From: Sporosarcina sp. P33
GTDB lineage: Bacteria; Bacillota; Bacilli; Bacillales_A; Planococcaceae
NCBI RefSeq assembly: GCF_002077155.1
Contig: NZ_CP015027.1
Location: 866,501 to 930,500 of the forward strand
Direction of reading: 5' to 3'
Length of the DNA stretch: 64,000 bases
The notes below the pieces were generated by a model that saw only the letters and a list, made by a program, of their open reading frames with translations, was not told where the DNA came from and did no database searches. Position 1 is the first letter of the stretch. Each line of letters begins with the position of its first letter. This document shows, piece by piece, positions 1 to 64,000 of this stretch. A program made the translations under genes and the position numbers.

Positions 1-1
1 T

Positions 2-727
2 TATATCGGGCTTGGACTAGAAGGTTTTGTGGAAAATGCGAAAAAATCGATGCAAGGCGAACATGTAAAAATGATTGCGACTGCAGAATCAATTCCTGAA
101 GAAATGCTTCTTGAAGACGATGAAGAGGATTCAGACAATGATGAAGATAGTAGCGACGAACACGATGCTGAGTTTGATGAACACGAGGACCACGGAGCTT
201 ATGATCCTCACGTATGGATTTCTCCGGTACTAAGTGTCGAACTAGCTTCGTCGATAAAAAATTCTCTTATTGAAGCAGCACCCAATAAGAAAGCCGATTT
301 TGAAAAAAACTTTGAATCATTACGTACTGACTTAATGGCACTTGATAATAAATTTAAAGAGATGGCATTAAATAGCACAACAAAGACGTTTTTCGTTTCA
401 CATGCTGCTTTCGGCTATATCGCAAAAACGTATGGACTTGAGCAAGTAGCAATTGCAGGTTTGAACTCACAAAGTGAGCCCTCACAAAAACAATTAGCAT
501 CTATAGTGAAATCTGCGAAGGAACAGGAAGTGAAATACGTATTTTTCGAACAAAACGTATCATCAAAACTTACCGATATTGTCAGGAAGGAAGTCGGTGC
601 GGAATCGCTTACGCTCCACAACCTTGGAGTACTAACTGCCGAAGACATCAAAAACAAAGAAGACTATTTCTCCTTAATGGAGCGTAACATTAATACACTA
701 AAAAAAGCATTAGATGGAAAAAAATAA
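2..727 (+). CDS. Zinc ABC transporter substrate-binding lipoprotein, C-terminal part (ZnuA/AdcA family), cut by window edge
   Basis: The reading frame is open from base 2, so the gene starts before the window. The visible 241 residues match the second half of a cluster A-I metal-binding protein: an acidic, His-containing loop (Asp/Glu/His-rich, about residues 32-60), then DPHVWISP, which supplies a metal-ligand histidine, then FFVSHAAFGYIA with the next ligand histidine, and the QSEPS motif typical of ZnuA/AdcA proteins. Such proteins bring Zn(II) (sometimes Mn) to an ABC importer at the outer face of the membrane. The acidic His loop is a known zinc-family feature. Transport partners would be to the left or elsewhere. 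Family is clear; the exact metal is inferred. Confidence 0.88.
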   Translation, partial: YIGLGLEGFVENAKKSMQGEHVKMIATAESIPEEMLLEDDEEDSDNDEDSSDEHDAEFDEHEDHGAYDPHVWISPVLSVELASSIKNSLIEAAPNKKADFEKNFESLRTDLMALDNKFKEMALNSTTKTFFVSHAAFGYIAKTYGLEQVAIAGLNSQSEPSQKQLASIVKSAKEQEVKYVFFEQNVSSKLTDIVRKEVGAESLTLHNLGVLTAEDIKNKEDYFSLMERNINTLKKALDGKK

Positions 728-958
728 AAGAATCTAAAAAGGGAATGTTCTTTCAAAGTTTGTTGCTTATGAAATGCAATCGTAAACAACTTAAACGTTG
801 ATTTTGACTCTCTGCTATTTGTCCAGTTAATATACTTACCAATAATCGCCACAACTTTGTCTTATTTTCTCCATAGATAATGGATTTTTAATGTATATCA
901 TTATATATAAGAGGGATACAAGGGAATACATCCCCGAAAATTAATGGAGGTGAATGTT

Positions 959-1348
959 TTGAAAAGATCGTTATTAGGAGCAGTTTTATTAAGCGTTTTG
1001 TTTGTTCTTGCTGCTTGTGGTGGAAAAGACGCAAGTGATGAAACGGGTCAGGTAGATACTACCGGCACTACTGGCGGATCAACCGTTAGTAATGAAATAA
1101 ATATTACGGCAATAAACTTTGAATTTAATCAGGAAGAGTATACTGTTAAGGCTGGAGAAGAGGTTAAAGTAATATTTACAAACGAAGAAGGCATGCACGG
1201 GATTACTATCGCTGGACTTGACGTTGACATTAAAGGCGATGGCGAGGCAACTTTCACACCTACTGAACCAGGTGAATACACCATTTATTGTAATCTTCCC
1301 TGTGGTACTGGACATGCAGATATGAAGTCAACACTTGTTGTTACATGA
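959..1348 (+). CDS. Cupredoxin lipoprotein with CuA-type site (cytochrome c oxidase subunit II-like)
   Basis: A 129-residue exported protein. The start is taken as TTG at 959 because ATGGAGGTGA just upstream is the ribosome site. The N-terminus is a lipoprotein signal (MKRSLLGAVLL... LAAC, lipobox cysteine about residue 20), then a Gly/Thr-rich linker and one cupredoxin domain. The motif CNLPCGTGHADM fits the CuA pattern C-x3-C-G-x2-H-x2-M of oxidase subunit II, and an upstream His (GMHGI) could be the remaining ligand. It therefore probably binds copper, possibly binuclear CuA, at the membrane surface. It converges on a multicopper oxidase gene and sits beside copA/copZ. It could be an electron carrier or a copper store; the sequence does not decide between these. 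Confidence 0.8.
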   Translation: MKRSLLGAVLLSVLFVLAACGGKDASDETGQVDTTGTTGGSTVSNEINITAINFEFNQEEYTVKAGEEVKVIFTNEEGMHGITIAGLDVDIKGDGEATFTPTEPGEYTIYCNLPCGTGHADMKSTLVVT

Positions 1349-1402
1349 TTATTATTCACATTTCACAAGCTACATTAATATCATTATTTGAAAATACCCT
1401 AA

Positions 1403-1437
1403 AAATAGCCAGTGCATACTCATTGCACTGGCTATTT
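1403..1437. terminator. Bidirectional intrinsic terminator
   Basis: A perfect 14-bp stem (AAATAGCCAGTGCA and its complement) with a 7-nt loop lies between the convergent cupredoxin and multicopper oxidase genes. The A/T-rich stem base gives T-tracts in both directions. Confidence 0.85.
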
Positions 1438-1487
1438 CTATATTCTTTTTTCTGTGTTGGTTTTTATCGGGTTCCGGGCTTATAGGT

Positions 1488-3029
1488 TTACTCCACCTTT
1501 ATCTGAGCCATCATCCCATTGTCTTCGTGTTCAAGTATATGGCAGTGGATCATATACACGCCCTTATCCTTAAACTTTATAGCAATTTTCACTCTCTCTT
1601 CCGGTTTTACGGAGATACTGTCCTTCCAGCCCTGTTCATTTTCCGGTGGCGCTTCCCCATTTCTTGAGATTATTTTAAATTGGGTTCCATGGATATGGAC
1701 TGGATGAATCATTCCTCCCATAGCGTCCGGTTTATTGTAAATTTCCCACACTTCGGTAACCCCTTGCTTTTGTGTGAAATCAATTCTTTCTGCATTAAAT
1801 TTCTTTCCGTTAATCGTTACTTTGTCCATCATTCCAAAAAACTCCACCTTCTTTGTAACCGGTAAGTTCATCTCTTCTTCTGTTATTGAGAAATTATTCA
1901 TCTCCCCCGGAAGGCTGCTGTCCTCTCCACTTTGATCAGAAACCTCAAATGGCAAAAGGATTGATTCATCTTCATTTATTAACGCTAAGCCTTTTTCAGT
2001 ATTAAGCTTTGAAAAATCAACAATTATTTCTGCCCGTTCGGATGGTGTCAATGAAAGTTCTTTCAGTGTCACCGGTTCATTCAGGAAACCTCCATCCGTT
2101 GCAACTTGCACAAAGGTATCCCCTGTATTCAATTTAAATGTATAATTCCTTGCATTGGATCCATTTAATAGACGAAGACGAACCTTTTCTTTCTTTACAG
2201 TCAATTTCGGATTCAACGTCCCATTGATCAATAACGTATCGCCGATTGTTCCGTCTTCATTCATTGCCGCACTATAAGTCAATTGCTTTTTATCATCAAA
2301 TGTTTTATCTTGGAAAATCAAGGGAAAGTCATTCTCCCCATACTCATTTGGTAATCCAAGACTCTTTGAATTGTCATCTTCGATATAAATCAATCCTGCA
2401 AGTCCATTGTATACCTGTTCAGCAGTGTTTCCTTTAGGATGGGGATGAAACCATAATGTCGATGCCTCTTGTGTTACTTTGAATTCGATCGGCTGTTCTT
2501 CTTCCGGCTTTATAACCGTATGTGGTCCGCCATCTACCTTCCCCGGTACCTCCAGCCCATGCCAATGAAAAGTTGTCACCTCATCCAGCTCATTCATCAA
2601 TCTAATTTTCACCGTATCACCTTTGCTAAGACGAAGCACCGGACCTAAAAACGTTCCGTTGTATCCATACGTTTTCGTTTTAATACCATCGAATATTTCA
2701 GTCTCCCCTTTTTGAGCTCGAACAGTGTATACAACTTCATTTTCATTATCGCTTTCAAGCACAGGAGGCAATTTTAATTCATTCTTCCCTGTTGAATCGT
2801 TTAAACTCACCACCTTGTCGTGGCTCATATGCCCCTCCATCGTTTCCATATCCATCTTGGAATGATCCATTCCTTCCATTGAATTAGATCCCCCATTATT
2901 CATATCCATATTTTCATTTTCTTCATTGGTGTTATTATTGGGGGCTTTATTATTTTCCATATTTCCAGCGCAAGCCGATACAAGTAGAGCCATCATTAAC
3001 ACTCCAAATAGTGGTACTCGGTTTTTCAT
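1488..3029 (-). CDS. Multicopper oxidase lipoprotein
   Basis: 513 residues with a lipoprotein signal (LLVSACAGN), a Met/Asn/His-rich linker (NMDMNNGG..., MEGMDHSKMDMETMEGHM) and three cupredoxin domains. All four copper motifs are visible: FHWHG, WFHPHP, HPVHIHG and the C-terminal HCHILEHEDNGMM, which joins the type 1 and trinuclear sites. This family oxidises Cu(I) or other small substrates and reduces oxygen to water. The Met-rich linker and the neighbouring copA/copZ/csoR favour a role as an extracytoplasmic cuprous oxidase in copper resistance, as for CueO/CopA-type enzymes; a laccase role is possible. The ATG has a GGAGGG site 5-6 nt upstream. It ends close to the shared terminator at 1403-1437. 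Confidence 0.92.
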   Translation of the reverse strand: MKNRVPLFGVLMMALLVSACAGNMENNKAPNNNTNEENENMDMNNGGSNSMEGMDHSKMDMETMEGHMSHDKVVSLNDSTGKNELKLPPVLESDNENEVVYTVRAQKGETEIFDGIKTKTYGYNGTFLGPVLRLSKGDTVKIRLMNELDEVTTFHWHGLEVPGKVDGGPHTVIKPEEEQPIEFKVTQEASTLWFHPHPKGNTAEQVYNGLAGLIYIEDDNSKSLGLPNEYGENDFPLIFQDKTFDDKKQLTYSAAMNEDGTIGDTLLINGTLNPKLTVKKEKVRLRLLNGSNARNYTFKLNTGDTFVQVATDGGFLNEPVTLKELSLTPSERAEIIVDFSKLNTEKGLALINEDESILLPFEVSDQSGEDSSLPGEMNNFSITEEEMNLPVTKKVEFFGMMDKVTINGKKFNAERIDFTQKQGVTEVWEIYNKPDAMGGMIHPVHIHGTQFKIISRNGEAPPENEQGWKDSISVKPEERVKIAIKFKDKGVYMIHCHILEHEDNGMMAQIKVE

Positions 3030-3157
3030 TGCTTCCCTCCTGTGTTGTCATGCATATACGTTAATGTCTCCGTTTTATAAAAGACGATTCGTTCCAATTT
3101 CAGGGACTATTAATCAATGCATTATCGTGTAATTACCAAAAAAACTTCAACATTAAA

Positions 3158-3193
3158 ATGGCTATTCCTCCGCTCGAACGAAGAAATAGCCAT
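3158..3193 (-). terminator. Intrinsic terminator-like hairpin after copA
   Basis: An inverted repeat (ATGGCTATT/AATAGCCAT) lies about 70 nt past the copA stop, before the multicopper oxidase promoter region. The stem is only 9 bp and the T-tract is weak. Confidence 0.5.
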
Positions 3194-3262
3194 AGTTTAT
3201 TATTTCGGTTGTATTACAAATCACTCTAACTCATGAAGGTGTTGGAATGGTTCATTTTGTTG

Positions 3263-5680
3263 TTAATTTTTGATATTCACTTTCTGAAGACGCAATGCAT
3301 TTAACACCACGGACACAGAGCTGAAGGCCATCGCTGCACCAGCTACCCATGGCGCTAACAAGCCAATTGCCGCAATCGGTATCCCGATCGTATTGTAAAT
3401 AAATGCGAAGAATAAATTTTCTTTGATATTCCGCATTGTTTTTCGGCTCATGATAATCGCATCCGCAACACTATTTAAATCTCCCCGCATCAACGTGATA
3501 TCAGCTGCTTCTATAGCGATGTCCGTTCCGGTTCCGACTGCCATTCCAACGTTTGCCATTGCAAGTGCTGGCGCGTCATTGATACCGTCCCCGACCATCG
3601 CTATCTTCTTGCCTTGTTCCTGAAGCTTTTTAACCTCTTCACTTTTCTGTTCTGGCAACACTTCCGCAATGACGTGGGACAGACCTACTTGACGGGCAAT
3701 AGCCTCTGCGGTACGTTGGTTGTCACCCGTAAGCATGATGACTTCTAGACCTAGCTCCTGCATTCGGGCAATCGCTTCTTTTGATGTCTCTTTCACTGTA
3801 TCCGCGACAGCAACAACACCCGCAAGTTCGTGATCCACTGCAATGAGCATCGCTGTTTTCCCTTCGCTTTCCAGTTGTTCCATTGATGCTTCCGAATCCA
3901 AGATTACGATGTTATGCTCATGCATCAATTTTCTCGTTCCAACTAACACTTCTCTGCCACTTACTACAGCCCGAATTCCATAGCCCGGTAAAGCTTCAAA
4001 ATCAGTTGCTTCAAGAAGTTCAATATTTTTTTCTTTCACACCACTTACAATTGCCTGTGCCAATGGATGCTCCGATTGATTTTCAGCTGTTGCAATCAGT
4101 TGAAGGACTTCCTCTTCGTTAAAGCCGTCAGCCACCGAAATATCTGTCAAAGCAGGTTCACCTTTTGTGACGGTTCCCGTTTTATCCAAGACTACTGTAT
4201 CGATGGATTGAGTGTTTTCCAAGTGTTCGCCACCTTTAAAGAGCAGCCCCATTTCAGCAGCCCTACCTGAACCTGCCATAATCGACGTCGGTGTTGCTAA
4301 ACCAAGTGCACAAGGGCAAGCGATGACCAAAATCGAGATAGTCGGAATCAAAGCCGAACGGAAATCACCCGGTGTTACTGCAAAATACCAAATAAAGAAC
4401 GTGGCAATCGCAATAACGACAACTATCGGTACAAACACACCGGAAATCTTATCCGCTAAACGTTGGATTTCCGCCTTGGATCCTTGTGCTTCCTCAACCA
4501 CTTTTACGATCTGTGCTAAAGCTGTATCTTTCCCTACTTTTGTTGCTTTTATTTGCAACGAACCATTCTTATTAATCGTTGCACCAATTACAACATCGCC
4601 CGTAACTTTATCAATCGGTATACTTTCGCCCGTTATCATCGATTCATCAATCGCAGATCGGCCTTCAATGATTTCCCCATCCACCGGAATCTTTTCACCC
4701 GGTTTGACTAGGATAATATCTCCTGCCACTACATCTTCAATCGGGATTTCTTGTTCGGTGTTATTTCTCAAGACTCGGGCTGTTTTAGCTTGCAAGCCAA
4801 GTAGCTTTTGAATAGCCTGACTCGTTTTTCCTTTTGCACGAACCTCAAATAACTTACCAAGTACAATTAATGTGATAATGACAGCAGATGCTTCAAAATA
4901 GAGCTCTGGCATTCCAGTGCTGCCTGCCGCCATCCATTCTAACGTAAGATAGAGGCTGTAAAAGTATGCCGCGCTCGTACCAAGTGCAACCAATACGTCC
5001 ATGTTGGCACTTTTATTCCGTAAAGCATTGAAAGCACCTTTATAAAATTGGGCACCTACAATAAATTGAACCGGCGTAGCAAGCGCAAGCTGCATCCATG
5101 GATTCATTAGAACATTGGGCAAATAAATAAATGAAAGAAATTCAAAATGAGCTACCATTGTCCATAATAAAGGAGCCGTCAGAATCAGCGAAATAATAAA
5201 CTTCCTCTGCTGCTTCTTGATTTCTTGCTCTTTATGATCCATCTTATTTTGCCCATCTTGCTTCGGAATCAATTCATAGCCCAATTTTTTAACAGCAGTA
5301 ATCATGTCAGAAGTTTGAACCTGTTTACTGTCATATTCAACTGCAATTGTTTCTAGCGCGAAGTTGACGTTGGCATTAGCTACCCCATCCATCTTACTGA
5401 TTCTTTTTTCAATCTTTGTCGCACAAGCTGCGCAAGTCATCCCCGAAATATCAAAAGAGACTTTTTCTTGAACGACACTATAGCCGAGCTTTTCAACCCT
5501 TTCCTTAAACTCATTGACATTCGTTTTGTCTGGGTCATAGACGATTGTCGAACGTTCCAATGCAAAGTTCACATTTGCTCGTTCAACGCCCTCTATTTTG
5601 GAAAGCCCTTTTTCAATCCGGTTGGCGCATGCTGCACAGGTCATTCCATTAATTTGTAACGTTTTCTCTTGAGTTGCCAT
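3263..5680 (-). CDS. copA: Copper-exporting P1B-type ATPase
   Basis: 805 residues. Two N-terminal heavy-metal domains carry GMTCAAC (Cys pairs about residues 15/18 and 83/86). They are followed by eight predicted membrane helices with the Cu(I) channel motif CPCALG (about residue 455), the phosphorylation motif DKTGT (about 497), and the nucleotide and hinge motifs TGDN and GDGIND. This is the complete architecture of a bacterial Cu(I) exporter using ATP. The start ATG has GGAGGG upstream. An ATAC...GGTAT palindrome at 5695-5711, directly upstream, is a candidate CsoR operator. copZ and csoR follow upstream on the same strand, as in other Bacillales copper operons, though a terminator separates copZ from copA here. 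Confidence 0.97.
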   Translation of the reverse strand: MATQEKTLQINGMTCAACANRIEKGLSKIEGVERANVNFALERSTIVYDPDKTNVNEFKERVEKLGYSVVQEKVSFDISGMTCAACATKIEKRISKMDGVANANVNFALETIAVEYDSKQVQTSDMITAVKKLGYELIPKQDGQNKMDHKEQEIKKQQRKFIISLILTAPLLWTMVAHFEFLSFIYLPNVLMNPWMQLALATPVQFIVGAQFYKGAFNALRNKSANMDVLVALGTSAAYFYSLYLTLEWMAAGSTGMPELYFEASAVIITLIVLGKLFEVRAKGKTSQAIQKLLGLQAKTARVLRNNTEQEIPIEDVVAGDIILVKPGEKIPVDGEIIEGRSAIDESMITGESIPIDKVTGDVVIGATINKNGSLQIKATKVGKDTALAQIVKVVEEAQGSKAEIQRLADKISGVFVPIVVVIAIATFFIWYFAVTPGDFRSALIPTISILVIACPCALGLATPTSIMAGSGRAAEMGLLFKGGEHLENTQSIDTVVLDKTGTVTKGEPALTDISVADGFNEEEVLQLIATAENQSEHPLAQAIVSGVKEKNIELLEATDFEALPGYGIRAVVSGREVLVGTRKLMHEHNIVILDSEASMEQLESEGKTAMLIAVDHELAGVVAVADTVKETSKEAIARMQELGLEVIMLTGDNQRTAEAIARQVGLSHVIAEVLPEQKSEEVKKLQEQGKKIAMVGDGINDAPALAMANVGMAVGTGTDIAIEAADITLMRGDLNSVADAIIMSRKTMRNIKENLFFAFIYNTIGIPIAAIGLLAPWVAGAAMAFSSVSVVLNALRLQKVNIKN

Positions 5681-5694
5681 CCAGCATCCCTCCT

Positions 5695-5711
5695 ATACGT
5701 AGTGGGGGTAT
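5695..5711. promoter_or_regulatory. Candidate CsoR operator upstream of copA
   Basis: ATACGTAGTGGGGGTAT is a 17-bp ATAC...GTAT near-palindrome with a G-rich centre, placed just before the copA ribosome site. CsoR is known to bind such GC-centred pseudo-palindromes at copper promoters; binding here is inferred. Confidence 0.6.
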
Positions 5712-5727
5712 ATTTATTTTAAAAAGA

Positions 5728-5753
5728 AAGATCATACCTGAAGGTACGATCTT
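5728..5753 (-). terminator. Terminator after copZ
   Basis: An 11-bp stem (AAGATCGTACC on the minus strand, one mismatch) with a TTCA loop is followed on the minus strand by TTCTTTTT. It lies between copZ and copA and suggests the two have separate promoters. Confidence 0.75.
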
Positions 5754-5832
5754 ATCCGCCGCCTTCTATCTTCATGCGATATGAGCGGAAGATTATTTGT
5801 TGACTAAACCCTCTATCTCATAATATCCGAAA

Positions 5833-6036
5833 TCAGACGATGTCATACCCTTGTTCTTCAATCGTTTCTTTTATCTGATCCAATGTTGTTTTCTGGCTAT
5901 CAAACTCTACGGAAACCTCATTACTGCCAAGATCCACCTTTACGGAGGATACACCTGTAAGATTACCTACGCTTGTTTCGATTGAATTAACGCAATGATT
6001 ACATGACATTCCTTGTACTTTCAATGTGTCTCTCAT
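5833..6036 (-). CDS. copZ: Copper chaperone CopZ
   Basis: A 67-residue single heavy-metal-associated domain with the Cu(I) motif MSCNHC (Cys12 and Cys15) and a betaalphabetabetaalphabeta pattern of normal length. It carries Cu(I) in the cytoplasm and hands it to CopA. An AGGAGGT ribosome site precedes the ATG. A palindrome at 6076-6091 between this gene and csoR is a candidate CsoR operator for its promoter. The first chaperone Cys pair has His between the cysteines (C-N-H-C), a variant also seen in other CopZ proteins. Confidence 0.95.
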   Translation of the reverse strand: MRDTLKVQGMSCNHCVNSIETSVGNLTGVSSVKVDLGSNEVSVEFDSQKTTLDQIKETIEEQGYDIV

Positions 6037-6075
6037 TTTGACGACCTCCTAGTCAGTTATTGCTTTAAATTTACT

Positions 6076-6091
6076 ATACCCCGAATGGTAT
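6076..6091. promoter_or_regulatory. Candidate CsoR operator upstream of copZ
   Basis: A perfect inverted repeat ATACC-N6-GGTAT lies 40 bp upstream of the copZ start, within the region where a promoter is expected. Confidence 0.65.
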
Positions 6092-6127
6092 GTCAAGCGG
6101 TAAGTAAAAAGTTTTTTCTACAGCCCT

Positions 6128-6415
6128 TTATTTCGTCATCGTTTTCATGACGTCCATCAGTTCCTTAATGGCATTTTCACCATTTTGCCCTTTAATCGCG
6201 TTTGCTACACAATGGTGCGTATGATCTTCTAACAAGGCCAAAGATACCTTATTCATCGCTGATTGGATGGCGCTGATTTGATGTAAAATGTCCACACAAT
6301 AGCGGTCATTATCGACCATCTGATGAATCCCTCTCACTTGCCCTTCAATTCGTTTTAACCTGTTAAGGAGCTGCTGTTTATTGGGTTGGACCGTTTTTCT
6401 TATTGATTCCTGCAA
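6128..6415 (-). CDS. csoR: Copper-sensing transcriptional repressor CsoR
   Basis: The chosen TTG start at 6415 lies 5 nt after GGGGGGAG and gives 95 residues, the usual CsoR length; a longer frame reaches 6472 but has no ribosome site there. The all-helical DUF156 protein has NRLKRIEGQVRGIHQMV near its N-terminus and the Cu(I) ligand set C-H-C (RYCVDIL; H-x3-C in HTHHCVANAI). CsoR tetramers bind promoter DNA without copper and release it when Cu(I) binds. Likely targets are the ATAC...GGTAT palindromes found near copZ, copA and copB. It overlaps no gene but follows the rhodanese gene by about 20 nt on the same strand. Confidence 0.95.
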   Translation of the reverse strand: MQESIRKTVQPNKQQLLNRLKRIEGQVRGIHQMVDNDRYCVDILHQISAIQSAMNKVSLALLEDHTHHCVANAIKGQNGENAIKELMDVMKTMTK

Positions 6416-6434
6416 GTCTACTCCCCCCTTGTAA

Positions 6435-6851
6435 TTAAATTTCCAACTCTCCTGTCCATTGAGCAATACCACCCTCGAGATTATAAACTTGCTTGAAGCC
6501 GTTCTCTAACAAGAGATTCCCGCTTTCCATTCCCATACGTCCTGTATGACAAACAAAGATAATTTTCTTATCATTAGGCAGTTCAGTATATCTCGACGGA
6601 ATCTCCTCAAATGGGATATTTATTGAGCTGGGTACTCTACTTTGCGAAAATAATTCCGGTTCCCTTAAATCGACAATAACCATATCTTCTTTACTGTTGA
6701 TCATTTCCATAAGTGTCTCCGTATCAACTATATCTGGATAAGTAATATTTTCTGGAACTCCTTTTGATATTCCATTTAAGGAGGCCACTACCGCAATAAC
6801 AATAGCTACAATCAAACCAGATAATAACAAAAGCCTGTTTTTTATATTCAT
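6435..6851 (-). CDS. Membrane-anchored rhodanese domain protein
   Basis: 138 residues with an N-terminal membrane helix (about residues 7-25) and one rhodanese domain. The active loop CHTGRM (about residue 100) carries the catalytic cysteine, and VDLREPELF and GGIAQW are family landmarks. Rhodaneses move sulfane sulfur between thiols; with a single export signal this one probably works outside the membrane. It stands directly upstream of csoR and is probably cotranscribed. CsoR and the persulfide sensor CstR belong to the same family, so a sulfur role next to a CsoR-type gene is notable, but the C-H-C ligands favour copper sensing. GAGGAG precedes the ATG. Confidence 0.85.
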   Translation of the reverse strand: MNIKNRLLLLSGLIVAIVIAVVASLNGISKGVPENITYPDIVDTETLMEMINSKEDMVIVDLREPELFSQSRVPSSINIPFEEIPSRYTELPNDKKIIFVCHTGRMGMESGNLLLENGFKQVYNLEGGIAQWTGELEI

Positions 6852-6871
6852 TATTCAACGCTCCTCATAGA

Positions 6872-6885
6872 ATACCCCATACCCC
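6872..6885. promoter_or_regulatory. Tandem ATACCCC motif upstream of rhodanese-csoR
   Basis: Two head-to-tail ATACCCC heptamers (GGGGTAT on the coding strand) lie 21 bp upstream of the rhodanese start and resemble half-sites of the copper operators. A regulatory role is inferred. The rest of 6886-7151 shows no gene. Confidence 0.35.
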
Positions 6886-7151
6886 TATAATATCATTATA
6901 AAGTTATATGTTCAAGTAAAATTAATGATCCTGGTCATTCATGACTTTAAAATACCATTGGGTTCCCATGTCTAGTTCGATAAGATGGTAGTGATCGAAA
7001 GCAAAAAAGATTAGAACAGAAAATTATTTAATTTTACTGCGGGTCATCGATTTAAAAATGAAACGAACTGCATATAGGATTAATGGACCTTTCCATCACA
7101 TATTCTCTTGAAGGTTCATAACCTAATAAATATGATAATAAGGAGAGAGAT

Positions 7152-7664
7152 ATGATGACTTTGCCAGCAGTTGACCTTGGAATTATGGCTGAACATCTGA
7201 GCACTCATGAGGGTGTAATTAACAAACTGAAAATGTATGATACCTCGGCTGACAATGCCATTTTAAAGGATTTGATCAGATTGCATATGAATATCCTGAG
7301 AAACCATGTAACTGCCATGCTAGGTCTTATAAACCCAGACCAAGACGAAGAAATTCATTTGCCCGAAATGGAAAAATTCCATTTTGATATGGGAACGGTG
7401 ATCCTTTCCGATTTTGAAAAGGATATAACCCTGGAATGCAAAGCAACGGCCAAATTGATGGGTAGCGATAACTTTAACTAGGCATTAATGATGAAAGATG
7501 CAAATGTCAAAAATGTTCATTTGCAAATGGCATACCAAGATATTACTATGCAAATGTTGTATGACCATTTACTACAAACAATGAATTTAGAATTTATCCC
7601 GAGAGTAAGCAAGGAAGTTCAGCGCCTAACCTTTCGAGAATATTACCATGTTTCAAATGAGTGA
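7152..7664 (+). pseudogene. CotF-like spore coat protein gene interrupted by an in-frame amber codon
   Basis: The first open part (7152-7481, 109 residues) starts at ATG after AGGAGAGAG and looks like the helical N-terminal half of a CotF/YhcQ-type coat protein (AVDLGIMAEHLSTHEGVINKL...). It ends at TAG (7479-7481), but the same frame continues without a gap for 60 more codons to TGA at 7662-7664 and contains the family's C-terminal pattern (MMKDANVKNVHLQMAYQ). The full frame would give about 170 residues, a normal size. This is best read as a recent nonsense mutation. A sequencing error or readthrough cannot be excluded. No other sporulation gene lies nearby. Confidence 0.65.
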
Positions 7665-7686
7665 GGATTAAGACGGAGAGGGAACG

Positions 7687-7839
7687 TTGAAAATAGAAGA
7701 GAATTCATACCATTTTTATCATTACTTTCATATAACAAAATCTGATACTACTGGAGGGGGTCAAGTAGAGGCTTCCAGTTTTATTGATTTATGCTTAAGT
7801 TCCAGACAAGAAAAGGTAATTGCAGATAATACCAATTGA
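7687..7839 (+). CDS. Possible small protein, 50 residues, unknown
   Basis: A TTG-initiated frame follows GGAGAGG by 4 nt and encodes a polar peptide (KIEENSYHFYHYFHITKS...). No family is recognised. It lies between a pseudogene and a terminator hairpin at 7914-7953 and may be part of the same decayed transcript. Coding status is doubtful. I see nothing else between 7840 and 8108 apart from that hairpin. Confidence 0.2.
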   Translation: MKIEENSYHFYHYFHITKSDTTGGGQVEASSFIDLCLSSRQEKVIADNTN

Positions 7840-7913
7840 CACGGAGTTCCACAACCAAGGGCAGTATACTTCCGTATGTGCATTTGGCGAAAAATATTAG
7901 AACCAAAAATTAA

Positions 7914-7953
7914 AACGAAAGCGATTGGGAAAGGTTATCCAATCACTTTCGTT
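7914..7953 (+). terminator. Intrinsic terminator
   Basis: A 15-bp stem (AACGAAAGCGATTGG, one G-T pair) with a loop of about 10 nt is followed by GTTTTAT. It would end transcription from the coat-protein locus. Confidence 0.65.
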
Positions 7954-8108
7954 GTTTTATGGGCATCTTTTCCCCTGCTTTAATGTAGAATGACTTATAT
8001 TCCGCGCCAATAATTTTCCCGATTAAGATCGATTCAGAAATTGAATAATTTAAATGGCATATTCCCTATTTTGCTTATATGGACGGCCATTATAATGAAG
8101 TAAGAAAT

Positions 8109-9155
8109 TTAACTTCCAGAAATTGCACTATAGACAGCAGCAGAAAATTCTGCGCGTGTCGCTTCTTTCCCTATATTAAAGTTTTTTGTTTGAAACACCG
8201 TTGTCTGATCCAATGTCTTCAGAGCATGAATTGCCTCGCTAGCCCAGTGACTTGTTGGTACATCATTATAATTTGGCGCGCTTGGAACTGTCCCATCCAC
8301 TTGTTTTTGAAGGTCAAATGCACGGTCTACTATGGCTGCAAGATGTGCACGTGTAAGTTTGTCTTTTATACCAAACTCACCTGTTGAATAACCTTGAAGG
8401 ATTCCCGCTTCATTCAAAGCCGCGATATCGGCTGCATATTGGTGATCAGGCGCGACGTCCGTAAATGTCACTTCGGTGGATGCCTTTAATTTGAGCTCAC
8501 GATTTATCATTGCTGCCGCTTGACCTCGTGTAATTGTCTTTTCGGGTTTAAATGTGGAATCTTCATACCCCTTTATGACGCCAATTTCGTTTAATGCAAT
8601 GATTGCCCCGAGAGCAGGATGTTCTACAGGTAAATCTTTAAAAACTTCGCTCATCTGTTCATCTGATTGTGACTGTAATGAGTCAAAAGCTACTTTAGAA
8701 ATACTTGCTACACGTTTGGCACCAGCGTACTTTGGAGCCCAATAAGGATCTGTTTTCAAATTCGCTTTAAGTACTCCACGGCTCTTTGCTGAGATAAATT
8801 CGTTATTTCCTAAATAGATTCCCGTGTGTGAAATGCCTTTTTTGTACGTATTTGCAAAAAACACAAGATCTCCAGGCATCAGATCTTCTTTGCTTACGGA
8901 AGTACCGACCTTAAATTGATCTTCCGAAGTTCGTGGTAGACTGATGTTTAACTTGTTGAAAACGTATCGTATATAACCCGAACAATCAAACCCTGATGGA
9001 GTTGTGCCTCCGAACTGATAAGGTGTACCATAAAACTTTACGGCGTAGGATGCAATCTCATTTGAACTTGCAGCGCTGACCTTATTGAAAGTCGTAATTT
9101 GAATCGTACTAATAAGAAACACAGCCATTACTAATTGATATACACGTATTTTCAT
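8109..9155 (-). CDS. Secreted NlpC/P60 peptidoglycan hydrolase with three SLH repeats
   Basis: 348 residues; ATG at 9155 after GGGGTGG. A signal peptide (to about residue 28) precedes an NlpC/P60 domain with the catalytic Cys in FDCSGYIRYVF and the His in ISHTGIYLG. Three SLH repeats follow (FKDLPVEHPALGAIIAL..., FTDVAPDHQYAADIAAL..., YNDVPTSHWASEAIHAL...), each ending in a TR-type motif, which bind pyruvylated wall polymers. The enzyme class cuts gamma-D-glutamyl bonds in peptide stems, so the protein is a wall-bound endopeptidase. The gene stands alone between divergent or unrelated loci; bases 9156-9332 hold only its promoter region. Confidence 0.9.
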   Translation of the reverse strand: MKIRVYQLVMAVFLISTIQITTFNKVSAASSNEIASYAVKFYGTPYQFGGTTPSGFDCSGYIRYVFNKLNISLPRTSEDQFKVGTSVSKEDLMPGDLVFFANTYKKGISHTGIYLGNNEFISAKSRGVLKANLKTDPYWAPKYAGAKRVASISKVAFDSLQSQSDEQMSEVFKDLPVEHPALGAIIALNEIGVIKGYEDSTFKPEKTITRGQAAAMINRELKLKASTEVTFTDVAPDHQYAADIAALNEAGILQGYSTGEFGIKDKLTRAHLAAIVDRAFDLQKQVDGTVPSAPNYNDVPTSHWASEAIHALKTLDQTTVFQTKNFNIGKEATRAEFSAAVYSAISGS

Positions 9156-9332
9156 TTTCCACCCCAACTGTTATATTTTCTCTATTTACTCTGTACTGTT
9201 CAATTTCTAGGTTAACTTTAGCACAATGATTATGAATTTCGCTTTACAATAACATGACATTCATATTACTAATTTTAGGATTTATAATGCAGAAGTACGA
9301 AGCTTGATGAACTGAAGTTTCAAAACATAATA

Positions 9333-9361
9333 AAATGCCCAGTAAATTTTACTGGGCATTT
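9333..9361. repeat. Left 29-bp direct repeat (terminator palindrome) flanking IS1182-family element
   Basis: The palindrome AAATGCCCAGT-AAATTTT-ACTGGGCATTT directly adjoins the left end of the insertion sequence and is repeated exactly at 11071-11099. It has the form of a terminator hairpin that was duplicated on insertion. Confidence 0.85.
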
Positions 9362-9373
9362 CAGACTGTAGAC

Positions 9374-9410
9374 AAAAGGGTTGGAAATCGTCACGATTTC
9401 CAACCCTTTT
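9374..9410 (-). terminator. Terminator of the IS1182 transposase
   Basis: An 18-bp perfect stem (AAAAGGGTTGGAAATCGT) around one unpaired base, beside the left inverted repeat. On the minus strand it ends in TTTTG and would stop transposase transcription and read-out. Confidence 0.7.
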
Positions 9411-9470
9411 TCCATTTTGGCACTAAAATCAGAGAAATAATCCCGACTTGGGCTCGGATACTCCTCTGGT

Positions 9471-10829
9471 TTACGCCGTGATTGGCGTATTCCATGTCCA
9501 ATTGGCCAACTTCTTCAAATTCATGGCAGCAAAAGTTAGCATCGCCTGCATGGACAATTTTTTCAACCCTCGTTGGGTAGTCCATCGCATGCCATGCTTT
9601 TCTTTGGCATCCGCAAATACACGCTCGATCGTTTCTTTACGCTTGCCGTAGATTTCTTTGATTTCATGATGATGCCTTAAATCTTCCGCTATATCCAAGT
9701 GGTCTTGCCAGATGTGTCGCTGGATCATCTTCTGACGATTCTGACTGTGCGTACACTGGTCGATGACCGGGCAGGCTGCACAGATGGCAGGTTCAGAGGC
9801 ATACTGTCGATACCCTTCTTTCGTGGTGGTGCGGTAGTTCAAGATCTGCCCTTCCGGACAGAGATAGCAATCATGGTATTCATCATAGACGTACTCACTT
9901 TTCTTGAAGAACTCTTTCTTCGTCATTGGCCGCTTATACGGAAGAACGGGAAGCATCTGATTTTCCAACAGGTAATTCGCGATAGCTGGTGTCTTGTAGG
10001 CAGCGTCGGCAGCAACGGCAACCGGTCTTCCGACTTGATCAATAATTTTTTCTACCAATGGCTCAAGCAGCTGACTATCGTGGATATTACCTGGCGTCAC
10101 GATGTTTGCCAGCACGAATCCTTTCTCGTCTGTAGCTGCATGGAAGGAATAAGCGAATTGCTTGGTCCGTTCATCTTTTACATAGTAGCCGCTTTCCGGG
10201 TCCGTCGTGGATTCCTTGATCTCCTTGTACTCTTCCTTCTCAAACTTCTCCGGCGGAAATGGCTTCTTCCCATTTTCCACGCGGTCGATATTCAATTCTT
10301 CCTGCAGTTTCTTTTCATACGCTTTGGTCTCTTTCCGAACGACTTTCTTTTGGAACTTCCGCTTATTTGCGCTTGCCTTTACGTGAGTAGAATCGATGAA
10401 GACGTGGTCGGGGCTCAATAACCCTCTATCAGCTACTACTTTCAAGACCCGGTAGAAAATCTGTTCAAACAAATCCGTCTCTGCGAATCGGCGAATATAT
10501 TTTTTTCCGAACGTGGAGAAATGGGGAACTTCGGTATGAAAACCGAAGCCAAGGAACCAGCGGTATGCCACGTTCGTTTCGATTTCTTTAATGGTCTGCC
10601 GCATGGAGCGGATGCCGAAGGTATATTGGATGAATGTCATCTTGATTAAGACCACAGGATCGATACTGGGACGACCGATGGGTGAATACAAATCCTCGAC
10701 GAGTGGATAGATAAACGAAAAGTCGATTGTCGCGTCCAGTTTCCGCACTAAATGATCTTGCGGCACCAACTGCTCAATCGTGAGCATCTCCAACTGTTCG
10801 CGTTCATTAATCTGGTTCTTCGTCATCAT
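9471..10829 (-). CDS. IS1182-family transposase
   Basis: 452 residues from ATG at 10829 (GAGGTG upstream). The N-terminal DUF772 region (LVPQDHLVRKLDATIDFSFIYPLV, GRPSIDPVVLIKM) is followed by a DDE core: DSTHVKA with the first Asp, AVAADAAY with the second, and a C-terminal ERVFADAKEKHGMRWTTQRG that carries the Glu. A Cys-rich patch (CYLCPEG..., CAACPVIDQC) lies between them, as in other family members. The enzyme cuts and joins the element ends. Full length and undamaged, so probably active. Confidence 0.95.
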   Translation of the reverse strand: MMTKNQINEREQLEMLTIEQLVPQDHLVRKLDATIDFSFIYPLVEDLYSPIGRPSIDPVVLIKMTFIQYTFGIRSMRQTIKEIETNVAYRWFLGFGFHTEVPHFSTFGKKYIRRFAETDLFEQIFYRVLKVVADRGLLSPDHVFIDSTHVKASANKRKFQKKVVRKETKAYEKKLQEELNIDRVENGKKPFPPEKFEKEEYKEIKESTTDPESGYYVKDERTKQFAYSFHAATDEKGFVLANIVTPGNIHDSQLLEPLVEKIIDQVGRPVAVAADAAYKTPAIANYLLENQMLPVLPYKRPMTKKEFFKKSEYVYDEYHDCYLCPEGQILNYRTTTKEGYRQYASEPAICAACPVIDQCTHSQNRQKMIQRHIWQDHLDIAEDLRHHHEIKEIYGKRKETIERVFADAKEKHGMRWTTQRGLKKLSMQAMLTFAAMNLKKLANWTWNTPITA

Positions 10830-10864
10830 GTCCATCACCTCAAATAAATGTTCAACAGGTATCC

Positions 10865-10992
10865 AGTTGATTGGAGCGGAGGAGGCGACTCCTGCGGGAA
10901 CAGCACGAGCCGAAGACCCTGGACTGAGCGTAGCGAGGGAAGCGGCTGAGGCCGTGCCCGCGGAAAGCGTCCATCCGCAGCGGAAATCAACT
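10865..10992. repeat. GC-rich dispersed repeat inside the IS end
   Basis: A 128-bp GC-rich block bounded by AGTTGATT and AATCAACT, with an internal GCGACTCCTGCGGGA core. From memory, closely similar blocks are scattered through many Bacillaceae genomes, usually intergenic. It lies between the transposase start and the right inverted repeat, so the IS carries it. It stands out sharply in base composition from the surroundings. Confidence 0.6.
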
Positions 10993-11070
10993 TTTCCTGG
11001 CGTTTACTCTATTGTAAAAGAAAAAAGACTGTAGGCAAACCCCAAATTTCCGGAGTTTGTCTACAGTCTG

Positions 11071-11099
11071 AAATGCCCAGTAAATTTTACTGGGCATTT
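11071..11099. repeat. Right 29-bp direct repeat flanking IS1182-family element
   Basis: Exact second copy of the palindrome at 9333-9361, directly adjoining the right inverted repeat. Confidence 0.85.
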
Positions 11100-11100
11100 T

Positions 11101-11361
11101 ATTATCTTCGAAGAAAAAAAGTACTATATTCCAAAAGAATTAACGACGATTGAAAAAATAAATCCAGCAAACGCTATTAAAACACGCGAATTTATTTTCC
11201 AAGGCATGTGGCCAGGAGTAAACATTAATGGAAGGCAAATGAATATTTATCGAATTGATGAAGAGGTAAATCTTCATGACACAGAAATATGGGGAATTTC
11301 CAATGATAGCGGCATGGGAATGATGGGTGGAACAGTTCATCCCTTTCATGCTCAAATTTAA
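11101..11361 (+). pseudogene. C-terminal fragment of a second multicopper oxidase
   Basis: The plus-strand frame ATT ATC TTC GAA ... to TAA (11359-11361) reads EKKYYIPKELTTIEKINP, then FIFQGMWPGVNINGRQMNI, TEIWGISNDSG and GTVHPFHAQI. This resembles the part of a multicopper oxidase leading to the third copper motif HPxHxHG, which is cut short (HPFHAQ). There is no start codon context, no N-terminal two thirds and no final HCHxxxHxxxxM motif. It begins right at the IS flank and runs into a copA fragment on the opposite strand, so rearrangement at this junction is likely. Confidence 0.7.
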
Positions 11362-11374
11362 TGAAATGACTTCC

Positions 11375-11603
11375 AATACTACAACCAAAACATTCGAATT
11401 CAACTTTATCTTGAATGACGCCATATCCTAGCTTTTCGATACGTGCCGTAAAATCACATTTGTTTTTCTGGGTCATATACGATTGCCGAACTTTCCAAAG
11501 CAAAGTTGACATTTGCTTTTTCAACACCTTCAATTTTAGATAAACCCTTTTCCATACGGTTTGCACACGCAGCACATGTATTCCGTTGATCTGCAGTTGC
11601 CAT
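11375..11603 (-). pseudogene. N-terminal fragment of a second copA
   Basis: From ATG at 11603 the frame reads a first heavy-metal domain (TCAACANRMEKGLSKIEGVE, KANVNFALESSAIVYDPEKQ) nearly identical to the intact copA at 5680-3263. Small deletions near LQINGM and a TGA after PEKQM break it. The match resumes in another frame (RIEKLGYGVIQDKVEFE) and then ends. Only about 80 of 800 codons remain. A copper-operator-like palindrome still sits upstream at 11617-11633. Confidence 0.85.
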
Positions 11604-11616
11604 TTATATCCCTCCA

Positions 11617-11633
11617 ATACTATCTCGGGGTAT
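11617..11633. promoter_or_regulatory. Relic copper operator upstream of the copA fragment
   Basis: ATACTATCTCGGGGTAT has the same 17-bp ATAC...GGTAT geometry as the operator of the intact copA and the same place relative to the start codon. Confidence 0.5.
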
Positions 11634-11671
11634 GAAGATTTGAAAAAAGAAGAAGATGTAACACCTTCTAG

Positions 11672-11722
11672 TTAAGCCTGTTGCTTATTCGGTTGGCCGG
11701 TTTTCTTTGTCGATTCTGACAT
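11672..11722 (-). pseudogene. N-terminal fragment of a second csoR
   Basis: An ATG after GGGGGGTGTGATCAT opens a 16-codon frame SESTKKTGQPNKQQ, matching QESIRKTVQPNKQQ of the intact csoR, then stops. The strong ribosome site is retained. Together with the copA fragment this is a collapsed csoR-copA unit. Confidence 0.65.
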
Positions 11723-11819
11723 ATGATCACACCCCCCAATTTCTTTTATACCCCGTATCCCTAAATTAGAACTTACTTCTTGGGAGTGCAATGATCTTGT
11801 ATCGACAGTGACCACCACA

Positions 11820-12095
11820 CTACATAGTCAACAACTTTTTTATTTCTTCTTCATTTCTTTCGAATCCAATCAATACTTTCGGCTTGGTTCTCAATCCTAG
11901 AAATGATTTTTCTTTGAATACGAATGCTGGGACAACCCGCGAGCCACTTACTTTAATGAGCTCTTTCTCTTTCTCCGGTTCAACCGATAAGTCGTAGCCA
12001 ATATAGGGAATATTATGTTCTGCCAAAAATGTTTTTGCCTCTTGGCAATCTGAACATGTCGGTCTTGTATAAAGTTCAAACTGAGCATTCTTCAT
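11820..12095 (-). CDS. Glutaredoxin-family protein
   Basis: 91 residues with the redox motif CSDC at Cys14/Cys17 after the first strand (FELYTRPTCSDCQEAK), the cis-Pro signature RVVPAFVF and a C-terminal helix. It is a small cytosolic thiol-disulfide or copper-handling protein of the glutaredoxin/NrdH fold; the Ser-Asp between the cysteines is unusual compared with CPYC. AGAGGGAGGAA precedes the ATG. Its upstream 200 bp are repeated upstream of the gene at 13912-14589. Its place between metal genes suggests a thiol role in metal stress, which is inference. Confidence 0.85.
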   Translation of the reverse strand: MKNAQFELYTRPTCSDCQEAKTFLAEHNIPYIGYDLSVEPEKEKELIKVSGSRVVPAFVFKEKSFLGLRTKPKVLIGFERNEEEIKKLLTM

Positions 12096-12118
12096 ATATT
12101 CTTCCTCCCTCTATAAAT

Positions 12119-12310
12119 GTTGATGTATCAACGGTTCAACCCGTTGTAAGGGTGTCAAAAAATATTTTTTTCAACACACTGTGTAACTTTCTAGTTTGAT
12201 CTTTGAATATTCAATCCACCTTGGGTACGCTACGCGGTTACCGCTGGATAATATTGGTTGCGGTAATAATTCCATATACGATGCACTATGGATCTCCGCA
12301 TTGCTTATGA
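12119..12310. repeat. Copy 1 of a diverged ~190-bp upstream repeat
   Basis: The stretch from TGTTGATGTATCAACGGTT to ATATACGATGC...ATGGATCTCC resembles 14609-14800 in order and spacing, including an AAATATTTTTTT tract and a shared ACGCTACG motif. The leader part lies before the glutaredoxin gene, the rest runs into the non-coding end of the IS110 element. Confidence 0.65.
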
Positions 12311-12480
12311 TGACGTACCCTCCCATGTCTCTTGGCGTCTTAAGCACCTACATTCCTTCGTTCGGTCTAGTCATAAGGCGGAGGCTGGCGAAGCTCCTAT
12401 AGGGACTCACTGGTCTGATGGAAAAATATAATGCCGGCTTCTCCGTGTCATCCAATTTTCTAGTCATTCACTCAAAATAT
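12196..12480 (-). ncRNA. Non-coding IS110 end, candidate guide (bridge) RNA region
   Basis: This 285-bp non-coding part of the element contains several short inverted repeats (for example ACGCGGTTACCGC and GGCGGAGGCTGGCGAAGCTCC). A related segment survives near a relic element at 14690-14800. IS110-family recombinases are known to use an RNA from a non-coding end as a guide. Presence of an RNA here is inference from position and conservation only; strand is assumed to follow the transposase. Confidence 0.3.
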
Positions 12481-12485
12481 AATGC

Positions 12486-13763
12486 TTAGGCAGCTCTTTC
12501 GAGCTTGGGAATGTCCCTCATCATTTGCTTGGCATCAAATGCCATATGCTTCGTACAGATTGCGTGCAGTACTTTCAGTAGTTTTCCACAGAGAACTACA
12601 ATGGACTGTTTTTTCCGTAATGGGTTCACTTGCCTTGTTGTGTAATACTCGTGCAGTTGTCTAAATGCCTTGTTATGCCGGATCATCGGCATCATGACTC
12701 GGAAGAGCAGCGCACGTAGCTGGCTTCTTCCTCTTTTTGATATGCGTTTCTGTCCTTTGTGTTGTCCTGAAGAATTCTCCCTGAGTGTCAATCCCGCGAG
12801 TTTGAGTAGTTGGCGTGGATGGTCATAATGGGCGAAACTGCCGACTTCGGATAGTAGATCGATAATGGTTACGTCCCCAAGACCGGGAACTGTTTGGAGA
12901 TACTCATACTCAACCGTCATCTGAATGAGTTCAGTCAGTCTTTCTTGAAGGGACTTTAGCTCTTTTTCAAGTTGGCGATAACGTTGGACAAGTGTGGTGA
13001 TCTCAATACGGGCCATCGTATGTCCTTCTGTTACGCCAATGGAAATAAGCGCTGAATCAATGAGTTTCCTAGCTTTCGGTATCTGAGGGGACTTCAGTCC
13101 CTCGACCTGCCGATAGATCTCAACCAGTTCAATTGGCTCTTTACCCGCTACGTCGACTGGGAATGGTGTACATTCCAGTACGGCGAGTGCCATTTTACCG
13201 AAGTTAGGAAACACTTGTTGAAACTCTGGAAAATAGCGATCCGTCCAGCGAATTATCTTGTTTTTCACAGTGTTCATTTCTTCGGTGAGATTACCTCTAA
13301 GTGTCGCACCGACACGCAGCTCAGCCTCCGTCTCTTTCAAGATACGCGGATAACTGTATCGACCGTCTTTCACTAATCGGGCGATGACGAGGGCATCTTT
13401 AGCGTCGTTCTTCGTCTGGAGGTTGTCGTCAAGCTCCTTGGATTTCTTTACATGCATTGGATTACACACGACGAGGGGGATGCCCCGATCGTCGAGAAAG
13501 TAAGCTAGGTTGAGCCAGTAGTGGCCGGTCGGCTCGATGCCGATAATGACATCGGTTTTGCCAAATTGTCTCTTGGCGTCGAGAATGCATTCATAGAAGT
13601 ATTCGAATCCTTGTCTCGATTGGTAGACAGGAAACGATTTCTTAAGGAGCAGGCCACGTTCATCGACCATGCACGCATAATGTGTGCGTTTGGCGATATC
13701 CATCCCAATGACTAGCGTTTTATCGGTGACTTGATTAATTTTAGCGTTTTGCGTAAAATTCAT
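12486..13763 (-). CDS. IS110-family transposase (DEDD recombinase)
   Basis: 425 residues. The N-terminal DEDD/RuvC-like domain shows VIGMDIAKRTHYA (first Asp), IIGIEPTGHYW (Glu) and NDAKDALVIARL (last Asp pair). The C-terminal Transposase_20 domain carries LQTVPGLGDVTIIDLLSEVG and the conserved region ENSSGQHKGQKRISKRGRSQLRALLF with the nucleophile Ser expected there. ATG follows AGGAGGACTCATC. Complete and apparently intact. Confidence 0.95.
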   Translation of the reverse strand: MNFTQNAKINQVTDKTLVIGMDIAKRTHYACMVDERGLLLKKSFPVYQSRQGFEYFYECILDAKRQFGKTDVIIGIEPTGHYWLNLAYFLDDRGIPLVVCNPMHVKKSKELDDNLQTKNDAKDALVIARLVKDGRYSYPRILKETEAELRVGATLRGNLTEEMNTVKNKIIRWTDRYFPEFQQVFPNFGKMALAVLECTPFPVDVAGKEPIELVEIYRQVEGLKSPQIPKARKLIDSALISIGVTEGHTMARIEITTLVQRYRQLEKELKSLQERLTELIQMTVEYEYLQTVPGLGDVTIIDLLSEVGSFAHYDHPRQLLKLAGLTLRENSSGQHKGQKRISKRGRSQLRALLFRVMMPMIRHNKAFRQLHEYYTTRQVNPLRKKQSIVVLCGKLLKVLHAICTKHMAFDAKQMMRDIPKLERAA

Positions 13764-13911
13764 GATGAGTCCTCCTTGGTATTAAATTAGGGGTCAATTC
13801 GTGCAGATTTGACACCCCGCATCATACCAAGAGGGCTTTTTGTGTTCAAGTCCCCGAAAAAACTTCTAACAGGAATGCTCCTATTTATTTTAGGATAAAC
13901 CTCAAAAGCAT

Positions 13912-14589
13912 TTATTTTACCTCGATGACATATGAATAAACAGATACCTTGCCATTAAATTGGAACTCTGCCCATAACTTGTACTTGCCGGCTTCCGTTA
14001 TGACTGCATCAAATTGTGTTTCATTATCTGATGCTGGATGTACATGAATAAATTTTTCGGCATTTTCATCTAAAATTACGACATGGTCTAAAGCCCCTAA
14101 GTATGGTTCCGGCACTTCGCCTTTCGTATCGAATTGCAAAATGATGACCTGACCCGCTTCAAACGTAGTAGCGTTTATCTCAACCGAACGGCCATCTACT
14201 GTTTGTGTTCGTTCTTGATCAACAGCTAAATCATTTGAAGTGTGGCCAAGCTGATGAGCGTGTCCAACATGAAGATTGATTGGCGAGACCGCGTAGGATA
14301 GATTTTTTGGTGCGATATCTACAAATACTTTGTATTCGTTATCCGATAGCTCTTTTCGCAACGTATAGATGCCACCACCATGTTTTTCAGGATGACCATG
14401 GTAATACTCTTGTAGATCAGCTCTTATAATAATTAAGTGCATCTCTTTTTCATGGGAGATTCCTAATTCAGGTACGTTGCCTTCATTGTCTTTCAATTCG
14501 ATTGTAATAACGCCATCTTCGTACGAGACACTTGTTGTCAATTCACTTTCTCCAGTAACTGCGTGGTGATGTTCAGTGTGATGATCCAT
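13912..14589 (-). CDS. His-rich two-domain protein, likely copper-associated, function unknown
   Basis: 225 residues from ATG at 14589 (GGGAGG upstream). It begins DHHTEHHHAV with no signal peptide visible, then two beta-sandwich-like halves. Each half has a His motif: YYHGHPEKHGGG in the first and FIHVHPASDN in the second, each preceded by an MHLIIIR- or DHVVILD-type strand and followed by a GxYxLxxE/GKYKLWAEF-type strand. Similar HxHP modules occur next to copper ATPases and cupredoxins in Bacillales; I cannot name the family with certainty. The His clusters suggest metal binding. It is flanked by IS110 material and shares its upstream region with the glutaredoxin gene. Confidence 0.7.
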   Translation of the reverse strand: MDHHTEHHHAVTGESELTTSVSYEDGVITIELKDNEGNVPELGISHEKEMHLIIIRADLQEYYHGHPEKHGGGIYTLRKELSDNEYKVFVDIAPKNLSYAVSPINLHVGHAHQLGHTSNDLAVDQERTQTVDGRSVEINATTFEAGQVIILQFDTKGEVPEPYLGALDHVVILDENAEKFIHVHPASDNETQFDAVITEAGKYKLWAEFQFNGKVSVYSYVIEVK

Positions 14590-14608
14590 CTGAAATTCCT
14601 CCCTCTTA

Positions 14609-14800
14609 AATGTTAATGAATCAACGGTTTGACCCGCTGTCTTAGCGCCTAAAATATTTTTTGACACAACGTTAAACCATATTTATTTGATACTTGAATC
14701 TTCAAACAGACAAGGACACGCTACGTGGTAATCGTTAGATAATACTAGCCGAGGTGATGATGCTATATACGATGCGCATGGATCTCCACATAACCTCGTT
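14609..14800. repeat. Copy 2 of the ~190-bp upstream repeat, including a relic IS110 end
   Basis: Matches 12119-12310 in order: ATCAACGGTT, an AAAATATTTTTT tract, ACACGCTACGTGGTAATCG and ATATACGATGC...ATGGATCTCC. Diverged, so an older copy. It ends next to the 3' end of the MATE gene. Confidence 0.65.
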
Positions 14801-14855
14801 TTTGTTTTTATCCTTTGTGCTAGACAAAAACGGCAATGGATCTGTATGCATATGG

Positions 14856-16289
14856 CTAATAATTGTTTGCACAGCACGACATGTTTTCCTTTGTTGTTTG
14901 AGGGTGACAATGTGATTCGGGTTCTGGCGCTTTTTCAATAGCTATCCACTTTCCGCGCTTGAATTGGATTATCATCACTATTGCACGGAATGCGATATCG
15001 GTTCCTATCGCTATCCATACTCCCGCAAGCCCCCAGCCAAGTTTGATTCCAAGGAAATAAACAAGTACAGTCCTCACGGCCCACATCCCAAGACCGGTTA
15101 GATACATTGGAATTTTCGTGTTATTTGCACCCTGAAATGCACCTGTTAGCACCAATAGAACTGCTAAAAATGGCTGGAATATACCCGAGATTTTCAAAGC
15201 AATGCCTATATCTCCAATTACTTGCTGGTCTTCTGTGAAAAAACTACCAGCCCAATCGCCAAGGAAGAAAAGCGTGGCACCGAGAATGGTCATTGCACCC
15301 ACTGCGATATAAGTTGATAATTTTGCATAATGCTTAGCTTCTTCAAAGTTACCCCCACCGATTTGCTGACCAACCAAGATTGTTGCAGCAGTAGCAAACC
15401 CATAGCCAATCATGTAGGAAAATATCTCTACATTGCCTGCAATTTGGTGGGCCGCAAAGGCATTTGTTCCAAGGGCAACGACAAAACCGAAGTAGACAAT
15501 CTGCCCGGCACGCATAATAAGCCTTTCGCCAGCAGCAGGGGTGCCAAGTGTTGTAAGTTCAATCAAATGAGTCTTATCCAGACTCCAGTAATCTCTTCGG
15601 AAGGCAAGTGTTTTAACCCGGTTAACATAGTAGAATAATGCAATGCTGCCAATCAATCGTGCGATAACCGTTGCTAATGCTGCCCCTACAATACCCATCT
15701 CAGGTATGAATAAAAATCCAAAAATAAGAACATAATCCAAAACTGCATTGACAATGTTGATTACAATACTGATTTTCATTGGTGTTTTAGTATCCCCGAC
15801 CCCACGTAAAATCGCACTTAATACAAACATGAAACTCATAAGAATCGAAGGGATTCCCACAATTCTAAAATAAAGGGAACCTGCCTCAAGAACCTCAGCA
15901 TCTATCCCCATCAATTTCAATAGTGGTTCAGCAAAAAACAATGTAAGGATTCCCATTAATATACCGAATACCGCTGCAAGAACGATGGATTGCTGCGATA
16001 TATGCCTGACTTTCTCTAGTTGTTTCGCACCAAGATAGTTTGTAATCCTGACGTTGGCTGCTACCCCAATCGCCATAAATAGAGCAAAATATATGGCTAA
16101 TACTGCATTGGTTACTCCAACAGCCGTAACTTCAACCAAGCCAATTTTTGACACAAAGTATGTATCTACAAAGCCGACAAATGTCTGAAAGAAATTTTCG
16201 ATAACTGCAGGAATTGCCAGCACCATAATAATTTTTATGCGCCCTTTGTTTGTTTCCGGCATGTTAATTTTTTCATTTATGCGATTCAA
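14856..16289 (-). CDS. MATE-family efflux transporter
   Basis: 477 residues from TTG at 16289, 7 nt after AAAGGGGG; an ATG nine codons further in is the alternative. Twelve predicted membrane helices in two halves, with VLAIPAVIENFFQTFVGFVDTYFVS at the start and the mirrored ELTTLGTPAAGERLIMRAGQIV at the middle, which is the internal repeat of MATE/NorM proteins. These export cationic compounds in exchange for Na+ or H+. The C-terminus ends in an odd Cys/His-rich tail (ESHCHPQTT..., MSCCANNY). The gene is bracketed by relic IS110 sequence at 14690-14800 and 16400-16575 in the same orientation as a transposase would have. Confidence 0.92.
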   Translation of the reverse strand: MNRINEKINMPETNKGRIKIIMVLAIPAVIENFFQTFVGFVDTYFVSKIGLVEVTAVGVTNAVLAIYFALFMAIGVAANVRITNYLGAKQLEKVRHISQQSIVLAAVFGILMGILTLFFAEPLLKLMGIDAEVLEAGSLYFRIVGIPSILMSFMFVLSAILRGVGDTKTPMKISIVINIVNAVLDYVLIFGFLFIPEMGIVGAALATVIARLIGSIALFYYVNRVKTLAFRRDYWSLDKTHLIELTTLGTPAAGERLIMRAGQIVYFGFVVALGTNAFAAHQIAGNVEIFSYMIGYGFATAATILVGQQIGGGNFEEAKHYAKLSTYIAVGAMTILGATLFFLGDWAGSFFTEDQQVIGDIGIALKISGIFQPFLAVLLVLTGAFQGANNTKIPMYLTGLGMWAVRTVLVYFLGIKLGWGLAGVWIAIGTDIAFRAIVMIIQFKRGKWIAIEKAPEPESHCHPQTTKENMSCCANNY

Positions 16290-16399
16290 CTTCTGACCCC
16301 CTTTGAAAGTGGAAACTACGCTAGATGTAATCATTCCTAGATTAGATGCTGTGCGACAAAACATATTGCCTCTTAGCCTAAAATCTACACAGTTGTAGA

Positions 16400-16575
16400 G
16401 CGATCTCTTAAGGAGCAGGCCATGTTCATCGATCAGGTTTTAGAATTATCAGGACGAGTCCTCCTTTGTTGATAAATTAGGTGTCAATTCATCAGATTTG
16501 GCATCCCGCGCCATACCAAAAGGGCTATTTCTGTTAAAGTCCCCAAAAAAGCTTCCAATAGTAATGATCTTTTAT
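16400..16575 (-). mobile_element. Relic IS110 5' end
   Basis: CTTAAGGAGCAGGCCATGTTCATCGA matches the start region of the IS110 transposase at 13644-13670 in two shorter blocks. After an internal deletion it continues with CGAGTCCTCCTTTG and the outer non-coding end (AAATTAGG-GTCAATTC, GGGCTATTT, AAGTCCCC) to about 16575. Diverged, so older than the intact copy. Confidence 0.75.
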
Positions 16576-16612
16576 TTCGATCACGTTTATAACTCCCAGA
16601 ACACAACCTTAT

Positions 16613-16629
16613 ATACAACATAGGGGTAT
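16613..16629. promoter_or_regulatory. Isolated copper-operator-like palindrome
   Basis: ATACAACATAGGGGTAT has the same ATAC...GGTAT spacing as the copA site but no gene begins close by; the next gene is 340 bp away. No gene is seen in 16630-16950. Confidence 0.35.
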
Positions 16630-16971
16630 AAGGTTTACAAAAAATACATACCCATCATTCCGCTTCGTTAATCTTTTACAGAAGTAAAAATGAGTTGTTC
16701 ACATCATAATATACATCCGTGTAGTATATAAAATATCTGATTCCATACAAAAATATCAGTGACCGAAGCAGTATTGCTGCCATAGACTGACTGTCTTAAT
16801 GGTGATGATGGCTTCCCAACGCTTCGGGTTTCACTCAGCATGAAATTGGATCGTCGTTCAGATGAGCAGACCATTTTGATCTTCATTATTAAATCTACTT
16901 CTTGCATACCCTTCCCAGGTATTGTAACATTTAAACGTCAGAACTTTTAAAGGAAGGTGTGTTATATCAAC

Positions 16972-17595
16972 ATGCAAACTGAGAAAAAAGTAAAATTAGC
17001 GGTCAATGGCGGGATTTCTTTCGGTGCTAAGTTAAATGCTAAACAATTATTGGTCCTTGCTGACATTTTGGGAGATCAAGAGTTGGAGTTAACGACATTT
17101 CAACAATTATATATTGAAGTATTAGAACGTGACGTTGACCTTATTCAAATGAAATTTAGCGAGGTCGGAATATCGTGCTATCGGGTCGGAAATTATGTAA
17201 AAAGCTTGCGCCATTGCAATTTTTGCAAAGGGGCAGAGGAAGAAGGCATGCCTGTCGCAATCGAGCTGAATAACCGTATTGCGGGAAGGCCTGTTCCTTT
17301 TACACTTCGACCTGCCTATACCGGCTGCCCAATTGGATGCGGAGAACCACTCGTCAATGACATTGGTGTCATCAAATCACGGAATGGATATGACTTGTAT
17401 ATCGGTGGGAATGCAAAAGGTGCTTACGCGAAAACAGGCGCACTTTTTCTAGAGCAGGTGCAACCAGAGGAGTTATACAGCGCCGTCGATAAAGTGATTG
17501 ACTTCTATGTGGAAAATGGTAAGAAGAGAGAGCCATTTTACAAATTCGTAAATCGTTTCGGGGTAGAACGTATTAAACAAGAAATTGCTCTTTAA
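16972..17595 (+). CDS. Short nitrite/sulfite reductase-like siroheme and 4Fe-4S protein
   Basis: 207 residues from ATG 16972 (AAGGAAGGTG upstream; GTG at 16957 is an alternative). It has one ferredoxin-like half domain followed by one siroheme/4Fe-4S domain with the cluster cysteines CNFCKG and GCPIGCGEP, the pattern of NirSir proteins. It is less than half the size of a full sulfite or nitrite reductase, which has two such pairs. Proteins of this short type are found singly in Bacillales and their reaction is not well established. It has its own terminator at 17669-17701. Role in sulfur or nitrogen oxide reduction is family inference. Confidence 0.8.
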   Translation: MQTEKKVKLAVNGGISFGAKLNAKQLLVLADILGDQELELTTFQQLYIEVLERDVDLIQMKFSEVGISCYRVGNYVKSLRHCNFCKGAEEEGMPVAIELNNRIAGRPVPFTLRPAYTGCPIGCGEPLVNDIGVIKSRNGYDLYIGGNAKGAYAKTGALFLEQVQPEELYSAVDKVIDFYVENGKKREPFYKFVNRFGVERIKQEIAL

Positions 17596-17668
17596 AAGAG
17601 TATGCAAATGATCAATTACCCTTTTCCATATTTGACTTCAACTAATAAATTTTTGGCATGAGATTGAT

Positions 17669-17701
17669 AATCCCGTTTTGATGAATAATCAAGACGGGGT
17701 T
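17669..17701 (+). terminator. Intrinsic terminator after the siroheme protein
   Basis: Stem AATCCCGTTTTGAT with a complement containing G-T pairs and a 5-nt loop, 75 nt after the stop codon. The T-tract is short. The rest of 17702-18023 shows no gene. Confidence 0.55.
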
Positions 17702-18023
17702 TACCTATTTCCAAAAGAGACACCAAAAACTTGACAAACCTTATACCAAATAAATCCCTTTATGTTGGATAAACGTTTGTAATAGAGCCCTTTGAAGCTA
17801 TCTCCAGCTTTTTTTCAACCCCACACTAGATTCTTCATTATCCTGAGATGTGGGTAATATAGCTTTTCAAACACATTATGTAACAACAAAAATAGGAACA
17901 TCAATCCGTATGCGAATTGTGTCCCAAAATGCTGTTTTATTTAATGTTTTTCTCCTTGTCATCCGAATTTCTTAAGGAAAATTAGGCGTTTTGATTAAAA
18001 AGAGTATCACATTCAATGGCTAC

Positions 18024-18602
18024 TTATTTAACACTTAATTTCTTAACAAGTTCGTTTATCATCTCCTCATTCATTGGCCCCATGATCTTTTGATTGATTA
18101 ACCCATCTTTGTCAATTATATAAGTGTTTGGAATCGTTATTATATTATACATGTCCATTACTTTCCCGTCATTATCTAACAGAATAGGGAAGGTTAAACC
18201 ATACTCATCGACAAACTTCTTAATACCGCTGCTCCCTCCTCTCTCTTCCGACGTCATATTGACTGCGATGATTTCCACATTTGCAGTACCCTTATTCCTT
18301 TCATAATACTTTTGCATATACGGCATCTCAACCTTACATGGCCCGCACCATGATGCCCAAAAATTAAGGATAACTATTTTTCCTTTATAATCCGTCAACT
18401 TTACTTTATCCCCCGAAAGCGTAGTCAATTCGAAATTCGGTGGTACATTTCCTTTTTCAAGTCCGGACTCTATTCCTGATTCTTCATACCCAGTTTGAAC
18501 TAAATTGTTTTGTTCATTTATCGCTGTATCAGACTTCACGATCCTAACAATCAATCCACTGATAATTAATATTGCTATTAGAATACCTACAGCCCTTTTC
18601 AC
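18024..18602 (-). CDS. Membrane-anchored thiol-disulfide oxidoreductase (TlpA/ResA-like)
   Basis: 192 residues; GTG start after GAAGGAGGAATGCA. One N-terminal membrane anchor (about residues 4-22), then a thioredoxin fold with WCGPCKVEMPYM (catalytic CGPC about residue 86), the TlpA insert and cis-Pro in TIPNTYIID. It faces outward and reduces disulfides, for example in apocytochrome c or CuA-type sites. It follows the membrane cupredoxin gene by 23 nt on the same strand, so both are probably cotranscribed; a role in copper-site assembly is plausible. A second ResA-like gene lies at 30822. Confidence 0.9.
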   Translation of the reverse strand: MKRAVGILIAILIISGLIVRIVKSDTAINEQNNLVQTGYEESGIESGLEKGNVPPNFELTTLSGDKVKLTDYKGKIVILNFWASWCGPCKVEMPYMQKYYERNKGTANVEIIAVNMTSEERGGSSGIKKFVDEYGLTFPILLDNDGKVMDMYNIITIPNTYIIDKDGLINQKIMGPMNEEMINELVKKLSVK

Positions 18603-18625
18603 TGCATTCCTCCTTCTTGTTCCAT

Positions 18626-19522
18626 TCAGCTCACAATAAATTGGCCAACCATCCCTAATTCTTTATGTCCTGGAATTGTACAATAAAATTCATAAACCCC
18701 TGATTCAGTTATGGTAAATGAAAGTGTCTCCGTGCTTTCAGGTGTAGCATGTAGATGTAGCATGTTTTTATTCTCCCCATGATTATGTAGAGATTCACTT
18801 ATCAATTTAATAGCGGTACTACGGATTTCGATATCATGTTCAATGTCGTCCATGTTTTTAAGCGTTAATGTAATTGGTATGTCTTTCTCTACGACAACTA
18901 GACTTTTGGAGTACTTCATATTGGCGGTTTCCAATACAACTGTTTGCCCTTTCCTTTGATGGCTTTCAGCCGGCTTAGTCTGCCCCGATTTTTGATCCTC
19001 AAATCTTTCTGCAATTGAATCTCCACCTATAACTATAAGGACTGTAAAAGCGGCCAGCGTCAGCGGCTTTAACATCCATTTTTTTGTACTTACCTTTGAG
19101 TCTTTTGCAGTTTTTAAAATTGGAATAATAAACAGCGTGCTGACGGATAAAAGCAAGAAAATTTGAATAAGATTGATTGACTGGTCTACACGAATCATCT
19201 CTCCAACCATCGCCCCCATCATGCCACCCATTAACCCAGCCATAAATCCCTCTACTACAGAAAGAGTTCCAAAACACACTCCACATAACGAGCCCGCTAA
19301 AACACCAATGGCCATTGAAAGGATTGTTGAAAGGAATAAGTCGCCTTGATAAGTTACACCTAATAGGACACCCGCAGTCAAACCTACATTCATACCATAG
19401 AACATTGAAATGATCATTCCATGCATTATCCCTAGCTTTTTTTTCAGTATCGCAGCCGATATGACGACTATGAATGTTAACAAACCGAGAGAACTTAGTA
19501 CAAAAAATTGATAATCCCCCAT
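18626..19522 (-). CDS. Membrane protein with C-terminal cupredoxin domain
   Basis: 298 residues. About six hydrophobic segments, several Gly-rich with GxxxG/GG-MMG patterns (GLMGGMMGAMVG), fill residues 1-175, followed by an outward C-terminal cupredoxin domain of about 95 residues. Type 1 copper ligands are visible: a first His in IEHDIEI, then YCTIPGHKELGM (C-x4-H-x4-M). Another His cluster (LHNHGENKNMLHLH) may bind metal. The fusion of a small Gly-rich membrane domain to a blue-copper domain suggests copper sensing, storage or electron transfer at the membrane. It is divergent from copB and shares a candidate CsoR operator at 19580-19596. Confidence 0.82.
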   Translation of the reverse strand: MGDYQFFVLSSLGLLTFIVVISAAILKKKLGIMHGMIISMFYGMNVGLTAGVLLGVTYQGDLFLSTILSMAIGVLAGSLCGVCFGTLSVVEGFMAGLMGGMMGAMVGEMIRVDQSINLIQIFLLLSVSTLFIIPILKTAKDSKVSTKKWMLKPLTLAAFTVLIVIGGDSIAERFEDQKSGQTKPAESHQRKGQTVVLETANMKYSKSLVVVEKDIPITLTLKNMDDIEHDIEIRSTAIKLISESLHNHGENKNMLHLHATPESTETLSFTITESGVYEFYCTIPGHKELGMVGQFIVS

Positions 19523-19579
19523 TGATCCTCCACCCCAATTGTAAAATTATGGTTGTTTATATATCATTACGCCGGCAAT

Positions 19580-19596
19580 ATACCTTATAAGGGTAT
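19580..19596. promoter_or_regulatory. Candidate CsoR operator between cupredoxin and copB
   Basis: ATACCTTATAAGGGTAT is a near-perfect palindrome in the divergent intergenic region, 58 bp from the cupredoxin start and 130 bp from copB. It could control both. Confidence 0.6.
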
Positions 19597-19725
19597 GCAT
19601 TAAAACCACTCAAAATGATTAATGTGCAGTTAGAATTTTCGCGTGGCAAGTATTGCATAATCCTTGCATATTTATTGGGTATAATTAACACATACTGAAA
19701 ATTAGACATGAAAGGAGGTAATGAT

Positions 19726-21789
19726 GTGTCGAATCACTCACATCATCACCACAAACCGGAAAAACATTCTGCATCAGAGCATCACCATGTTCAACATGAC
19801 CATCATTCCCATGAAGAACATCAAGGGCATCACGGGCATCACGATCACCACGCACATATGGTAGAAGATTTCAAAAGACGTTTCTATATTTCGCTCATTG
19901 TCACAATCCCTATCTTAATTTTGTCGCCAATGATTCAAATGTTTTTAAACGTCGACTGGCGTTTTACAGGGGATATGTATATTCTTTTCGCGCTATCCTC
20001 TTTCGTATTTTTTTATGGTGGTTGGCCATTTCTTGTTGGAGCTAAGGACGAGTTAAAAAGTAGAAACCCTGGAATGATGACATTAATTACTTTGGCGATT
20101 ACGGTTGCCTATGTTTATAGTACAGCGGCAGTTTTCGGCTATGCAGAAAATGATTTTTTCTGGGAACTTGCTACTTTAGTCGACATTATGCTACTTGGCC
20201 ATTGGATTGAAATGCGTTCTGTCATGGGGGCTTCAAAGGCATTGGAAGAGTTAGCAAAACTGATGCCTTCAGAAGCACACCTAATCGATGCCGATGGAAA
20301 TATTAAAGAGGTTGATGTAACTGAATTGAAACAAGGGGATCATGTACTCGTCAAGCCTGGTGAGAAGGTACCGGTTGACGGAACGATACTTGAAGGTAAA
20401 TCGACTATTGATGAGTCGATGCTTACGGGTGAATCGGTTCCTGTGGAAAAAGAAGCTGGATTAGAGGCGATTGGTGGATCGATTAATGGGGAAGGCTCCT
20501 TAGTTATCTCAGTCATGAAAACCGGAAGTGAGACGTATCTTTCACAAGTAATCACCTTAGTGAAGGAAGCACAAGAATCAAAATCGCGCGCACAGGACCT
20601 TGCCAACCGTGCTGCGAAGTGGTTGTTTTACGGTGCACTCGCTGCTGGACTGATTACGTTCATAATTTGGATTTCACTAGGATATTCCGTTTCATTTGCC
20701 ATGGAAAGAATGGTGACGGTTTTAATCATCGCTTGTCCGCATGCTTTAGGGTTGGCAGCTCCATTGGTTGTAGCAGTTTCAACATCGATTGCAGCAAAAA
20801 ATGGACTTCTCATCCGAAATCGGGCCGCTTTTGAAGGTGCTCGAAATATTGAAGCCATCGTTTTCGATAAAACCGGCACACTAACAAAAGGTGAATTCGG
20901 TGTAACGAACATCTTTACATTTGGGGACTTTAGTGAAGAAAATGTCATTTCTTATGCAGCTGCAGTAGAAGCACAATCCCAACACCCCCTTGCGAAAGGT
21001 GTAACTAGGAAAGCAGAAGAGATGAATCTCCCTCTTCAACGGGTGGAAAATTTTCAATCGTTGACCGGAAAAGGGTTGGAAGGGACAGTAGATGGAAAAC
21101 ACGTTATGGTCGTCAGTCCTGGGTATGTGAGAGAGTTGAACCTTACATTCGATAAAGTGCAATTTGATCAGTGGTCTTCGGAAGGAAAAACAGTGGTTTT
21201 CACGCTGATTGACAAAAAACTTGCCGGGATAATTGCACTTGCGGATATCGTCCGCGAAACTGCTATAGACGCAGTCAATCAGTTAAAAGAAATGAATGTA
21301 AAATCAATCATGCTTACGGGTGATAATGAAAAGGTAGCGCATTATGTAGGTGCGCAACTCGGAATGGAGGAAATTTTTGCTGAGGTTCTTCCACACCAGA
21401 AATCCGAAAAGATAGAGCATATCCAACAAGTTGAGCATCTTCGAGCTGCAATGACTGGAGATGGCGTAAACGACGCACCCGCTCTTGCCAAAGCGGATCT
21501 AGGCATTGCTGTAGGCGCAGGTACTGATGTAGCCATTGAAACCGCCGATGTTGTTCTTGTGAAAAGCAATCCGCTTGATGTTGTCAATATTATTAAACTT
21601 TCAAGGGCTACCTACCGTAAGATGACACAAAACTTGTGGTGGGCTGCTGGCTATAATATTGCCGCAATTCCATTAGCAGCTGGTGTTTTATACCCTATCG
21701 GCATTGTTCTAAGCCCAGCAGTCGGTGCAATTTTAATGTCATTAAGTACAGTTATCGTTGCGATAAACGCCCGTCTATTGAAACTATAA
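19726..21789 (+). CDS. copB: Copper-translocating P1B-ATPase of CopB type
   Basis: 687 residues from GTG 19726, 7 nt after AAAGGAGG (an ATG at 19708 overlaps the ribosome site). The N-terminus is a His-rich tail (SHHHHKPEKH..., HHVQHDHHSHEEHQGHHGHH) in place of Cys-type domains. The membrane channel motif is CPHALG (about residue 336) instead of CPC, and DKTGT (about 380), TGDN and GDGVND complete the ATPase core. CPH plus a His-rich N-terminus is the signature of CopB-type pumps, which are thought to export Cu(II)/Cu(I). The window thus encodes two copper pumps of different class. The DUF302 gene follows on the same strand. Confidence 0.95.
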   Translation: MSNHSHHHHKPEKHSASEHHHVQHDHHSHEEHQGHHGHHDHHAHMVEDFKRRFYISLIVTIPILILSPMIQMFLNVDWRFTGDMYILFALSSFVFFYGGWPFLVGAKDELKSRNPGMMTLITLAITVAYVYSTAAVFGYAENDFFWELATLVDIMLLGHWIEMRSVMGASKALEELAKLMPSEAHLIDADGNIKEVDVTELKQGDHVLVKPGEKVPVDGTILEGKSTIDESMLTGESVPVEKEAGLEAIGGSINGEGSLVISVMKTGSETYLSQVITLVKEAQESKSRAQDLANRAAKWLFYGALAAGLITFIIWISLGYSVSFAMERMVTVLIIACPHALGLAAPLVVAVSTSIAAKNGLLIRNRAAFEGARNIEAIVFDKTGTLTKGEFGVTNIFTFGDFSEENVISYAAAVEAQSQHPLAKGVTRKAEEMNLPLQRVENFQSLTGKGLEGTVDGKHVMVVSPGYVRELNLTFDKVQFDQWSSEGKTVVFTLIDKKLAGIIALADIVRETAIDAVNQLKEMNVKSIMLTGDNEKVAHYVGAQLGMEEIFAEVLPHQKSEKIEHIQQVEHLRAAMTGDGVNDAPALAKADLGIAVGAGTDVAIETADVVLVKSNPLDVVNIIKLSRATYRKMTQNLWWAAGYNIAAIPLAAGVLYPIGIVLSPAVGAILMSLSTVIVAINARLLKL

Positions 21790-21943
21790 TGGATAAGAAT
21801 GACAGGACTGCTTATAAGCATTTAATATCTAGAATCGTTGTAGACCGTTGTGTCTACTTTAGGATGATACAAGAAGATTCAGTTTAGATTTGATTCAAAA
21901 GGGTAGCCTACAAATGAATTGCTTATATGGAGGTGACAGGTAT

Positions 21944-22327
21944 ATGTTTGATTATACTGTTAAGACGTCAAAAAGTTTGGATGACGCTGTTAGAGCTGTG
22001 GAGGACAGTTTGCGAGAGGACAACTTCGGAGTTCTGTGGAAACTTGATTTAACTGCCAAGTTAAAAGAAAAAGGGATGGATTTTGAGACACTATATACGG
22101 TATTAGAAGTATGTAATCCTAAAGAAGCACAACGCGTACTTTCTGAAAATTTGCTCGTCGGATATTTTCTACCATGTAAGATTGTCGTTTATGAGGACAA
22201 GGGAACAACAAAAATCGGTCTGCCAAAACCAACATCTTTAATCCAGATGATCCAAAATGATGAAATTCAGGCAATGGCCGAAGACATTGAACGTAGGCTG
22301 ATTTCATCAATTGATAAGGCAATTTAG
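21944..22327 (+). CDS. DUF302 family protein
   Basis: 127 residues from ATG 21944, preceded by GGAGGTGA. The sequence (FDYTVKTSKSLDDAVRAVEDSL, FGVLWKLDLTAKLKEKG, LEVCNPKEAQRVL, LPCKIVVYED) is a typical DUF302 domain of full length. The biochemical role is unknown; these proteins are often found near metal and sulfur genes. The pair VCNP...LPCK is conserved in the family. It follows copB by 154 nt and is closed by a terminator at 22353-22382. Confidence 0.88.
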   Translation: MFDYTVKTSKSLDDAVRAVEDSLREDNFGVLWKLDLTAKLKEKGMDFETLYTVLEVCNPKEAQRVLSENLLVGYFLPCKIVVYEDKGTTKIGLPKPTSLIQMIQNDEIQAMAEDIERRLISSIDKAI

Positions 22328-22352
22328 ATTCAGAATAAATTTGGTTTTAAAA

Positions 22353-22382
22353 GATGCCCATTCGATTTTTCGAATGGGCATC
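22353..22382. terminator. Bidirectional intrinsic terminator
   Basis: A 13-bp perfect stem GATGCCCATTCGA with a TTTT loop lies between the convergent DUF302 and lgt genes, with A- and T-rich flanks on both sides. Confidence 0.85.
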
Positions 22383-22409
22383 AATTTATTTACTATAGTG
22401 GTTCACTCG

Positions 22410-23216
22410 TTAATCATTATAATTCATATCAATTTTCTGGACATAACGTCTACTGATAAACAAGACCAGCCCAACTACAATGGCAACAACAGACACAAGT
22501 TGTGCCGCCCGAAGCTCATCTATGACATATAAACTATCCGTCCGCATCCCTTCGATATAAAAACGTCCGACGGAATACCAAACGACATAAAATAAGAACA
22601 TTTCGCCACGCTTCAAGTTCACTTTACGCAATAGGATAATGATGATCAAACCAACAATGTTCCAAGATGATTCGTAAAGAAATGTTGGATAATAGGTTAC
22701 GCCTTCAATGGTCATTTGATTGATGATCCAATCCGGAATAATTGTCATTTCGCGGAATCTCTCCGAAACGGGTCCTCCATGTGCTTCCTGATTAATGAAA
22801 TTACCCCACCGTCCTATAATTTGGCCAATCAAAAGACCCGGTGCAGCAATATCCGCAGTTTTCCAGAAAGAGATTCCTCTATGTTTTGTATAAACGTACG
22901 TAGTTATCAAAGCACCAATTAAGGCACCATGAATAGCAATGCCGCCTTCCCAAATTTGAATGATTTGTCCAAGGTTTTCTTTATAATGCTCCCAAGAAAA
23001 AATCACATAATATATTCTGGCACTAATAATCGAAATTGGAACAGCCCAAATCAGTAGATCGGTAAGAAAATCAGAATGCATCCCTCGCCTTACCATCTCC
23101 TTTTGAACGACAACGTATGCGAGGACGATACCAAGTGTAATCAAAATTCCATACCAACGTATATCTATTGGTCCTAATGAAAACGCAACTGGGTTTATAG
23201 CAAGTAAATTAACCAT
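22410..23216 (-). CDS. lgt: Prolipoprotein diacylglyceryl transferase
   Basis: 268 residues, seven predicted membrane helices. Landmarks include the conserved HGALIG, the Lgt signature GRWGNFINQEAHGG with its Arg, and FLYESSWN. It moves diacylglycerol from phosphatidylglycerol to the lipobox cysteine of prelipoproteins. GGAGGTTGATGT precedes the ATG. It is the last gene of the minus-strand cytochrome c cluster. This chromosome segment encodes several lipoproteins (cupredoxin, multicopper oxidase, BNR protein), which fits, though a housekeeping lgt with hprK may exist elsewhere and this could be a second copy. Confidence 0.95.
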   Translation of the reverse strand: MVNLLAINPVAFSLGPIDIRWYGILITLGIVLAYVVVQKEMVRRGMHSDFLTDLLIWAVPISIISARIYYVIFSWEHYKENLGQIIQIWEGGIAIHGALIGALITTYVYTKHRGISFWKTADIAAPGLLIGQIIGRWGNFINQEAHGGPVSERFREMTIIPDWIINQMTIEGVTYYPTFLYESSWNIVGLIIIILLRKVNLKRGEMFLFYVVWYSVGRFYIEGMRTDSLYVIDELRAAQLVSVVAIVVGLVLFISRRYVQKIDMNYND

Positions 23217-23254
23217 ACATCAACCTCCCGTCTCATTATTTGATTCTTTATTGC

Positions 23255-24439
23255 TTATGCGTACGAGTGCAAGCCCGCGATAATTAAGTTAACCGCAATT
23301 AAATTGAACATAATGATAATGAATCCGATGACCGCAAGCCAAGCAGATTTCTCACCTTCCCATCCTCGGGAGAGCCTTAGATGCAAATAGGCAGCATAGA
23401 ATAACCACGTAATGAGCGCCCATACCTCTTTCGGATCCCATCCCCAAAATCTGGACCATGCTTCATGGGCCCATATCATTGCGAAAACAAGGGCGCCTAG
23501 TGTAAATACAGGGAATCCAATCAAGACGGATCTGTAGCCTATTTCGTCCATGGTTTGGGAATTCGCTTTTTTTGCGAACGGCTGGAACAATGTTGCAATC
23601 GGACGACGTAAAATAAGTCTAAGTAATAAATAAAGGACTATCCCTGTTGCCACTGACCAGACGAATGTTGTAAGGGTCTTCGCATTGACGATTGCCGGCA
23701 TTTCGGCTAGCGGCGTCATCTTGTCGGGAGAAAGCGATTCATACTCATTCATCCCAAATAATGGCGGATACTGATAAACAATTCGAGCTGGTTGTTCATT
23801 TTTATTAATATACGTGAATTCTGCTTCATACCCCATTATCGCAAAAGTCGAAGATGACAAGATGAACCCTACGACAAGCATGAGAGTGAACATTACTGAC
23901 TCCAACCAAAAACGTTGTTTGGATCTTTTTGTGAGGTCAACGTTTTTCAATAGAAAGACGAGACCGGCAACCGCACTAATTGCGAGGATAGCCTCACCAA
24001 TTGCCGCCGTTATAACGTGAATCGTCAACCAGTATGTTTGCAACGCTGGAATTAATGGCGAAAGCTCCCTCGGGAACATACTCGCGTACCCGATCATCAC
24101 TACTGCCAACGGTAACGCAAACAATCCAAGTGATGGTGTTCGGTAAAGGAAAAATAGTAAGATGAACGCGCCAACAACCATCATTGCAAATGCGGTAATA
24201 AATTCAAACATATTACTAACGGGCGCATGAGCAGAAGCGATCCACCGCGTAATGAAATAACCTAGATGGGTAATGAATCCAACTATCGTTATACCGATCG
24301 CAATTTTTCCCCATCGATTATTTTCATAGGACTCTTGCGTTTTCGCACCTTTTACCGCCCCACCAAAGAACAGCGTAGCGACAAGATACGCGATGAATGA
24401 AATGAACAGTAAGTTACCACTTAAAGATGCTAATTGCAT
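23255..24439 (-). CDS. resC: Cytochrome c biogenesis protein CcsA/ResC
   Basis: 394 residues with about eight membrane helices and the Trp-rich heme-handling motif [24 protein letters not shown] (shown in the WWD-domain class). Flanking histidines ([21 protein letters not shown]) are candidate heme ligands. With ResB it forms the system II heme exporter and cytochrome c synthetase at the outer face of the membrane. Its ATG overlaps the resB stop as TAATG, so translation is coupled. Confidence 0.94.
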
Positions 24440-26088
24440 TAGTACTTGTCCCCCTTCATTTCTTCTTTATCAAACTCATTGTTTTGCCTATCTTCATATT
24501 GTGGTAAGTCAGCGTAGTCTTTCACTTTATCGAGCTCCTTTTTTAAGCCGAACCAGTTTTTATTCGTATGGCCCGCAAGGAAAAGTTCATTTCCTTCACC
24601 TTTTTGAATCCATACTCTCCGATGGTTCCAATAGGAGCCTTGGGCAACGCCAATCATGAAAATAATACCCCCTAGGAGCAGTATATAAAGTGTTTTGTCT
24701 TTCCGCACTACGAGGCCTGTAATATCCCGTGTTTCGGCGCTAACAAAATTCACTTTATAATCATTCACCTCTGTCTCGAGCGTCTGACGGATAGCCACAA
24801 AACTAATTTCACCTTCCGGGTTGGAAGGGGTTACCATTTTAAATATGAATGCTGGATTGTTTGGGATCGGTGATTTAGTCACCGGTTCTCCGTCTTCAAT
24901 CCCACCATAATCCGGATAGAATTCTTTTAGTTCAACAGTCGTTCCCTCGTTCAATTCATATAAACGCTCTGGATTGAGAAGATCAACCGTAAATTCGCCA
25001 AATGACTTATCTGTTTTCTTTTCAGTCAACTGGAATGTCATCGATTTTAATTCATCTAGCCGGTAGTCCATCTGGTATACATTGAACCCCTCAAAGCTAA
25101 GTGGTTTATTAACAACAATGGAGTAATCTTTTACAAATTCCATCTTATCTGACTGACCTGGTAGACCGCCTTCCGCATCCTTATATAAGGTTACGTCTGA
25201 TTGGTAATTTTTCACGATTGTCCCAACGCGATCTATCGCTTGACCAAATGTAGCGTCTTCTTCCTTGGAATAAGTCTCTATAATAAACTTATTGTTCTTC
25301 AAGTAATATCCTGGTACGCCTGGGATGGCACGTGTCTCACCATCGCGTAGCCAAATCTGTTCATCGACATAAAAACCAGGCAGGGTTCGTAATAGAACGG
25401 CAAATAGGAAGATGATCAATCCTGTATGATTGACATAAGGACCCCATCTGGAAAACCGGCCTTTCTCCGCCAGTAGCGCTCCCTCTTCTGTCTTAACATT
25501 GTAACGAAGCTCTTTAAGCTTTTCCTCTGCTTTTACAAGTGAACTATTTGAATCAGTTACTATCCCTTCAGCATAGATCCTTTGCTTCTTCAAAAAGGAA
25601 GTATGCCGTTTCGTGCGTTGCTTTTTCAATGATTTGTAGAGTGGAAAAACTCTGTCAACACTCGCAATGATGATAGAAGTACCAAGCATCCCAATCAGTG
25701 TGATGAACCACCAGCTATTGTACATATCATAAAATCCAAGTTTGTAATAAAGGGTTCCGGCAAAACCATAATGCTTTTCGTAATACTCAAAGATAGCAGA
25801 CTCCGTCGTTGCCGGAACAAATAATTTCTGCGGAAAAATTGTACCTATTGTCGATGTCGCAAGGACGGCAATAATAATACTAATTCCTACCTTAACACTA
25901 GAAAAGAAATTCCATACTTTATCAACAATCGATCGTTTATATGTTTGTGATCTTCTTGCTGATCCTTCATACCGCATGTCGATCAGATTACTTTTTTTCG
26001 CTTCTTCAGTCTGAGGTCGTCCGCACTGCTCACAAAGAACTGTGCCAAATGGGTTGTCATGGCCGCATTGGCATTTTATTTTACTCAT
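24439..26088 (-). CDS. resB: Cytochrome c biogenesis protein ResB/CcsB
   Basis: 549 residues. The N-terminus has a zinc-ribbon-like Cys set (CQCGHDNP...CEQCGRP), an addition to the normal protein. Next come membrane segments around [20 protein letters not shown] and a large outward domain, then a last membrane helix near residue 470 ([15 protein letters not shown]). This is the System II partner of ResC that receives heme and reduced apocytochrome. AAGGAGT precedes the ATG. It is preceded by ccdA and followed at once by resC. Confidence 0.93.
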
Positions 26089-26123
26089 TTATCGATTACT
26101 CCTTAAAAGATTTTAATTTGATG

Positions 26124-26834
26124 TTAAAACCCCATGAAATCTCCAAAAAACGGACTCAACCACGCGATAATGAACGTCAATCCATCAAAGAACAGTAGAA
26201 TCCCGAGTGCAATCATGATGTAACCTCCGACTTTTGTAATTGTTCGGCTATATTTTTGAATCCACTTAACACGTGTAATGAAAATGGAAAGTATGAAAAA
26301 CGGAATTGCAAATCCAAGAACATAGGCAATCATATACCACACGCCTGAGCCCGGATTTTGGGATGCAAGCATGAAGACAGCCCCTGTAATCGGACCGGTA
26401 CATGGCGTCCACCCTGCTGCAAACGCAAGTCCTATAAGCAATGTGCCAAAATAGCCAGCTGGGCGATTTTTAAAGTGAAGTTTTTTCTCCTTCATTAGGA
26501 ATGCCGGTGTAAATAGACCGATAATCATCAACCCGAAAATAATGATGAAAATGGAACCAATTTGTCGCAGCAGATCTTGATATTGGATAAAGAAAGTCCC
26601 TACGAAAGACGAACTAAATCCGAGAAATATGAAAATGATTGAAAAACCTATTAAGAACAAAATCGTGTGTATCATACCGCTTTTTCTAACTTTCACTTTA
26701 TCCGATTTTAATTCGTCCAATGACATGCCTGTGATATAAGAAATGAAAGCCGGATAAAGCGGTAATGTACAAGGTGATATGAAGTTAAGAAGACCCGCTC
26801 CGAATGCTAATAACAAATTCAGATCTGTGAACAT
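26124..26834 (-). CDS. ccdA: Cytochrome c biogenesis thiol-transfer protein CcdA
   Basis: 236 residues from ATG 26834 (AAGGAGTG upstream). Six predicted membrane helices, with redox cysteines in ISPCTLPLYPAF and in GWTPCTGP, the pair that passes electrons from cytosolic thioredoxin across the membrane. Its likely partners are the two TlpA/ResA-like proteins at 18024 and 30822. It lies between a related membrane protein and resB in one minus-strand cluster. Length and motif spacing are normal for CcdA. Confidence 0.94.
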   Translation of the reverse strand: MFTDLNLLLAFGAGLLNFISPCTLPLYPAFISYITGMSLDELKSDKVKVRKSGMIHTILFLIGFSIIFIFLGFSSSFVGTFFIQYQDLLRQIGSIFIIIFGLMIIGLFTPAFLMKEKKLHFKNRPAGYFGTLLIGLAFAAGWTPCTGPITGAVFMLASQNPGSGVWYMIAYVLGFAIPFFILSIFITRVKWIQKYSRTITKVGGYIMIALGILLFFDGLTFIIAWLSPFFGDFMGF

Positions 26835-26869
26835 ATATGAACACTCCTTATATTGAAGAAAACAATTCC

Positions 26870-27604
26870 TTACATCCCCCAATAAGTGATTGTGTCAAAC
26901 ATTCCTATCAGCACCAGCAGAAACCCAGCTAATCGCTGAATGACCTTGCCAATTTTCACGCTCTTCCTCATGATTCGGCGGTCTGTCTCAAATAGCCATA
27001 TAATCAGGAATAATAGGATGAGGGGAAATGACGTTGCAATTCCAAAAACAGCGGGGAGTACGAGACCATATGAGGTTGAGGAAACGAGTGGCATCAGCCA
27101 AACGAAAAACAAAACAAACATTGTTGGACAAAATGCAAGTGAAAAACTCGCGCCTAACAAAAAGGAGCCCAGTTTCCCTTCTCGCAATCGTACCGGTATA
27201 TGTAAACTCAGACGATGAAAGACTCTCAGTTTCAATACTCCTAATAGTACAAGCCCAGTAAAAACAATCAGCGGACCGATCGCTTTACGGAAAAGCGGAA
27301 AATACTCCGTAATCTTGGATTCGAACGTTTGACCGAACCCCCATGCTAAAAGGCCAAATGTGGTGAAAACTACAACCTTTCCTGCAACAAAAGCAAAAAT
27401 TTCGAGCCAGTCTGTTTTGAATTGAACAGTACGATTGCCGTATAGAGTGATGGCACTCATATTCCCTGTCAACTGACAAGGAGCAACAGCACCAACCACT
27501 CCTAACAGTAATGCGACCATAAGTGGGAAATCTGCATAAGAATTAATTAGGCCAGTTACAGGCTCCGTGATAATATTACTAATTTTCGACAAAAATCCAT
27601 ACAT
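26870..27604 (-). CDS. DsbD/SafE-type six-helix membrane protein
   Basis: 244 residues with six predicted helices and the motif pair VAPCQLTGNMSA and LAFCPTMFVLF, each with one cysteine in a membrane helix, resembling CcdA and the sulfite exporter TauE/SafE or urease accessory UreH families. It probably moves electrons, or copper, across the membrane. The CcdA partner gene is directly downstream with a short gap. In related clusters such proteins accompany copper or cytochrome oxidase assembly. The exact substrate is not evident from the sequence. The start has only a weak ribosome site (AAGGTCGGTG). Confidence 0.78.
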   Translation of the reverse strand: MYGFLSKISNIITEPVTGLINSYADFPLMVALLLGVVGAVAPCQLTGNMSAITLYGNRTVQFKTDWLEIFAFVAGKVVVFTTFGLLAWGFGQTFESKITEYFPLFRKAIGPLIVFTGLVLLGVLKLRVFHRLSLHIPVRLREGKLGSFLLGASFSLAFCPTMFVLFFVWLMPLVSSTSYGLVLPAVFGIATSFPLILLFLIIWLFETDRRIMRKSVKIGKVIQRLAGFLLVLIGMFDTITYWGM

Positions 27605-27624
27605 TGGAAATCACCGACCTTAAT

Positions 27625-28539
27625 TCATTTTAGCAGCTCTCCATTTTTAGCAAGGGTTTCCCAATTTACTCCTTCGTCTGTTGTTCTATAAATGTCATTC
27701 GTAAATGTAGCAATTACAATTTCCTGCTGATTTTCTGGATTAATCGCGATAAAAATAATAGGCGCGATTTCATTTGGTAGTGGAATTTCCATTTCTATTT
27801 TTTCTTCAAACTGAAACGAGTTAAGCCTGACTATTTCATTATAATAACTTCCGTACAAACCACCTGTTTCAGTTAAAGTTACAAACGTTACCATTGCTGC
27901 ATTAAATAGAACAAAACTTTCTCCATAATTTTGCGAAAGAAATAATCCGTCCTTACTTCCAATCGCAACCATTTTCTCCTGTGTAGGATGTACGGCTATA
28001 TTTGAGATGAACTTGGAATCGAATCCTTTCATTGTAGCTTCCTTCCATGATTCTCCCTCATCGAGTGAATAATGAAGACCCGCCGGCATATCTTTTGTCG
28101 GCATTTCATTCAATGCATAAATGGCATTTGACTCATACCCGACCCCCATGTAATGAAAGTCAATTTCACCGTAAAACGCCAATTTTTTAAAGCTCGCACC
28201 ACGGTCCGTACTTTTTACGAGTCCGAGTGGATTTTTAAGTTTGGAGCCTGTCTCAGGATGGCCGCTTGAAAAGAATCCTTCACGGACCGCTTGGAAACCC
28301 ATATAATCGTGCTTTTCGCTATTAGCCTCTTTCCAGCCATCTTCACCATAGGCATAGAGCCCTTCATGAGTTGAAATGACCACTTCAGGACCACCATTTA
28401 TATACCCGAGGCCATGTAGATGATCAATTTTACTGTTTTCCAAATCCCCAAATGCAAAGGAATTATCCTTAGTCGCATTGCATGCGGACAAAATTGTGAT
28501 TATGCCCGCCATGCCAATATATTTTGCGATTTTTTTCAT
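27625..28539 (-). CDS. BNR/sialidase-repeat lipoprotein (F510_1955-type)
   Basis: 304 residues from ATG 28539 (AAGGAG 9 nt upstream). A lipoprotein signal (GIITILSACN) is followed by a beta-propeller-like domain with BNR/Asp-box motifs: STDRGASFKKL, SLDEGESWKEA, SQNYGESFVLF, TTDEGVNWETL. The opening IDHLHGLGY is typical of a family annotated as F510_1955 glycosylhydrolase, though no sialidase active site is visible. It sits between the response regulator and the SafE-like gene, so it may be a surface component controlled by the two-component system. Function is unknown. Confidence 0.78.
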   Translation of the reverse strand: MKKIAKYIGMAGIITILSACNATKDNSFAFGDLENSKIDHLHGLGYINGGPEVVISTHEGLYAYGEDGWKEANSEKHDYMGFQAVREGFFSSGHPETGSKLKNPLGLVKSTDRGASFKKLAFYGEIDFHYMGVGYESNAIYALNEMPTKDMPAGLHYSLDEGESWKEATMKGFDSKFISNIAVHPTQEKMVAIGSKDGLFLSQNYGESFVLFNAAMVTFVTLTETGGLYGSYYNEIVRLNSFQFEEKIEMEIPLPNEIAPIIFIAINPENQQEIVIATFTNDIYRTTDEGVNWETLAKNGELLK

Positions 28540-28553
28540 CACTTTCATCTCCT

Positions 28554-29231
28554 TCAGTTCCATTTATAACCGATTCCCCAGACCGTTAATAGGAAGTCAT
28601 TAATCGGAAAACCCGCAACTTTGAGTTTCTCCCTTAAATTCCGGATATGCGAGTCGACCGTTCGGATATCTGTGAATGTGTTATAGTCCCATGCTGTGCG
28701 TAAAAGTTGTTCACGTGTAAATGTCCTTTTCGGGTGAGTGATTAATGCCTCAGTAATATAAAACTCCTTCAAGGTCAGCTGTACTTCCGAGTTTTTATAA
28801 TGTAATGAATAAGAGTCCCGATTCAACATGAAATCTCCATACACCGTATTGCTGTTCCCTGCGATTTCACTTGAAGTGCGTCGTAGTAGTGCATTCACTC
28901 TCGCCACTAGTTCCCTCTCATCAAAAGGCTTCGTGATATAATCATCCGCCCCGAATTCTAGGCCTTTTACAATGTCCGCTTTGTCTGTCCTTGCTGTTAG
29001 CATAATTACCGGAATGGTCGAGAGCTCCCGTATTTTCTTGCACACGTCCCAACCATCCATGTCGGGCATCATCACATCCAATAAAACAATATCGACCTTT
29101 TCTTCCTTTACGATTTCCAATCCTTTTTCGCCCGTATTTGCTTTTATACAGTTGAATCCATGGGGCTCCAAAAACAAGCCAAGTAAATCGAGCATTCTAT
29201 GTTCGTCGTCTATGAGCAAAATCGTTTGCAT
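28554..29231 (-). CDS. OmpR-family response regulator
   Basis: 225 residues. Receiver domain with LLIDDEHRM, the phospho-acceptor Asp in IVLLDVMMPD (Asp52 region) and the Lys of ITKPFDERELVARV; then a winged-helix DNA-binding domain ending in DIRTVDSHIRNLREKL...VWGIGYKW. It lies 20 nt after the kinase gene. The pair resembles copper- or envelope-responsive systems, but the signal is not known. Its likely targets are the downstream lipoprotein and cytochrome genes of the same cluster. Confidence 0.95.
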   Translation of the reverse strand: MQTILLIDDEHRMLDLLGLFLEPHGFNCIKANTGEKGLEIVKEEKVDIVLLDVMMPDMDGWDVCKKIRELSTIPVIMLTARTDKADIVKGLEFGADDYITKPFDERELVARVNALLRRTSSEIAGNSNTVYGDFMLNRDSYSLHYKNSEVQLTLKEFYITEALITHPKRTFTREQLLRTAWDYNTFTDIRTVDSHIRNLREKLKVAGFPINDFLLTVWGIGYKWN

Positions 29232-29251
29232 TTGTTCAACTCCTTACCGAT

Positions 29252-30613
29252 TTAAATCTTAATTGTAAATTCGCTACCTTTCCCGAACTCACTTTTCACT
29301 TCTATTGAACCCCCGTGTGCTTCTACCAATTCCTTCACTATGGCAAGTCCTAAACCGGATCCGCCAAATGTTCTGGAACGGGATTTTTCAACCCTGAAAA
29401 GTTTCTCGAAAATCATATCGATTTGTTCTTCCGGGATACCAATTCCTTCATCCGCAACTGTAATGACAGTTCGTTTTTGTTCTTTGGAAATTATAAACTT
29501 AACAGTCGTGTTTTCATTTGAATACTTTAATGCATTGTCCAAAAGATTCAGTACAACCTGTTCCAGTCTCACCGGATCTGCATGAATCTGAAAATCCTTG
29601 TTGGCTATCAAATCCAGATGTACATTCTTCAAAGCAAAAGAAGGTTGGACAAGTCGATAAATATCATCAGCGAATTTTCGGGATGAAAAATTCGACTTTG
29701 AAACTAAGAATGCCAACTCATCCATTTTTGCTAAATCCATTAAGTTTTTCACTAAGTCTTTCATTCGATTTGATTCTTCTGCAATAATCATTAGGTAATG
29801 ATTTCTTTCTTCTTCAGATAATTCATGTCTCATAGCCACTTTCAAATAACCAATCAAATAGGTCAATGGAGTACTTAATTCATGAGAGATGGACGCAAGA
29901 AACTCATTTCGATCCTTTTTCATTCTTTCCAGATCATTAGCCAGCTTCCGAATCGCAATCGATAATTCGCCAAGCTCATCATTGCCTCCTGCTGGAAGGC
30001 TAACATCGAATTTCCCCTCGCTTAATTTCTCGGTCGCTTCCTTCATTCGAATCAATGGTCGAGTAAGAAATTTAGACAAAATAGAATAGATAATAAAGAG
30101 GATGATTATAATTGCTACTCCTGCCAAACCGAAGTGGAAATTTAGCTTGCGTACTAACTGTTCGATTGGTTCAGTGCTTTGAAACATCAATACATATCCC
30201 GAATTATTCTCGTCAACCTTGTATGGATGGGCACTTATGATATAAGGCGAATCTTCCCAATCCGGTTTTATTACTTGATCTTTTTGAACAGTTGGATTTT
30301 GTAAGAATGAGAGCGAAGGTAGCAGGGTTTCCAACTTTGCATCTGAACTCCGGATTATCTTACCGTTCTTTCCAGTAATGACAACCCCTCTATCCCCCTC
30401 AGATTCCATTAGTATAATATGAGTGACCGTTTCATCGGAATAATAGTCGATTAAGACGTTTCTATGGTTCGAACCAGTCGCTAATAAGCGGGAGTATTCT
30501 TCATCCACTCTTGTATGAATAATATTTTGGTGTAAATACATCATCAGAATTGTTTCAAGGACAAGGAAAGAAATGATAAAGTATGCAGCTAGTTTTTTTG
30601 AAATTTTATTCAA
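29252..30613 (-). CDS. Sensor histidine kinase
   Basis: 453 residues from TTG 30613, about 10 nt after AGGAGAGGAG. Two membrane helices (about residues 8-28 and 160-182) enclose an outward sensor domain of about 130 residues. HAMP, HisKA with the phospho-His in SISHELSTPLTYLIGYL, and an ATPase domain (NLLDNALKYS, DEGIGIP, GGSGLGLAIVKELV) follow. It is first in the minus-strand cluster, before its response regulator. The sensor region has no Met/His-rich copper motif, so copper sensing is not supported directly. Confidence 0.95.
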   Translation of the reverse strand: MNKISKKLAAYFIISFLVLETILMMYLHQNIIHTRVDEEYSRLLATGSNHRNVLIDYYSDETVTHIILMESEGDRGVVITGKNGKIIRSSDAKLETLLPSLSFLQNPTVQKDQVIKPDWEDSPYIISAHPYKVDENNSGYVLMFQSTEPIEQLVRKLNFHFGLAGVAIIIILFIIYSILSKFLTRPLIRMKEATEKLSEGKFDVSLPAGGNDELGELSIAIRKLANDLERMKKDRNEFLASISHELSTPLTYLIGYLKVAMRHELSEEERNHYLMIIAEESNRMKDLVKNLMDLAKMDELAFLVSKSNFSSRKFADDIYRLVQPSFALKNVHLDLIANKDFQIHADPVRLEQVVLNLLDNALKYSNENTTVKFIISKEQKRTVITVADEGIGIPEEQIDMIFEKLFRVEKSRSRTFGGSGLGLAIVKELVEAHGGSIEVKSEFGKGSEFTIKI

Positions 30614-30821
30614 AGCAGTTCGTTCTCCTCTCCTCATGCAATTAGTATAGAAAATAATTGTCAAAAAGATATGCAGATGAAGGTATAATCACTGAGTTCA
30701 CTTGAGTTATTGACTTCTTTGTGTCTGCACACTTTATTCAAAGTTCTTTAGTATAGTAATCATTATAAAGATATTTCAACATACGATCCGTTTTTGTAGA
30801 ATTAGAAAGGAGCATTTATCA

Positions 30822-31358
30822 TTGAGCAACAAGAAGAGGAATCGCTTTATTTTCAGGGTCATCACATTATCCCTTTTGGCAGCAGCCACTGTCTTTACAA
30901 TATACACAGGTTTTGCAAAAGAGAAATTTGATGTGTTAAAGGTCGGAGATTATGCCCCTGACTTCGCGCTTGTTGATTTGGATGGAAAAGAACATCAGTT
31001 ATCAGGGTATAAAGGACAAGGAGTCTTCCTAAACTTTTGGGGGACTTGGTGTGCACCGTGTAAAAAAGAAATGCCAGCGATGGGGCGACAATACGAGGTA
31101 TATAAAGACCAAGGAGTTCAAATTTTAGCGGTCAATATTGCTGAATCGGATTTTAAAGTTCGTACATTCGCTGGACAATACGGAATGACCTTCCCTACTT
31201 TAATCGATAAGACGAAAAGTGTTATGCAAACTTATAATGTTAAACCGCTGCCTACGACTTTTCTTATCAATCCGGAAGGTAAAATTGTAAGGATTATTAC
31301 AGGGGAAATGTCAGAAGAAGATATTAAAGGATATATGGAAGAGATTAAGCCGGGTTGA
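30822..31358 (+). CDS. resA: ResA-like thiol-disulfide oxidoreductase
   Basis: 178 residues; TTG start after AAAGGAGC. N-terminal membrane anchor (about residues 9-27), then a ResA/TlpA domain: VGDYAPDFALVDLDG, NFWGTWCAPCKKEMPAM with the CAPC redox motif (about residue 74), and cis-Pro in PLPTTFLIN. ResA reduces the CxxCH cysteines of apocytochrome c before heme attachment. It is divergent from the kinase gene and 4-8 kb from resB, resC and ccdA, so it completes the system II set in this locus. The gene symbol is by analogy. Confidence 0.9.
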   Translation: MSNKKRNRFIFRVITLSLLAAATVFTIYTGFAKEKFDVLKVGDYAPDFALVDLDGKEHQLSGYKGQGVFLNFWGTWCAPCKKEMPAMGRQYEVYKDQGVQILAVNIAESDFKVRTFAGQYGMTFPTLIDKTKSVMQTYNVKPLPTTFLINPEGKIVRIITGEMSEEDIKGYMEEIKPG

Positions 31359-31511
31359 GTAACACTTGAGAATATAAATAAAAAGCAAAAACGTCATTTG
31401 AACTTGAGCAGTATAAGTAAGCCGTACATTATACCTGCAACGTTTTAAACAGAAGTTCGCTGGCACCAGCCCAGTTGAATTCTTTCTTCAAACAAGCCAA
31501 TTTAGCTTTTA

Positions 31512-31544
31512 GGGGACACATTATCAATATTACTAAGTGTCCCC
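31512..31544 (+). terminator. Intrinsic terminator
   Basis: Stem GGGGACAC/GTGTCCCC followed by CTTTTTTC, 150 nt after the resA-like gene on its strand. Bases 31359-31511 contain no gene that I can see. Confidence 0.75.
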
Positions 31545-31634
31545 CTTTTTTCTTACTCACTTCACATAGCGCCCATAAGAGCCTTCCTGAATTTTTAGGT
31601 ATAAAAAAAGCACCTTCACAGGCGAATTTAAAAC

Positions 31635-32207
31635 TCAATAATTCCTTTGGCTGTTTCTAATAACCCTATTGTGATATTCCGGATCTTCCTCTTCAGCATC
31701 AAAGACGACAGTTCTATCTACATACGGTGCCAACCAAGTATAATCATGCCTAATATCTGTCCATGTCACGATAAATTTTTTCTTTATATTTTTCATGACC
31801 AAAATATCATTCAAGAAATCCTCTTTCAAATCATTTTTACTACTACAGAATGAATCCATTGGATAAATTATTGCAAAGTCTAATTGCTGGGCAGTATTAC
31901 TCCATGTAGATCTTGTAAATAACGAATCGAAATAAATCCTCAATCCTTTTAAATTATACAATCTTCCTGATGTGAATTTCTGATTTAATTTAACTTTGTA
32001 GCCTGCATGATCAAGTTGCATAGCAATGTTTTGCATAGAATTTGATCGATATAGGCCCGTGTTAAATTCTTTAGATTCGGAAAGCAGTTTTAGGACCAAT
32101 GAATGTTTTTCGTATTGATGTGTTCCTTTCAAAAGTATAACCTTCTCATCATTTGACTCAATAAACTCCATAATTTGTGCAACTGCATTCTTCCTGTTAT
32201 TATTCAT
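31635..32207 (-). CDS. Hypothetical protein, 190 residues
   Basis: Start ATG after AAGGGGGATGAAGAA. The protein opens with a helix and a VILLKGTHQYEKHSLVLKLL segment that looks like the beginning of a P-loop-type domain but lacks a GK[ST] Walker motif. Further alternating strands (LDFAIIYPMDSF, KKKFIVTWTDI, RTVVFDAEEED) suggest a Rossmann-like alpha/beta fold. I do not recognise the family. It is the last of three minus-strand genes just outside the prophage boundary and may work with them. Confidence 0.6.
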   Translation of the reverse strand: MNNNRKNAVAQIMEFIESNDEKVILLKGTHQYEKHSLVLKLLSESKEFNTGLYRSNSMQNIAMQLDHAGYKVKLNQKFTSGRLYNLKGLRIYFDSLFTRSTWSNTAQQLDFAIIYPMDSFCSSKNDLKEDFLNDILVMKNIKKKFIVTWTDIRHDYTWLAPYVDRTVVFDAEEEDPEYHNRVIRNSQRNY

Positions 32208-32350
32208 TTCTTCATCCCCCTTATGACAATATTCGGCAATGAGGGTGAAAATCCTTCACAAAATAACATCTTCGAAGAGATACCATCATTCGTGTTGCAT
32301 AGTGCTCTGAAATATATCGTTTATTTAAAGTTTTAATGTCCGTCTACGTC

Positions 32351-33547
32351 TTAATCTAATTCACCAATATCATCAACAATATAGACAGTTTCCATTTCGC
32401 TGTCATTAAATTCCTCTATTAATTTATAGTGTGGCGTAATAATACTTGCCCCTTCCTTCTCTAAAAAACTATACATAATGAGTTTTAAATCCCGTTTATC
32501 CATTGAAGGCGATACGAATGACGGTAAAAGGCCAGCCTCAATAAGATTGTTTAAATGGTAAGGAACCATGCTTGATGAACTCTCTGGATTACCAAAAAAA
32601 TCTTGTATCTTTTGAATGTCGTATCGATAAGAGTCAAACTTTTTTACACCGTAGTAATGAGGCGACGGATAGATGCTTAAATCAATGATTCTCATATTCT
32701 GTAGGTTCATATAAATTTCTCGAATGGATGGTTCTAATTTTGCGAGAAATCTACTGTACAAATTATCATCAGAAGAGAAGTCCATTGGTGCTGTGTAAAG
32801 GTCTAATAACTCCTTGATGTCATGTCTATATCCATAATCACCATAACGTTTTTCATTTTCCTCTTTTAATATATTAAGCTGTTCAAGTGGATCATCATTA
32901 GTTGGTATTACTTTTTTTGACCAACTATCATTGAATTCTAATTGCTGACTTTTGATTTCTTTAGTGATTTCATCAATATATTCATAACGTATTTTTGCAT
33001 ACTCTATTATCTCATTAAAGTATATAGTTAATTCTTTGTCGCTCTCCTCTGGATCGTTACTATAAAGATAAACACTAAAATCTCCCCTTCCATGACTGCT
33101 AGACCATGAAGCAAAGTATTTTTTATCAGAAATTACTCCATCATGACTATCTAAATTAACCGGATGAACACCGAATGCAGCCCTTATATGACTAAAATAT
33201 TGGTCATCAGAAATGCTTTTTTTAAATACAGTCTTGTCGTTATATAATGGGTAATTCTTTTTATTGAAAAGTGCCCTGTATAATTGTTGGACTGCTTCTG
33301 TAAGTAAATCGATTGTACAAACGAATTGAAGCACGTTTAAGGATTTAACGTCATCATTCTTCTCTTGAAGATTGATGGAGGGTAAGCCATAAACAACTAT
33401 ATGCAGCCAATCCCTTGCTGAGAAAAGCACACTTATTTTCTTCTTCCCAGAAAAATTACTGTATTTATGTATTAAGAAGTCACTATGTTCATGAATAGCC
33501 TTTTTTAACCTCTCTAGGACAGTCGGATCTAAGAAACCGATTTTCAA
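32351..33547 (-). CDS. Hypothetical protein, 398 residues
   Basis: Start taken as TTG 33547, about 10 nt after AAAAGGAG; GTG at 33556 overlaps the ribosome site. The protein is soluble, acidic and mixed alpha/beta, with a helical middle (EIIEYAKIRYEYIDEITKEIKSQQLEF) and a C-terminal portion that resembles a winged-helix (MVPYHLNNLIEAGLLPSF). No catalytic motif is recognised. It is preceded by the AbiJ-like gene and followed by the 190-residue gene on the same strand, with 100-140 nt gaps. A defence role is only a guess from neighbours. Confidence 0.6.
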   Translation of the reverse strand: MKIGFLDPTVLERLKKAIHEHSDFLIHKYSNFSGKKKISVLFSARDWLHIVVYGLPSINLQEKNDDVKSLNVLQFVCTIDLLTEAVQQLYRALFNKKNYPLYNDKTVFKKSISDDQYFSHIRAAFGVHPVNLDSHDGVISDKKYFASWSSSHGRGDFSVYLYSNDPEESDKELTIYFNEIIEYAKIRYEYIDEITKEIKSQQLEFNDSWSKKVIPTNDDPLEQLNILKEENEKRYGDYGYRHDIKELLDLYTAPMDFSSDDNLYSRFLAKLEPSIREIYMNLQNMRIIDLSIYPSPHYYGVKKFDSYRYDIQKIQDFFGNPESSSSMVPYHLNNLIEAGLLPSFVSPSMDKRDLKLIMYSFLEKEGASIITPHYKLIEEFNDSEMETVYIVDDIGELD

Positions 33548-33658
33548 TATAACCACACTCCTTTTTTATCAATCCCCATTCAATATGAAAAGCGCTTTAC
33601 TCCGAATTGAAGTAAAGCACTTTTAAGTTTCAAAAACAATAGGGTAAAATACCGCCTT

Positions 33659-34552
33659 TTAGTTTTCATTGTTAACTTTATCTAAACATAGATCAATTAA
33701 TGCTATCATCCGATAGAATAAATAATCCACTTGTTTCAAAGAACCAATTTGTATTTTATTCGCTTCAAAATGTCGGATTTGATATTTATTTCCGATATCG
33801 GTCAGGCTTTTGAATTCACTATCCAGTATTAGATTAAAATCTGCTGTTCCGGCAGCTATATTTGTAACTAACGTTTGAGCCGACGACTTTTTATCGTTAG
33901 GATCATAGAACGTTTTTATTCTTTCAAATGCATCCCAAATCTTTTCAAGTGCGATTTGACGGTTAATTTCTTGTGGCTTGCGGATATTTTCTATTGCTAA
34001 GTTTAACAATTCATTTAAACGGTCATCTTTTGATTTTATGTTTAGATTCTCCAGAACTGCGTCTAGTTGGGTAGGTAAACGACGCTTGACCATACCATCG
34101 CTATCTAAATAGAAAGAGACTCCATTTCTTGAGAATATTTGATTTACTTCCGACCTAAACTTTTCTTTTTCATTTTCTGTGGTTTGAAAAGAAATATGAT
34201 AATGCTTGAAGTAGCTGTGATAATCATCTTCGCTTATATCCACAATTTTTGAATAGCAGAATTCAATGAAGTCCAGTAATGCATACTTATCGATATCCTC
34301 TTCATCGTCCCACTTTACGTTGATCGGAATTTCTATATTTGGTATTTGTGCTTTTATCGCCGCATTTAAAAGTTGAACATCCGTACCGCATATCAAGTTA
34401 TTATCGGGACAATTCTCTGAATAATCGTATGAAAAGTTTTTCTCAAATCGTTTATAAATACCGACTAAACCATTATAAACGGAAGTTGTTATTTCCTCAG
34501 ATTTTAATTCCTTTGCACCAAGTTCTCTGTCACTAAAGTATGTATGTGTCAT
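33659..34552 (-). CDS. AbiJ-like protein (AbiJ N-terminal plus HEPN-like C-terminal), tentative
   Basis: 297 residues after AAGGGGGAAAAAC. The N-terminus (THTYFSDRELGAKELKSEEIT, VYNGLVGIYKRFEKNF) resembles AbiJ-NTD4 domains, which start with a FSxR-type motif. The C-terminal region (IGNKYQIRHFEANKI...VDYLFYRMIALIDLCLD) resembles the helical end of AbiJ-type abortive infection proteins, including an IRH motif. Known family members stop phage growth by an RNase or growth-arrest mechanism. The match is from memory of family patterns and is not secure. It lies next to the tmRNA attachment site, outside the prophage. Confidence 0.45.
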   Translation of the reverse strand: MTHTYFSDRELGAKELKSEEITTSVYNGLVGIYKRFEKNFSYDYSENCPDNNLICGTDVQLLNAAIKAQIPNIEIPINVKWDDEEDIDKYALLDFIEFCYSKIVDISEDDYHSYFKHYHISFQTTENEKEKFRSEVNQIFSRNGVSFYLDSDGMVKRRLPTQLDAVLENLNIKSKDDRLNELLNLAIENIRKPQEINRQIALEKIWDAFERIKTFYDPNDKKSSAQTLVTNIAAGTADFNLILDSEFKSLTDIGNKYQIRHFEANKIQIGSLKQVDYLFYRMIALIDLCLDKVNNEN

Positions 34553-34801
34553 GTTTTTCCCCCTTATAAGGTATTTGTCTGTAAACAGTATCTCCCCTTT
34601 AATATTAACAGATTATACCATGAAAAAGCGAGACCAATGGATGGCTCACTATTTATCCTCATCATTTTTCTCTTTACAATTAATATGTATTATGTACTGT
34701 ACTAAACTCATTTTACTAAATTGATTTATCAGATCATATCTAACCATAACAAACTCAGTTCAATTAAATTTTTTAAGTATATTCCTGCCAAAAATAAAAT
34801 A

Positions 34802-34836
34802 AAGTATATCTTTGCCAGTACGGCAAAGATATACTT
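34802..34836 (-). terminator. Intrinsic terminator, probably that of ssrA
   Basis: A perfect 15-bp stem (AAGTATATCTTTGCC) with a 5-nt loop; on the minus strand it is followed by TATTTTATTTTT. It lies 40 nt beyond the ssrA 3'-end sequence on the same strand and is best explained as the original tmRNA terminator. Confidence 0.85.
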
Positions 34837-34875
34837 AAAGTCACATGTTCAATGAAACTCCATGATATTTAACTA

Positions 34876-34892
34876 TGGAGACGGTGGGAGTC
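34876..34892 (-). other. Prophage attachment site: 3' end of tmRNA gene ssrA
   Basis: On the minus strand the sequence reads GACTCCCACCGTCTCCA, which matches the T-arm and acceptor end of bacterial tmRNA (B. subtilis ends ...GACTCCCACCGTCCCCACCA). Upstream sequence is not tmRNA, so only the core repeat remains here. This is what integration into the 3' end of ssrA leaves at one end. The intact tmRNA should be beyond the right edge. Confidence 0.8.
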
Positions 34893-35020
34893 TACTAATA
34901 CGTTTAGCATATTCTTAAATATAGCGGATAATCAGGCTTTAACAGCGATTTATCTATTGTGAATTAATTTGTTTTTAGCTATTTCTAAACGTTTTTTATG
35001 CCGTTTTTTATGCCAGTTAT

Positions 35021-35054
35021 AAAAGGGGAGCTGCCACGGCTCTTCTTTTTTTAT
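35021..35054 (+). terminator. Weak terminator-like hairpin
   Basis: AAAAGGGGAGC pairs with GCTCTTCTTTT through two G-U pairs and is followed by TTTTTA. It lies just inside the prophage left end with no gene directly upstream. Otherwise 34893-35136 holds nothing I can identify. Confidence 0.4.
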
Positions 35055-35136
35055 TTCACAGGAATCATTTCTGAACGCGCTGCATAGGTTATAGAAAGTT
35101 AGAAATTTTATTAAGAAGTTGGAAGGAGGATAACCG

Positions 35137-35301
35137 ATGACAGAAAGAAAAGTAGTGCAGATCGCAGCTAAACTTCACCCGGAATTCGATGCAGACCTAA
35201 TCGTTTTGATTGAAAAAATACCCAAGCGCGACCGTAGTAGGACATACCGGGATGCCTTGCGTTTTTACTTCAAGCATCATCCAGAAGAAGACGAAAACTG
35301 A
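35137..35301 (+). CDS. Small basic protein, 54 residues, possibly ribbon-helix-helix
   Basis: ATG after a strong GGAAGGAGG site. The sequence TERKVVQIAAKLHPEFDADLIVLIEKI, RSRTYRDALRFYFKHHPEEDEN has a short basic strand followed by two helices, as in ribbon-helix-helix DNA-binding proteins. It begins a plus-strand module with the FtsK-like gene. No specific family is named. Confidence 0.6.
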   Translation: MTERKVVQIAAKLHPEFDADLIVLIEKIPKRDRSRTYRDALRFYFKHHPEEDEN

Positions 35302-35523
35302 CTTCCCGATGAACTGCCCGATCGGCACGATTTTCGGCGCGTCTTCCACACGCTAGTCTGTTCCTGATGCCATTCCTGTTTAATGTCCACCCCATCATGG
35401 CATCTGGACATTATAAAGCCTGCAGCCATCTGCAAAACGGGTTATTTTTGATTGCTCGATGTAAGCAACTCTATCTATAGATAGATAACCCCGTGGCGTT
35501 TACCTTAACGAAAGGATGATGAT

Positions 35524-36858
35524 GTGTTATTTGAAATTCTGACGACCTCCATCATGGGAGGGATTGCAATGAAAGCGTTTCTGAAAAAGCAAGGTGCCGC
35601 ATCGAACGAATCCGGCAAAATTCAGCGCATTATTTCCCTCTCCGGCCTCAATGTGAAGGACGGAAAAGACACATTGACTACCCAGCTGATCCGCAAGAAA
35701 AAACATGAATGGGGATGGGAATATAAATACAGAATTCCGCTTGGCAGAAGTTTTGAGGATTACTTAAACAAGCAACATGTTTTAGAGGATGGCTTAAATA
35801 ACAGACGGCAGAAATTATCTCTGACCGATTTAAAGGGTCTGCAGTTCGATTCCGGAATCATCGACACTCTAAAAACATTATGGACGAATAAGTTGAGCGA
35901 AACAAAAGAAATCGAATTGTCTTTTGACGGTTTGCTAATCATTCGCGTGTACGATCAGCCGCTGCCTAAGCATATTGATTTTCAGCCGGGCGAAGGATGG
36001 AAGGTGCCTGTCGGTGTCACCAGGGAGCAAAACGCGTTCCGCTTTCATGATTTTGAGCAGATCCCCCACATCGTGCTAGGCGGTGCCACCCGCTACGGGA
36101 AATCAAACTTCATTAATAGTACGATTGCAAGTCTGCTCCACAGCCGACCAGACCACACTCACCTTTTTCTGATTGATTTAAAAGGCGGTGTGGAGTTATG
36201 CGACTACGAACACATTAAACAAACGGTATCTATCGCATACGAGCCGGAGGACGCGCTAGAAACGCTGCAGCTTGCTTATGATAAGATGCGTGAGATACAA
36301 ATTAAAATGCGCTCGCTCGGTAAAAAGAATGTACAGGATGCAGGAATAAAAGATAGGTACTTTATTTTTATTGATGAAGTCGGTGAACTCAACCCTGCCG
36401 AAGCTGTCACAAAAGAAGAAAAGCAATTAAAACAATCGTGCCAGGCACTCATGAGCCAGATCGCCCGGCTCGGTGCAGGGTTAGGATTCCGGCAAATACT
36501 GGCCACACAGTACCCTACTGGCGATGTAATACCGCGCCAGTGTAAGCAGAACTCTGATGCAAAGTTATCGTTCCGTGTACAGTCTGCTGTGGCTTCTCGC
36601 GTGGTATTGGATAGCGAAGGCGCGGAATCTCTCCCGCAGATTAAAGGGAGGGCCATTTATCAGACAGCCGACAGAAAAGAAATATTGCAGACTCCCTTCA
36701 TTAAATCAGATGTGATCCAGAATGCAATCGGTTCACATAAGAGAGAAACAGTTGTGGATGACAAAGAACCGTCTATCCGATTCATTCCGGCGAAAGGGGA
36801 GAAGTCTTATGCTAAACGAAAGGCAGGAGCAGATACTGTTACTTTTGAAGAAATTTGA
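35524..36858 (+). CDS. FtsK/SpoIIIE-like DNA translocase ATPase
   Basis: 444 residues; GTG start after GAAAGGATGATGAT. An N-terminal membrane-proximal stretch is followed by a RecA-like motor domain: Walker A GGATRYGKSNF (about residue 190), LIDLKGGVEL, Walker B YFIFIDEVGEL and sensor region QILATQYPT. It is shorter than chromosomal FtsK and resembles ATPases of integrative elements and of some Bacillus siphophages and prophages. It forms an overlapping unit with the next gene. DNA pumping or replication/segregation of an extrachromosomal form are possible roles. The upstream region 35302-35523 has inverted repeats (CTATCTATAGATAGATA) but no gene. Confidence 0.9.
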   Translation: MLFEILTTSIMGGIAMKAFLKKQGAASNESGKIQRIISLSGLNVKDGKDTLTTQLIRKKKHEWGWEYKYRIPLGRSFEDYLNKQHVLEDGLNNRRQKLSLTDLKGLQFDSGIIDTLKTLWTNKLSETKEIELSFDGLLIIRVYDQPLPKHIDFQPGEGWKVPVGVTREQNAFRFHDFEQIPHIVLGGATRYGKSNFINSTIASLLHSRPDHTHLFLIDLKGGVELCDYEHIKQTVSIAYEPEDALETLQLAYDKMREIQIKMRSLGKKNVQDAGIKDRYFIFIDEVGELNPAEAVTKEEKQLKQSCQALMSQIARLGAGLGFRQILATQYPTGDVIPRQCKQNSDAKLSFRVQSAVASRVVLDSEGAESLPQIKGRAIYQTADRKEILQTPFIKSDVIQNAIGSHKRETVVDDKEPSIRFIPAKGEKSYAKRKAGADTVTFEEI

Positions 36859-37402
36859 CTTTATGACGCGCGACCAACTCCGCTACACCTTTCAACTCGG
36901 GACAATACGGAATACCAATAGAATCCTCCACAGTCTATCAGACTACTTAATGAGCATTCGCGAAGGCTATCAGACCATCTACTATCTATCTGCGAAAGGC
37001 CGCGCGTATGTGGATTGTGAGAAGGTGCGAAAGAAAGGCGGCCACGTCCAGCATATTGTCATGAGAAATGAAATGTGGCTGTTTTCCAATCAGCCGAAAG
37101 AATGGAAGAACGAGGTGAAGGTATCAGACGGCAGCGCAACCGTGGTCACGGATGCTATGTTCACCGATTCATGGGATCGGAAAAACTTTCTGGAAGTGGA
37201 CTCCACGCAAACGATGAAAGAGAATCGGAATAAAATTAAACGATACAAAGAGTTATTGGATAATGGATTAGTGGAGGAAAAGCTGGGTCACTTCCCCACC
37301 TTGGTTTGGCTAACTACTACCGAACACCGTAGGGATCAGCTGAAAAAAGAGTGCGCAGGGCTGCAAGCGGTCATGGTATTTACGATTGCCGATATAAAAT
37401 AA
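36809..37402 (+). CDS. Replication-relaxation family protein (winged helix)
   Basis: 197 residues from ATG 36809 (AAAGGGGAG upstream), overlapping the FtsK-like gene by 50 nt. The N-terminal winged helix (RQEQILLLLKKFDFMTRDQLRYTFQLG, YYLSAKGRAYV) is followed by an alpha/beta domain with FLEVDSTQTMKENRNKIKRYKEL, the pattern of Replic_Relax proteins related to plasmid relaxation or replication initiators. It pairs with FtsK-like ATPases in several phages and integrative elements. The biochemical role remains unclear. Confidence 0.82.
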   Translation: MLNERQEQILLLLKKFDFMTRDQLRYTFQLGTIRNTNRILHSLSDYLMSIREGYQTIYYLSAKGRAYVDCEKVRKKGGHVQHIVMRNEMWLFSNQPKEWKNEVKVSDGSATVVTDAMFTDSWDRKNFLEVDSTQTMKENRNKIKRYKELLDNGLVEEKLGHFPTLVWLTTTEHRRDQLKKECAGLQAVMVFTIADIK

Positions 37403-37415
37403 AGGGGGAAACTAT

Positions 37416-37952
37416 ATGTTTAAAAAGAAAAGCGTAATTGAAGTAGTGCCGGAATCGGAGTACACGGACTTTAGCGAACGTGTGAAGGACGTAGCGTTGG
37501 TAGGCGGAACCGTTGTAGCTGCCAGTGCCGCAACCTATGTGTGGACGATGCCTGAACCGATAAGCACTGAACCCGCAGTTGCTGATGCTGCACAGACGTT
37601 GAGTGATCCTGTGAACGTATTTGCCAATATACCACCTAATCTTATTCCAGATAACTTGCCACCCCTTAGTAGTGACATGATACCCGTAACAAGTGACGCA
37701 ATTCAAACGGGCGTCATAGGCGATGCATCACTTAATATGTTAGCAAATGTGCTAGATCCACTGGTACAGATATTAGTGGCGATTAGTTTTCCAATTGCTA
37801 GCGTAATCATGGTAGGCGGTTGTTTCTTCTTCATGATAGGGCGATCAGAAAAGGCTTGGGAAGTGATATTTAACGCAGGTCTTGGTTATGTATTGGTGCA
37901 GATGAGTCCATTGTTTTTAAACATCTTGCGTGAAGTAGGTAAAGCGGTATGA
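37416..37952 (+). CDS. Small membrane protein of the FtsK-like module
   Basis: 178 residues after AAAGGGGGAAACTAT. A cytosolic start, a helix with VALVGGTVVAASAATYVW (about residues 28-45), a Pro-rich outward linker and two hydrophobic helices near the end (ILVAISFPIASVIMVGGCFFFMIG; VIFNAGLGYVLVQMSPLFL). It follows the replication-relaxation gene by 13 nt and is closed by a terminator. Similar three-gene modules occur in Firmicutes mobile elements; this protein may be the membrane partner of the ATPase. Confidence 0.75.
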   Translation: MFKKKSVIEVVPESEYTDFSERVKDVALVGGTVVAASAATYVWTMPEPISTEPAVADAAQTLSDPVNVFANIPPNLIPDNLPPLSSDMIPVTSDAIQTGVIGDASLNMLANVLDPLVQILVAISFPIASVIMVGGCFFFMIGRSEKAWEVIFNAGLGYVLVQMSPLFLNILREVGKAV

Positions 37953-37966
37953 GTACGCAAAATGAA

Positions 37967-38002
37967 AAAGCACCCTACCCGTTAACGGATAAGGCGCCCT
38001 TT
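37967..38002 (+). terminator. Intrinsic terminator of the plus-strand module
   Basis: AAAGCACCCTACCCG pairs with CGGATAAGGCGCCCTTT around TTAA, with two or three imperfect pairs; the stem base runs from AAAG to CTTT. It may act in both directions. Confidence 0.7.
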
Positions 38003-38100
38003 GTCGTGGCAGACAAATGAATTGAACGGAATCTGTTGGCGTGAACCAACAAATAGATTATAGCACGTGTATAATATTTTGAATAGTAGATAAATAAAAC

Positions 38101-38129
38101 GCCCTCCATCCACAATGGATAGAGGGCTG
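38101..38129 (-). terminator. Terminator of the late operon
   Basis: Stem GCCCTCCATCCA/TGGATAGAGGGC (one mismatch) lies directly after the endolysin stop; the minus strand continues CGTTTTATTTA. It would end the long structural transcript. Confidence 0.85.
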
Positions 38130-38132
38130 CTG

Positions 38133-39038
38133 TTATTTATTCGCTTTAATCAACGTACCGACAGCTAACGCCATCAAGTCTCCATCTTTAATCTTGCCAT
38201 CTGCCAACCTCTCGGCATGTACTTGGCTATACCCTTGCGCCAGTGCTGCATCCACAATCATTTGACGATGCGCCCGGCTGCTTAGACTAAACTCCAACTC
38301 TTTACGCAAAGATCCGCTGCTAAACTCCAACTCATCATCTCCTTTTATATCAACTGCCGCTACCATGTCGGGACTGCCCAGAAGACGCTTAGATGATGCG
38401 CCATATAAACCGTCAACCATCAATCCGTTTGCTGCCTGAAACGTCCGCAATGCATCCTCTGTACCCTGCCCGAAGATGCCGTCCACATCAGTTGTATAGC
38501 CTGCCTTAACAAGTGCCGATTGCATAGACTTAACCTCTGCACCTGTGTCGCCTTGCCCGAGATACGGACGCGACGGAACGGACGGTAAAGAGGGTAGTTT
38601 ACCTGCTCGCAAATCAGCTAGTGACATACCGCGTTGTAAGTCCAAATGCGGGTAATCTCTAAAACTTGTCCAATCGCCACCCCACTGGAAGCCCAGCTGT
38701 TTACCGATCGCCCCTACTCTGCGCCACTGTTTGTTGACTACCCATGATACGTCCGTGTCATCCTCGTTTACGAGTACATAGTCAATAGCTAAACCGAAGT
38801 TATGGATGGACTGACCCGGCTTCGCCTTTGTCACGATGATGCCAGGATTTCCGAACCGCCCTTGATTGTAAAGACGCTGTTGTTCAGCATTGGTACGATG
38901 ACCGGCTGTAATGCGGATGTTGATCCCCTCATGATAAGCGCGTTTGATTAATTCGATCGCCAACGCTTTAAGTCGTGGATGTACCGCACCCATAGCCCGC
39001 TCTGATTTTGAAATGAGTTGAAATACAGACGCTCTCAT
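38133..39038 (-). CDS. Endolysin: M15 peptidase with peptidoglycan-binding domain
   Basis: 301 residues from ATG 39038 (GGAAGGGGATG upstream), overlapping the holin stop as TAATG. The N-terminal L-alanyl-D-glutamate peptidase domain of CwlK/M15C type has the zinc ligands in SIHNFGLAIDYV (His and Asp) and YPHLDLQ (His). A PG_binding_1 domain follows (GDTGAEVKSMQSALVKAGY...VDGIFGQGTEDALRTFQ), then a short C-terminal domain of unknown type. It cuts the peptide stem of the host wall at the end of infection. No signal peptide, as expected when a holin provides the exit. Confidence 0.94.
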   Translation of the reverse strand: MRASVFQLISKSERAMGAVHPRLKALAIELIKRAYHEGINIRITAGHRTNAEQQRLYNQGRFGNPGIIVTKAKPGQSIHNFGLAIDYVLVNEDDTDVSWVVNKQWRRVGAIGKQLGFQWGGDWTSFRDYPHLDLQRGMSLADLRAGKLPSLPSVPSRPYLGQGDTGAEVKSMQSALVKAGYTTDVDGIFGQGTEDALRTFQAANGLMVDGLYGASSKRLLGSPDMVAAVDIKGDDELEFSSGSLRKELEFSLSSRAHRQMIVDAALAQGYSQVHAERLADGKIKDGDLMALAVGTLIKANK

Positions 39039-39331
39039 TATTTCATCCCCTTCCATCTGTCATCCTTTGGCTTGTCGTAAGTCAATGCTTGCCGGCTGTC
39101 GCTCAATCCAGCAGTCACCGGATCAGTCACCGCGTTATAAAAACCATAAATCATAGTGCCGATTACAAATGGATTGGAAAACGCATCCTTTAATAACTCG
39201 ATCAACGCAGGAAAAGAAGTAATATCCGTCGGCACTAATCCGTAATAGACAAGAACCGGACCAAAAACAGTGAGTAATAGTTGACCGAGAAATACCGGAT
39301 TTCTAAAACGTACTTTCCAATTAATTTTCAT
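39038..39331 (-). CDS. Holin (phi LC3 family)
   Basis: 97 residues with two hydrophobic helices (PVFLGQLLLTVFGPVLVYYGL and FVIGTMIYGFYNAVTDPVTAGLSDS) and a charged C-terminus. The phrase NWKVRFRNP...YNAVTDPTTxG is typical of the phi LC3 holin family. It makes membrane lesions and releases the endolysin. It overlaps the endolysin start by one base, and the XhlA-like gene is directly upstream. Confidence 0.92.
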   Translation of the reverse strand: MKINWKVRFRNPVFLGQLLLTVFGPVLVYYGLVPTDITSFPALIELLKDAFSNPFVIGTMIYGFYNAVTDPVTAGLSDSRQALTYDKPKDDRWKGMK

Positions 39332-39344
39332 TATACTGCTCCTC

Positions 39345-39779
39345 TCATTTCATAAATTGCATTAATGCAGCAATTCCACCAAGCACTCCACCCGACCCTG
39401 CAAACGCTCCGACGATCCCCAATACGATTTTTTCACGAGTAGAAAACTTTTTAAGTGTAATGCGCTCATCTACGTGGATTACATCTCGCTCTGTTTGCAA
39501 GCGTTGCTTGTCTGCTGCGAAGTAATGGTCCACAAATTTGTTTAGGATACCCCTAGTTTCTTGCCCGTCTTTCATCACCGTTAATTCTAAATTCGTTTGT
39601 GATGACTTGATTTCCTTGACCTGACCCGTGATTTCCGTAACTTGATTCGTGATCGATTCCACCTGCGTATTAAAGTCCATTTGCGCTTTCTCGACTTTTT
39701 CCAAACGCGGCAGTATGTCGTGGTGTATCAACTCATCGTGCCTTTCAAGCATATCTAGCTCCTCCTCTGACTGCGCCAT
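39345..39779 (-). CDS. XhlA/BhlA-like accessory lysis protein
   Basis: 144 residues: a long coiled coil (about residues 5-75, ERHDELIHHDILPRLEKVEKAQ..., VTEITGQVKEIKSSQTNLEL), a linker, and one C-terminal membrane helix (IVLGIVGAFAGSGGVLGGIAALM). This layout matches hemolysin XhlA-type proteins placed before holins in Bacillus prophages, where they help lysis. Longer than XhlA itself (about 90 residues). Confidence 0.75.
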   Translation of the reverse strand: MAQSEEELDMLERHDELIHHDILPRLEKVEKAQMDFNTQVESITNQVTEITGQVKEIKSSQTNLELTVMKDGQETRGILNKFVDHYFAADKQRLQTERDVIHVDERITLKKFSTREKIVLGIVGAFAGSGGVLGGIAALMQFMK

Positions 39780-39844
39780 CTCTCACCCCACACCCTTTTC
39801 TCTCGCGCGAAATAAAAAAGAACGCCCATGCGGACGCTCTCGGT

Positions 39845-40036
39845 TTACATATCCATTCTCGTCATTTCATTAATAAAGTTCTCCTGCTCCACGTTCTCAT
39901 GAAGCAAGCGCATCATCGCTTCTTGCTGCGCGCAAATCAGCGTATCCTGCGCCTGATAAACATCCAGTAGTAGTTGTTTAAGATCACCAGGTGCTTTATC
40001 TCTCTCCAAATGCTGTACCAAATCCAAGGCATACAC
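39845..40036 (-). CDS. Hypothetical phage protein, 63 residues
   Basis: A helical acidic peptide (LVQHLERDKAPGDLKQLLLDVYQAQDTLICAQQEAMMRLL). It lies between the XkdX-like and XhlA-like genes in the same direction. No family recognised; codon usage is like its neighbours. The ribosome site (CAGGACG) is weak. Confidence 0.55.
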   Translation of the reverse strand: MYALDLVQHLERDKAPGDLKQLLLDVYQAQDTLICAQQEAMMRLLHENVEQENFINEMTRMDM

Positions 40037-40046
40037 GTCCTGTCAG

Positions 40047-40277
40047 TTATTTCTTTGGTGCTGGTTCCTCCGAAGCTACTGGAGGCTCTTCTACAACCTC
40101 TTCTTCCACAACCGGTTCTTTTTCCGGCTCTGGAACAGGTTCTTCTTTGACGGGGTCAAATAGCTCTCCGGTGATGCGCTCGAAATCCTCTTTTGCGAGC
40201 TCGCCTAATTTAGTGGCAAGCCGTAGCTGGTCGGCTGTGGCCCATCCCCAGCCGTATGCGAGTTCCCAATATGTCAT
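40047..40277 (-). CDS. XkdX-like protein with acidic Pro/Glu tail
   Basis: 76 residues. The first 45 (TYWELAYGWGWATADQLRLATKLGELAKEDFERITGE) match XkdX proteins, short tail-associated peptides placed after tail fibre genes in Bacillus prophages. The C-terminal 30 residues are an unusual Glu/Pro/Val repeat (EPVPEPEKEPVVEEEVVEEPP). Function of XkdX is not known. It overlaps the coiled-coil gene by 4 nt. Confidence 0.75.
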   Translation of the reverse strand: MTYWELAYGWGWATADQLRLATKLGELAKEDFERITGELFDPVKEEPVPEPEKEPVVEEEVVEEPPVASEEPAPKK

Positions 40278-40486
40278 TGTGATGCAGCCCCTTCCAATTG
40301 TTTTACTTTGATTTTCAATTCCGTGAGTTCTTTACCCAGCTGCTGAATCATGACGTCCTTCTGAGCGTTTTTCAGCATCTCTTGTGTCAGGGAGGCGCCC
40401 AGCTGCTTGAGCTGAGCATCCTTTGCCTGTTCTGACTGTTCTTTCCTGCGCACTTCGTCGAGCGGCGTGCGGTTAATCCATTGCAT
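40274..40486 (-). CDS. Coiled-coil phage protein, 70 residues
   Basis: Almost entirely a predicted coiled coil (QLKQLGASLTQEMLKNAQKD, MIQQLGKELTELKIKVKQLE). ATG after AAGGAGTGATGACAC, 14 nt past the retroelement target gene. It may oligomerise with the tail tip, but no family is known to me. Confidence 0.6.
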   Translation of the reverse strand: MQWINRTPLDEVRRKEQSEQAKDAQLKQLGASLTQEMLKNAQKDVMIQQLGKELTELKIKVKQLEGAASQ

Positions 40487-40499
40487 GTGTCATCACTCC

Positions 40500-42944
40500 T
40501 TAGTCAAATGTAAGACCGTCAGCCGAGATGCTGATTGGATCCATTGAGTCGTTAGCTTTAATCGTCACGCGGTAGCCAATCGCAAAGTCAGATGCTGTCT
40601 TGGTCTCGTTGGTAAAGTCGTAATAATCCATCGCCAAAAACTTGGCTGTGCCGTCCTCCCATGTTGGGGAGACATCCAAGGCGTTATTGGCAAACTCCAC
40701 TTTAACTGTCGCTTTTGTCGTGCCGTCAGTCGGCAGTTGCAAATCGGCGGCGAATAGGATTCTGCGAGCGGCCACACTGCCCGTATTGATAGGCGTCTTG
40801 TTTTTGTAGATCAACTCATCGCCCGCGCGAATCCGGCGCACTCCTGACCATTCCCCGCGCGCTCCGGTGCTTGCATCGACTGCGGCCATGCGCCAGTAGT
40901 ACGTTTTGTTACGATCCAGGTCTGCCTGCATGGTATAGGCGACATTTTGTCCTTGCTGGTCGTTTTTGACGCCTGCAGTCGGGATGTCATAGCCATTTAC
41001 CTGCCAGCCTGTCCGGTCCGTCTCGCTCGACTTTTCATAGGCGTATGTCGCAAACGTCGGGTCGGTCGAAATCTGCATCCGGAAATGCATGCCGTCGTTT
41101 TCCGGATCCGTGCCGACGATACCGATCAGCGTCGGGCGGAGTGTCGTCCGGTAGTTGTCGACTGGGCCTGTCAGGATGGGTGCGGATGGCGTTGCATTAG
41201 TGCGGAAGTATGCACGATCGCTGTTTTTGCTCAATCCGTTCGGGTCCCAAACGGTCACGACCGTGTAATATTCTGCGCCTTCTAGCAACCGCCCCTGCGG
41301 CACCTGGTGCTTTTTCACGGCCTGATTGACGCGGGAACTGTCATAAGCGAGCGCATCATCGGCCAGCTTGTAGATGCGCACTTGATAGCCTGCCTGCGCT
41401 TCAAGATCGAGATCCTCGAAATCCCATGTTACTTCGGGATTCAGCGAAGCTCCCGCAGGCGCTTCGGCGTTATTGCTTCCCGGCTGCACGTTGCTAACGT
41501 TCGGCGGCCGATTTGGCATGAACCACTGCGCAAATGAATATTCGGACGGCACATCGTAGCGATCCCATACGCGGACCTTCCAGGACAGTCTGTCTCCCCA
41601 TTTGGCGACGGATGTAGGCAACTGGTAAAACGACTGCGTGGATACTTTTTTGCCGCTGTCGTGCACTACCTCGTCCTGCTGATTGTTGATGACGTACTGA
41701 TAAGCCGATTGGCTGTCACCAGTGTCCGGATCCGTAAACTTGTGCACGAAGATCGGCGTCAGCGTATCGACGATGGCAAGATTGCTCAGGTCGCCCTTCG
41801 GCTCGACCGCGGTCGCCGAAGGGGCTGCATTGACCTTGACGAATGTAATCATCCGGGTCGACTTCGCACCTTTGCTTTCCGTCGCTTCGATCGTGATGCT
41901 GGATGTTTCGTTGAGCGGGAGCGTGGCCCATTGTTCGCTAGTCAACGTGATGGTTCGGTTCACGCCTTGCGTGACGTTTGTTTCGGTCTTGATTGTTGTA
42001 CCGTTGAGTTTTTCGACAATCGATACTGCGTCATTTTCAGGGTCTGAAACTTGGTAATCCACTGAAAAAGGCGCTGTTTTATTTCCTAGTGTCGTATTTG
42101 GCCCTGTGATGTTTGGGGCTTGATTAAACTCCAGGATATACGCGCCGTCCGTGTCCGGCGCGTCGGATACGGCAAGGCCGGATGGTAAATTCAAAGCGGG
42201 GCGGACGCCGCTGTAGCCATTGTACGCGCTGACGACGCTGAGCGACCCATCCGAGATCACGAGGCGCACGTAGCTCGCGTTGCCGGCGCTCGGGGTGCGT
42301 AGCCACCAATACCACAGTTTCGCCGCCGTCAAATTAGCATTTGTGTAGTTTGAAGCGCTCACGGCTTGCGCCGTAGGATTTGCCTGCCGGCTGGCGTCAC
42401 TCGTGAAGAGCGGCCACTTGGATCCCTCTGCCACTCCGCCCTCGTTTGCCAAACCTACCTCCGTGGTAGATGGCAGGAATACCTTGTCCGATGTCGTCTC
42501 GGTTCCTCCGCCGTCGACAGACGCTTTAACGACGGTCAGGTTGGTAGGCAGGATGGCATCGATAAATTCCTGCGCGAAACCGGATAAAAAGCCCACTTCT
42601 GTGTCGTAAGGGTTGTAACTGACGTTTGCGGTGTTAGGCGCCTGGTCTGCACTGTGCTGCGCGCTGTACCAACCAGTTCCCTTTTTGTTGAGCCATTGCC
42701 GCATATTAGATTGGTTGTATCGGTTGTTCCCGTAACTACGTCGGTCCGCATTGCTGCTTGCCGGCTCCTTAGCATCAAATGCTTTGATGGATAAGATGCG
42801 CTCCGTAATAAACGTAGTGGAGCCTGCCGGGTAACCCGGATGATTTTGCGCGCCGACCTGCAACACAATTGGTTGCCCGTTGTATTTAGATGCCGGATGT
42901 TTGACTTTCGTGCCGATAGGTAAGTCAGAAAGCTTTTTAGCCAT
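40500..42944 (-). CDS. DGR target protein: N-terminal DUF6273 variable domain plus Ig/FN3-like domains (tail tip/fibre)
   Basis: 814 residues from ATG 42944; its ribosome site GAGGAG is inside the last codons of the reverse transcriptase gene and the ATG is 4 nt after that stop. Residues 1-265 form a DUF6273-type domain, a C-type-lectin-like scaffold, with VFLPSTTEVG, WYWWLRTPS and GVRPALNLPSG. The 100-bp variable repeat encodes residues 217-250 in its core. Residues about 275-740 hold about four Ig/FN3-like domains (repeated PxxxGP..., DPENDxxxxxxxxS, YYWRxAAVD motifs), and the last 75 residues form another beta domain. By position after gpI-type baseplate genes it is probably the receptor-binding protein. 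Eleven residues differ from the template, all at adenine-containing codons. Confidence 0.92.
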   Translation of the reverse strand: MAKKLSDLPIGTKVKHPASKYNGQPIVLQVGAQNHPGYPAGSTTFITERILSIKAFDAKEPASSNADRRSYGNNRYNQSNMRQWLNKKGTGWYSAQHSADQAPNTANVSYNPYDTEVGFLSGFAQEFIDAILPTNLTVVKASVDGGGTETTSDKVFLPSTTEVGLANEGGVAEGSKWPLFTSDASRQANPTAQAVSASNYTNANLTAAKLWYWWLRTPSAGNASYVRLVISDGSLSVVSAYNGYSGVRPALNLPSGLAVSDAPDTDGAYILEFNQAPNITGPNTTLGNKTAPFSVDYQVSDPENDAVSIVEKLNGTTIKTETNVTQGVNRTITLTSEQWATLPLNETSSITIEATESKGAKSTRMITFVKVNAAPSATAVEPKGDLSNLAIVDTLTPIFVHKFTDPDTGDSQSAYQYVINNQQDEVVHDSGKKVSTQSFYQLPTSVAKWGDRLSWKVRVWDRYDVPSEYSFAQWFMPNRPPNVSNVQPGSNNAEAPAGASLNPEVTWDFEDLDLEAQAGYQVRIYKLADDALAYDSSRVNQAVKKHQVPQGRLLEGAEYYTVVTVWDPNGLSKNSDRAYFRTNATPSAPILTGPVDNYRTTLRPTLIGIVGTDPENDGMHFRMQISTDPTFATYAYEKSSETDRTGWQVNGYDIPTAGVKNDQQGQNVAYTMQADLDRNKTYYWRMAAVDASTGARGEWSGVRRIRAGDELIYKNKTPINTGSVAARRILFAADLQLPTDGTTKATVKVEFANNALDVSPTWEDGTAKFLAMDYYDFTNETKTASDFAIGYRVTIKANDSMDPISISADGLTFD
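42149..42172 (-). other. Inverted repeat downstream of the variable repeat
   Basis: On the coding strand CCGTATCCG-ACGCGC-CGGACACGG forms a 9-bp stem with one mismatch and a 6-nt loop, inside the target gene, 25 bp past the end of the variable repeat. DGRs with a hairpin or cruciform just downstream of the repeat are known, where it stimulates retrohoming. The distance is longer than in Bordetella phage, so the role is tentative. Confidence 0.4.
42197..42296 (-). repeat. DGR variable repeat (VR)
   Basis: 100 bp aligned without gaps to the template at 44131-44230. There are 14 differences: 13 are template A to G, T or C-equivalent changes on the coding strand and one is T to C (AAT to AAC, synonymous). 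The 3' 13 bp (GGCGTCCGCCCCG) are identical and GC-rich, which fits an initiation-of-mutagenic-homology site. In frame from residue 217 of the target. Confidence 0.95.
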
Positions 42945-42948
42945 TTTG

Positions 42949-43971
42949 TCACTCCTCAAATATTGCGTCATAGTATTTCTGCATGTTTTTGATCAAGTAA
43001 TAGGTGTCGCCGTGTTTGGCGTGACCGACCCAGCTATTCCAGGAGTGGTCGATCTCCTCTTTCGTGATTTTCCCTTCACGGTATAGCTCTTTGAATTTCT
43101 TAAGCTTTCGCCGCATCGACTCTTTGCTTTCGCGTCGCAGCTTCATGATGATTTTTCCAGTGTCAGTCGAATAAAAATGAAAGCCGAGAAAATCAAAACC
43201 GTTCTTGATCGGGAAGATGTGAGTTTTCTGATTAAGTTGAAGGTCTAAATCCTGCAGCAGAAACTCGATTTCTTTCTTGCAATACTGCAAGTATTCTTTG
43301 TCTGGATCGATTAAAATGAAATCGTCCATGTAGCGCAGATAGCACTTAATGCGCAACGTCTCCTTGATGTAGTGATCAAAGGCGCTCAAAAAGATCAACG
43401 AAAAAAGCTGACTCGTTTGATTGCCAAGCGGCAACCCCGAACCAGCTGTACTGTCTATGATTTTTACAAGCAACTCATAAACGCGGTCATCCTTGACCAA
43501 TCGTCTGACGATCACTTTCAATTTTTCGTGATCGATAGAGTCGAAATACTTCTCGATATCGCACTTTAACACGTACCCCTCAAGACCGTAACGACTGTAG
43601 TGATAACGCATATATTCCTTGGTCCGGTCAATCGCGGCATGCACACCTTTATTCTTCCGGCAGGCGTAATTATCATAGATGAAATGTTGCTCGAAAGTAG
43701 GCGTCAGAATGTTGTCGCAGAGACTACGCTGCACTACCTTATCTTTAAATTTAATGCTTTTTATTATGCGGGGCTTCGGGTGATAAATATGAAAGAGATT
43801 GTATCCGCTCAGTTCATACTGTCCTTTGATCAACTCCTCACGTAATAGCCAGGTGTTGTACAAAGCGTCTTGCTGATATAAAGCGGTCGAATTCTTCCAA
43901 CCTTTCCCCTTTTTGCACGCCAAATAGGCGTCATATAAATTGTTAAAATCACATAGCTGTTCGTAATTCAA
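42949..43971 (-). CDS. Diversity-generating retroelement reverse transcriptase
   Basis: 340 residues from TTG 43971, 7 nt after AGGAGG (a longer frame to 44007 has no ribosome site). Reverse transcriptase motifs: KCDIEKYFDSI (about residue 137, first catalytic Asp), LPLGNQTSQLFS (about 181-191; the GxxxSQ form is the DGR hallmark in place of GxxxSP), RYMDDFILI (214-217 catalytic YMDD), and FLGFHF. Small, without maturase or endonuclease domains, as for DGR enzymes. It copies the template RNA with errors at adenines. The template lies 160 bp upstream; the target gene follows with a translational overlap of signals. Confidence 0.96.
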   Translation of the reverse strand: MNYEQLCDFNNLYDAYLACKKGKGWKNSTALYQQDALYNTWLLREELIKGQYELSGYNLFHIYHPKPRIIKSIKFKDKVVQRSLCDNILTPTFEQHFIYDNYACRKNKGVHAAIDRTKEYMRYHYSRYGLEGYVLKCDIEKYFDSIDHEKLKVIVRRLVKDDRVYELLVKIIDSTAGSGLPLGNQTSQLFSLIFLSAFDHYIKETLRIKCYLRYMDDFILIDPDKEYLQYCKKEIEFLLQDLDLQLNQKTHIFPIKNGFDFLGFHFYSTDTGKIIMKLRRESKESMRRKLKKFKELYREGKITKEEIDHSWNSWVGHAKHGDTYYLIKNMQKYYDAIFEE

Positions 43972-44130
43972 AAAAATCCTCCTACCGCTGATAGCTCGCG
44001 CATCCAATAGGCGTTTGCGTCAGTAGTCTTGTTTTCGCGTATTTCACGCAGGATACGATCTCCTTTGAAATGACTTGTACCTTTGTTCGGCCGCTCTCGC
44101 AGCTTACTACGTTTCGGCAGTATCTCAAGT

Positions 44131-44230
44131 CGGGGCGGACGCCGTTGTTGCCATTGTACGCGTTGTTGTTGTTGAGCGACCCATCCGAGTTCACGTGGCG
44201 CACGTTGTTCGCATTGCCGGCGTTCGGGGT
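44131..44230 (-). repeat. DGR template repeat (TR)
   Basis: 100 bp between the Avd-like gene and the reverse transcriptase. The coding-strand phase has ten AAC codons, including four in a row, the classic design for adenine mutagenesis. It starts 22 bp after the Avd stop. It is non-coding in effect: the open frame across it is a by-product of its origin from the target gene. The RNA probably spans to the reverse transcriptase start. Confidence 0.95.
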
Positions 44231-44252
44231 TGTCAGATCGTACCCTATGTTG

Positions 44253-44666
44253 TTATTTGTACCGCTCTTTATCGCTCCGGTGCCAGCTGGTAGCTGTCTT
44301 GCGGGTATCAGCCATCAGATAGCTCCAGTGTTTTAATTCCTTGTCATTGATGTATCCTCGGTGTCTGGATAGCCGTATTAAAAAGTCAAGTTCTTTCAGA
44401 TGGGTGATCGCCAGCCTTTGCAGTTCCAATCTACGCTCTATTTGCTCACGGTTAAGCGGGAAAATTTCGTTAGCGTGCAACAGATTGTGATATACATCAA
44501 GTGATAGATCGACAATGCGGTTGGTCAAAGTAAAACGCAACTTCTTGGGAAACGTATCATTTTTATTCGTGACCACCATTGTGTAATCGATAAACTTTTC
44601 AGTTTTCAGCAGAAAGGTCATTTCCCCATCTGCGCGTGTTCTTTTTACATTACTACGCCGGTTCAC
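44253..44666 (-). CDS. avd: DGR accessory variability determinant (Avd-like four-helix protein)
   Basis: 137 residues from GTG 44666, which overlaps the previous stop as GTGA; ATG 44621 (GATGGGGAA upstream) is the alternative and would give 122 residues. The helical pattern LLKTEKFIDYTMVVTNKND, FPKKLRFTLTNRIVDLSLDVYHNLLHANEI, LQRLAITHLKELDFLIRLSRHRGYIN and LMADTRKTATSW fits the four-helix Avd/bAvd family. Avd forms a basic pentameric barrel that binds the reverse transcriptase and RNA. The N-terminal Arg/Lys-rich extension and position before the template support this. Confidence 0.88.
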   Translation of the reverse strand: MNRRSNVKRTRADGEMTFLLKTEKFIDYTMVVTNKNDTFPKKLRFTLTNRIVDLSLDVYHNLLHANEIFPLNREQIERRLELQRLAITHLKELDFLIRLSRHRGYINDKELKHWSYLMADTRKTATSWHRSDKERYK

Positions 44667-45034
44667 GGTAGATAAATCTTTCTTAAATCCGAATCGTACG
44701 CACCGGCAATCAAGTCCACGCCGTCCAGATCCTCAAAGTTGTTGGAGCCGATGTTCGCGACTACTCCGCTCGTGACGGCCGCCTGCAGGAGCAGGAAGCT
44801 AAAGCGCAGGTTTTTCATCGTCCGATCCGACTCTTCGACGAAATCGACAATTTGGTTGAGCCGTTCATGCGCAGACTTCGAACTCTGCTCCAACTTGTTC
44901 CCGCGCCGGGCGGTAAACTTGGTGCCCGGGTGACTGTTGTCGCCCTCCGGATCTACCACCTTGTCATACCAGGTTGTCGGATTGTACGTCTGCTTGGCAG
45001 CGATCAAATCCTTAATATCAATGATTTCAGCCAT
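44663..45034 (-). CDS. Phage tail-associated protein, 123 residues
   Basis: ATG after AAGGAAGGTG, overlapping the previous gene by 8 nt. Starts AEIIDIKDLIAAKQTYNPTTWYDKVVDPEGDN, includes a Gly-Thr-Lys patch and a helix (AHERLNQIVDFVEESDRTMKNLRFSFLLLQ) and ends with VDLIAGAYDSDLRKIYLP. Such proteins sit at the start of tail fibre loci and could be an N-terminal baseplate-attachment fibre piece. No firm family. It couples translationally to the Avd gene. Confidence 0.6.
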   Translation of the reverse strand: MAEIIDIKDLIAAKQTYNPTTWYDKVVDPEGDNSHPGTKFTARRGNKLEQSSKSAHERLNQIVDFVEESDRTMKNLRFSFLLLQAAVTSGVVANIGSNNFEDLDGVDLIAGAYDSDLRKIYLP

Positions 45035-45356
45035 TCAATTCACCTTCCTTTTTATCAAGCGAGACAAATACCTTAAAAGCAAACTGCCAGCCTTCGTCAC
45101 CTTTTTCGATGATTCCCTCACCGATTGCAAGAGGTATATTATTTTCATTGACGAGTACCGTCCTCTCGATGTCCCCGATTGGCTCATCCTCTACTTCGAT
45201 GTAATGCTTAAAAAAGCCGTCTCGCTCGACGGTCTTCGTGATTGGGTATTCGTAATCCTCGCCCGCAATGGTGACAATCGCTTTTTTCGCAATCGTCGCG
45301 GCTAAGCGCCGGACTTCGTCTACCCAAAAATCCTGTATCTCATAAGTGTGGCTCAC
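45027..45356 (-). CDS. Phage baseplate/tail protein, 109 residues, unknown
   Basis: GTG start overlapping the gpI-like stop as TAGTG, with GAAGGGGAG upstream. A mostly beta protein (KAIVTIAGEDYEYPITKTVERDG, HYIEVEDEPIGDIERTVLVNENN, WQFAFKVFVSLDKKEGE). The YEYPI motif resembles the Tyr-rich repeats of the neighbouring gpI-like tail. No function is assigned. Confidence 0.6.
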   Translation of the reverse strand: MSHTYEIQDFWVDEVRRLAATIAKKAIVTIAGEDYEYPITKTVERDGFFKHYIEVEDEPIGDIERTVLVNENNIPLAIGEGIIEKGDEGWQFAFKVFVSLDKKEGELNG

Positions 45357-46231
45357 TATTTACTCTCCCCTTCCGCGTAAAACTCCCCGCACACCGGATA
45401 GGGGGCAGGGTAGTTGTATTGATCAAACTGTGTAACGGCGCGGCCTTCCAACTGTGTGAAGCCTTTGGACATGGTCTGCATCTCCCCTGTCGTTGGGTAG
45501 GGGACTTGGTAACCGTAGCTGCCGTTGGTCATATGGACAGGCGGTAGATTCGCCTGCTCGAATGGCTGCTCGTAGACTGGATACTCGACTTGGTAATCGT
45601 AGGAGTCGTCAATTAGTCGGACGGCTCCGAGATCGGCGTGTGTAAATTCTTTTTCACCGCTAAATTCGCCGCAGGTTTTGTAATAGACTGGATAGTCATA
45701 GGAGTCGTCAGTTATTAAAAAATCTCCATTCTGCAAAACGAGAACAAATCCATCGAACCAGCTTCTTTTATTTTTATAATGCAAGACCAGTCTCCTTGCC
45801 GATTCGACCCGGTTTATTTTTTCGTTCACCTGCAGTTCGACTGCGAAATGGTACGGCTCTGATTTTTCCTGAAACCATTCTGTCACTTCGCCCGGCATGT
45901 TGACCGCTTCGAGCGCTCTCTCCACTGCGAACGGGGTTCCCTTGTATCTGTGTAGTTCGATTGACGATTCAAGCAGCTGGGTTTTTTCTTCGAGTGTATC
46001 GGCCAGCAGCAGTCCTTCATCATCCTGAAACACGTGCGCTTCCCACAACAGATGGTCAATCACGCTCTCCGGCAGGTCGTGAAGATTTTCACTGTAATTA
46101 AGTTTGTAAGCAACGACAGAAAAGTCGTTCAGCTTCTCGCTGATTGTCTTGGCCAGATTAAAGACCACCGGATCCTGCAAAAGACTGTCCGGCATTTTAT
46201 CCTGCAGCGTCACCGTTTTTAAATCAATCAT
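45356..46231 (-). CDS. Tail protein I-like baseplate protein with C-terminal Tyr-rich repeats
   Basis: 291 residues from ATG 46231, overlapping gpJ by 8 nt. The first 130 residues match P2 gpI (LPDSLLQDPVVFNLAKTISEKLNDF-type start, LPESVIDHLLWEAHVFQDDEGL, GTPFAVERALEAVNMPGEVTEWF). The rest has about four irregular repeats with a Y-x-Y-x-V/A-x-Y-P core followed by GEF/GEM (DSYDYPVYYKTCGEF, DSYDYQVEYPV, GSYGYQVPYPTTGEM, YNYPAPYPVCGEF). gpI joins the baseplate to the tail fibre, so these repeats may dock the fibre or target protein. Confidence 0.85.
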   Translation of the reverse strand: MIDLKTVTLQDKMPDSLLQDPVVFNLAKTISEKLNDFSVVAYKLNYSENLHDLPESVIDHLLWEAHVFQDDEGLLLADTLEEKTQLLESSIELHRYKGTPFAVERALEAVNMPGEVTEWFQEKSEPYHFAVELQVNEKINRVESARRLVLHYKNKRSWFDGFVLVLQNGDFLITDDSYDYPVYYKTCGEFSGEKEFTHADLGAVRLIDDSYDYQVEYPVYEQPFEQANLPPVHMTNGSYGYQVPYPTTGEMQTMSKGFTQLEGRAVTQFDQYNYPAPYPVCGEFYAEGESK

Positions 46232-47336
46232 CTTCCACACCACCAAACTCGATGTTCACCGTTTGTTCATGCGCGACTTGTCCCTTCGTCACAGTTGTGA
46301 AGATAGGAGAGGGGACTTCGACTCGTTTCGCTCCCGCTCGAATACATTCTGAAATCAACCTGGACGGGTTGATGTCTCTGCCAATTTTCGAGCGCTGCCA
46401 AATGATATATTTTTGTATTGCTTCTTCTACATTTTGCTCGATCAACGCTTTATCCTCAGCTTCGCTCGAAATGAAATAACGTATATCCAAATCATAGTAA
46501 ATGACTTCAGGTGATCCGACGGCCACAAAATCTGTGAGCGGACGCACTTTCTTGCTGCTGAGTTTGGTTCTTACTTTTTCCAAGATTTCTTCTGTTGGTA
46601 ATTCGCCGTTTCGCAATAACACGCCAATGAATATCCTCCCCGGCTCCGGTGTGTCGACAGAGACGTCCAGTATGGCCGCAGACGCTGTTTTCGCATGATA
46701 TTCATACGCACCTTCAGGGCCAGCAGTAGATAGCTGCTCAGGAGATTGTCTGATGCGCTCGCGGTAACTGTCATCATCTTCTCTTTCTGTCCCTCCTGCA
46801 GTTTCCGTGATATTTTCCACCTTTGAGACATACGGCAGCGGGTTAATTAAAGAATCAATTTGCCCAGGCGCTATATCATTACCTATCAAACCTGCGAGGG
46901 TGCACTCCGCTGCCACATCGCCGTACCGCTCGCCTGGCTGTATGACCAAGTCCTTCAGTGTCGCGAAAATCAAGGTAGCATCAGGAGTGATTTCCGTCCC
47001 GGCTTTAATGCTCTTGGCCACGGCCAGCGGCTCCGACAAATGAAACCGTATAGTTGTGCGAGCATGCTCATTGCCAAGTCGGGCGTTATTCCAAGCATAA
47101 CCTTTATGATCTAGCACATTATCCCGCGAATAATATAGCAAAGTCTGTTTGGCTGCGTCGTTCGCCTTGTAAGCCAGCTGCGAATGAAGATCTGCAATAG
47201 CGAGTATAAACAAATAAACCGGATCGGCCTGCGACAGTTTTCTTCCGGCATATTCTTGGTAAGTCGACACGTAGCTGCCAATAATCTTCTCCGGATCTGT
47301 TTCAAAAAATTCCACTTCCGGCAATACAGTTTTCAA
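46224..47336 (-). CDS. Baseplate assembly protein J (gpJ family)
   Basis: 370 residues; TTG start after AGAGGGAGTG. It shows the Baseplate_J pattern: PVYLFILAIADLHSQLAYKANDAAKQTLLYYSRDNVLDHKGYAWN, then beta-rich domains with GTEITPDATLIFAT, GGTEREDDDSYRERI and the C-terminal KRVEVPSP. This forms the baseplate wedge with W and I in contractile tails. It overlaps both neighbouring genes by a few bases. Confidence 0.94.
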   Translation of the reverse strand: MKTVLPEVEFFETDPEKIIGSYVSTYQEYAGRKLSQADPVYLFILAIADLHSQLAYKANDAAKQTLLYYSRDNVLDHKGYAWNNARLGNEHARTTIRFHLSEPLAVAKSIKAGTEITPDATLIFATLKDLVIQPGERYGDVAAECTLAGLIGNDIAPGQIDSLINPLPYVSKVENITETAGGTEREDDDSYRERIRQSPEQLSTAGPEGAYEYHAKTASAAILDVSVDTPEPGRIFIGVLLRNGELPTEEILEKVRTKLSSKKVRPLTDFVAVGSPEVIYYDLDIRYFISSEAEDKALIEQNVEEAIQKYIIWQRSKIGRDINPSRLISECIRAGAKRVEVPSPIFTTVTKGQVAHEQTVNIEFGGVEDD

Positions 47337-47662
47337 TCGATCACACTCCCTCTGCGCAAGCTAAAGACGAGCGTCGGAATAATACGCCCATCCTCATTTC
47401 CTTCCATTAAGATTTCTTCTACTAAAACACGCGGCTCGAAGTATTCCACTTTTTCCGTCACCTCCGCGATCAACTTAGATTTAATAAGCGGCGTAGGTTC
47501 GTCTAAAAATGTAGCATTGACACCAAACTCACGATAAAGCGGCACGCTGTATTTCACGGTGGATACAATGGTGTGTATGTTCTGTACGATTTCTTCCAAT
47601 TCACTCACCGGATTAAAATTTATTTCATTCGGGTAAATTGTCACTGTGTGCAGCTCGTTCAT
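47333..47662 (-). CDS. Baseplate wedge protein W (gp25-like)
   Basis: 109 residues with the gp25/W pattern: EIVQNIHTIVSTVKYSVPLYREFGVNATFLDEP followed by EVTEKVEYFEPRVLVEEI. T4 gp25-type proteins are wedge cores that start sheath assembly. ATG after GGAGGAATACGT. It overlaps gpJ by 4 nt. Confidence 0.9.
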   Translation of the reverse strand: MNELHTVTIYPNEINFNPVSELEEIVQNIHTIVSTVKYSVPLYREFGVNATFLDEPTPLIKSKLIAEVTEKVEYFEPRVLVEEILMEGNEDGRIIPTLVFSLRRGSVID

Positions 47663-48048
47663 ACGTATTCCTCCATTGTCACAGTGATACTGGACTTCAA
47701 GACGTTACCGCGGTTGTCCAGGAAGCTCCAGTCTTGCTTATTGTCAGGCATGTACCACTTATGGACCCCGACACGTTTGCCGCCGATAATCAGCGTGTGA
47801 GCGACACCGTTACGCACGTATTTAATAAACTTATTCATTTCTTCTCGCGGATTTAAGCCGAAGAATGCATCAAAACTCATCGTAAATGACAAGGTCCCTA
47901 AATCGGGCCCCATAAATTCCGCTTTCGGTTTTTGCAGATGCACTTCGTGTTTTGCCCAACGCGCCGTTTCTGTACGGCTAAACGAGGCAAACGTTTTTAT
48001 TTCGTCAGCGGATACAACAAATACTAAATCTCCCCATGTACCAAGCAT
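47659..48048 (-). CDS. Tail protein U (gpU family)
   Basis: 129 residues with the gpU features: GDLVFVVSADEIKTFASFSRTETARWAKHEV, GPDLGTLSFTMSF, NKFIKYVRNGVAHTLIIGG and WYMPDNKQDWSFLDNRG. P2 gpU is a tail completion/terminator-type protein. It lies between V and W, a different place from P2 but common in Firmicutes prophages. Confidence 0.85.
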   Translation of the reverse strand: MLGTWGDLVFVVSADEIKTFASFSRTETARWAKHEVHLQKPKAEFMGPDLGTLSFTMSFDAFFGLNPREEMNKFIKYVRNGVAHTLIIGGKRVGVHKWYMPDNKQDWSFLDNRGNVLKSSITVTMEEYV

Positions 48049-48060
48049 ACGATCACTCCT

Positions 48061-48552
48061 TTACTTGCTGTACGGCTCGTACGGAGTCGGCCAATCGGGG
48101 ATATCATAGTCGTCTTCGTAATCCGGCCAAGCAGGATTTACTTCAAAACGAACAGGCTTTTCCGAACGAACTAAAAACTCCTTCTTCTCTTCCACCCATT
48201 CGATAAAATTCTTTCCGTCAATCCAGATGCCTTTTCTTTTCCTGCCGCGCTTATGCATAGGAGCCGGCGTTTTGTCTGATTCCGAATAAATGGATCCTAG
48301 TATCACGCCGGTCTCTTGTCCATTGGCCAAAAATGCGCAGACAACCGTCTCATCGATATCGGGCAGGTGATAATATTTTGTTTTCATCGTCTGGGGCACC
48401 ATGACGGCCAGATCATGCGAAACCACTTCATCACGGTCTTCAAAAATGACGCGCGCCATGCATTTCACCGGATCCACGGACGAAACGACTCCAATCCGTA
48501 TCGTTTCAAACGGAGCGTCATTATTTGGATCGTCATTATGGTTAAATATCAA
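48061..48552 (-). CDS. Baseplate spike protein V (gpV-like)
   Basis: 163 residues; TTG start after GGGGGGTGCTTAAATA. An OB-fold opening (RIGVVSSVDPVKCMARVIFEDRDEVVSHDLAVMV, LPDIDETVVCAFLANGQETGVILGSIYSE) and a C-terminal region ending in PYEPYSK. P2 gpV-type proteins form the membrane-piercing tip. The C-terminal beta-helix and iron-binding HxH tip seen in P2 are not evident; the spike is short. Confidence 0.85.
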   Translation of the reverse strand: MIFNHNDDPNNDAPFETIRIGVVSSVDPVKCMARVIFEDRDEVVSHDLAVMVPQTMKTKYYHLPDIDETVVCAFLANGQETGVILGSIYSESDKTPAPMHKRGRKRKGIWIDGKNFIEWVEEKKEFLVRSEKPVRFEVNPAWPDYEDDYDIPDWPTPYEPYSK

Positions 48553-49559
48553 TATTTAAGCACCCCCCTGATATCGAGATTGACTTCGTATTTTCCTGTA
48601 GGATTATGGCTACATGACTCGATGATGTACTTTCCGTCAAAAGCACCAAAGTTTTTAATATCGATGGTCAGACCTTGCACCAAATCAATCGCCCCGGCCA
48701 TCGTCAGTTTGCCGACTTTACCATTTTTATTTTTATTGCGCGCTTCGATGATTGCCCAGCGTTTCGCTTCGGCTATCGTTTTTGCTCGCCTATTCAATTT
48801 AAGGGTCGGTCCTTCTGCGACATCCGGAACGTCATACGTATATTTCACTTTTTTCTTTTTTGCTGCATCGAAATAAGTAATTTCCACTTTTTTGTACTGC
48901 TTCTCTGCTGCTGACTTTGAAAAATCCCACGAAAGCACATCTGAGTCGCCCCGTGTGATGGTACGGACAGCCTTTTTCTTTTCATAGGTCAGCTGATGGT
49001 ATACGACTAGCTGATCGTTTGTCACTTTGATGGACAAACCCTCTTTTTTGGCCAACCTTTTCAGAAAACCGAGGTCAGTTTCTTTTGACTGATCCACCCG
49101 GTCATAATAAACATTCGGGGCATCGTAAATTAGTGCTAACTTCGATGCCACCGCAATGTCTCCCGCAATCGTATTGAGCGATACATCTTCCCACGCTCTC
49201 GACCGCTTAGTGTCTTTCCCGCCTGCAGCGAACGGAACTGATACAGCTTTGATGGACACGCTGTCTGGAGGCCCCTTGAAACTCACATCGTCAACATAAA
49301 AAGTGCCGCAGCGTAAACGCAGCACTTCGTTTCTTTTATTCCAGTTGTATGTTTTAATTGTCGCCTTGATGATATCCCCATCTCCGGGAAGCCAAGGCTT
49401 CTGCCAGCGTTTCCGTTTGTCCTGCAAGTCGATCTGTATTTCATCCGCCCGTCCTTCATTGTCCGAGAAGACAAAGTTGCTTAAATAGTCTTCTAATTCC
49501 GTGGTGATATCGACTCCTTGATACTCGATGAGCACTCTTGTGCGGCGTGTATTGGTCAT
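48549..49559 (-). CDS. Tail hub protein D (phage late control gene D family)
   Basis: 336 residues from ATG 49559, overlapping gpX as ATGA. Starts TRRTRVLIEYQGVDITTELEDYL and includes the gpD landmarks ETDLGFLKRLAKKEGLSIKVTND and GLTIDIKNFGAFDGKYIIESCSHN. It forms the baseplate hub related to T4 gp27 and VgrG. In P2 it is named for late control but its protein is structural. Confidence 0.94.
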   Translation of the reverse strand: MTNTRRTRVLIEYQGVDITTELEDYLSNFVFSDNEGRADEIQIDLQDKRKRWQKPWLPGDGDIIKATIKTYNWNKRNEVLRLRCGTFYVDDVSFKGPPDSVSIKAVSVPFAAGGKDTKRSRAWEDVSLNTIAGDIAVASKLALIYDAPNVYYDRVDQSKETDLGFLKRLAKKEGLSIKVTNDQLVVYHQLTYEKKKAVRTITRGDSDVLSWDFSKSAAEKQYKKVEITYFDAAKKKKVKYTYDVPDVAEGPTLKLNRRAKTIAEAKRWAIIEARNKNKNGKVGKLTMAGAIDLVQGLTIDIKNFGAFDGKYIIESCSHNPTGKYEVNLDIRGVLKY

Positions 49560-49762
49560 GGTATCACCCATGGAGGCAAGTCTTGCAACTCTTCTGTTGG
49601 ATCCAATTCAGGAAGCTTGATCAGCGTGCCAGCGCCAAATATAGCAATGTCGGTCAAGTGAGGATTGGCGTCCATCACTTTATGCATCACCAATTCAGTG
49701 CCGTAGTTTTTGTAGCAAATTAAATCCCAACTGTCACCCTGAATTGTAGAATATATCTTCAA
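49556..49762 (-). CDS. Tail protein X (LysM-like)
   Basis: 68 residues; TTG start overlapping the tape measure stop as TTGA, with AAAGGAGG 12 nt upstream. The sequence IQGDSWDLICYKNYGTELVMHKVMDANPHLTD is a typical gpX/LysM fold. It links tail tube and baseplate hub. Confidence 0.93.
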   Translation of the reverse strand: MKIYSTIQGDSWDLICYKNYGTELVMHKVMDANPHLTDIAIFGAGTLIKLPELDPTEELQDLPPWVIP

Positions 49763-52700
49763 TCGAACGCCAACCTCCTTTCATTCTTTCTCAGCTCTTC
49801 GATTCGTGAAAGCAAATCATCGTTTCCTCTTTCAACGGTTCGCTGTACTTCATGAGCATTTGATCCATCAATGTGATAGACCGGCGAGTTGTTGACTTCG
49901 ATATGAACCATCTTTCCTTCGACCCCTCGCGCTGCAGAAAACTTTCTGGATGAGACGGACAACGGACCTTCAGCGGATTTCTTTCCGGTCCGCAAAGGTG
50001 TATTGCCAATCATACCGATCTTTTGACCCGCACGGAGCCACAGCGATTTGCTTCGTTCGCTGTTATTCCACGGTATGACAGACTCCGCGTACTTACCTTC
50101 TCCAACCCAGACAAGTTCGGGATTGTAAACCTCTCCGCCGTCTGCAAGACCACGCGGATTAATTGGCTTGCCGCCGCGCCATACTTCGTAATGCAAGTGG
50201 TTGCCGGTACTCCATCCAGTAGAACCGACCAACCCGACCGTTTGCCCTCTGGCGACCGACTGTCCTGCACGCACTAGGTTACGACTGTTGTGCTGATAGA
50301 CTCGATCCAATCCTCCGGATCGCACCTGCACAAAGTTTCCGCGGCCGGTTTCCACGCCGGCTCTGACAACGACACCTGCCACCTGGTTAGGTATAGGCGT
50401 CCCATAAGGAGCGGGAAAGTCAATACCGTTGTGGAACTTTCTTTTACCAGTGATCGGATGGATACGCCAACCCCAGCCGGAAGAGAACCCGAATGGAGGG
50501 CGCGGGAAGCCTGCACCTGCTCCTCCAGGCCCTGATCCCCAAGAGCCGTAATCAGCGCCTGCGCCATTAGTTGGAGGAGGCGAGGCTTTGCCGAACATAT
50601 CTTTAACGTACTGCAAACTCTTCGATTTCACAAAGCTGAAAGCACCTCGAACGAGAGTCCCCATCGTGCCAGTGACGCCGTCCAGGCTCGGGAGCGGAAT
50701 CAGATTCAGCAACTTACTTGGATTCGTTGCATATTCCCAAACATTAGAAACTGCATTAGCGAATCCTTTCGCTTTGCCTTTTACCCAATCGACAACTCCT
50801 GTTCCTTTGGCGTAATGCGGCACGGCTTCTAGTGCCTCTCGTGTCTCTGGGGCCGAAAGAATTTGCGTGCCTTTCGGCAGATTAAGCATAGTAGGTGTAT
50901 CAGGACTCAGCATAGAACGTCCGTCAGGGGTGGTGATTAATTCACTCCCTCGCAAAGAGCCAGTACCGTCTCCGACAACTGCCAAACCTCCAGGGTGACC
51001 ACCTGTACCATGAGCGTACTGAGGCACTGTCCATTCGGTGATTTTGGCAGTGATACCCAGTTTTCCAGTGATGTTATTAAGCCCTCTTACCAAGCCGTTT
51101 AGTACAGATCCGAATTTACCTACTACGGAATTACCAAGTGCGCGGACTCCGTCGACAGCCTTTTTAGACATGCTGACAATTCCGTCTCTCATCTTGCCTG
51201 GCAGGCCTTTCGCGAAGCCGACCATATCATCAAAGTAACCTCTGACTTTATCCCTCAGCCCTTTGGCCAATCCAGAAACCGCAGTCTTGATCTTGCCCCA
51301 CGTATTGACGAGGCTCGTTCCGGCATTCGATGCAGAGTTTTTCACGAAATTCCATAAAGCAGAAAACATACTCTTGAAGCCGCCGGCAAACACTCTCAAT
51401 CCTCCGAGAATCTTTCCGAAGAACTGCAGCTGAATGAAATTCCATATAAACGTAATAGCACCAAAGAAGATCTGCTTGACACCCTCCCATATCTTTGCGA
51501 AATCTCCTGTAAAGATGCCGCTGAACACCTTGACCAATCCCATGATTACATCAAGTGCTCCCGATATGACGCCTTTGATGTTGCCCCAGGCAGACTGTAT
51601 GATAGCCAAAACTGCAGGCATGATAAAGCTGATGATAGATAAAATGCCGTCAAAGACGAATTTAATTACAAACCAAATACCTTGAGCCACAACAGCAATA
51701 AACTTCCCGATGTTTTGGAAGGCCTGGATCAGCCGCGCGCCGTCTTCTGCGATGAACGACATCACTTTTCCTTTGAGTTCATTAAATAGATTTACCAATG
51801 CGCCAAAAGCTGGTGTAATAAAATCTACTATACTGCCGAATATACTCTGGACACCTTTTCCCAGAGACTTTAATCCTTGCCGGAATGTCTCCGACTTTTT
51901 ATAGAGAAGAATGAACCCGGTGGTCAGAATGGCAATGACTCCAATCGCTATGCCGACCGGACCTAAAAAGGCCGCTATGGCCCCCTTAAGAAAAGCGAAC
52001 AATCCACCCGCTTTGGTAATAGCTCCAATCATCGGCATAATGACGCCCGTCAGTTTCCCAAAGAAGATGATAGCCGTACCAATAAACCCGATTACCGGGC
52101 CGATAGCCGCTGCAATAGCCGCAATGGCTACAATAACCCTGAGCATCGTCGGGTTAAGATCATCAAATTTAGACACTATCTTGCCGATATGCTCTACTAC
52201 TGTCGTCACCATAGGCAGGAGTACATCGCCAAACTGCGCAGAAACGTTTTTTATGGTAGTCCACGTGACAGACATCTTGTCCGCCGTGGTGCCTGCCATC
52301 GTCTCGAATGCCTTCTCGGTCGCGCCGGCCGAGTCATGCATCTCTCCCAGAAATTGCTGGAATTCTTTCCCTCCACCTGCTGCTAGTGTCAATGCTGCGC
52401 CGCCGGCTTGCACAGAACCAAATAAGTCGGATAATTTCAATCCACTATTTTCTGCTTCTTCTTGCAAAATCGAGAGCACGTCTCCTGTATTTTTCCCTGA
52501 CTCTATCAGCTCGGAAAAAGATTTCCCTGTCTTTCCGCGAAGTATTTTGTCAGTTTTGGAGCCCGCTTTGCCCAATTCCCCAAACATCGCCCGCATGTAG
52601 GTGCCCGCTTCAGAAGTCGCCAATCCGTTTTTCGTGAGCGCGGCATAGCTGGCGCTCAACTGATCAAAGCCAACGCCTTGTGCTTCTGCTACAGGGATAA

Positions 52701-53274
52701 CTTGACCCATCGAAGCAGATAACTCATCCACCGTCGTTTTACCAAGGTTTTGAGTGGTGATCAGCATGTCGGATATGCTTTGCGCTTCAGAAGACTCCAA
52801 TTTGTAAGCGTTAAGCGCGGTGGTAGTTACATCCACGGCTTTGGAAACTTCCGTGAACCCGCCGCCTGCCAGCTTGGACATCTGACGAGTGAACTCAATC
52901 GCATCGTCCTGATGCTGACCCGCAGACATGGAGGAATAAACAGACTCAGCTACATCCTCAAACGCGATCCCCATCTCTGAGGATAGCTTACGGATATCAC
53001 TGTTGTACTGTTTGAAATCTGTAGAGGATTCGTCCAGCAAAGTAGTAACCTGAGCAAAAGCTGCTTCTTGGTCAATAGCGAATTTTGTTACTGCTGCGCC
53101 GGCCCCGACAAGTGGAACCGTGACGTTTTTAGACATCGCCTTTCCGCTTTTCTGTAGCTTTTCTCCGGTGCTGATCAACGAGGACATCTGACCGTCCGCT
53201 TGTTTAAACGCACTATTAAAGCCGGACGTCAATTCAGCGCCCAGCTTAAATGCGATATCAAATACTTTTGACAT
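49759..53274 (-). CDS. Tail tape measure protein with C-terminal M23 peptidase
   Basis: 1171 residues. N-terminal TP901-type region (SAFKQADGQMSSL..., AFAQVTTLLDES), several hydrophobic segments (about residues 370-480 and 540-600), then helical linker. Near residues 945-1026 is an M23 zinc endopeptidase: HNGIDFPAPYGTPI gives the first His and Asp, HLHYEVW the last His. The length sets the tail length. The peptidase probably cuts the host wall during DNA entry, useful against thick Gram-positive walls. Its ATG overlaps the gpE' stop (TAATG), as in P2. Confidence 0.95.
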   Translation of the reverse strand: MSKVFDIAFKLGAELTSGFNSAFKQADGQMSSLISTGEKLQKSGKAMSKNVTVPLVGAGAAVTKFAIDQEAAFAQVTTLLDESSTDFKQYNSDIRKLSSEMGIAFEDVAESVYSSMSAGQHQDDAIEFTRQMSKLAGGGFTEVSKAVDVTTTALNAYKLESSEAQSISDMLITTQNLGKTTVDELSASMGQVIPVAEAQGVGFDQLSASYAALTKNGLATSEAGTYMRAMFGELGKAGSKTDKILRGKTGKSFSELIESGKNTGDVLSILQEEAENSGLKLSDLFGSVQAGGAALTLAAGGGKEFQQFLGEMHDSAGATEKAFETMAGTTADKMSVTWTTIKNVSAQFGDVLLPMVTTVVEHIGKIVSKFDDLNPTMLRVIVAIAAIAAAIGPVIGFIGTAIIFFGKLTGVIMPMIGAITKAGGLFAFLKGAIAAFLGPVGIAIGVIAILTTGFILLYKKSETFRQGLKSLGKGVQSIFGSIVDFITPAFGALVNLFNELKGKVMSFIAEDGARLIQAFQNIGKFIAVVAQGIWFVIKFVFDGILSIISFIMPAVLAIIQSAWGNIKGVISGALDVIMGLVKVFSGIFTGDFAKIWEGVKQIFFGAITFIWNFIQLQFFGKILGGLRVFAGGFKSMFSALWNFVKNSASNAGTSLVNTWGKIKTAVSGLAKGLRDKVRGYFDDMVGFAKGLPGKMRDGIVSMSKKAVDGVRALGNSVVGKFGSVLNGLVRGLNNITGKLGITAKITEWTVPQYAHGTGGHPGGLAVVGDGTGSLRGSELITTPDGRSMLSPDTPTMLNLPKGTQILSAPETREALEAVPHYAKGTGVVDWVKGKAKGFANAVSNVWEYATNPSKLLNLIPLPSLDGVTGTMGTLVRGAFSFVKSKSLQYVKDMFGKASPPPTNGAGADYGSWGSGPGGAGAGFPRPPFGFSSGWGWRIHPITGKRKFHNGIDFPAPYGTPIPNQVAGVVVRAGVETGRGNFVQVRSGGLDRVYQHNSRNLVRAGQSVARGQTVGLVGSTGWSTGNHLHYEVWRGGKPINPRGLADGGEVYNPELVWVGEGKYAESVIPWNNSERSKSLWLRAGQKIGMIGNTPLRTGKKSAEGPLSVSSRKFSAARGVEGKMVHIEVNNSPVYHIDGSNAHEVQRTVERGNDDLLSRIEELRKNERRLAFD

Positions 53275-53782
53275 TAGTCCGCCTCCTCTAACTCATCCTC
53301 AATCAGCTGCTTCCACAGAAGTAACCTGCGAATCGACAGCTGCTCCCAGTGAGTGATTGGAGTTTTAGTTCGCAAAGAGCAGTACAACAGCGATCTCCGG
53401 ATAATGTGACCCGGATACTCGCTTATTCCCCACTCATCAAAAAAATCTGCACCTTTGTCGTCACTCGAGAGTAATCAGGAGCAGATAGCTTCTTCACGAA
53501 TTCAACTGGCTTGCCCATTGCTTTAGCCGCAACGATCGACAAAAAGCCTTTGGACATTTCTTTCAGCGGTGTTGTAGCCGCGATTTCAGGATTTGATGCC
53601 ATGAATTGGACTTCGGCAGCTTCAATGTCCGCACCTGTCAGATTTTCCAGTCGGAGTTTTACAGAGCGGTAAGTCTGCCCCTCGAAGTCGACTGGCCTTT
53701 TAAGCTTCACTTTCTCTACTCCATCCTCTTCTAGCACTTCTTGTGTCATATCGATTGTTGGCAATTCTTTATTTTCTGTCAT
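53274..53782 (-). CDS. Tail assembly chaperone fusion gpE-E' made by -1 frameshift
   Basis: The short protein's frame shifts by -1 at TTTTTTG (53438-53444) into a second open frame that continues FFDEWGISEYPGHIIRRSLL..., HWEQLSIRRLLLWKQLIEDELEEAD and stops at 53274-53276, overlapping the tape measure start. The product is 169 residues. The downstream frame has no start codon or ribosome site of its own and is undamaged, which supports real use. The same heptamer serves the E+E' shift in phage P2. The fused form is a tail chaperone needed for tape measure assembly. Confidence 0.88.
53423..53782 (-). CDS. Tail assembly chaperone gpE-like, zero-frame product
   Basis: 119 residues from ATG 53782 (AAGGAGACTATTACA upstream; a longer frame to 53812 is less likely). 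Sequence (LKRPVDFEGQTYRSVKLRLENLTGADIEAAEVQFM) is the P2 gpE/Mu gp41-like family. It ends ...VQIFLMSGE shortly after the shift site. The short and fused forms are made in a fixed ratio and guide tube assembly around the tape measure. Confidence 0.9.
   Translation of the reverse strand: MTENKELPTIDMTQEVLEEDGVEKVKLKRPVDFEGQTYRSVKLRLENLTGADIEAAEVQFMASNPEIAATTPLKEMSKGFLSIVAAKAMGKPVEFVKKLSAPDYSRVTTKVQIFLMSGE
53438..53444 (-). promoter_or_regulatory. -1 ribosomal frameshift heptamer
   Basis: On the minus strand T-TTT-TTG in zero frame (codons ATT TTT TTG), the X-XXY-YYZ type. Shifting gives an open frame of 57 codons. Confidence 0.85.
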
Positions 53783-53813
53783 TGTAATAGTCTCCTTTTT
53801 GTGTACAGTCATA

Positions 53814-54335
53814 TTACATACCTAAATTCTTTCGCACTTGCTCCAGTTCGTCTTTTCCATTGACGAAAGAAATGAAATTCAATTTATCGATTTCTAGCAC
53901 ACGCTTTCCATCGATTTCTTTTTTGATATACGTACATTCCAATTCGTTGCCTGTGCCCGTTGTAGAACCTGGCTCAAATTTTCCTGGAGTAGTCGTTTTA
54001 GGAATGGCTCGGATTGTGACTTTTACCGGTTGGTGTTCGTAAACCCCCGCCCCCGCATTAAAGACTTGCTGGCTCCCTCGGAAGTCCAGCGCGTGTACTC
54101 TTTGTTCGGCGAGTTCGATCGCTTCAGGCCCCAAAGTGCGCCAATTAAGTTTAACGGTCATAGAGCCATAATGCCCGATTACAGGCATGTCCAGTTCGCC
54201 GTTAATACCTGCGCCACTTAGTGTTTCAGTCATGGCGTCAAGCGACGGCAGTTCAACGTCTGTGATGCCGAGCCAACGATCCCCCTCTGCATAAGCAGAG
54301 AAGTTCGTTAGTTTTTCAGAAATTTTGTTAGCCAT
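53814..54335 (-). CDS. Major tail tube protein (P2 FII-like)
   Basis: 173 residues after AAAGGGAGGAATAATTA. Starts ANKISEKLTNFSAYAEGDRWLGITDVELPSLDAMTETLSGAGINGELD, the usual pattern of the contractile-tail tube family (FII). It follows the sheath gene by 18 nt. It forms the inner tube of the tail. Confidence 0.93.
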   Translation of the reverse strand: MANKISEKLTNFSAYAEGDRWLGITDVELPSLDAMTETLSGAGINGELDMPVIGHYGSMTVKLNWRTLGPEAIELAEQRVHALDFRGSQQVFNAGAGVYEHQPVKVTIRAIPKTTTPGKFEPGSTTGTGNELECTYIKKEIDGKRVLEIDKLNFISFVNGKDELEQVRKNLGM

Positions 54336-54353
54336 TAATTATTCCTCCCTTTT

Positions 54354-55775
54354 TTAACCAAATAACGTATCGAAGTATGACGGGTCAAACTCAAAGAGCC
54401 ACTTCAGCTCTCTGGCTGGTGTTGGAGGCGTGATAAAAACATGGAAAGTATATGTGCCGTCCATTAATCCAGTCAGCGGGTTTTCTTCTTCTCGGAATTC
54501 CACACGGCCTCCAAGGATAAACCCTCTTGCTGCTTTGCCGTTTAAGTCGATGTTTTTGCTATCGATTACCGTCTCGATTAGTTTCCTATTTCCAGGTTCG
54601 TCAACCTTTTGCCAGTATGTCAAAATCACTTGGTTTTGTTCGTAAATAAACATGCGGCGGACAGGGATAAAAGCGTCTTTCGGATCGGTGTTTCCTGGAT
54701 AACAGCTTGTCCGGTTGCCCCAAGCCCTCCATCCTCCAATCCAGTTAAGCGCAGTTACGATTCCTTGGCCATTCAGATAGTTCGCCTGCTCTAGGCCGAG
54801 CGTGATTTCTGTTCCGTCTTTCAAAACACACGCGTCCATTTGTAGGTTTTTATTAGATGGCGATTTGTAAGGGATACCCTCATTCGCTCCGTCAGTTTTG
54901 TTGGCAAGACTGGCTAGCTGCGTAGACATATGATACTGCTTGCCACCAAGAGAAACCTTTGGCCAACATACGATAAGATCCGGAGAGTCCAAATTCTTTT
55001 GGTTTTTGTATTCAGGCACAGCTGTGTAGTCCTTCACTTCGTCGGTAGGTATATCCGTAATGGCGATTGCTTTAAATACGCCGTTTACATTCGTTGCTTT
55101 CGCCTTCAATACAGCTGTTACCGCAGGATCGCAAGAGTACTTGGGAGCAATCACGATACCCGGAACCAAGCGGAATCGCGGGAACACTTCATTCAAAACT
55201 TCCAGCCCTTTGCTTCCGCCGTCCAGCGAAACACCGCCGATAATATCAGATGTTGTGACCATGGAGGGGTCCAATTGATTGAACTCCACTTGAATCTTTT
55301 CAGCTGCATCAATGAAAATATGGAGATGTCCATCGTCGTCGAATTCGTGATCATAATCCGTTTTCTCGTAAGTGGTTGTACCATCTTCGTTTTTAACAAC
55401 GAGCGAATCTGTGAGCACCCCTTCTTTTTTTAGAACTGCTTCCCCGTCTATTACGTTTAAGTTAGCGGTTCCTGACTTTTTATGTTTCTCAGGATCCAGT
55501 ACGTTGACCATGACTAACGGAGAAACAGCGAACAACCCAAAGTGAGAGCTGATTGCTTCCGAAATTGTGTAATTGTCAAAGTCCTCACTGTACCCCATTT
55601 TTTGCACTGCTTCTTTGTAGGTGTAAGCCAGCACCGCTTTGTTAACATTGGACGGATCGGTTAGATTAATAGGAGATGTCCCGAACACTACCGTCAGTCC
55701 CGCGATAGAGCTGACGGGAGGTATGATGGACGTCGGTACTTCGTGTGTATAAACGCCGTGTTTGTATCCTGCCAT
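54354..55775 (-). CDS. Tail sheath protein
   Basis: 473 residues, ATG after GGAAAGGATGAGTAAAC. N-terminal AGYKHGVYTHEVPTSIIPP is a sheath signature; the C-terminal domain contains CVLKDGTEITLGLEQANYLNGQGIVTALNWIGGWRAWGNRTSCYPG and RRMFIYEQNQVILTYW, both typical of contractile sheath proteins. Shows the phage is a myovirus. Confidence 0.96.
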   Translation of the reverse strand: MAGYKHGVYTHEVPTSIIPPVSSIAGLTVVFGTSPINLTDPSNVNKAVLAYTYKEAVQKMGYSEDFDNYTISEAISSHFGLFAVSPLVMVNVLDPEKHKKSGTANLNVIDGEAVLKKEGVLTDSLVVKNEDGTTTYEKTDYDHEFDDDGHLHIFIDAAEKIQVEFNQLDPSMVTTSDIIGGVSLDGGSKGLEVLNEVFPRFRLVPGIVIAPKYSCDPAVTAVLKAKATNVNGVFKAIAITDIPTDEVKDYTAVPEYKNQKNLDSPDLIVCWPKVSLGGKQYHMSTQLASLANKTDGANEGIPYKSPSNKNLQMDACVLKDGTEITLGLEQANYLNGQGIVTALNWIGGWRAWGNRTSCYPGNTDPKDAFIPVRRMFIYEQNQVILTYWQKVDEPGNRKLIETVIDSKNIDLNGKAARGFILGGRVEFREEENPLTGLMDGTYTFHVFITPPTPARELKWLFEFDPSYFDTLFG

Positions 55776-55777
55776 GT

Positions 55778-56146
55778 TTACTCATCCTTTCCAGTCATAT
55801 ATTTCACAATGAGGTTGTAATCACGATGCTGGCGCGTTCCCGCTTCAGCCGACCTCGTCTCAACTCGATTCATGTCTGGAATTTTTACAAACATTTTATC
55901 GACCGCAGGGCATCTTCCAATAATCCCCTCGATGTGAGGAGTGTATCCATCCTCGACCACCGTATATTTTGGCAGCTCAGGCATATTAGGACCTACATAA
56001 ATGCGCTGTGTAAGTTCAACCGCCCCTTCATTCTTTTCAGCGAGCTTCTTTTCTTCCGGAAGCAGAACGGAAGGTTCGGCCGCCGGAACAGGACGCTCAA
56101 CTTTTAAAGATTTTTTTACGTCCTTACTTTCTTTATCAATAGCCAT
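55778..56146 (-). CDS. Small phage protein upstream of sheath, 122 residues
   Basis: ATG after AGGAGG, overlapping the previous gene by 11 nt. Lys/Glu-rich N-terminus, then IYVGPNMPELPKYTVVEDGYTPHIEGIIGRCPAVDKMFVKI. Proteins in this place in other contractile prophages are small (DUF2635-like) and of unknown role; the match is by position and the IYVGP opening. Confidence 0.6.
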   Translation of the reverse strand: MAIDKESKDVKKSLKVERPVPAAEPSVLLPEEKKLAEKNEGAVELTQRIYVGPNMPELPKYTVVEDGYTPHIEGIIGRCPAVDKMFVKIPDMNRVETRSAEAGTRQHRDYNLIVKYMTGKDE

Positions 56147-56636
56147 TCGGAAAACCTCCTAAATTTGTCATTGTCTGCGAGTTCCATGTTGTTTCCATCC
56201 CTATAAAATAATAAGGATGGGTGTTTTCGTCAGCGGTCGCCCAGGTGATCGGATAATCCAGCGAAAATCTTTTGTCAATCAGCGGGTTTTGCTCGATATC
56301 CATCTGGATTGCCTGCATAGCAGCCAGAGCGTCATCAAAACCTTTACCGTTGAGATCTTCATTTTTCACGCCGATTACAAACTGCAGATAATTCTGTTGC
56401 TCCCCGCTGCTTTCTTTTTTCTCGCCGCTGGACAACTTAACCATCACAAAAGGATAGATCGCCTTTTCAGCATCTTGTCCATCGGAGTAATCGTATTGGT
56501 CAACGGTCTGCTCGGGGATGCTTTGTTTGTAAACTTTAAAAGGCGACAGATCGTTATAGCCTGTCGCCAATGGAAAGTCCTTTAATATTTCTGCGATTCT
56601 TTTCATTGCACTGTTTTGTAGGTCAGCGGGAGTCAT
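56136..56636 (-). CDS. Tail completion/terminator-like protein, 166 residues
   Basis: ATG after AGGAGGTTCGCG, overlapping the gpZ-like gene as ATGA. Alpha/beta protein with YPFVMVKLSSGEKK, QQNYLQFVIGVKNEDLNGKGFDDALAAMQAIQMDIEQNPLI and a terminal strand pair, the fold pattern of tail terminator proteins in this gene position. The role is inferred from position. Confidence 0.65.
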   Translation of the reverse strand: MTPADLQNSAMKRIAEILKDFPLATGYNDLSPFKVYKQSIPEQTVDQYDYSDGQDAEKAIYPFVMVKLSSGEKKESSGEQQNYLQFVIGVKNEDLNGKGFDDALAAMQAIQMDIEQNPLIDKRFSLDYPITWATADENTHPYYFIGMETTWNSQTMTNLGGFPNGY

Positions 56637-57229
56637 CGCGAACCTCCTAACTTGTCTAAAATTCTGTTGATTTCATGATCAATACGACGGTCGAACATGG
56701 CCTGCCCTTCTCTTTCCACGACCTCCACCACTTGGGGATTACCGGCCATTTGAGGAACGGAAGGACCATGCAGCCTTTCGATTGGCAGTCTCTTTTTCGT
56801 TTTTCGCTTAAATATTTTAGCGCCGTTCGCTGTTGCCGCGAAAGCATTCACAACCGTCTTCAATCGCCCTTTTTTTACAGCGGCCTTGATCGGCTTACAA
56901 TTAAGTTGGACGCTTTTTACTCCGCCTTTGTTTTTTGTGACCATAAGCGCAGACGTCTTGAATTTGTCCAGCCCCATCGTGCCGCCTTTGGATTGTACGG
57001 AAGCAGAAAGCTTCTTAGGGTTTGCTCTTGTCCTTGTAATAGTGTCTTTTATATCTCGCGCCTTTACGGTATACGTCTTCCGGATCTCCTTGCTAAGGTT
57101 GGAAGAAATATTTGTCACCGTCCGGTTAAGTGAAGCCGAAATGGCATTCGGAGCTTTTTCAGGAATCTCGGCCAGTTTCACGCGAATGTCACGAAGCGTG
57201 GCATCGTCAACTTTTATCACGATACTCAT
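56633..57229 (-). CDS. Minor tail protein Z-like (GPZ)
   Basis: 198 residues, basic. Matches prophage minor tail protein Z: IPEKAPNAISASLNRTVTNISSNLSKEIRKTYTVKARDIKDTI, then SVQSKGG, and a C-terminal GPSVPQMAGNP...HEINRILDKLGG. In lambda gpZ helps complete tails. It is part of the lambda-type neck set here joined to a P2-type tail. Confidence 0.85.
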   Translation of the reverse strand: MSIVIKVDDATLRDIRVKLAEIPEKAPNAISASLNRTVTNISSNLSKEIRKTYTVKARDIKDTITRTRANPKKLSASVQSKGGTMGLDKFKTSALMVTKNKGGVKSVQLNCKPIKAAVKKGRLKTVVNAFAATANGAKIFKRKTKKRLPIERLHGPSVPQMAGNPQVVEVVEREGQAMFDRRIDHEINRILDKLGGSR

Positions 57230-57558
57230 CCGGTGTACCTCGACAACATAATCGTCAAGATTCCCATTTGCTCATAGACCGCGTCAATCATGTACCTTTT
57301 CCCGTTGAAGTCCATACGCTTGAAAGTTTGCGGGCGATGGTCGAAGTGCCGGGCGCTTATATAAAAAAGCACTTCCGACAAAGACAGTCCTTCTACGTCA
57401 GAGGCAACACTTGTTTTAGCAAGATTTCTCTTTTCCAATTCATCTTCATCGATAATTACCACTGCCGGCTTGCCGTTTACTTCTGCCAGTTCGCCGAACT
57501 CATCAAAATTCAGAAAGACCGCGTCATTATCAAGCGCGACAGACGCTTTAAAGTTCAT
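57226..57558 (-). CDS. Head-tail joining-like protein, 110 residues
   Basis: A small beta-rich protein (NFKASVALDNDAVFLNFDEFGELAEVNGKPAVVIIDEDELEKRN) with RMDFNGKRYMIDAVYEQMGILTIML at the end, in the place of lambda gpFII-type stoppers between capsid and gpZ. Function by position and the FNGKRY-type motif. It overlaps both neighbouring genes. Confidence 0.65.
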   Translation of the reverse strand: MNFKASVALDNDAVFLNFDEFGELAEVNGKPAVVIIDEDELEKRNLAKTSVASDVEGLSLSEVLFYISARHFDHRPQTFKRMDFNGKRYMIDAVYEQMGILTIMLSRYTG

Positions 57559-57953
57559 CGCTGATCAAGGATGTCCAAGAAATGTTCATCCTGTTCCTCG
57601 GCGATGATCTGATCAATCAAGTCCTTCTTAGAAATGTTTTTAGCAAACTCCATTTCCAACCCTTCAGCTTCACGTTTGAGTTCAGCCATGCTGAAACCTT
57701 CATCGATTTCTTTGTATACTTCATCATCGGACATCAGGTCGTCAGCATCATTCAAGCCTTCTGATTCGATATCTTGGGTAGCTGGAGGCGCTCCGTTATC
57801 TTCTACCGCCGGTGTTTCATTTGTTTTTTCAGCCGCCTTGATATCAATCAATCGCTGGACTTCCTTTTTCGTCATATTCTTTGCAGAAATAATGGTATCA
57901 GCCTTGTAGCTGGTTCCGCTATGCAGTACATCAACTAATAATTTAATCGGCAT
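57555..57953 (-). CDS. Acidic capsid-adjacent protein, 132 residues
   Basis: Starts PIKLLVDVLHSGTSYKADTIISAKNMTKKEVQRLIDIKAAEK, a short domain like those found after capsid genes, then a very acidic linker (DADDLMSDDEVYKEIDEGFS), then an SAP- or rho-N-like helix pair (MAELKREAEGLEMEFAKNISKKDLIDQIIAEEQ). Could bind DNA ends or the connector (gpFI position). Function unknown. Confidence 0.6.
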   Translation of the reverse strand: MPIKLLVDVLHSGTSYKADTIISAKNMTKKEVQRLIDIKAAEKTNETPAVEDNGAPPATQDIESEGLNDADDLMSDDEVYKEIDEGFSMAELKREAEGLEMEFAKNISKKDLIDQIIAEEQDEHFLDILDQR

Positions 57954-57966
57954 GTCTACCCCTCCT

Positions 57967-59013
57967 TTATCCTACTACTTGCGCTACAAGCCAGCCGTCA
58001 ACGTCAGTCGGCATAGGTACCGGACGAGATGTCAAACGAAGCATTTTAATATCGTTATCCACGTCGTTCCATCGTTTAGGAACCGCCCGCCCTTCCGTAG
58101 TAACAAAGTTTTTCGTGTCTTCATCCATCTGAGTAATAGCGCCGTAAGCAAACGCTCCGCTTCCTGATTTCGCGAGCACCGCCGCATTGGCAGGAACGTA
58201 AGGTTTTTCCGTGCCATCGTCATCCAAGTACCACTCGTCATATGCATAAACGTCGACACCCAGTCCAGGAAGTCTGCCAAGGAAGGTGATAGCATCATTT
58301 ACAAGACGCGGCTCAATTTCCATCATGTTGATCCGTCGTTTATCCAAGAGAGATTGCAGATTTTTATCATTCAAAAACGCTGTTACAGCATCTTCTCCAA
58401 GAATCAAGGTATCCGGCGCTACCCCAGACGACTTAATGACGCGCTGGCGCCAAGATCGGATGTTGCCGACAATGTCAGAGTCCGCTCCGGCCCACATAGA
58501 TGTACCGGAAAGTACGACTTTATTTGTAAAACCGTAATCAACTTGTTGCTCAACGTATCGATCGTTCGTGTCGCTCACTCTTCCGCGCAGCGTGACTTGT
58601 CCTTCGAATAACGCCTGCGCTGCCATCCATTCTTCACGTCGTGAAATCGAGTCGTTGAGTTCCGTTAGGTCTTGAGCCGTCAACTCAAGTTGGCGCTGCG
58701 CAGGAGTCTTTCGGCTGTTGACTTGCTCACCGAAGCCTCTTTTCATCAAATCATCGAGTGTCATAACTCGCTGAGGAGCCACGCGAGGAGCGAGCAGTTT
58801 TTCAGTGCGGAACGCGTCCCTCTCTACAGTGATCCCGCCTACGCGAGGAGCAACTACAGGAGCCATGAGGCGGCGACCTTTTTTTACGTCAAACAGCACT
58901 TCTTCCGTGACGAAAGTTTTTTCACCGGCAAAGAACGTGTCTTTTAGAAATGTTTTAGGTCGACCGACTGTTTCGATCGCTTCCAGCATTTCATGAGTTG
59001 TTAATAGATCCAT
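57967..59013 (-). CDS. Major capsid protein (lambda gpE family)
   Basis: 348 residues after GGGGGAG. Lambda E-type signature: KTFLKDTFF, VLFDVKKGRRLMAPVVAPRVGG, REEWMAAQALFEGQVTLRG, DTLILGEDAVTAFLNDKNL, and a C-terminal SRPVPMPTDVDGWLVAQVV. HK97 fold. Forms the icosahedral shell together with the decoration protein encoded next to it. Confidence 0.95.
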   Translation of the reverse strand: MDLLTTHEMLEAIETVGRPKTFLKDTFFAGEKTFVTEEVLFDVKKGRRLMAPVVAPRVGGITVERDAFRTEKLLAPRVAPQRVMTLDDLMKRGFGEQVNSRKTPAQRQLELTAQDLTELNDSISRREEWMAAQALFEGQVTLRGRVSDTNDRYVEQQVDYGFTNKVVLSGTSMWAGADSDIVGNIRSWRQRVIKSSGVAPDTLILGEDAVTAFLNDKNLQSLLDKRRINMMEIEPRLVNDAITFLGRLPGLGVDVYAYDEWYLDDDGTEKPYVPANAAVLAKSGSGAFAYGAITQMDEDTKNFVTTEGRAVPKRWNDVDNDIKMLRLTSRPVPMPTDVDGWLVAQVVG

Positions 59014-59016
59014 ATT

Positions 59017-59376
59017 TTATTCTCCCCCTACAGTTGCTTTAATATAAATGCCTTTGGTGCGGAGCGCTTCCTGGTGAGACATTACATCGTTCTCCGCAAT
59101 TAGTTCACGAATTGCAAAAGCTCCTGAAATATACGTCACTACCGTTTCTGCTTCTTCACCTACCACAACATTGTCCGCTAAAATGCAGTCTGCTTCGACC
59201 GTCGAAGAAGCCATGACAAGTTCTCCGCCGGTATCTTTTCCTAGCAGCGTTCCACGCAGAAGCGGTCCAGCCGCCGCCTTAATGACTCCGGATCCTGTCT
59301 GCAAAGGAAAAGAAATATCTGCAATCAGATTGTCAGGTCGGCTCGTTCCGACTTTTTCAAAAAGTTGTTTTTTCAT
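59017..59376 (-). CDS. Head decoration protein (lambda gpD family)
   Basis: 119 residues with PLQTGSGVIKAAAGPLLRGTLLGKDTGGE, and a beta-rich core ending RTKGIYIKATVGGE. Matches gpD trimers that cap and stabilise lambda-type capsids. ATG after GGAGGGTCAAGAAA; overlaps the protease gene by 4 nt. Confidence 0.9.
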   Translation of the reverse strand: MKKQLFEKVGTSRPDNLIADISFPLQTGSGVIKAAAGPLLRGTLLGKDTGGELVMASSTVEADCILADNVVVGEEAETVVTYISGAFAIRELIAENDVMSHQEALRTKGIYIKATVGGE

Positions 59377-60527
59377 TTTCTTGACCCTCCCATAGCGGCA
59401 GCCAAAGCACTAGCATTTTCTGCGCTCTTTTGTTTTTTGTCCGCTTCGTCAATAGATCCCGGCGGTACAGTTCCGGCATTTTGTGCATCGGCATTTCGGT
59501 CATTTAAAAACTTTGTACCCATCGCTTTTTCAGCTTTTACGATTTGCATAGCCAGCTCTGGGGCCGTCACACTGTTTTCAAACTTCGCTTTATTGACCAG
59601 GTCTTCAACACCTGGGTAAGATAAATCTTCGATAGATTGGATCCGTTCTCTTTCTGCAGTCACGCCTTCCTCGTATCCTTCTTCTTTAATCGATTTATAC
59701 AGTTCCGGGTGATCATTTTTGATTTTTTCGATATCCATTTTTTCATCTCCTTGTTCAGGTTGGTTATTTTTTTGATTACTGATGGCAGACGAACCGTTTA
59801 ATACATTCTGAATATCCTCCAGAGTAATGTCGCCGGATGACAGCAACGCTTCCAAAGTCTGTTTTTCATCATCTGGAGCACCTGTGCTGTTGGACGGCTT
59901 GATTTTTCCTTCTGCCAGAAGGTCTTGCATTTTGTCGACTACATTTCTTGGAAGTGCGCCGCTTTCATTGCTTGCAGTAATACCAAGCGTAGACGCGTCA
60001 TCCTCGAACATGATCTTGTCAACAAATCCAAGTTCCAGCGCCTGCTGGGCCGTCATCCACGTTTCGTCTTCCATCAGCTTGATGATTTCTTCATCACTCT
60101 TGCCAGTTTTAGCCTTGTAGGCGTTACGAATAGAGGCATTGACGTTCCGAAGAATATCGCTCGATTTATCCATTGAACGATAGTCCCCACGGTTGGCCAT
60201 GGACGCATTATGCACCATGATCTGACCGGTCGGAGAAATGGAACATTCTCCCGCGTTTGCGATAAAAGAAGCTGCGCTCGCTGCGATGCCGACAATCTGC
60301 GTATGCACCTTCCCTTTGAACGACTTTAACGCCGTGTAAATTTCGGATGCCGCAAAGACAGAGCCGCCTCCGCTGTTAATCAGAACGGTCAACTCTTGCT
60401 TGCCTTCCCTCTCCGCTTTTTCGATTTGTTGATTAATCGACTTCGGATATACTGCATCGATGCCAAAAATCCGATAAATCCATGATTCGGAATCGTCAAT
60501 GATTGGTCCATTCATTCTGATTTTCAT
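59373..60527 (-). CDS. Head maturation protease, ClpP-like, with scaffold-like C-terminus
   Basis: 384 residues. The ClpP/crotonase fold has the catalytic Ser in GIAASAASFIA (Ser84) and His in GQIMVHNASM (His106); Asp is expected near residue 155. Residues 200-384 are acidic and helical with no enzyme motif, which resembles the fused internal scaffold of lambda C/Nu3-type genes. It cleaves capsid and portal parts during maturation. A start codon for a separate scaffold (ATGGATATCGAAAAAATC, near residue 260) with GGAGATGAA upstream is visible. Confidence 0.92.
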   Translation of the reverse strand: MKIRMNGPIIDDSESWIYRIFGIDAVYPKSINQQIEKAEREGKQELTVLINSGGGSVFAASEIYTALKSFKGKVHTQIVGIAASAASFIANAGECSISPTGQIMVHNASMANRGDYRSMDKSSDILRNVNASIRNAYKAKTGKSDEEIIKLMEDETWMTAQQALELGFVDKIMFEDDASTLGITASNESGALPRNVVDKMQDLLAEGKIKPSNSTGAPDDEKQTLEALLSSGDITLEDIQNVLNGSSAISNQKNNQPEQGDEKMDIEKIKNDHPELYKSIKEEGYEEGVTAERERIQSIEDLSYPGVEDLVNKAKFENSVTAPELAMQIVKAEKAMGTKFLNDRNADAQNAGTVPPGSIDEADKKQKSAENASALAAAMGGSRK

Positions 60528-62095
60528 TTAATTTCTTCACCTCCTTCTAAGTCTCGCGCTTCATCATCAAGCGGCTTTGACAACCCTTCTTTTCTTCTTG
60601 CGCGTTCTTCAGCGACCAACGTGCGGTGATTTGAATCATAGCTGCCGCCTGACAGTTCGACTGTCTCTTTTTCCCGCGTCGAGAATCCGTTCTCAACTTT
60701 CATAATTGATGCACGCACCTCTTGCACTGGATTCAACTGACCTTGAGACGGACCGTTCCATTCGGCTCTACTATATGCTTTACGGATAGACGGATCAGAA
60801 AAGAAGCCGGGCGCTTTCACTCGGCCTTTCGCAACTGCTTCAGCAAGCCATTCTTCAAAAACAGGCTGGCAGAAATCAGTAGCCAAGCCATCTCTTTTTT
60901 TTCGGTACATCTTCCAAGCTTCCAGTAACGCTGCTCTTGATGCAGAATACGATGAAGTAAAATGCTTCAGCAATATTTCGTATGGTATTTCTAACGCCGC
61001 GCCCACTTGACGGCAAATAGATGTCACAAAACCATCAAACGCCGTATTCGGCCGTCCGACTTTAGTTTCGGCCATCTTTTCTCCGGGATTCAAGAAGTTG
61101 ACCGCGCCATTACCAATCTGGATATCGTTATCGTATTCTTCGCCCAAATCCTGCTGTTGCGACTGGTCAATGCCGCCTAAATCGGAGCCGGGAACTGATT
61201 CATTTTCCGATTCAATGAAAATTGCATACATGCCGTTGATCACCGCAGCCATCAATTCAGCATCCGAATATCGGGTCAACTGTTTCAGCTGCTCGATAAC
61301 CGGTGTAAGCATCGGTACACCGCGGCGCTGTTCCGGTCTTTCCATCTCCATCAGATGCAATACATTTGGCCGTCCAGTGATAGAACCGAATCTCTCCATG
61401 CGCGTCCATTGATTAGTCAGCATAAACATAGCAGATCCGGGATGATGTTTTGCAAAGTGAAAAGCGACAACTTCTCCGTATTCGTCGGTTTCTACACCGT
61501 TGACTATATCGTCTGATCCCCACTTGTCAGTAGGCGTGCTGCAGCGATCCGCCTCTATCAACTGGATGCACAATTCGTATGGTGATCCCACTCTTTTCTT
61601 TACAGGCAACGTGACAAATGCATCACCAGACATCAACTGCGACAAAAACGCCAACTGTTGAAGTTCATAAAAATTATTCACGCGAGTAGCGTCGCAATTT
61701 ATACTGTCGGCCCATAAATCAAACTCCCGCTTAACATTGCGCTTCCATTCACCCGCTTGCTCCAACGTCATTCCGAGAAACTCATAATCGATTTGCGGAT
61801 TAAGTCGCAAGCCGGAGCCGACGACATTTGTATTAAGTGTTTTGATTGCACCCGTTGCAATACCGCCGCTCATGTATAAATCGCGCGAACGCTCTCGTAG
61901 TGTTTTGTTGTGCGCATCAATATCTTCTTTTGCTGATCCGGAGAAAACTTGCCACCCGCGCGTACTGTTTTTTCCGGTACTTGCGCCGTGCTGACTATAG
62001 CCATTCGTTATTATGCTTCGGGCTTCTCTATGAGCCGCACGTTTCACACCTGCGGCAGGATTAAAGTAGTTCACTACTTTGTCAACTAGATTCAT
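60524..62095 (-). CDS. Portal protein (lambda gpB family)
   Basis: 523 residues after TGAGGTGAAAAA. Begins DKVVNYFNPAAGVKRAAHREA and contains the lambda portal motifs GAIKTLNTNVVGSGLRLNPQ, LHLMEMERPEQRRGVPMLTPVIEQLKQL and YSASRAALLEAWKMYRKKRDGLATDFCQPVFEEWL. Forms the dodecameric ring through which DNA passes. Overlaps the protease gene by 4 nt. Confidence 0.95.
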   Translation of the reverse strand: MNLVDKVVNYFNPAAGVKRAAHREARSIITNGYSQHGASTGKNSTRGWQVFSGSAKEDIDAHNKTLRERSRDLYMSGGIATGAIKTLNTNVVGSGLRLNPQIDYEFLGMTLEQAGEWKRNVKREFDLWADSINCDATRVNNFYELQQLAFLSQLMSGDAFVTLPVKKRVGSPYELCIQLIEADRCSTPTDKWGSDDIVNGVETDEYGEVVAFHFAKHHPGSAMFMLTNQWTRMERFGSITGRPNVLHLMEMERPEQRRGVPMLTPVIEQLKQLTRYSDAELMAAVINGMYAIFIESENESVPGSDLGGIDQSQQQDLGEEYDNDIQIGNGAVNFLNPGEKMAETKVGRPNTAFDGFVTSICRQVGAALEIPYEILLKHFTSSYSASRAALLEAWKMYRKKRDGLATDFCQPVFEEWLAEAVAKGRVKAPGFFSDPSIRKAYSRAEWNGPSQGQLNPVQEVRASIMKVENGFSTREKETVELSGGSYDSNHRTLVAEERARRKEGLSKPLDDEARDLEGGEEIK

Positions 62096-62108
62096 TTTTT
62101 CACCTCAA

Positions 62109-62351
62109 TTACAGGTCACGCGGAATAAATCTGCGCACCCTCGAAACGTTCCTGCCCGACTCTATCATTTCCGCTTCCTGTACTTTGTTTCGCCAGTAGT
62201 CCAGCATCTTTCGGATTTCGGATATATGCACCCGAGTTAGTGTTCGACTGCCTATTGTGTAACTCTGCCCCTGTGAAACTTGCAATTCAGCCTGCAGCCA
62301 AGCATCGAAATGCTCTCTTGCAGTTTTTGAATCAATCAAAGGTTTACTCAC
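62109..62351 (-). CDS. gpW-like head-tail joining protein (DUF6148 type)
   Basis: 80 residues; GTG after AAGGAGG. LDS...HFDAWLQAELQVSQGQSYTIGSRTLTRVHISEIRKMLDYWRNKV fits the gpW/DUF6148 fold, with the conserved Tyr-Trp end of the second helix. Sits between terminase and portal, as W does in lambda. Confidence 0.85.
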   Translation of the reverse strand: MSKPLIDSKTAREHFDAWLQAELQVSQGQSYTIGSRTLTRVHISEIRKMLDYWRNKVQEAEMIESGRNVSRVRRFIPRDL

Positions 62352-64000
62352 TGACTGCGCCTCCTTCTTCTTCTTTTTCCTGCCGGTTTGGCTATCATTT
62401 GATATTCAACATCAAAGTTTGGATTCAGAATCTCGATCGCAGCCGTATTGTATACCCGGAGGTCAAAACCTTCGTTCCGCGCTCTTGTCTGCACCCATTT
62501 TTGATACGGGATACCTTTTTCATATCGCGTTTCCAATCGTTCTGCCGTCAACGTGCGGAAGTATTCCAATCCGTACCCTCCGCCTTTTGGATAGTGACAA
62601 TAGTTAGGGCCAAACTCTTCCACACGCAAACTGGACATCACTTTGCTTTTTCCTTCATTGACGCCCAATGTAACCAACAACGCTCTCATCGGTTTAGGCC
62701 TGCTCGTTCCGGCAATCAGCGGAGTGTACTCACCTTTCCGGCTGGAAGCCCCTTTAATGGCATACACTCTGCGTGCTTCACGCGGATGCACAAACCGGTA
62801 AACCTCTTGTGTGAAGTGTCCGCCGCTGTCGATCAGTGTACAGGCTATACCGAACTGCCGGCCGTCAGCTTTCTGCCATGTCTTCAGGAGATACTTATCG
62901 AGCTCTTCCCAGATACGGTTCTCATTCAGGTCGCCATGCATGATGTGATACTCGATGCCCCAGCTTTCTTTGCCGACACCCCAGCCCACTACTTCGATTT
63001 CAAAACGATCATCCTGGACGTCGACTGCTGCAGTTAATATCTTTACTCCCTCAGGCACAGGTGCGTCATAATCTTCACGCCGGTTATAAAGCACATCTTC
63101 TTCGAGTTCTTGACCTTCTTCTTCCCAGCTCTCGCCGAGCGAGGTATTCACGAATACTTTCAGCGCTTCCGTCCCTTTTTTCTTCGCCGTTTTGAAATCG
63201 TTGATGATTTCGCCCCAGCGCTTGAACGGACTGATCAATTCATTCAGGTGGAAGCCGCGCATAGCCGATTCCGCAGTGGCGATCCAATGCCCCTCTTGAC
63301 GCTTCCACTCGAATTCATTACTCAAAAAACCGCACTCTGTACAACGGTGCGATTCTGTTTCAAAATCAATTTGACTCCACCGTAATGGTTGCAACGCTTC
63401 ACAGCGAGGACACGGTAAGTTGTAGTATTCCATCGTGCTAAGTTCAAATTCTTTTTCGATCCGCGAAACGCCTTTAACAGTCGGGGTCGATACTTTTATT
63501 TTCTTCCGGTTATAAAAGGCAGTAGTTCTCTTCTCGGCCAAGTCCAGCGGATCCCCTTCGTCACCTGCAGAAGCAGGGAACCGGTCAATCTCATCCGCTA
63601 ACACGATGCGGATCGGACGGGCTGCCAGTCCGGCAGGCGCATTCGCCCCGCCGAGTGCAATGAATCCACCGGGGAAGGATTTAAAAAGAATCGTATTGGA
63701 AGAATCCCGCGTCTTAGAATTTCCTACCCGGTCAGTCAATCTCGGAGTATCCCGAATCATCGGGGCAATACGCTCTTTTGAAAAGTCTTTTGCTTTAGCT
63801 TCCGTCGGCTGGATGAAAAGAATCGGGGAAGGGTCATAGTCGATAAAATAACCGAGACCGTTCAGCAGGATTTCCGACTTTCCCACCTGCGCCGAAGCCA
63901 TAATCACAATGTCTTCGATATATGGATCATTCATGGCGTCCATAATTTCTCTCAAGTAAGGAGTTCTGGACGTTCTCCATTGCCCTGCCTCCGCTGATGA
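62348..64000 (-). CDS. Terminase large subunit (GpA family), N-terminus outside window
   Basis: The frame stays open to the right edge (EAGQWRTSRTPYLREIMDAM is the GpA motif before the ATPase). At least 550 residues are present. The ATPase has MASAQVGKSE (Walker A-like) and IRIVLADEIDRFP (Walker B); the middle has a zinc-type Cys set (CPRCEAL...CTECGF) and the C-terminal nuclease domain has TAAVDVQDDRFEIEVVGWG. Lambda-type terminases cut cos sites and pump DNA, so cohesive ends are likely. The C-terminus is very basic (KRRRRRR). Confidence 0.95.
   Translation of the reverse strand, partial: SSAEAGQWRTSRTPYLREIMDAMNDPYIEDIVIMASAQVGKSEILLNGLGYFIDYDPSPILFIQPTEAKAKDFSKERIAPMIRDTPRLTDRVGNSKTRDSSNTILFKSFPGGFIALGGANAPAGLAARPIRIVLADEIDRFPASAGDEGDPLDLAEKRTTAFYNRKKIKVSTPTVKGVSRIEKEFELSTMEYYNLPCPRCEALQPLRWSQIDFETESHRCTECGFLSNEFEWKRQEGHWIATAESAMRGFHLNELISPFKRWGEIINDFKTAKKKGTEALKVFVNTSLGESWEEEGQELEEDVLYNRREDYDAPVPEGVKILTAAVDVQDDRFEIEVVGWGVGKESWGIEYHIMHGDLNENRIWEELDKYLLKTWQKADGRQFGIACTLIDSGGHFTQEVYRFVHPREARRVYAIKGASSRKGEYTPLIAGTSRPKPMRALLVTLGVNEGKSKVMSSLRVEEFGPNYCHYPKGGGYGLEYFRTLTAERLETRYEKGIPYQKWVQTRARNEGFDLRVYNTAAIEILNPNFDVEYQMIAKPAGKRRRRRRSQ

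Follow-up and report, generated by a model that had tools for sequence, protein, structure and literature searches.

In reverse transcriptases (RTs) of the diversity-generating retroelement (DGR) lineage, the motif [LI]GxxxSQ replaces the QGxxxSP of group II intron RTs, and the DGR of phage BPP-1 requires a hairpin past its variable repeat (VR). The spacer of the BPP-1 element is reported to recruit the RT-Avd complex and to prime cDNA synthesis (PMC12875486). Close in target architecture to the locus considered here are the tentaclins of phages nd4, nd12, FP_Toutatis, FP_Mushu and FP_Brigit, which have an N-terminal DUF6273 lectin-type domain with the VR, followed by Ig-like domains; those of phages are given as 313-649 aa long with one to four Ig-like domains, and longer tentaclin-like proteins as mostly bacterial (PMC10743442).

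The window (the whole stretch of 64,000 nt from Sporosarcina sp. P33 that was analysed) carries a prophage whose DGR is complete and, for phages, ordinary: as the original prediction had it, avd, template repeat (TR), RT and target all lie open on the minus strand, with tail protein I upstream of the target and the lysis genes (holin and endolysin) downstream. Tail sheath, tape measure, portal, terminase, protease and major head protein are also encoded in the window. Three features were not part of the prediction: an N-terminal VR, an apparently exchangeable head and cassette, and a structured spacer RNA. The features, in the direction of transcription, are:

45356-46246, minus strand: tail protein I (PF09684, 1.5e-20)
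45027-45356, minus strand: p109, co-inherited with p123 and the shaft (45-65% identity in four B-type loci)
44663-45034, minus strand: p123, bordering the cassette upstream and overlapping avd by 4 nt (55-62% identity in four B-type loci)
44253-44666, minus strand: avd, DGR accessory protein, 137 aa (phrog_3206, E 1.4e-18)
44125-44230, minus strand: TR, 106 nt with 30 adenines (direct repeat, adenine-biased differences from the VR)
43978-44112, minus strand: predicted structured spacer RNA between TR and RT (model R1, covariation, weak match to Rfam RT-2)
42949-43971, minus strand: DGR RT (phrog_1423, E 3.5e-124; LGNQTSQ and YMDD; tree)
40500-42944, minus strand: target gene, 814 aa, tentaclin-like fibre protein (DUF6273, Ig_Rha78A_N)
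42120-42944, minus strand: head A, a lectin-type domain at the N-terminus that reaches to about residue 275 (AlphaFold2, structure matches)
42191-42296, minus strand: VR, target residues 217-252 (repeat search, adenine bias)
42140-42163, minus strand: 8-bp perfect inverted repeat with an 8-nt loop, 27 nt past the VR and within coding sequence
40503-42137, minus strand: fibre shaft, residues 270-814, Ig-like domains (common to prophages with other heads)

An Rfam match to Toga_5_CRE at 40759-40826 (23.8 bits against a gathering score of 120) was taken as chance.

The RT frame is open as far as TTG 44007, the start in the ORF list; AGGAGG adjoins TTG 43971, the start originally proposed, and the two motifs named with it, LGNQTSQ and YMDD, are both present. 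In a tree built without retron rows, the RT joins 21 others, each belonging to BPP-1 or to a locus in which a TR/VR pair is present, and this group is separated with support 100 from eight group-II-like rows (seven distinct sequences), which bears out its assignment to the DGR RTs rather than to those of group II introns. Its best NCBIfam match is the group II model, whose 125 bits stay below the cut-off of 300; the retron model gives 47 bits against 235. A scan of genome contigs with the RT returned a single relative (48%). Avd scores below two curated cut-offs (Pfam bAvd, 34.3 against 40 bits; NCBIfam NF033474, DivGenRetAVD, 36.9 against 80), and its expected role as an Avd-like helper is upheld by phrog_3206, "Avd protein of DGR."

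Scanning 40000-46000 for repeats gave two direct-repeat families, the TR/VR pair and a set of 34-nt repeats. The pair itself stood as predicted, at 44131-44230 and 42197-42296, but not its ends: both copies are 6 nt longer (44125-44230 and 42191-42296), giving 106 nt at 85% identity. They differ at 14 of 30 template adenines, the other 16 being the same in the VR, and at two of 76 other bases (Fisher p 1.2e-7); at their 3' ends, where IMH and IMH* are expected, both close with a common A-free, GC-rich GGCGTCCGCCCCG, followed by GAC in the TR and GCT in the VR. No second VR rose above noise in the genome, the five matches at E<=10 being the TR, the VR and three of 14-18 nt. For comparison, 92 loci were assembled: the window itself, 11 loci picked at an earlier stage and the top 80 of 586. 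They yielded 79 TR/VR pairs, 75 of them unique, and 13 loci without a pair. Pooled over the unique pairs, differences fall on 1038/2061 adenines and 20/5255 other bases, a rate biased by a finder that penalises non-A mismatches and retains A-biased pairs alone; the window's pair was found without that bias. Variation of the VR among relatives, a check set beforehand, was found at the protein level in P0040, a homologue whose head is 89% identical: 10/17 adenine-addressed residues are changed, against 20/251 others (1/18 of the remaining VR residues and 19/233 outside the VR). The one near copy of the locus, on IMG/VR contig L029/L058, shows no difference across 13 kb, the VR included; it may come from the same isolate as the window.

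The inverted repeat at 42140-42163 is a possible homing hairpin. A BPP-1-type hairpin past the VR is not clearly conserved in relatives: the excess over 74 loci is weak, with stems of at least 6 bp in 24 of them against 15% of control windows and a mean best stem of 4.77 against 4.53.

In the target protein, DUF6273 matches residues 42-255 (2.3e-37), with the VR inside it, and Ig_Rha78A_N is also found (1.6e-22). AlphaFold2 on residues 1-280 gave a mean pLDDT of 95.5, with strands around the VR at 213-218, 225-229 and 235-239, and structure matches of head A include C-type-lectin folds: the VR thus lies in a lectin-fold domain, as expected of a DGR, and is predicted to occupy an exposed loop of the head. 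With the VR at residues 217-252, this agrees with the tentaclin hallmark of an N-terminal lectin-type domain bearing a hypermutated hairpin. Shaft blocks from residue 281 on average 79-96, and about five Ig-like domains were counted by eye from the model's strand list, hence the label "tentaclin-like." An earlier AlphaFold2 job that included the shaft left the head blocks at pLDDT 24-40, probably because other heads dominated the alignment, and the Foldseek rows shown for the whole fibre were mostly Ig/Fn3-type proteins with TM-scores of about 0.2 or less. Homologues of the target were taken as the best 120 of 2727 listed, 75 being tabulated. A separate tally of VR positions left out eight of 75 target ORFs as incomplete and set three "mid" cases aside.

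Between TR and RT lies a predicted RNA in which 18 of 22 pairs show compensated changes, the covariation being taken from 20 sequences. Model R1, which has six helices and some invariant unpaired adenines, was built from 20 spacers selected so that TR and RT lie about 95-145 nt apart. By folding energy alone, the spacer of the window does not stand out (z -0.20). R1 scores the window, itself a training row, at 79.1 bits, and matches all 69 held-out loci of the window's RT clade, although these include near-copies of training rows (L089 of L088 and L079 of L078, for example). Where a held-out locus has a TR, the RNA begins 9-22 nt past it in 53/54 cases and stays within the spacer in 52/54, L148 and L150 extending a few bases into the RT. 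Across 68 genomes of the genus, R1 matched just two, G061 and the one that contains the window; these are also the two in which an RT of that clade occurs. R1 is thus usable as a marker, detecting DGRs of this clade without sight of RT, TR or VR.

Rfam contains two candidate relatives, RT-2 (RF03077) and RT-9 (RF03080); the source of the Rfam RT-n RNAs is said to be Weinberg 2017. Where seen, both sit in the TR-RT spacer of DGRs, which suggests that they are DGR parts; no link of either to DGRs appeared in the titles and abstract openings searched. The window (43960-44121) reaches 23.7 bits with RT-2, under the gathering score of 40, so that membership is not claimed. Here type A denotes the window's RT clade and head, and type B the other RT/head kind. 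The RT-2 gathering score was reached by one of the 23 type-A loci given; L081 carries RT-2 at 42.2 bits. One match, under that score, was found in 398 genomes of the phylum. RT-9, sought in loci already known as DGRs, was present in three of the three type-B loci given, and an Rfam search with the L052 spacer gave no match at E<=1. R1 itself found no type-B spacer at E<=0.1 and missed the BPP-1 spacer (best match 3.6 bits, on the wrong strand). With filters off, it placed 12-16 bits correctly in four of five type-B loci; a chance match in L045 scored 14.0, and in L060 the spacer had 6.2 bits and a match mostly in the RT gene 15.9, so the type-B scores are at chance level. A core motif, drafted after inspection of the spacers, occurs in 32/67 type-A and 5/5 type-B spacers and in 2/2575 control windows, and is absent from BPP-1. 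A common origin of the type-A and type-B RNAs is offered as a suggestion from these comparisons.

Two prophages of a congener (G022) keep the window's shaft (64 and 69%) but have another head, Avd and RT, and in the shaft tree A-type heads stand at three places (AU p 3.5e-35). That tree holds 55 of 57 rows, L045 and L046 having been dropped as copies of P0016 and P0013; the AU test was also run without P0044, L053 and L064 (long branches) and P0027 (headless, its shaft identical to that of L060). No more than three shaft rows have one A head alone, 45 shafts are B-headed (including L045, L046 and other near-copies), eight of 57 have "other" heads, one of these being headless, and P0044 has both head types on one protein. 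When the window is set against four B loci, the sequences differ from avd through TR and RT to the head, and the flanking p123 and shaft are kept; a head A with an RT B, or the reverse, was not seen among the 92 loci, which include five RT B. The kept shaft under another head, Avd and RT, together with A heads at three places, makes it probable that head and cassette have been exchanged jointly between phages; the titles searched contained none on cassette exchange. Head A was matched in 63/87 RT-A loci, an upper bound since tblastn matches anywhere on the plus strand may include the TR itself, and in 24/87 not at all; RTs of the window's clade therefore also serve other targets, such as short ones with a C-terminal VR.

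Seen in the sequence, then, are the four parts, the adenine bias, the VR in DUF6273, spacer covariation in relatives and variation in a near-identical head. The locus is a complete prophage DGR that likely directs adenine-dependent copying of the TR into the predicted lectin-type head of a probable tail fibre, with avd, TR, spacer RNA, RT and head probably exchangeable as a unit. The RT would reverse-transcribe the template RNA with adenine-directed errors, the spacer RNA at 43978-44112 recruiting RT and Avd and priming the cDNA if BPP-1 is a guide; the mutated cDNA would then take the place of the VR, and the altered head would bind a host surface receptor. The Ig shaft would be anchored C-terminally to the tail, aided by p109, p123 and tail protein I, and trees and gene content suggest that everything between p123 and the shaft may move as a single unit: with the VR near the 5' end of the target and facing the RT, two recombination events, one per side, could exchange the machinery together with its matching head. 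Only slightly favoured is the fuller proposal that avd, template, spacer RNA, RT and head form a contiguous plug-in unit on a common shaft, replacing other cartridges or plain heads; that the VR at the RT-facing end of the target keeps this cartridge whole; and that R1, RT-2 and RT-9 are one ancient RNA family, a DGR reverse-transcription platform across head types.

One possibility is that the DGR is intact in sequence but silent or decayed, the VR having been diversified formerly and now being fixed in the lysogen: more than half of the template adenines are unchanged, the sole near-identical contig bears the same VR, Avd falls under two curated cut-offs, and the related Faecalibacterium phage Lelie is reported to show no variation peak in reads (PMC11792537). 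Intact RT motifs and frames, a spacer RNA retained with compensating changes in the clade, and head homologues that differ at adenine-addressed residues make this rather unlikely. Heads might also recombine alone rather than en bloc, the co-occurrence of RT and head being due to sampling or shared descent. Of the 92 loci, 80 were collected through their similarity to RT-A-led queries, and just five are RT B; P0002, P0003, P0004 and P0040 show head and shaft only, with the RT out of view, and the shafts with other heads and the doubly headed P0044 would fit. The missing A/B mixtures and the block-wise difference between kept p123 and shaft argue for joint exchange, leaving head-alone recombination unlikely.

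The spacer RNA could instead regulate how the RT mRNA is translated, since it terminates at the RT ribosome-binding site and its closing helix (CUACUG/CGGUAG) adjoins AGGAGG; its regular start just past the TR and the part played by the BPP-1 spacer point to reverse transcription, and control of translation in its place seems very unlikely, although one RNA could fill both roles. The target, for its part, has as its best PHROG match phrog_10993, "Hoc-like head decoration" (2.3e-119), and its Ig domains and presumed C-terminal anchoring recall Hoc, as discussed for tentaclins (PMC10743442), so that it might be a capsid decoration diversifying adhesion to surfaces. Its gene, however, is found in the interval from tail protein I to the lysis genes, and the G022 prophage at 1.23 Mb keeps the shaft, p123, p109 and the C-terminal part of tail protein I (residues 167-295, with repeats), while tblastn over 70 kb found no relatives of terminase, portal, protease, major head or sheath genes there, which favours the tail. 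The second G022 prophage, at 2.98 Mb, shares some head and tail genes with the window phage (23-47%) and cannot alone separate the shaft from head genes. With a shaft relative in Brevibacillus phage Emery in the same slot, capsid decoration is distinctly unlikely. The original "almost certainly" at the tail tip remains a presumption; the shared shaft, the two neighbouring genes and the tail protein I part favour the tail. For tentaclin-like proteins, whose place in the virion has so far been unclear, a tail location is accordingly argued here. If the preferred reading of a tail-borne, exchangeable DGR is correct, phage receptor-binding heads would change on two scales: point diversification at adenines by the DGR, and exchange of the whole DGR with its head on a kept shaft.

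Compared with the DGR of BPP-1 (mtd-avd-TR-brt), the locus has the same order of Avd, TR, spacer and RT, the same adenine direction, a lectin-fold target and a phage host genome; in BPP-1, however, the target precedes avd and carries the VR at its 3' end, whereas here the target follows the RT and has the VR near its 5' end. The RTs of the two are only distantly related, and R1 misses the BPP-1 spacer. Among tentaclins, target1 of nd12 matches residues 733-814 of the window's target (33% identity, E 3.5e-10), and nd12 and FP_Toutatis share the Avd-TR-RT-target order; nd4 and nd12 differ in having a second target. The window's protein, at 814 aa and about five Ig-like domains, is larger than the phage tentaclins described (PMC10743442), and its shaft is common to phages with other heads. 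Emery gp25 is a shaft relative (34% over residues 378-814) that follows the baseplate genes; its 13-kb stretch differs in having no match to the RT or to R1 and neither head A nor head B.

The diversity-generating retroelement (DGR) in the window is real and, as a DGR, belongs to a kind already known; the interest of the finding lies in the pattern of exchange around it and in its spacer RNA. As originally predicted, it is complete, with an accessory gene (avd), template repeat (TR), reverse transcriptase (RT) and target gene with variable repeat (VR) all on one strand:

45356-46246, minus strand: tail protein I, first in transcription order, followed by the small genes p109 and p123
44253-44666, minus strand: avd, between p123 and the TR
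44125-44230, minus strand: TR, between avd and a 153-nt spacer
42949-43971, minus strand: RT, starting at a TTG preceded by AGGAGG; the frame stays open as far as a TTG at 44007
40500-42944, minus strand: target gene, directly after the RT in order; holin and endolysin genes further downstream

The TR/VR pair was recovered by a blind repeat search of the 6-kb region, where the sole other direct-repeat family consists of 34-nt units. On the coding strand, the VR has G, T or C in place of 14/30 template adenines and differs at 2/76 other bases (Fisher p 1.2e-7), and AAC makes up the majority of the template codons hit by the adenine changes. One of the two non-adenine changes, together with an adjacent adenine, turns GAC (TR) into GCT (VR) just past the adenine-free end GGCGTCCGCCCCG. 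Because the TR and VR of a congener, G061, differ likewise (A-to-C and C-to-T) immediately past CGTCCCG, this looks like an IMH*/IMH difference rather than a homing mutation.

The RT, with the motifs LGNQTSQ and YMDD, matches phrog_1423 (3.5e-124). When 30 RTs are placed in a tree, it does not cluster with group II enzymes, in keeping with the original prediction: it grouped at support 100 with 21 others, from TR/VR loci or BPP-1, apart from eight group-II-like rows (seven distinct). Two of these group-II-like RTs belong to the host genome, at 2470710-2471510 and 266126-266530 (motifs QGGPLSP and QGGILSP). Avd matches phrog_3206 (1.4e-18) and is too divergent to reach the curated cut-offs of the Pfam and NCBIfam models. 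The prophage is a contractile-tailed one, judging by its genes for sheath, tape measure, baseplate, terminase, portal, protease and major head protein.

Adenine-biased change in relatives is also borne out, at the protein level. The VR lies in the target's N-terminal lectin-type DUF6273 domain (head A); in the homologue P0040, whose head is 89% identical, 10/17 adenine-addressed residues (template codon with adenine at position 1 or 2) differ, versus 1/18 other VR residues and 19/233 outside it (Fisher p 8e-7). Four more distant heads tested show the same excess, with 11 to 14 of the 17 addressed residues differing (p 0.006 or less).

Several relatives share one part of this locus and lack another. 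Two prophages of the congener G022 have the Ig-like remainder of the fibre (the shaft) at 69 and 64% identity, p123 at 57 and 61% and p109 at 58 and 55%; their heads (type B; phrog_36643) have no BLAST similarity to the window head, their Avd is different and their RTs are just 31-34% identical. Both are DGRs, with TR/VR differences at 11/19 and 11/25 adenines and at zero other bases, and two IMG/VR loci (L059 and L060) repeat the pattern. G061 is the converse: its head (62%), RT (54%) and Avd (37%) are related to the window's, with no match to shaft, p123 or p109. Similarly, the homologue P0003 has an 85% identical shaft but head B, and P0040 a different shaft. On 57 shafts, near-copies included, the heads are B in 45, A in three, both in one and other in eight (one of them headless). 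In the shaft tree the three A heads occupy separate positions, two nested among B heads (support 99 or more), and a topology that unites the three is rejected (AU p 3.5e-35, 51 rows). Among 92 RT loci (87 RT A, 5 RT B; best 80 of 586 included), head A with RT B or head B with RT A was never seen; 24 of the RT-A loci showed neither head, which means that this clade's RTs also have other targets. In both the window and L046, one of the fibre loci compared, there is a 4-nt overlap of avd with the end of p123, and the stretch that differs between the two loci runs from this overlap to the end of the head. From this stretch, the shaft tree and the pairing of RT and head types, avd-TR-RT-head seems to be exchanged en bloc.

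Heads also occur in other arrangements. Two or three tandem head-A domains are present in 17 of the best 120 of 2727 target homologues (three in P0018; also P0053, P0054, P0055, P0057, P0058, P0059, P0060, P0061, P0062, P0063, P0064, P0065, P0066, P0068, P0072 and P0076), and P0044 has a type-B and then a type-A head in one fibre. In Bacillus phage AR9 (L054, 3995-8311), a 1438-aa PKD-repeat protein adjoining virion protein genes begins with a head-A relative (46%, residues 5-273), also present in PBS1 and others.

The original prediction placed the target at the tail tip, while its PHROG label is "Hoc-like head decoration". In common with the window, the 1.23-Mb prophage of G022 has the shaft, p123, p109 and the C-terminal part of tail protein I, but tblastn over 70 kb gave nothing related to the window's proteins for terminase, portal, protease, major head or sheath. 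In the 2.98-Mb prophage there are counterparts of the terminase (28%), the portal (23%), the sheath (42%) and the majority of tail genes (25-47%), every one less alike than the shaft (64%), but not of the protease or major head protein. Brevibacillus phage Emery, in which no RT accompanies the fibre, has its shaft relative, gp25, in the same slot after the baseplate genes. Since the shaft is common to a prophage without related head genes and gp25 sits in this slot, a tail fibre, probably anchored by its C-terminal end, is favoured, and the PHROG label would then be misleading. Because the 1.23-Mb prophage region (G022, 1192501-1262500; L157, L051, L046 and L050) has fibre genes in common with the window and no detectable head genes, transfer of the fibre module as such between unrelated phages seems to occur. 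The 34-nt repeats, three in number and 68-79% alike, lie at 45498-45714 in the C-terminal half of tail protein I, whose C-terminal part may be the fibre attachment site.

An alignment of 20 RT-A-clade spacers gives six helices, with 94.1% of cells pairing (shuffles 75.9; slid versions at most 46.7), changes on both sides in 18/22 pairs and 92 compensated cells (shuffles 28.6; 0/500 as high). The covariance model, R1, matched 69/69 held-out RT-A-clade loci, including 13 without a TR/VR pair by the finder, and 0/18 other sources at E<=0.1 (six type-B loci, three fibre loci without RT, BPP-1, the two other host RT loci and six group II loci). The full set of 70 matches (60 distinct), once fitted to the model, has 85.5% of cells paired and 188 compensated, versus 61.5 in shuffles. 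Matches begin 9-22 nt past the TR in 53/54 held-out loci with a TR and 74 nt past it in one. Besides the window's own, R1 found only G061 in 68 genomes of the genus and only G336 in 299 of the phylum, the latter between a DGR-type RT and a stretch that by eye resembles a TR. Rfam RT-9 occupies the same TR-RT place in 3/3 type-B loci given (78-82 bits); RT-2 lies there too, above its gathering score in 1/23 type-A loci given (L081, 42.2) and below it in G336 (37.3); the window scores 23.7. The sole tie between type-A and type-B spacers is a core motif that was composed once the spacers had been inspected.

Beyond the parts, adenine bias, DUF6273 head, covarying spacers and homologue variation, all read from sequence, a mechanism can be proposed on the model of BPP-1, whose spacer is reported to fold, to recruit RT-Avd and to provide the adenine used for priming (PMC12875486). 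R1 does not recognise that spacer; by analogy, the window spacer RNA would have the same role. Transcription would pass through avd, TR and spacer, RT-Avd would load onto the spacer RNA, copying would introduce adenine-directed errors and the VR would be replaced. For the window itself we further propose that the head attaches to a receptor on the host surface, that the shaft is anchored via its C-terminus and that the unit of exchange is cassette plus head. Among 67 complete target genes (three intermediate), N-terminal VRs lie downstream of the RT in 45/46 and C-terminal VRs upstream in 17/18 (p 2e-13, kinship among loci ignored). The VR end thus tracks the side of the RT, which suggests that an N-terminal VR is explained by keeping machinery and head contiguous; in BPP-1, as in these loci, the VR faces the machinery.
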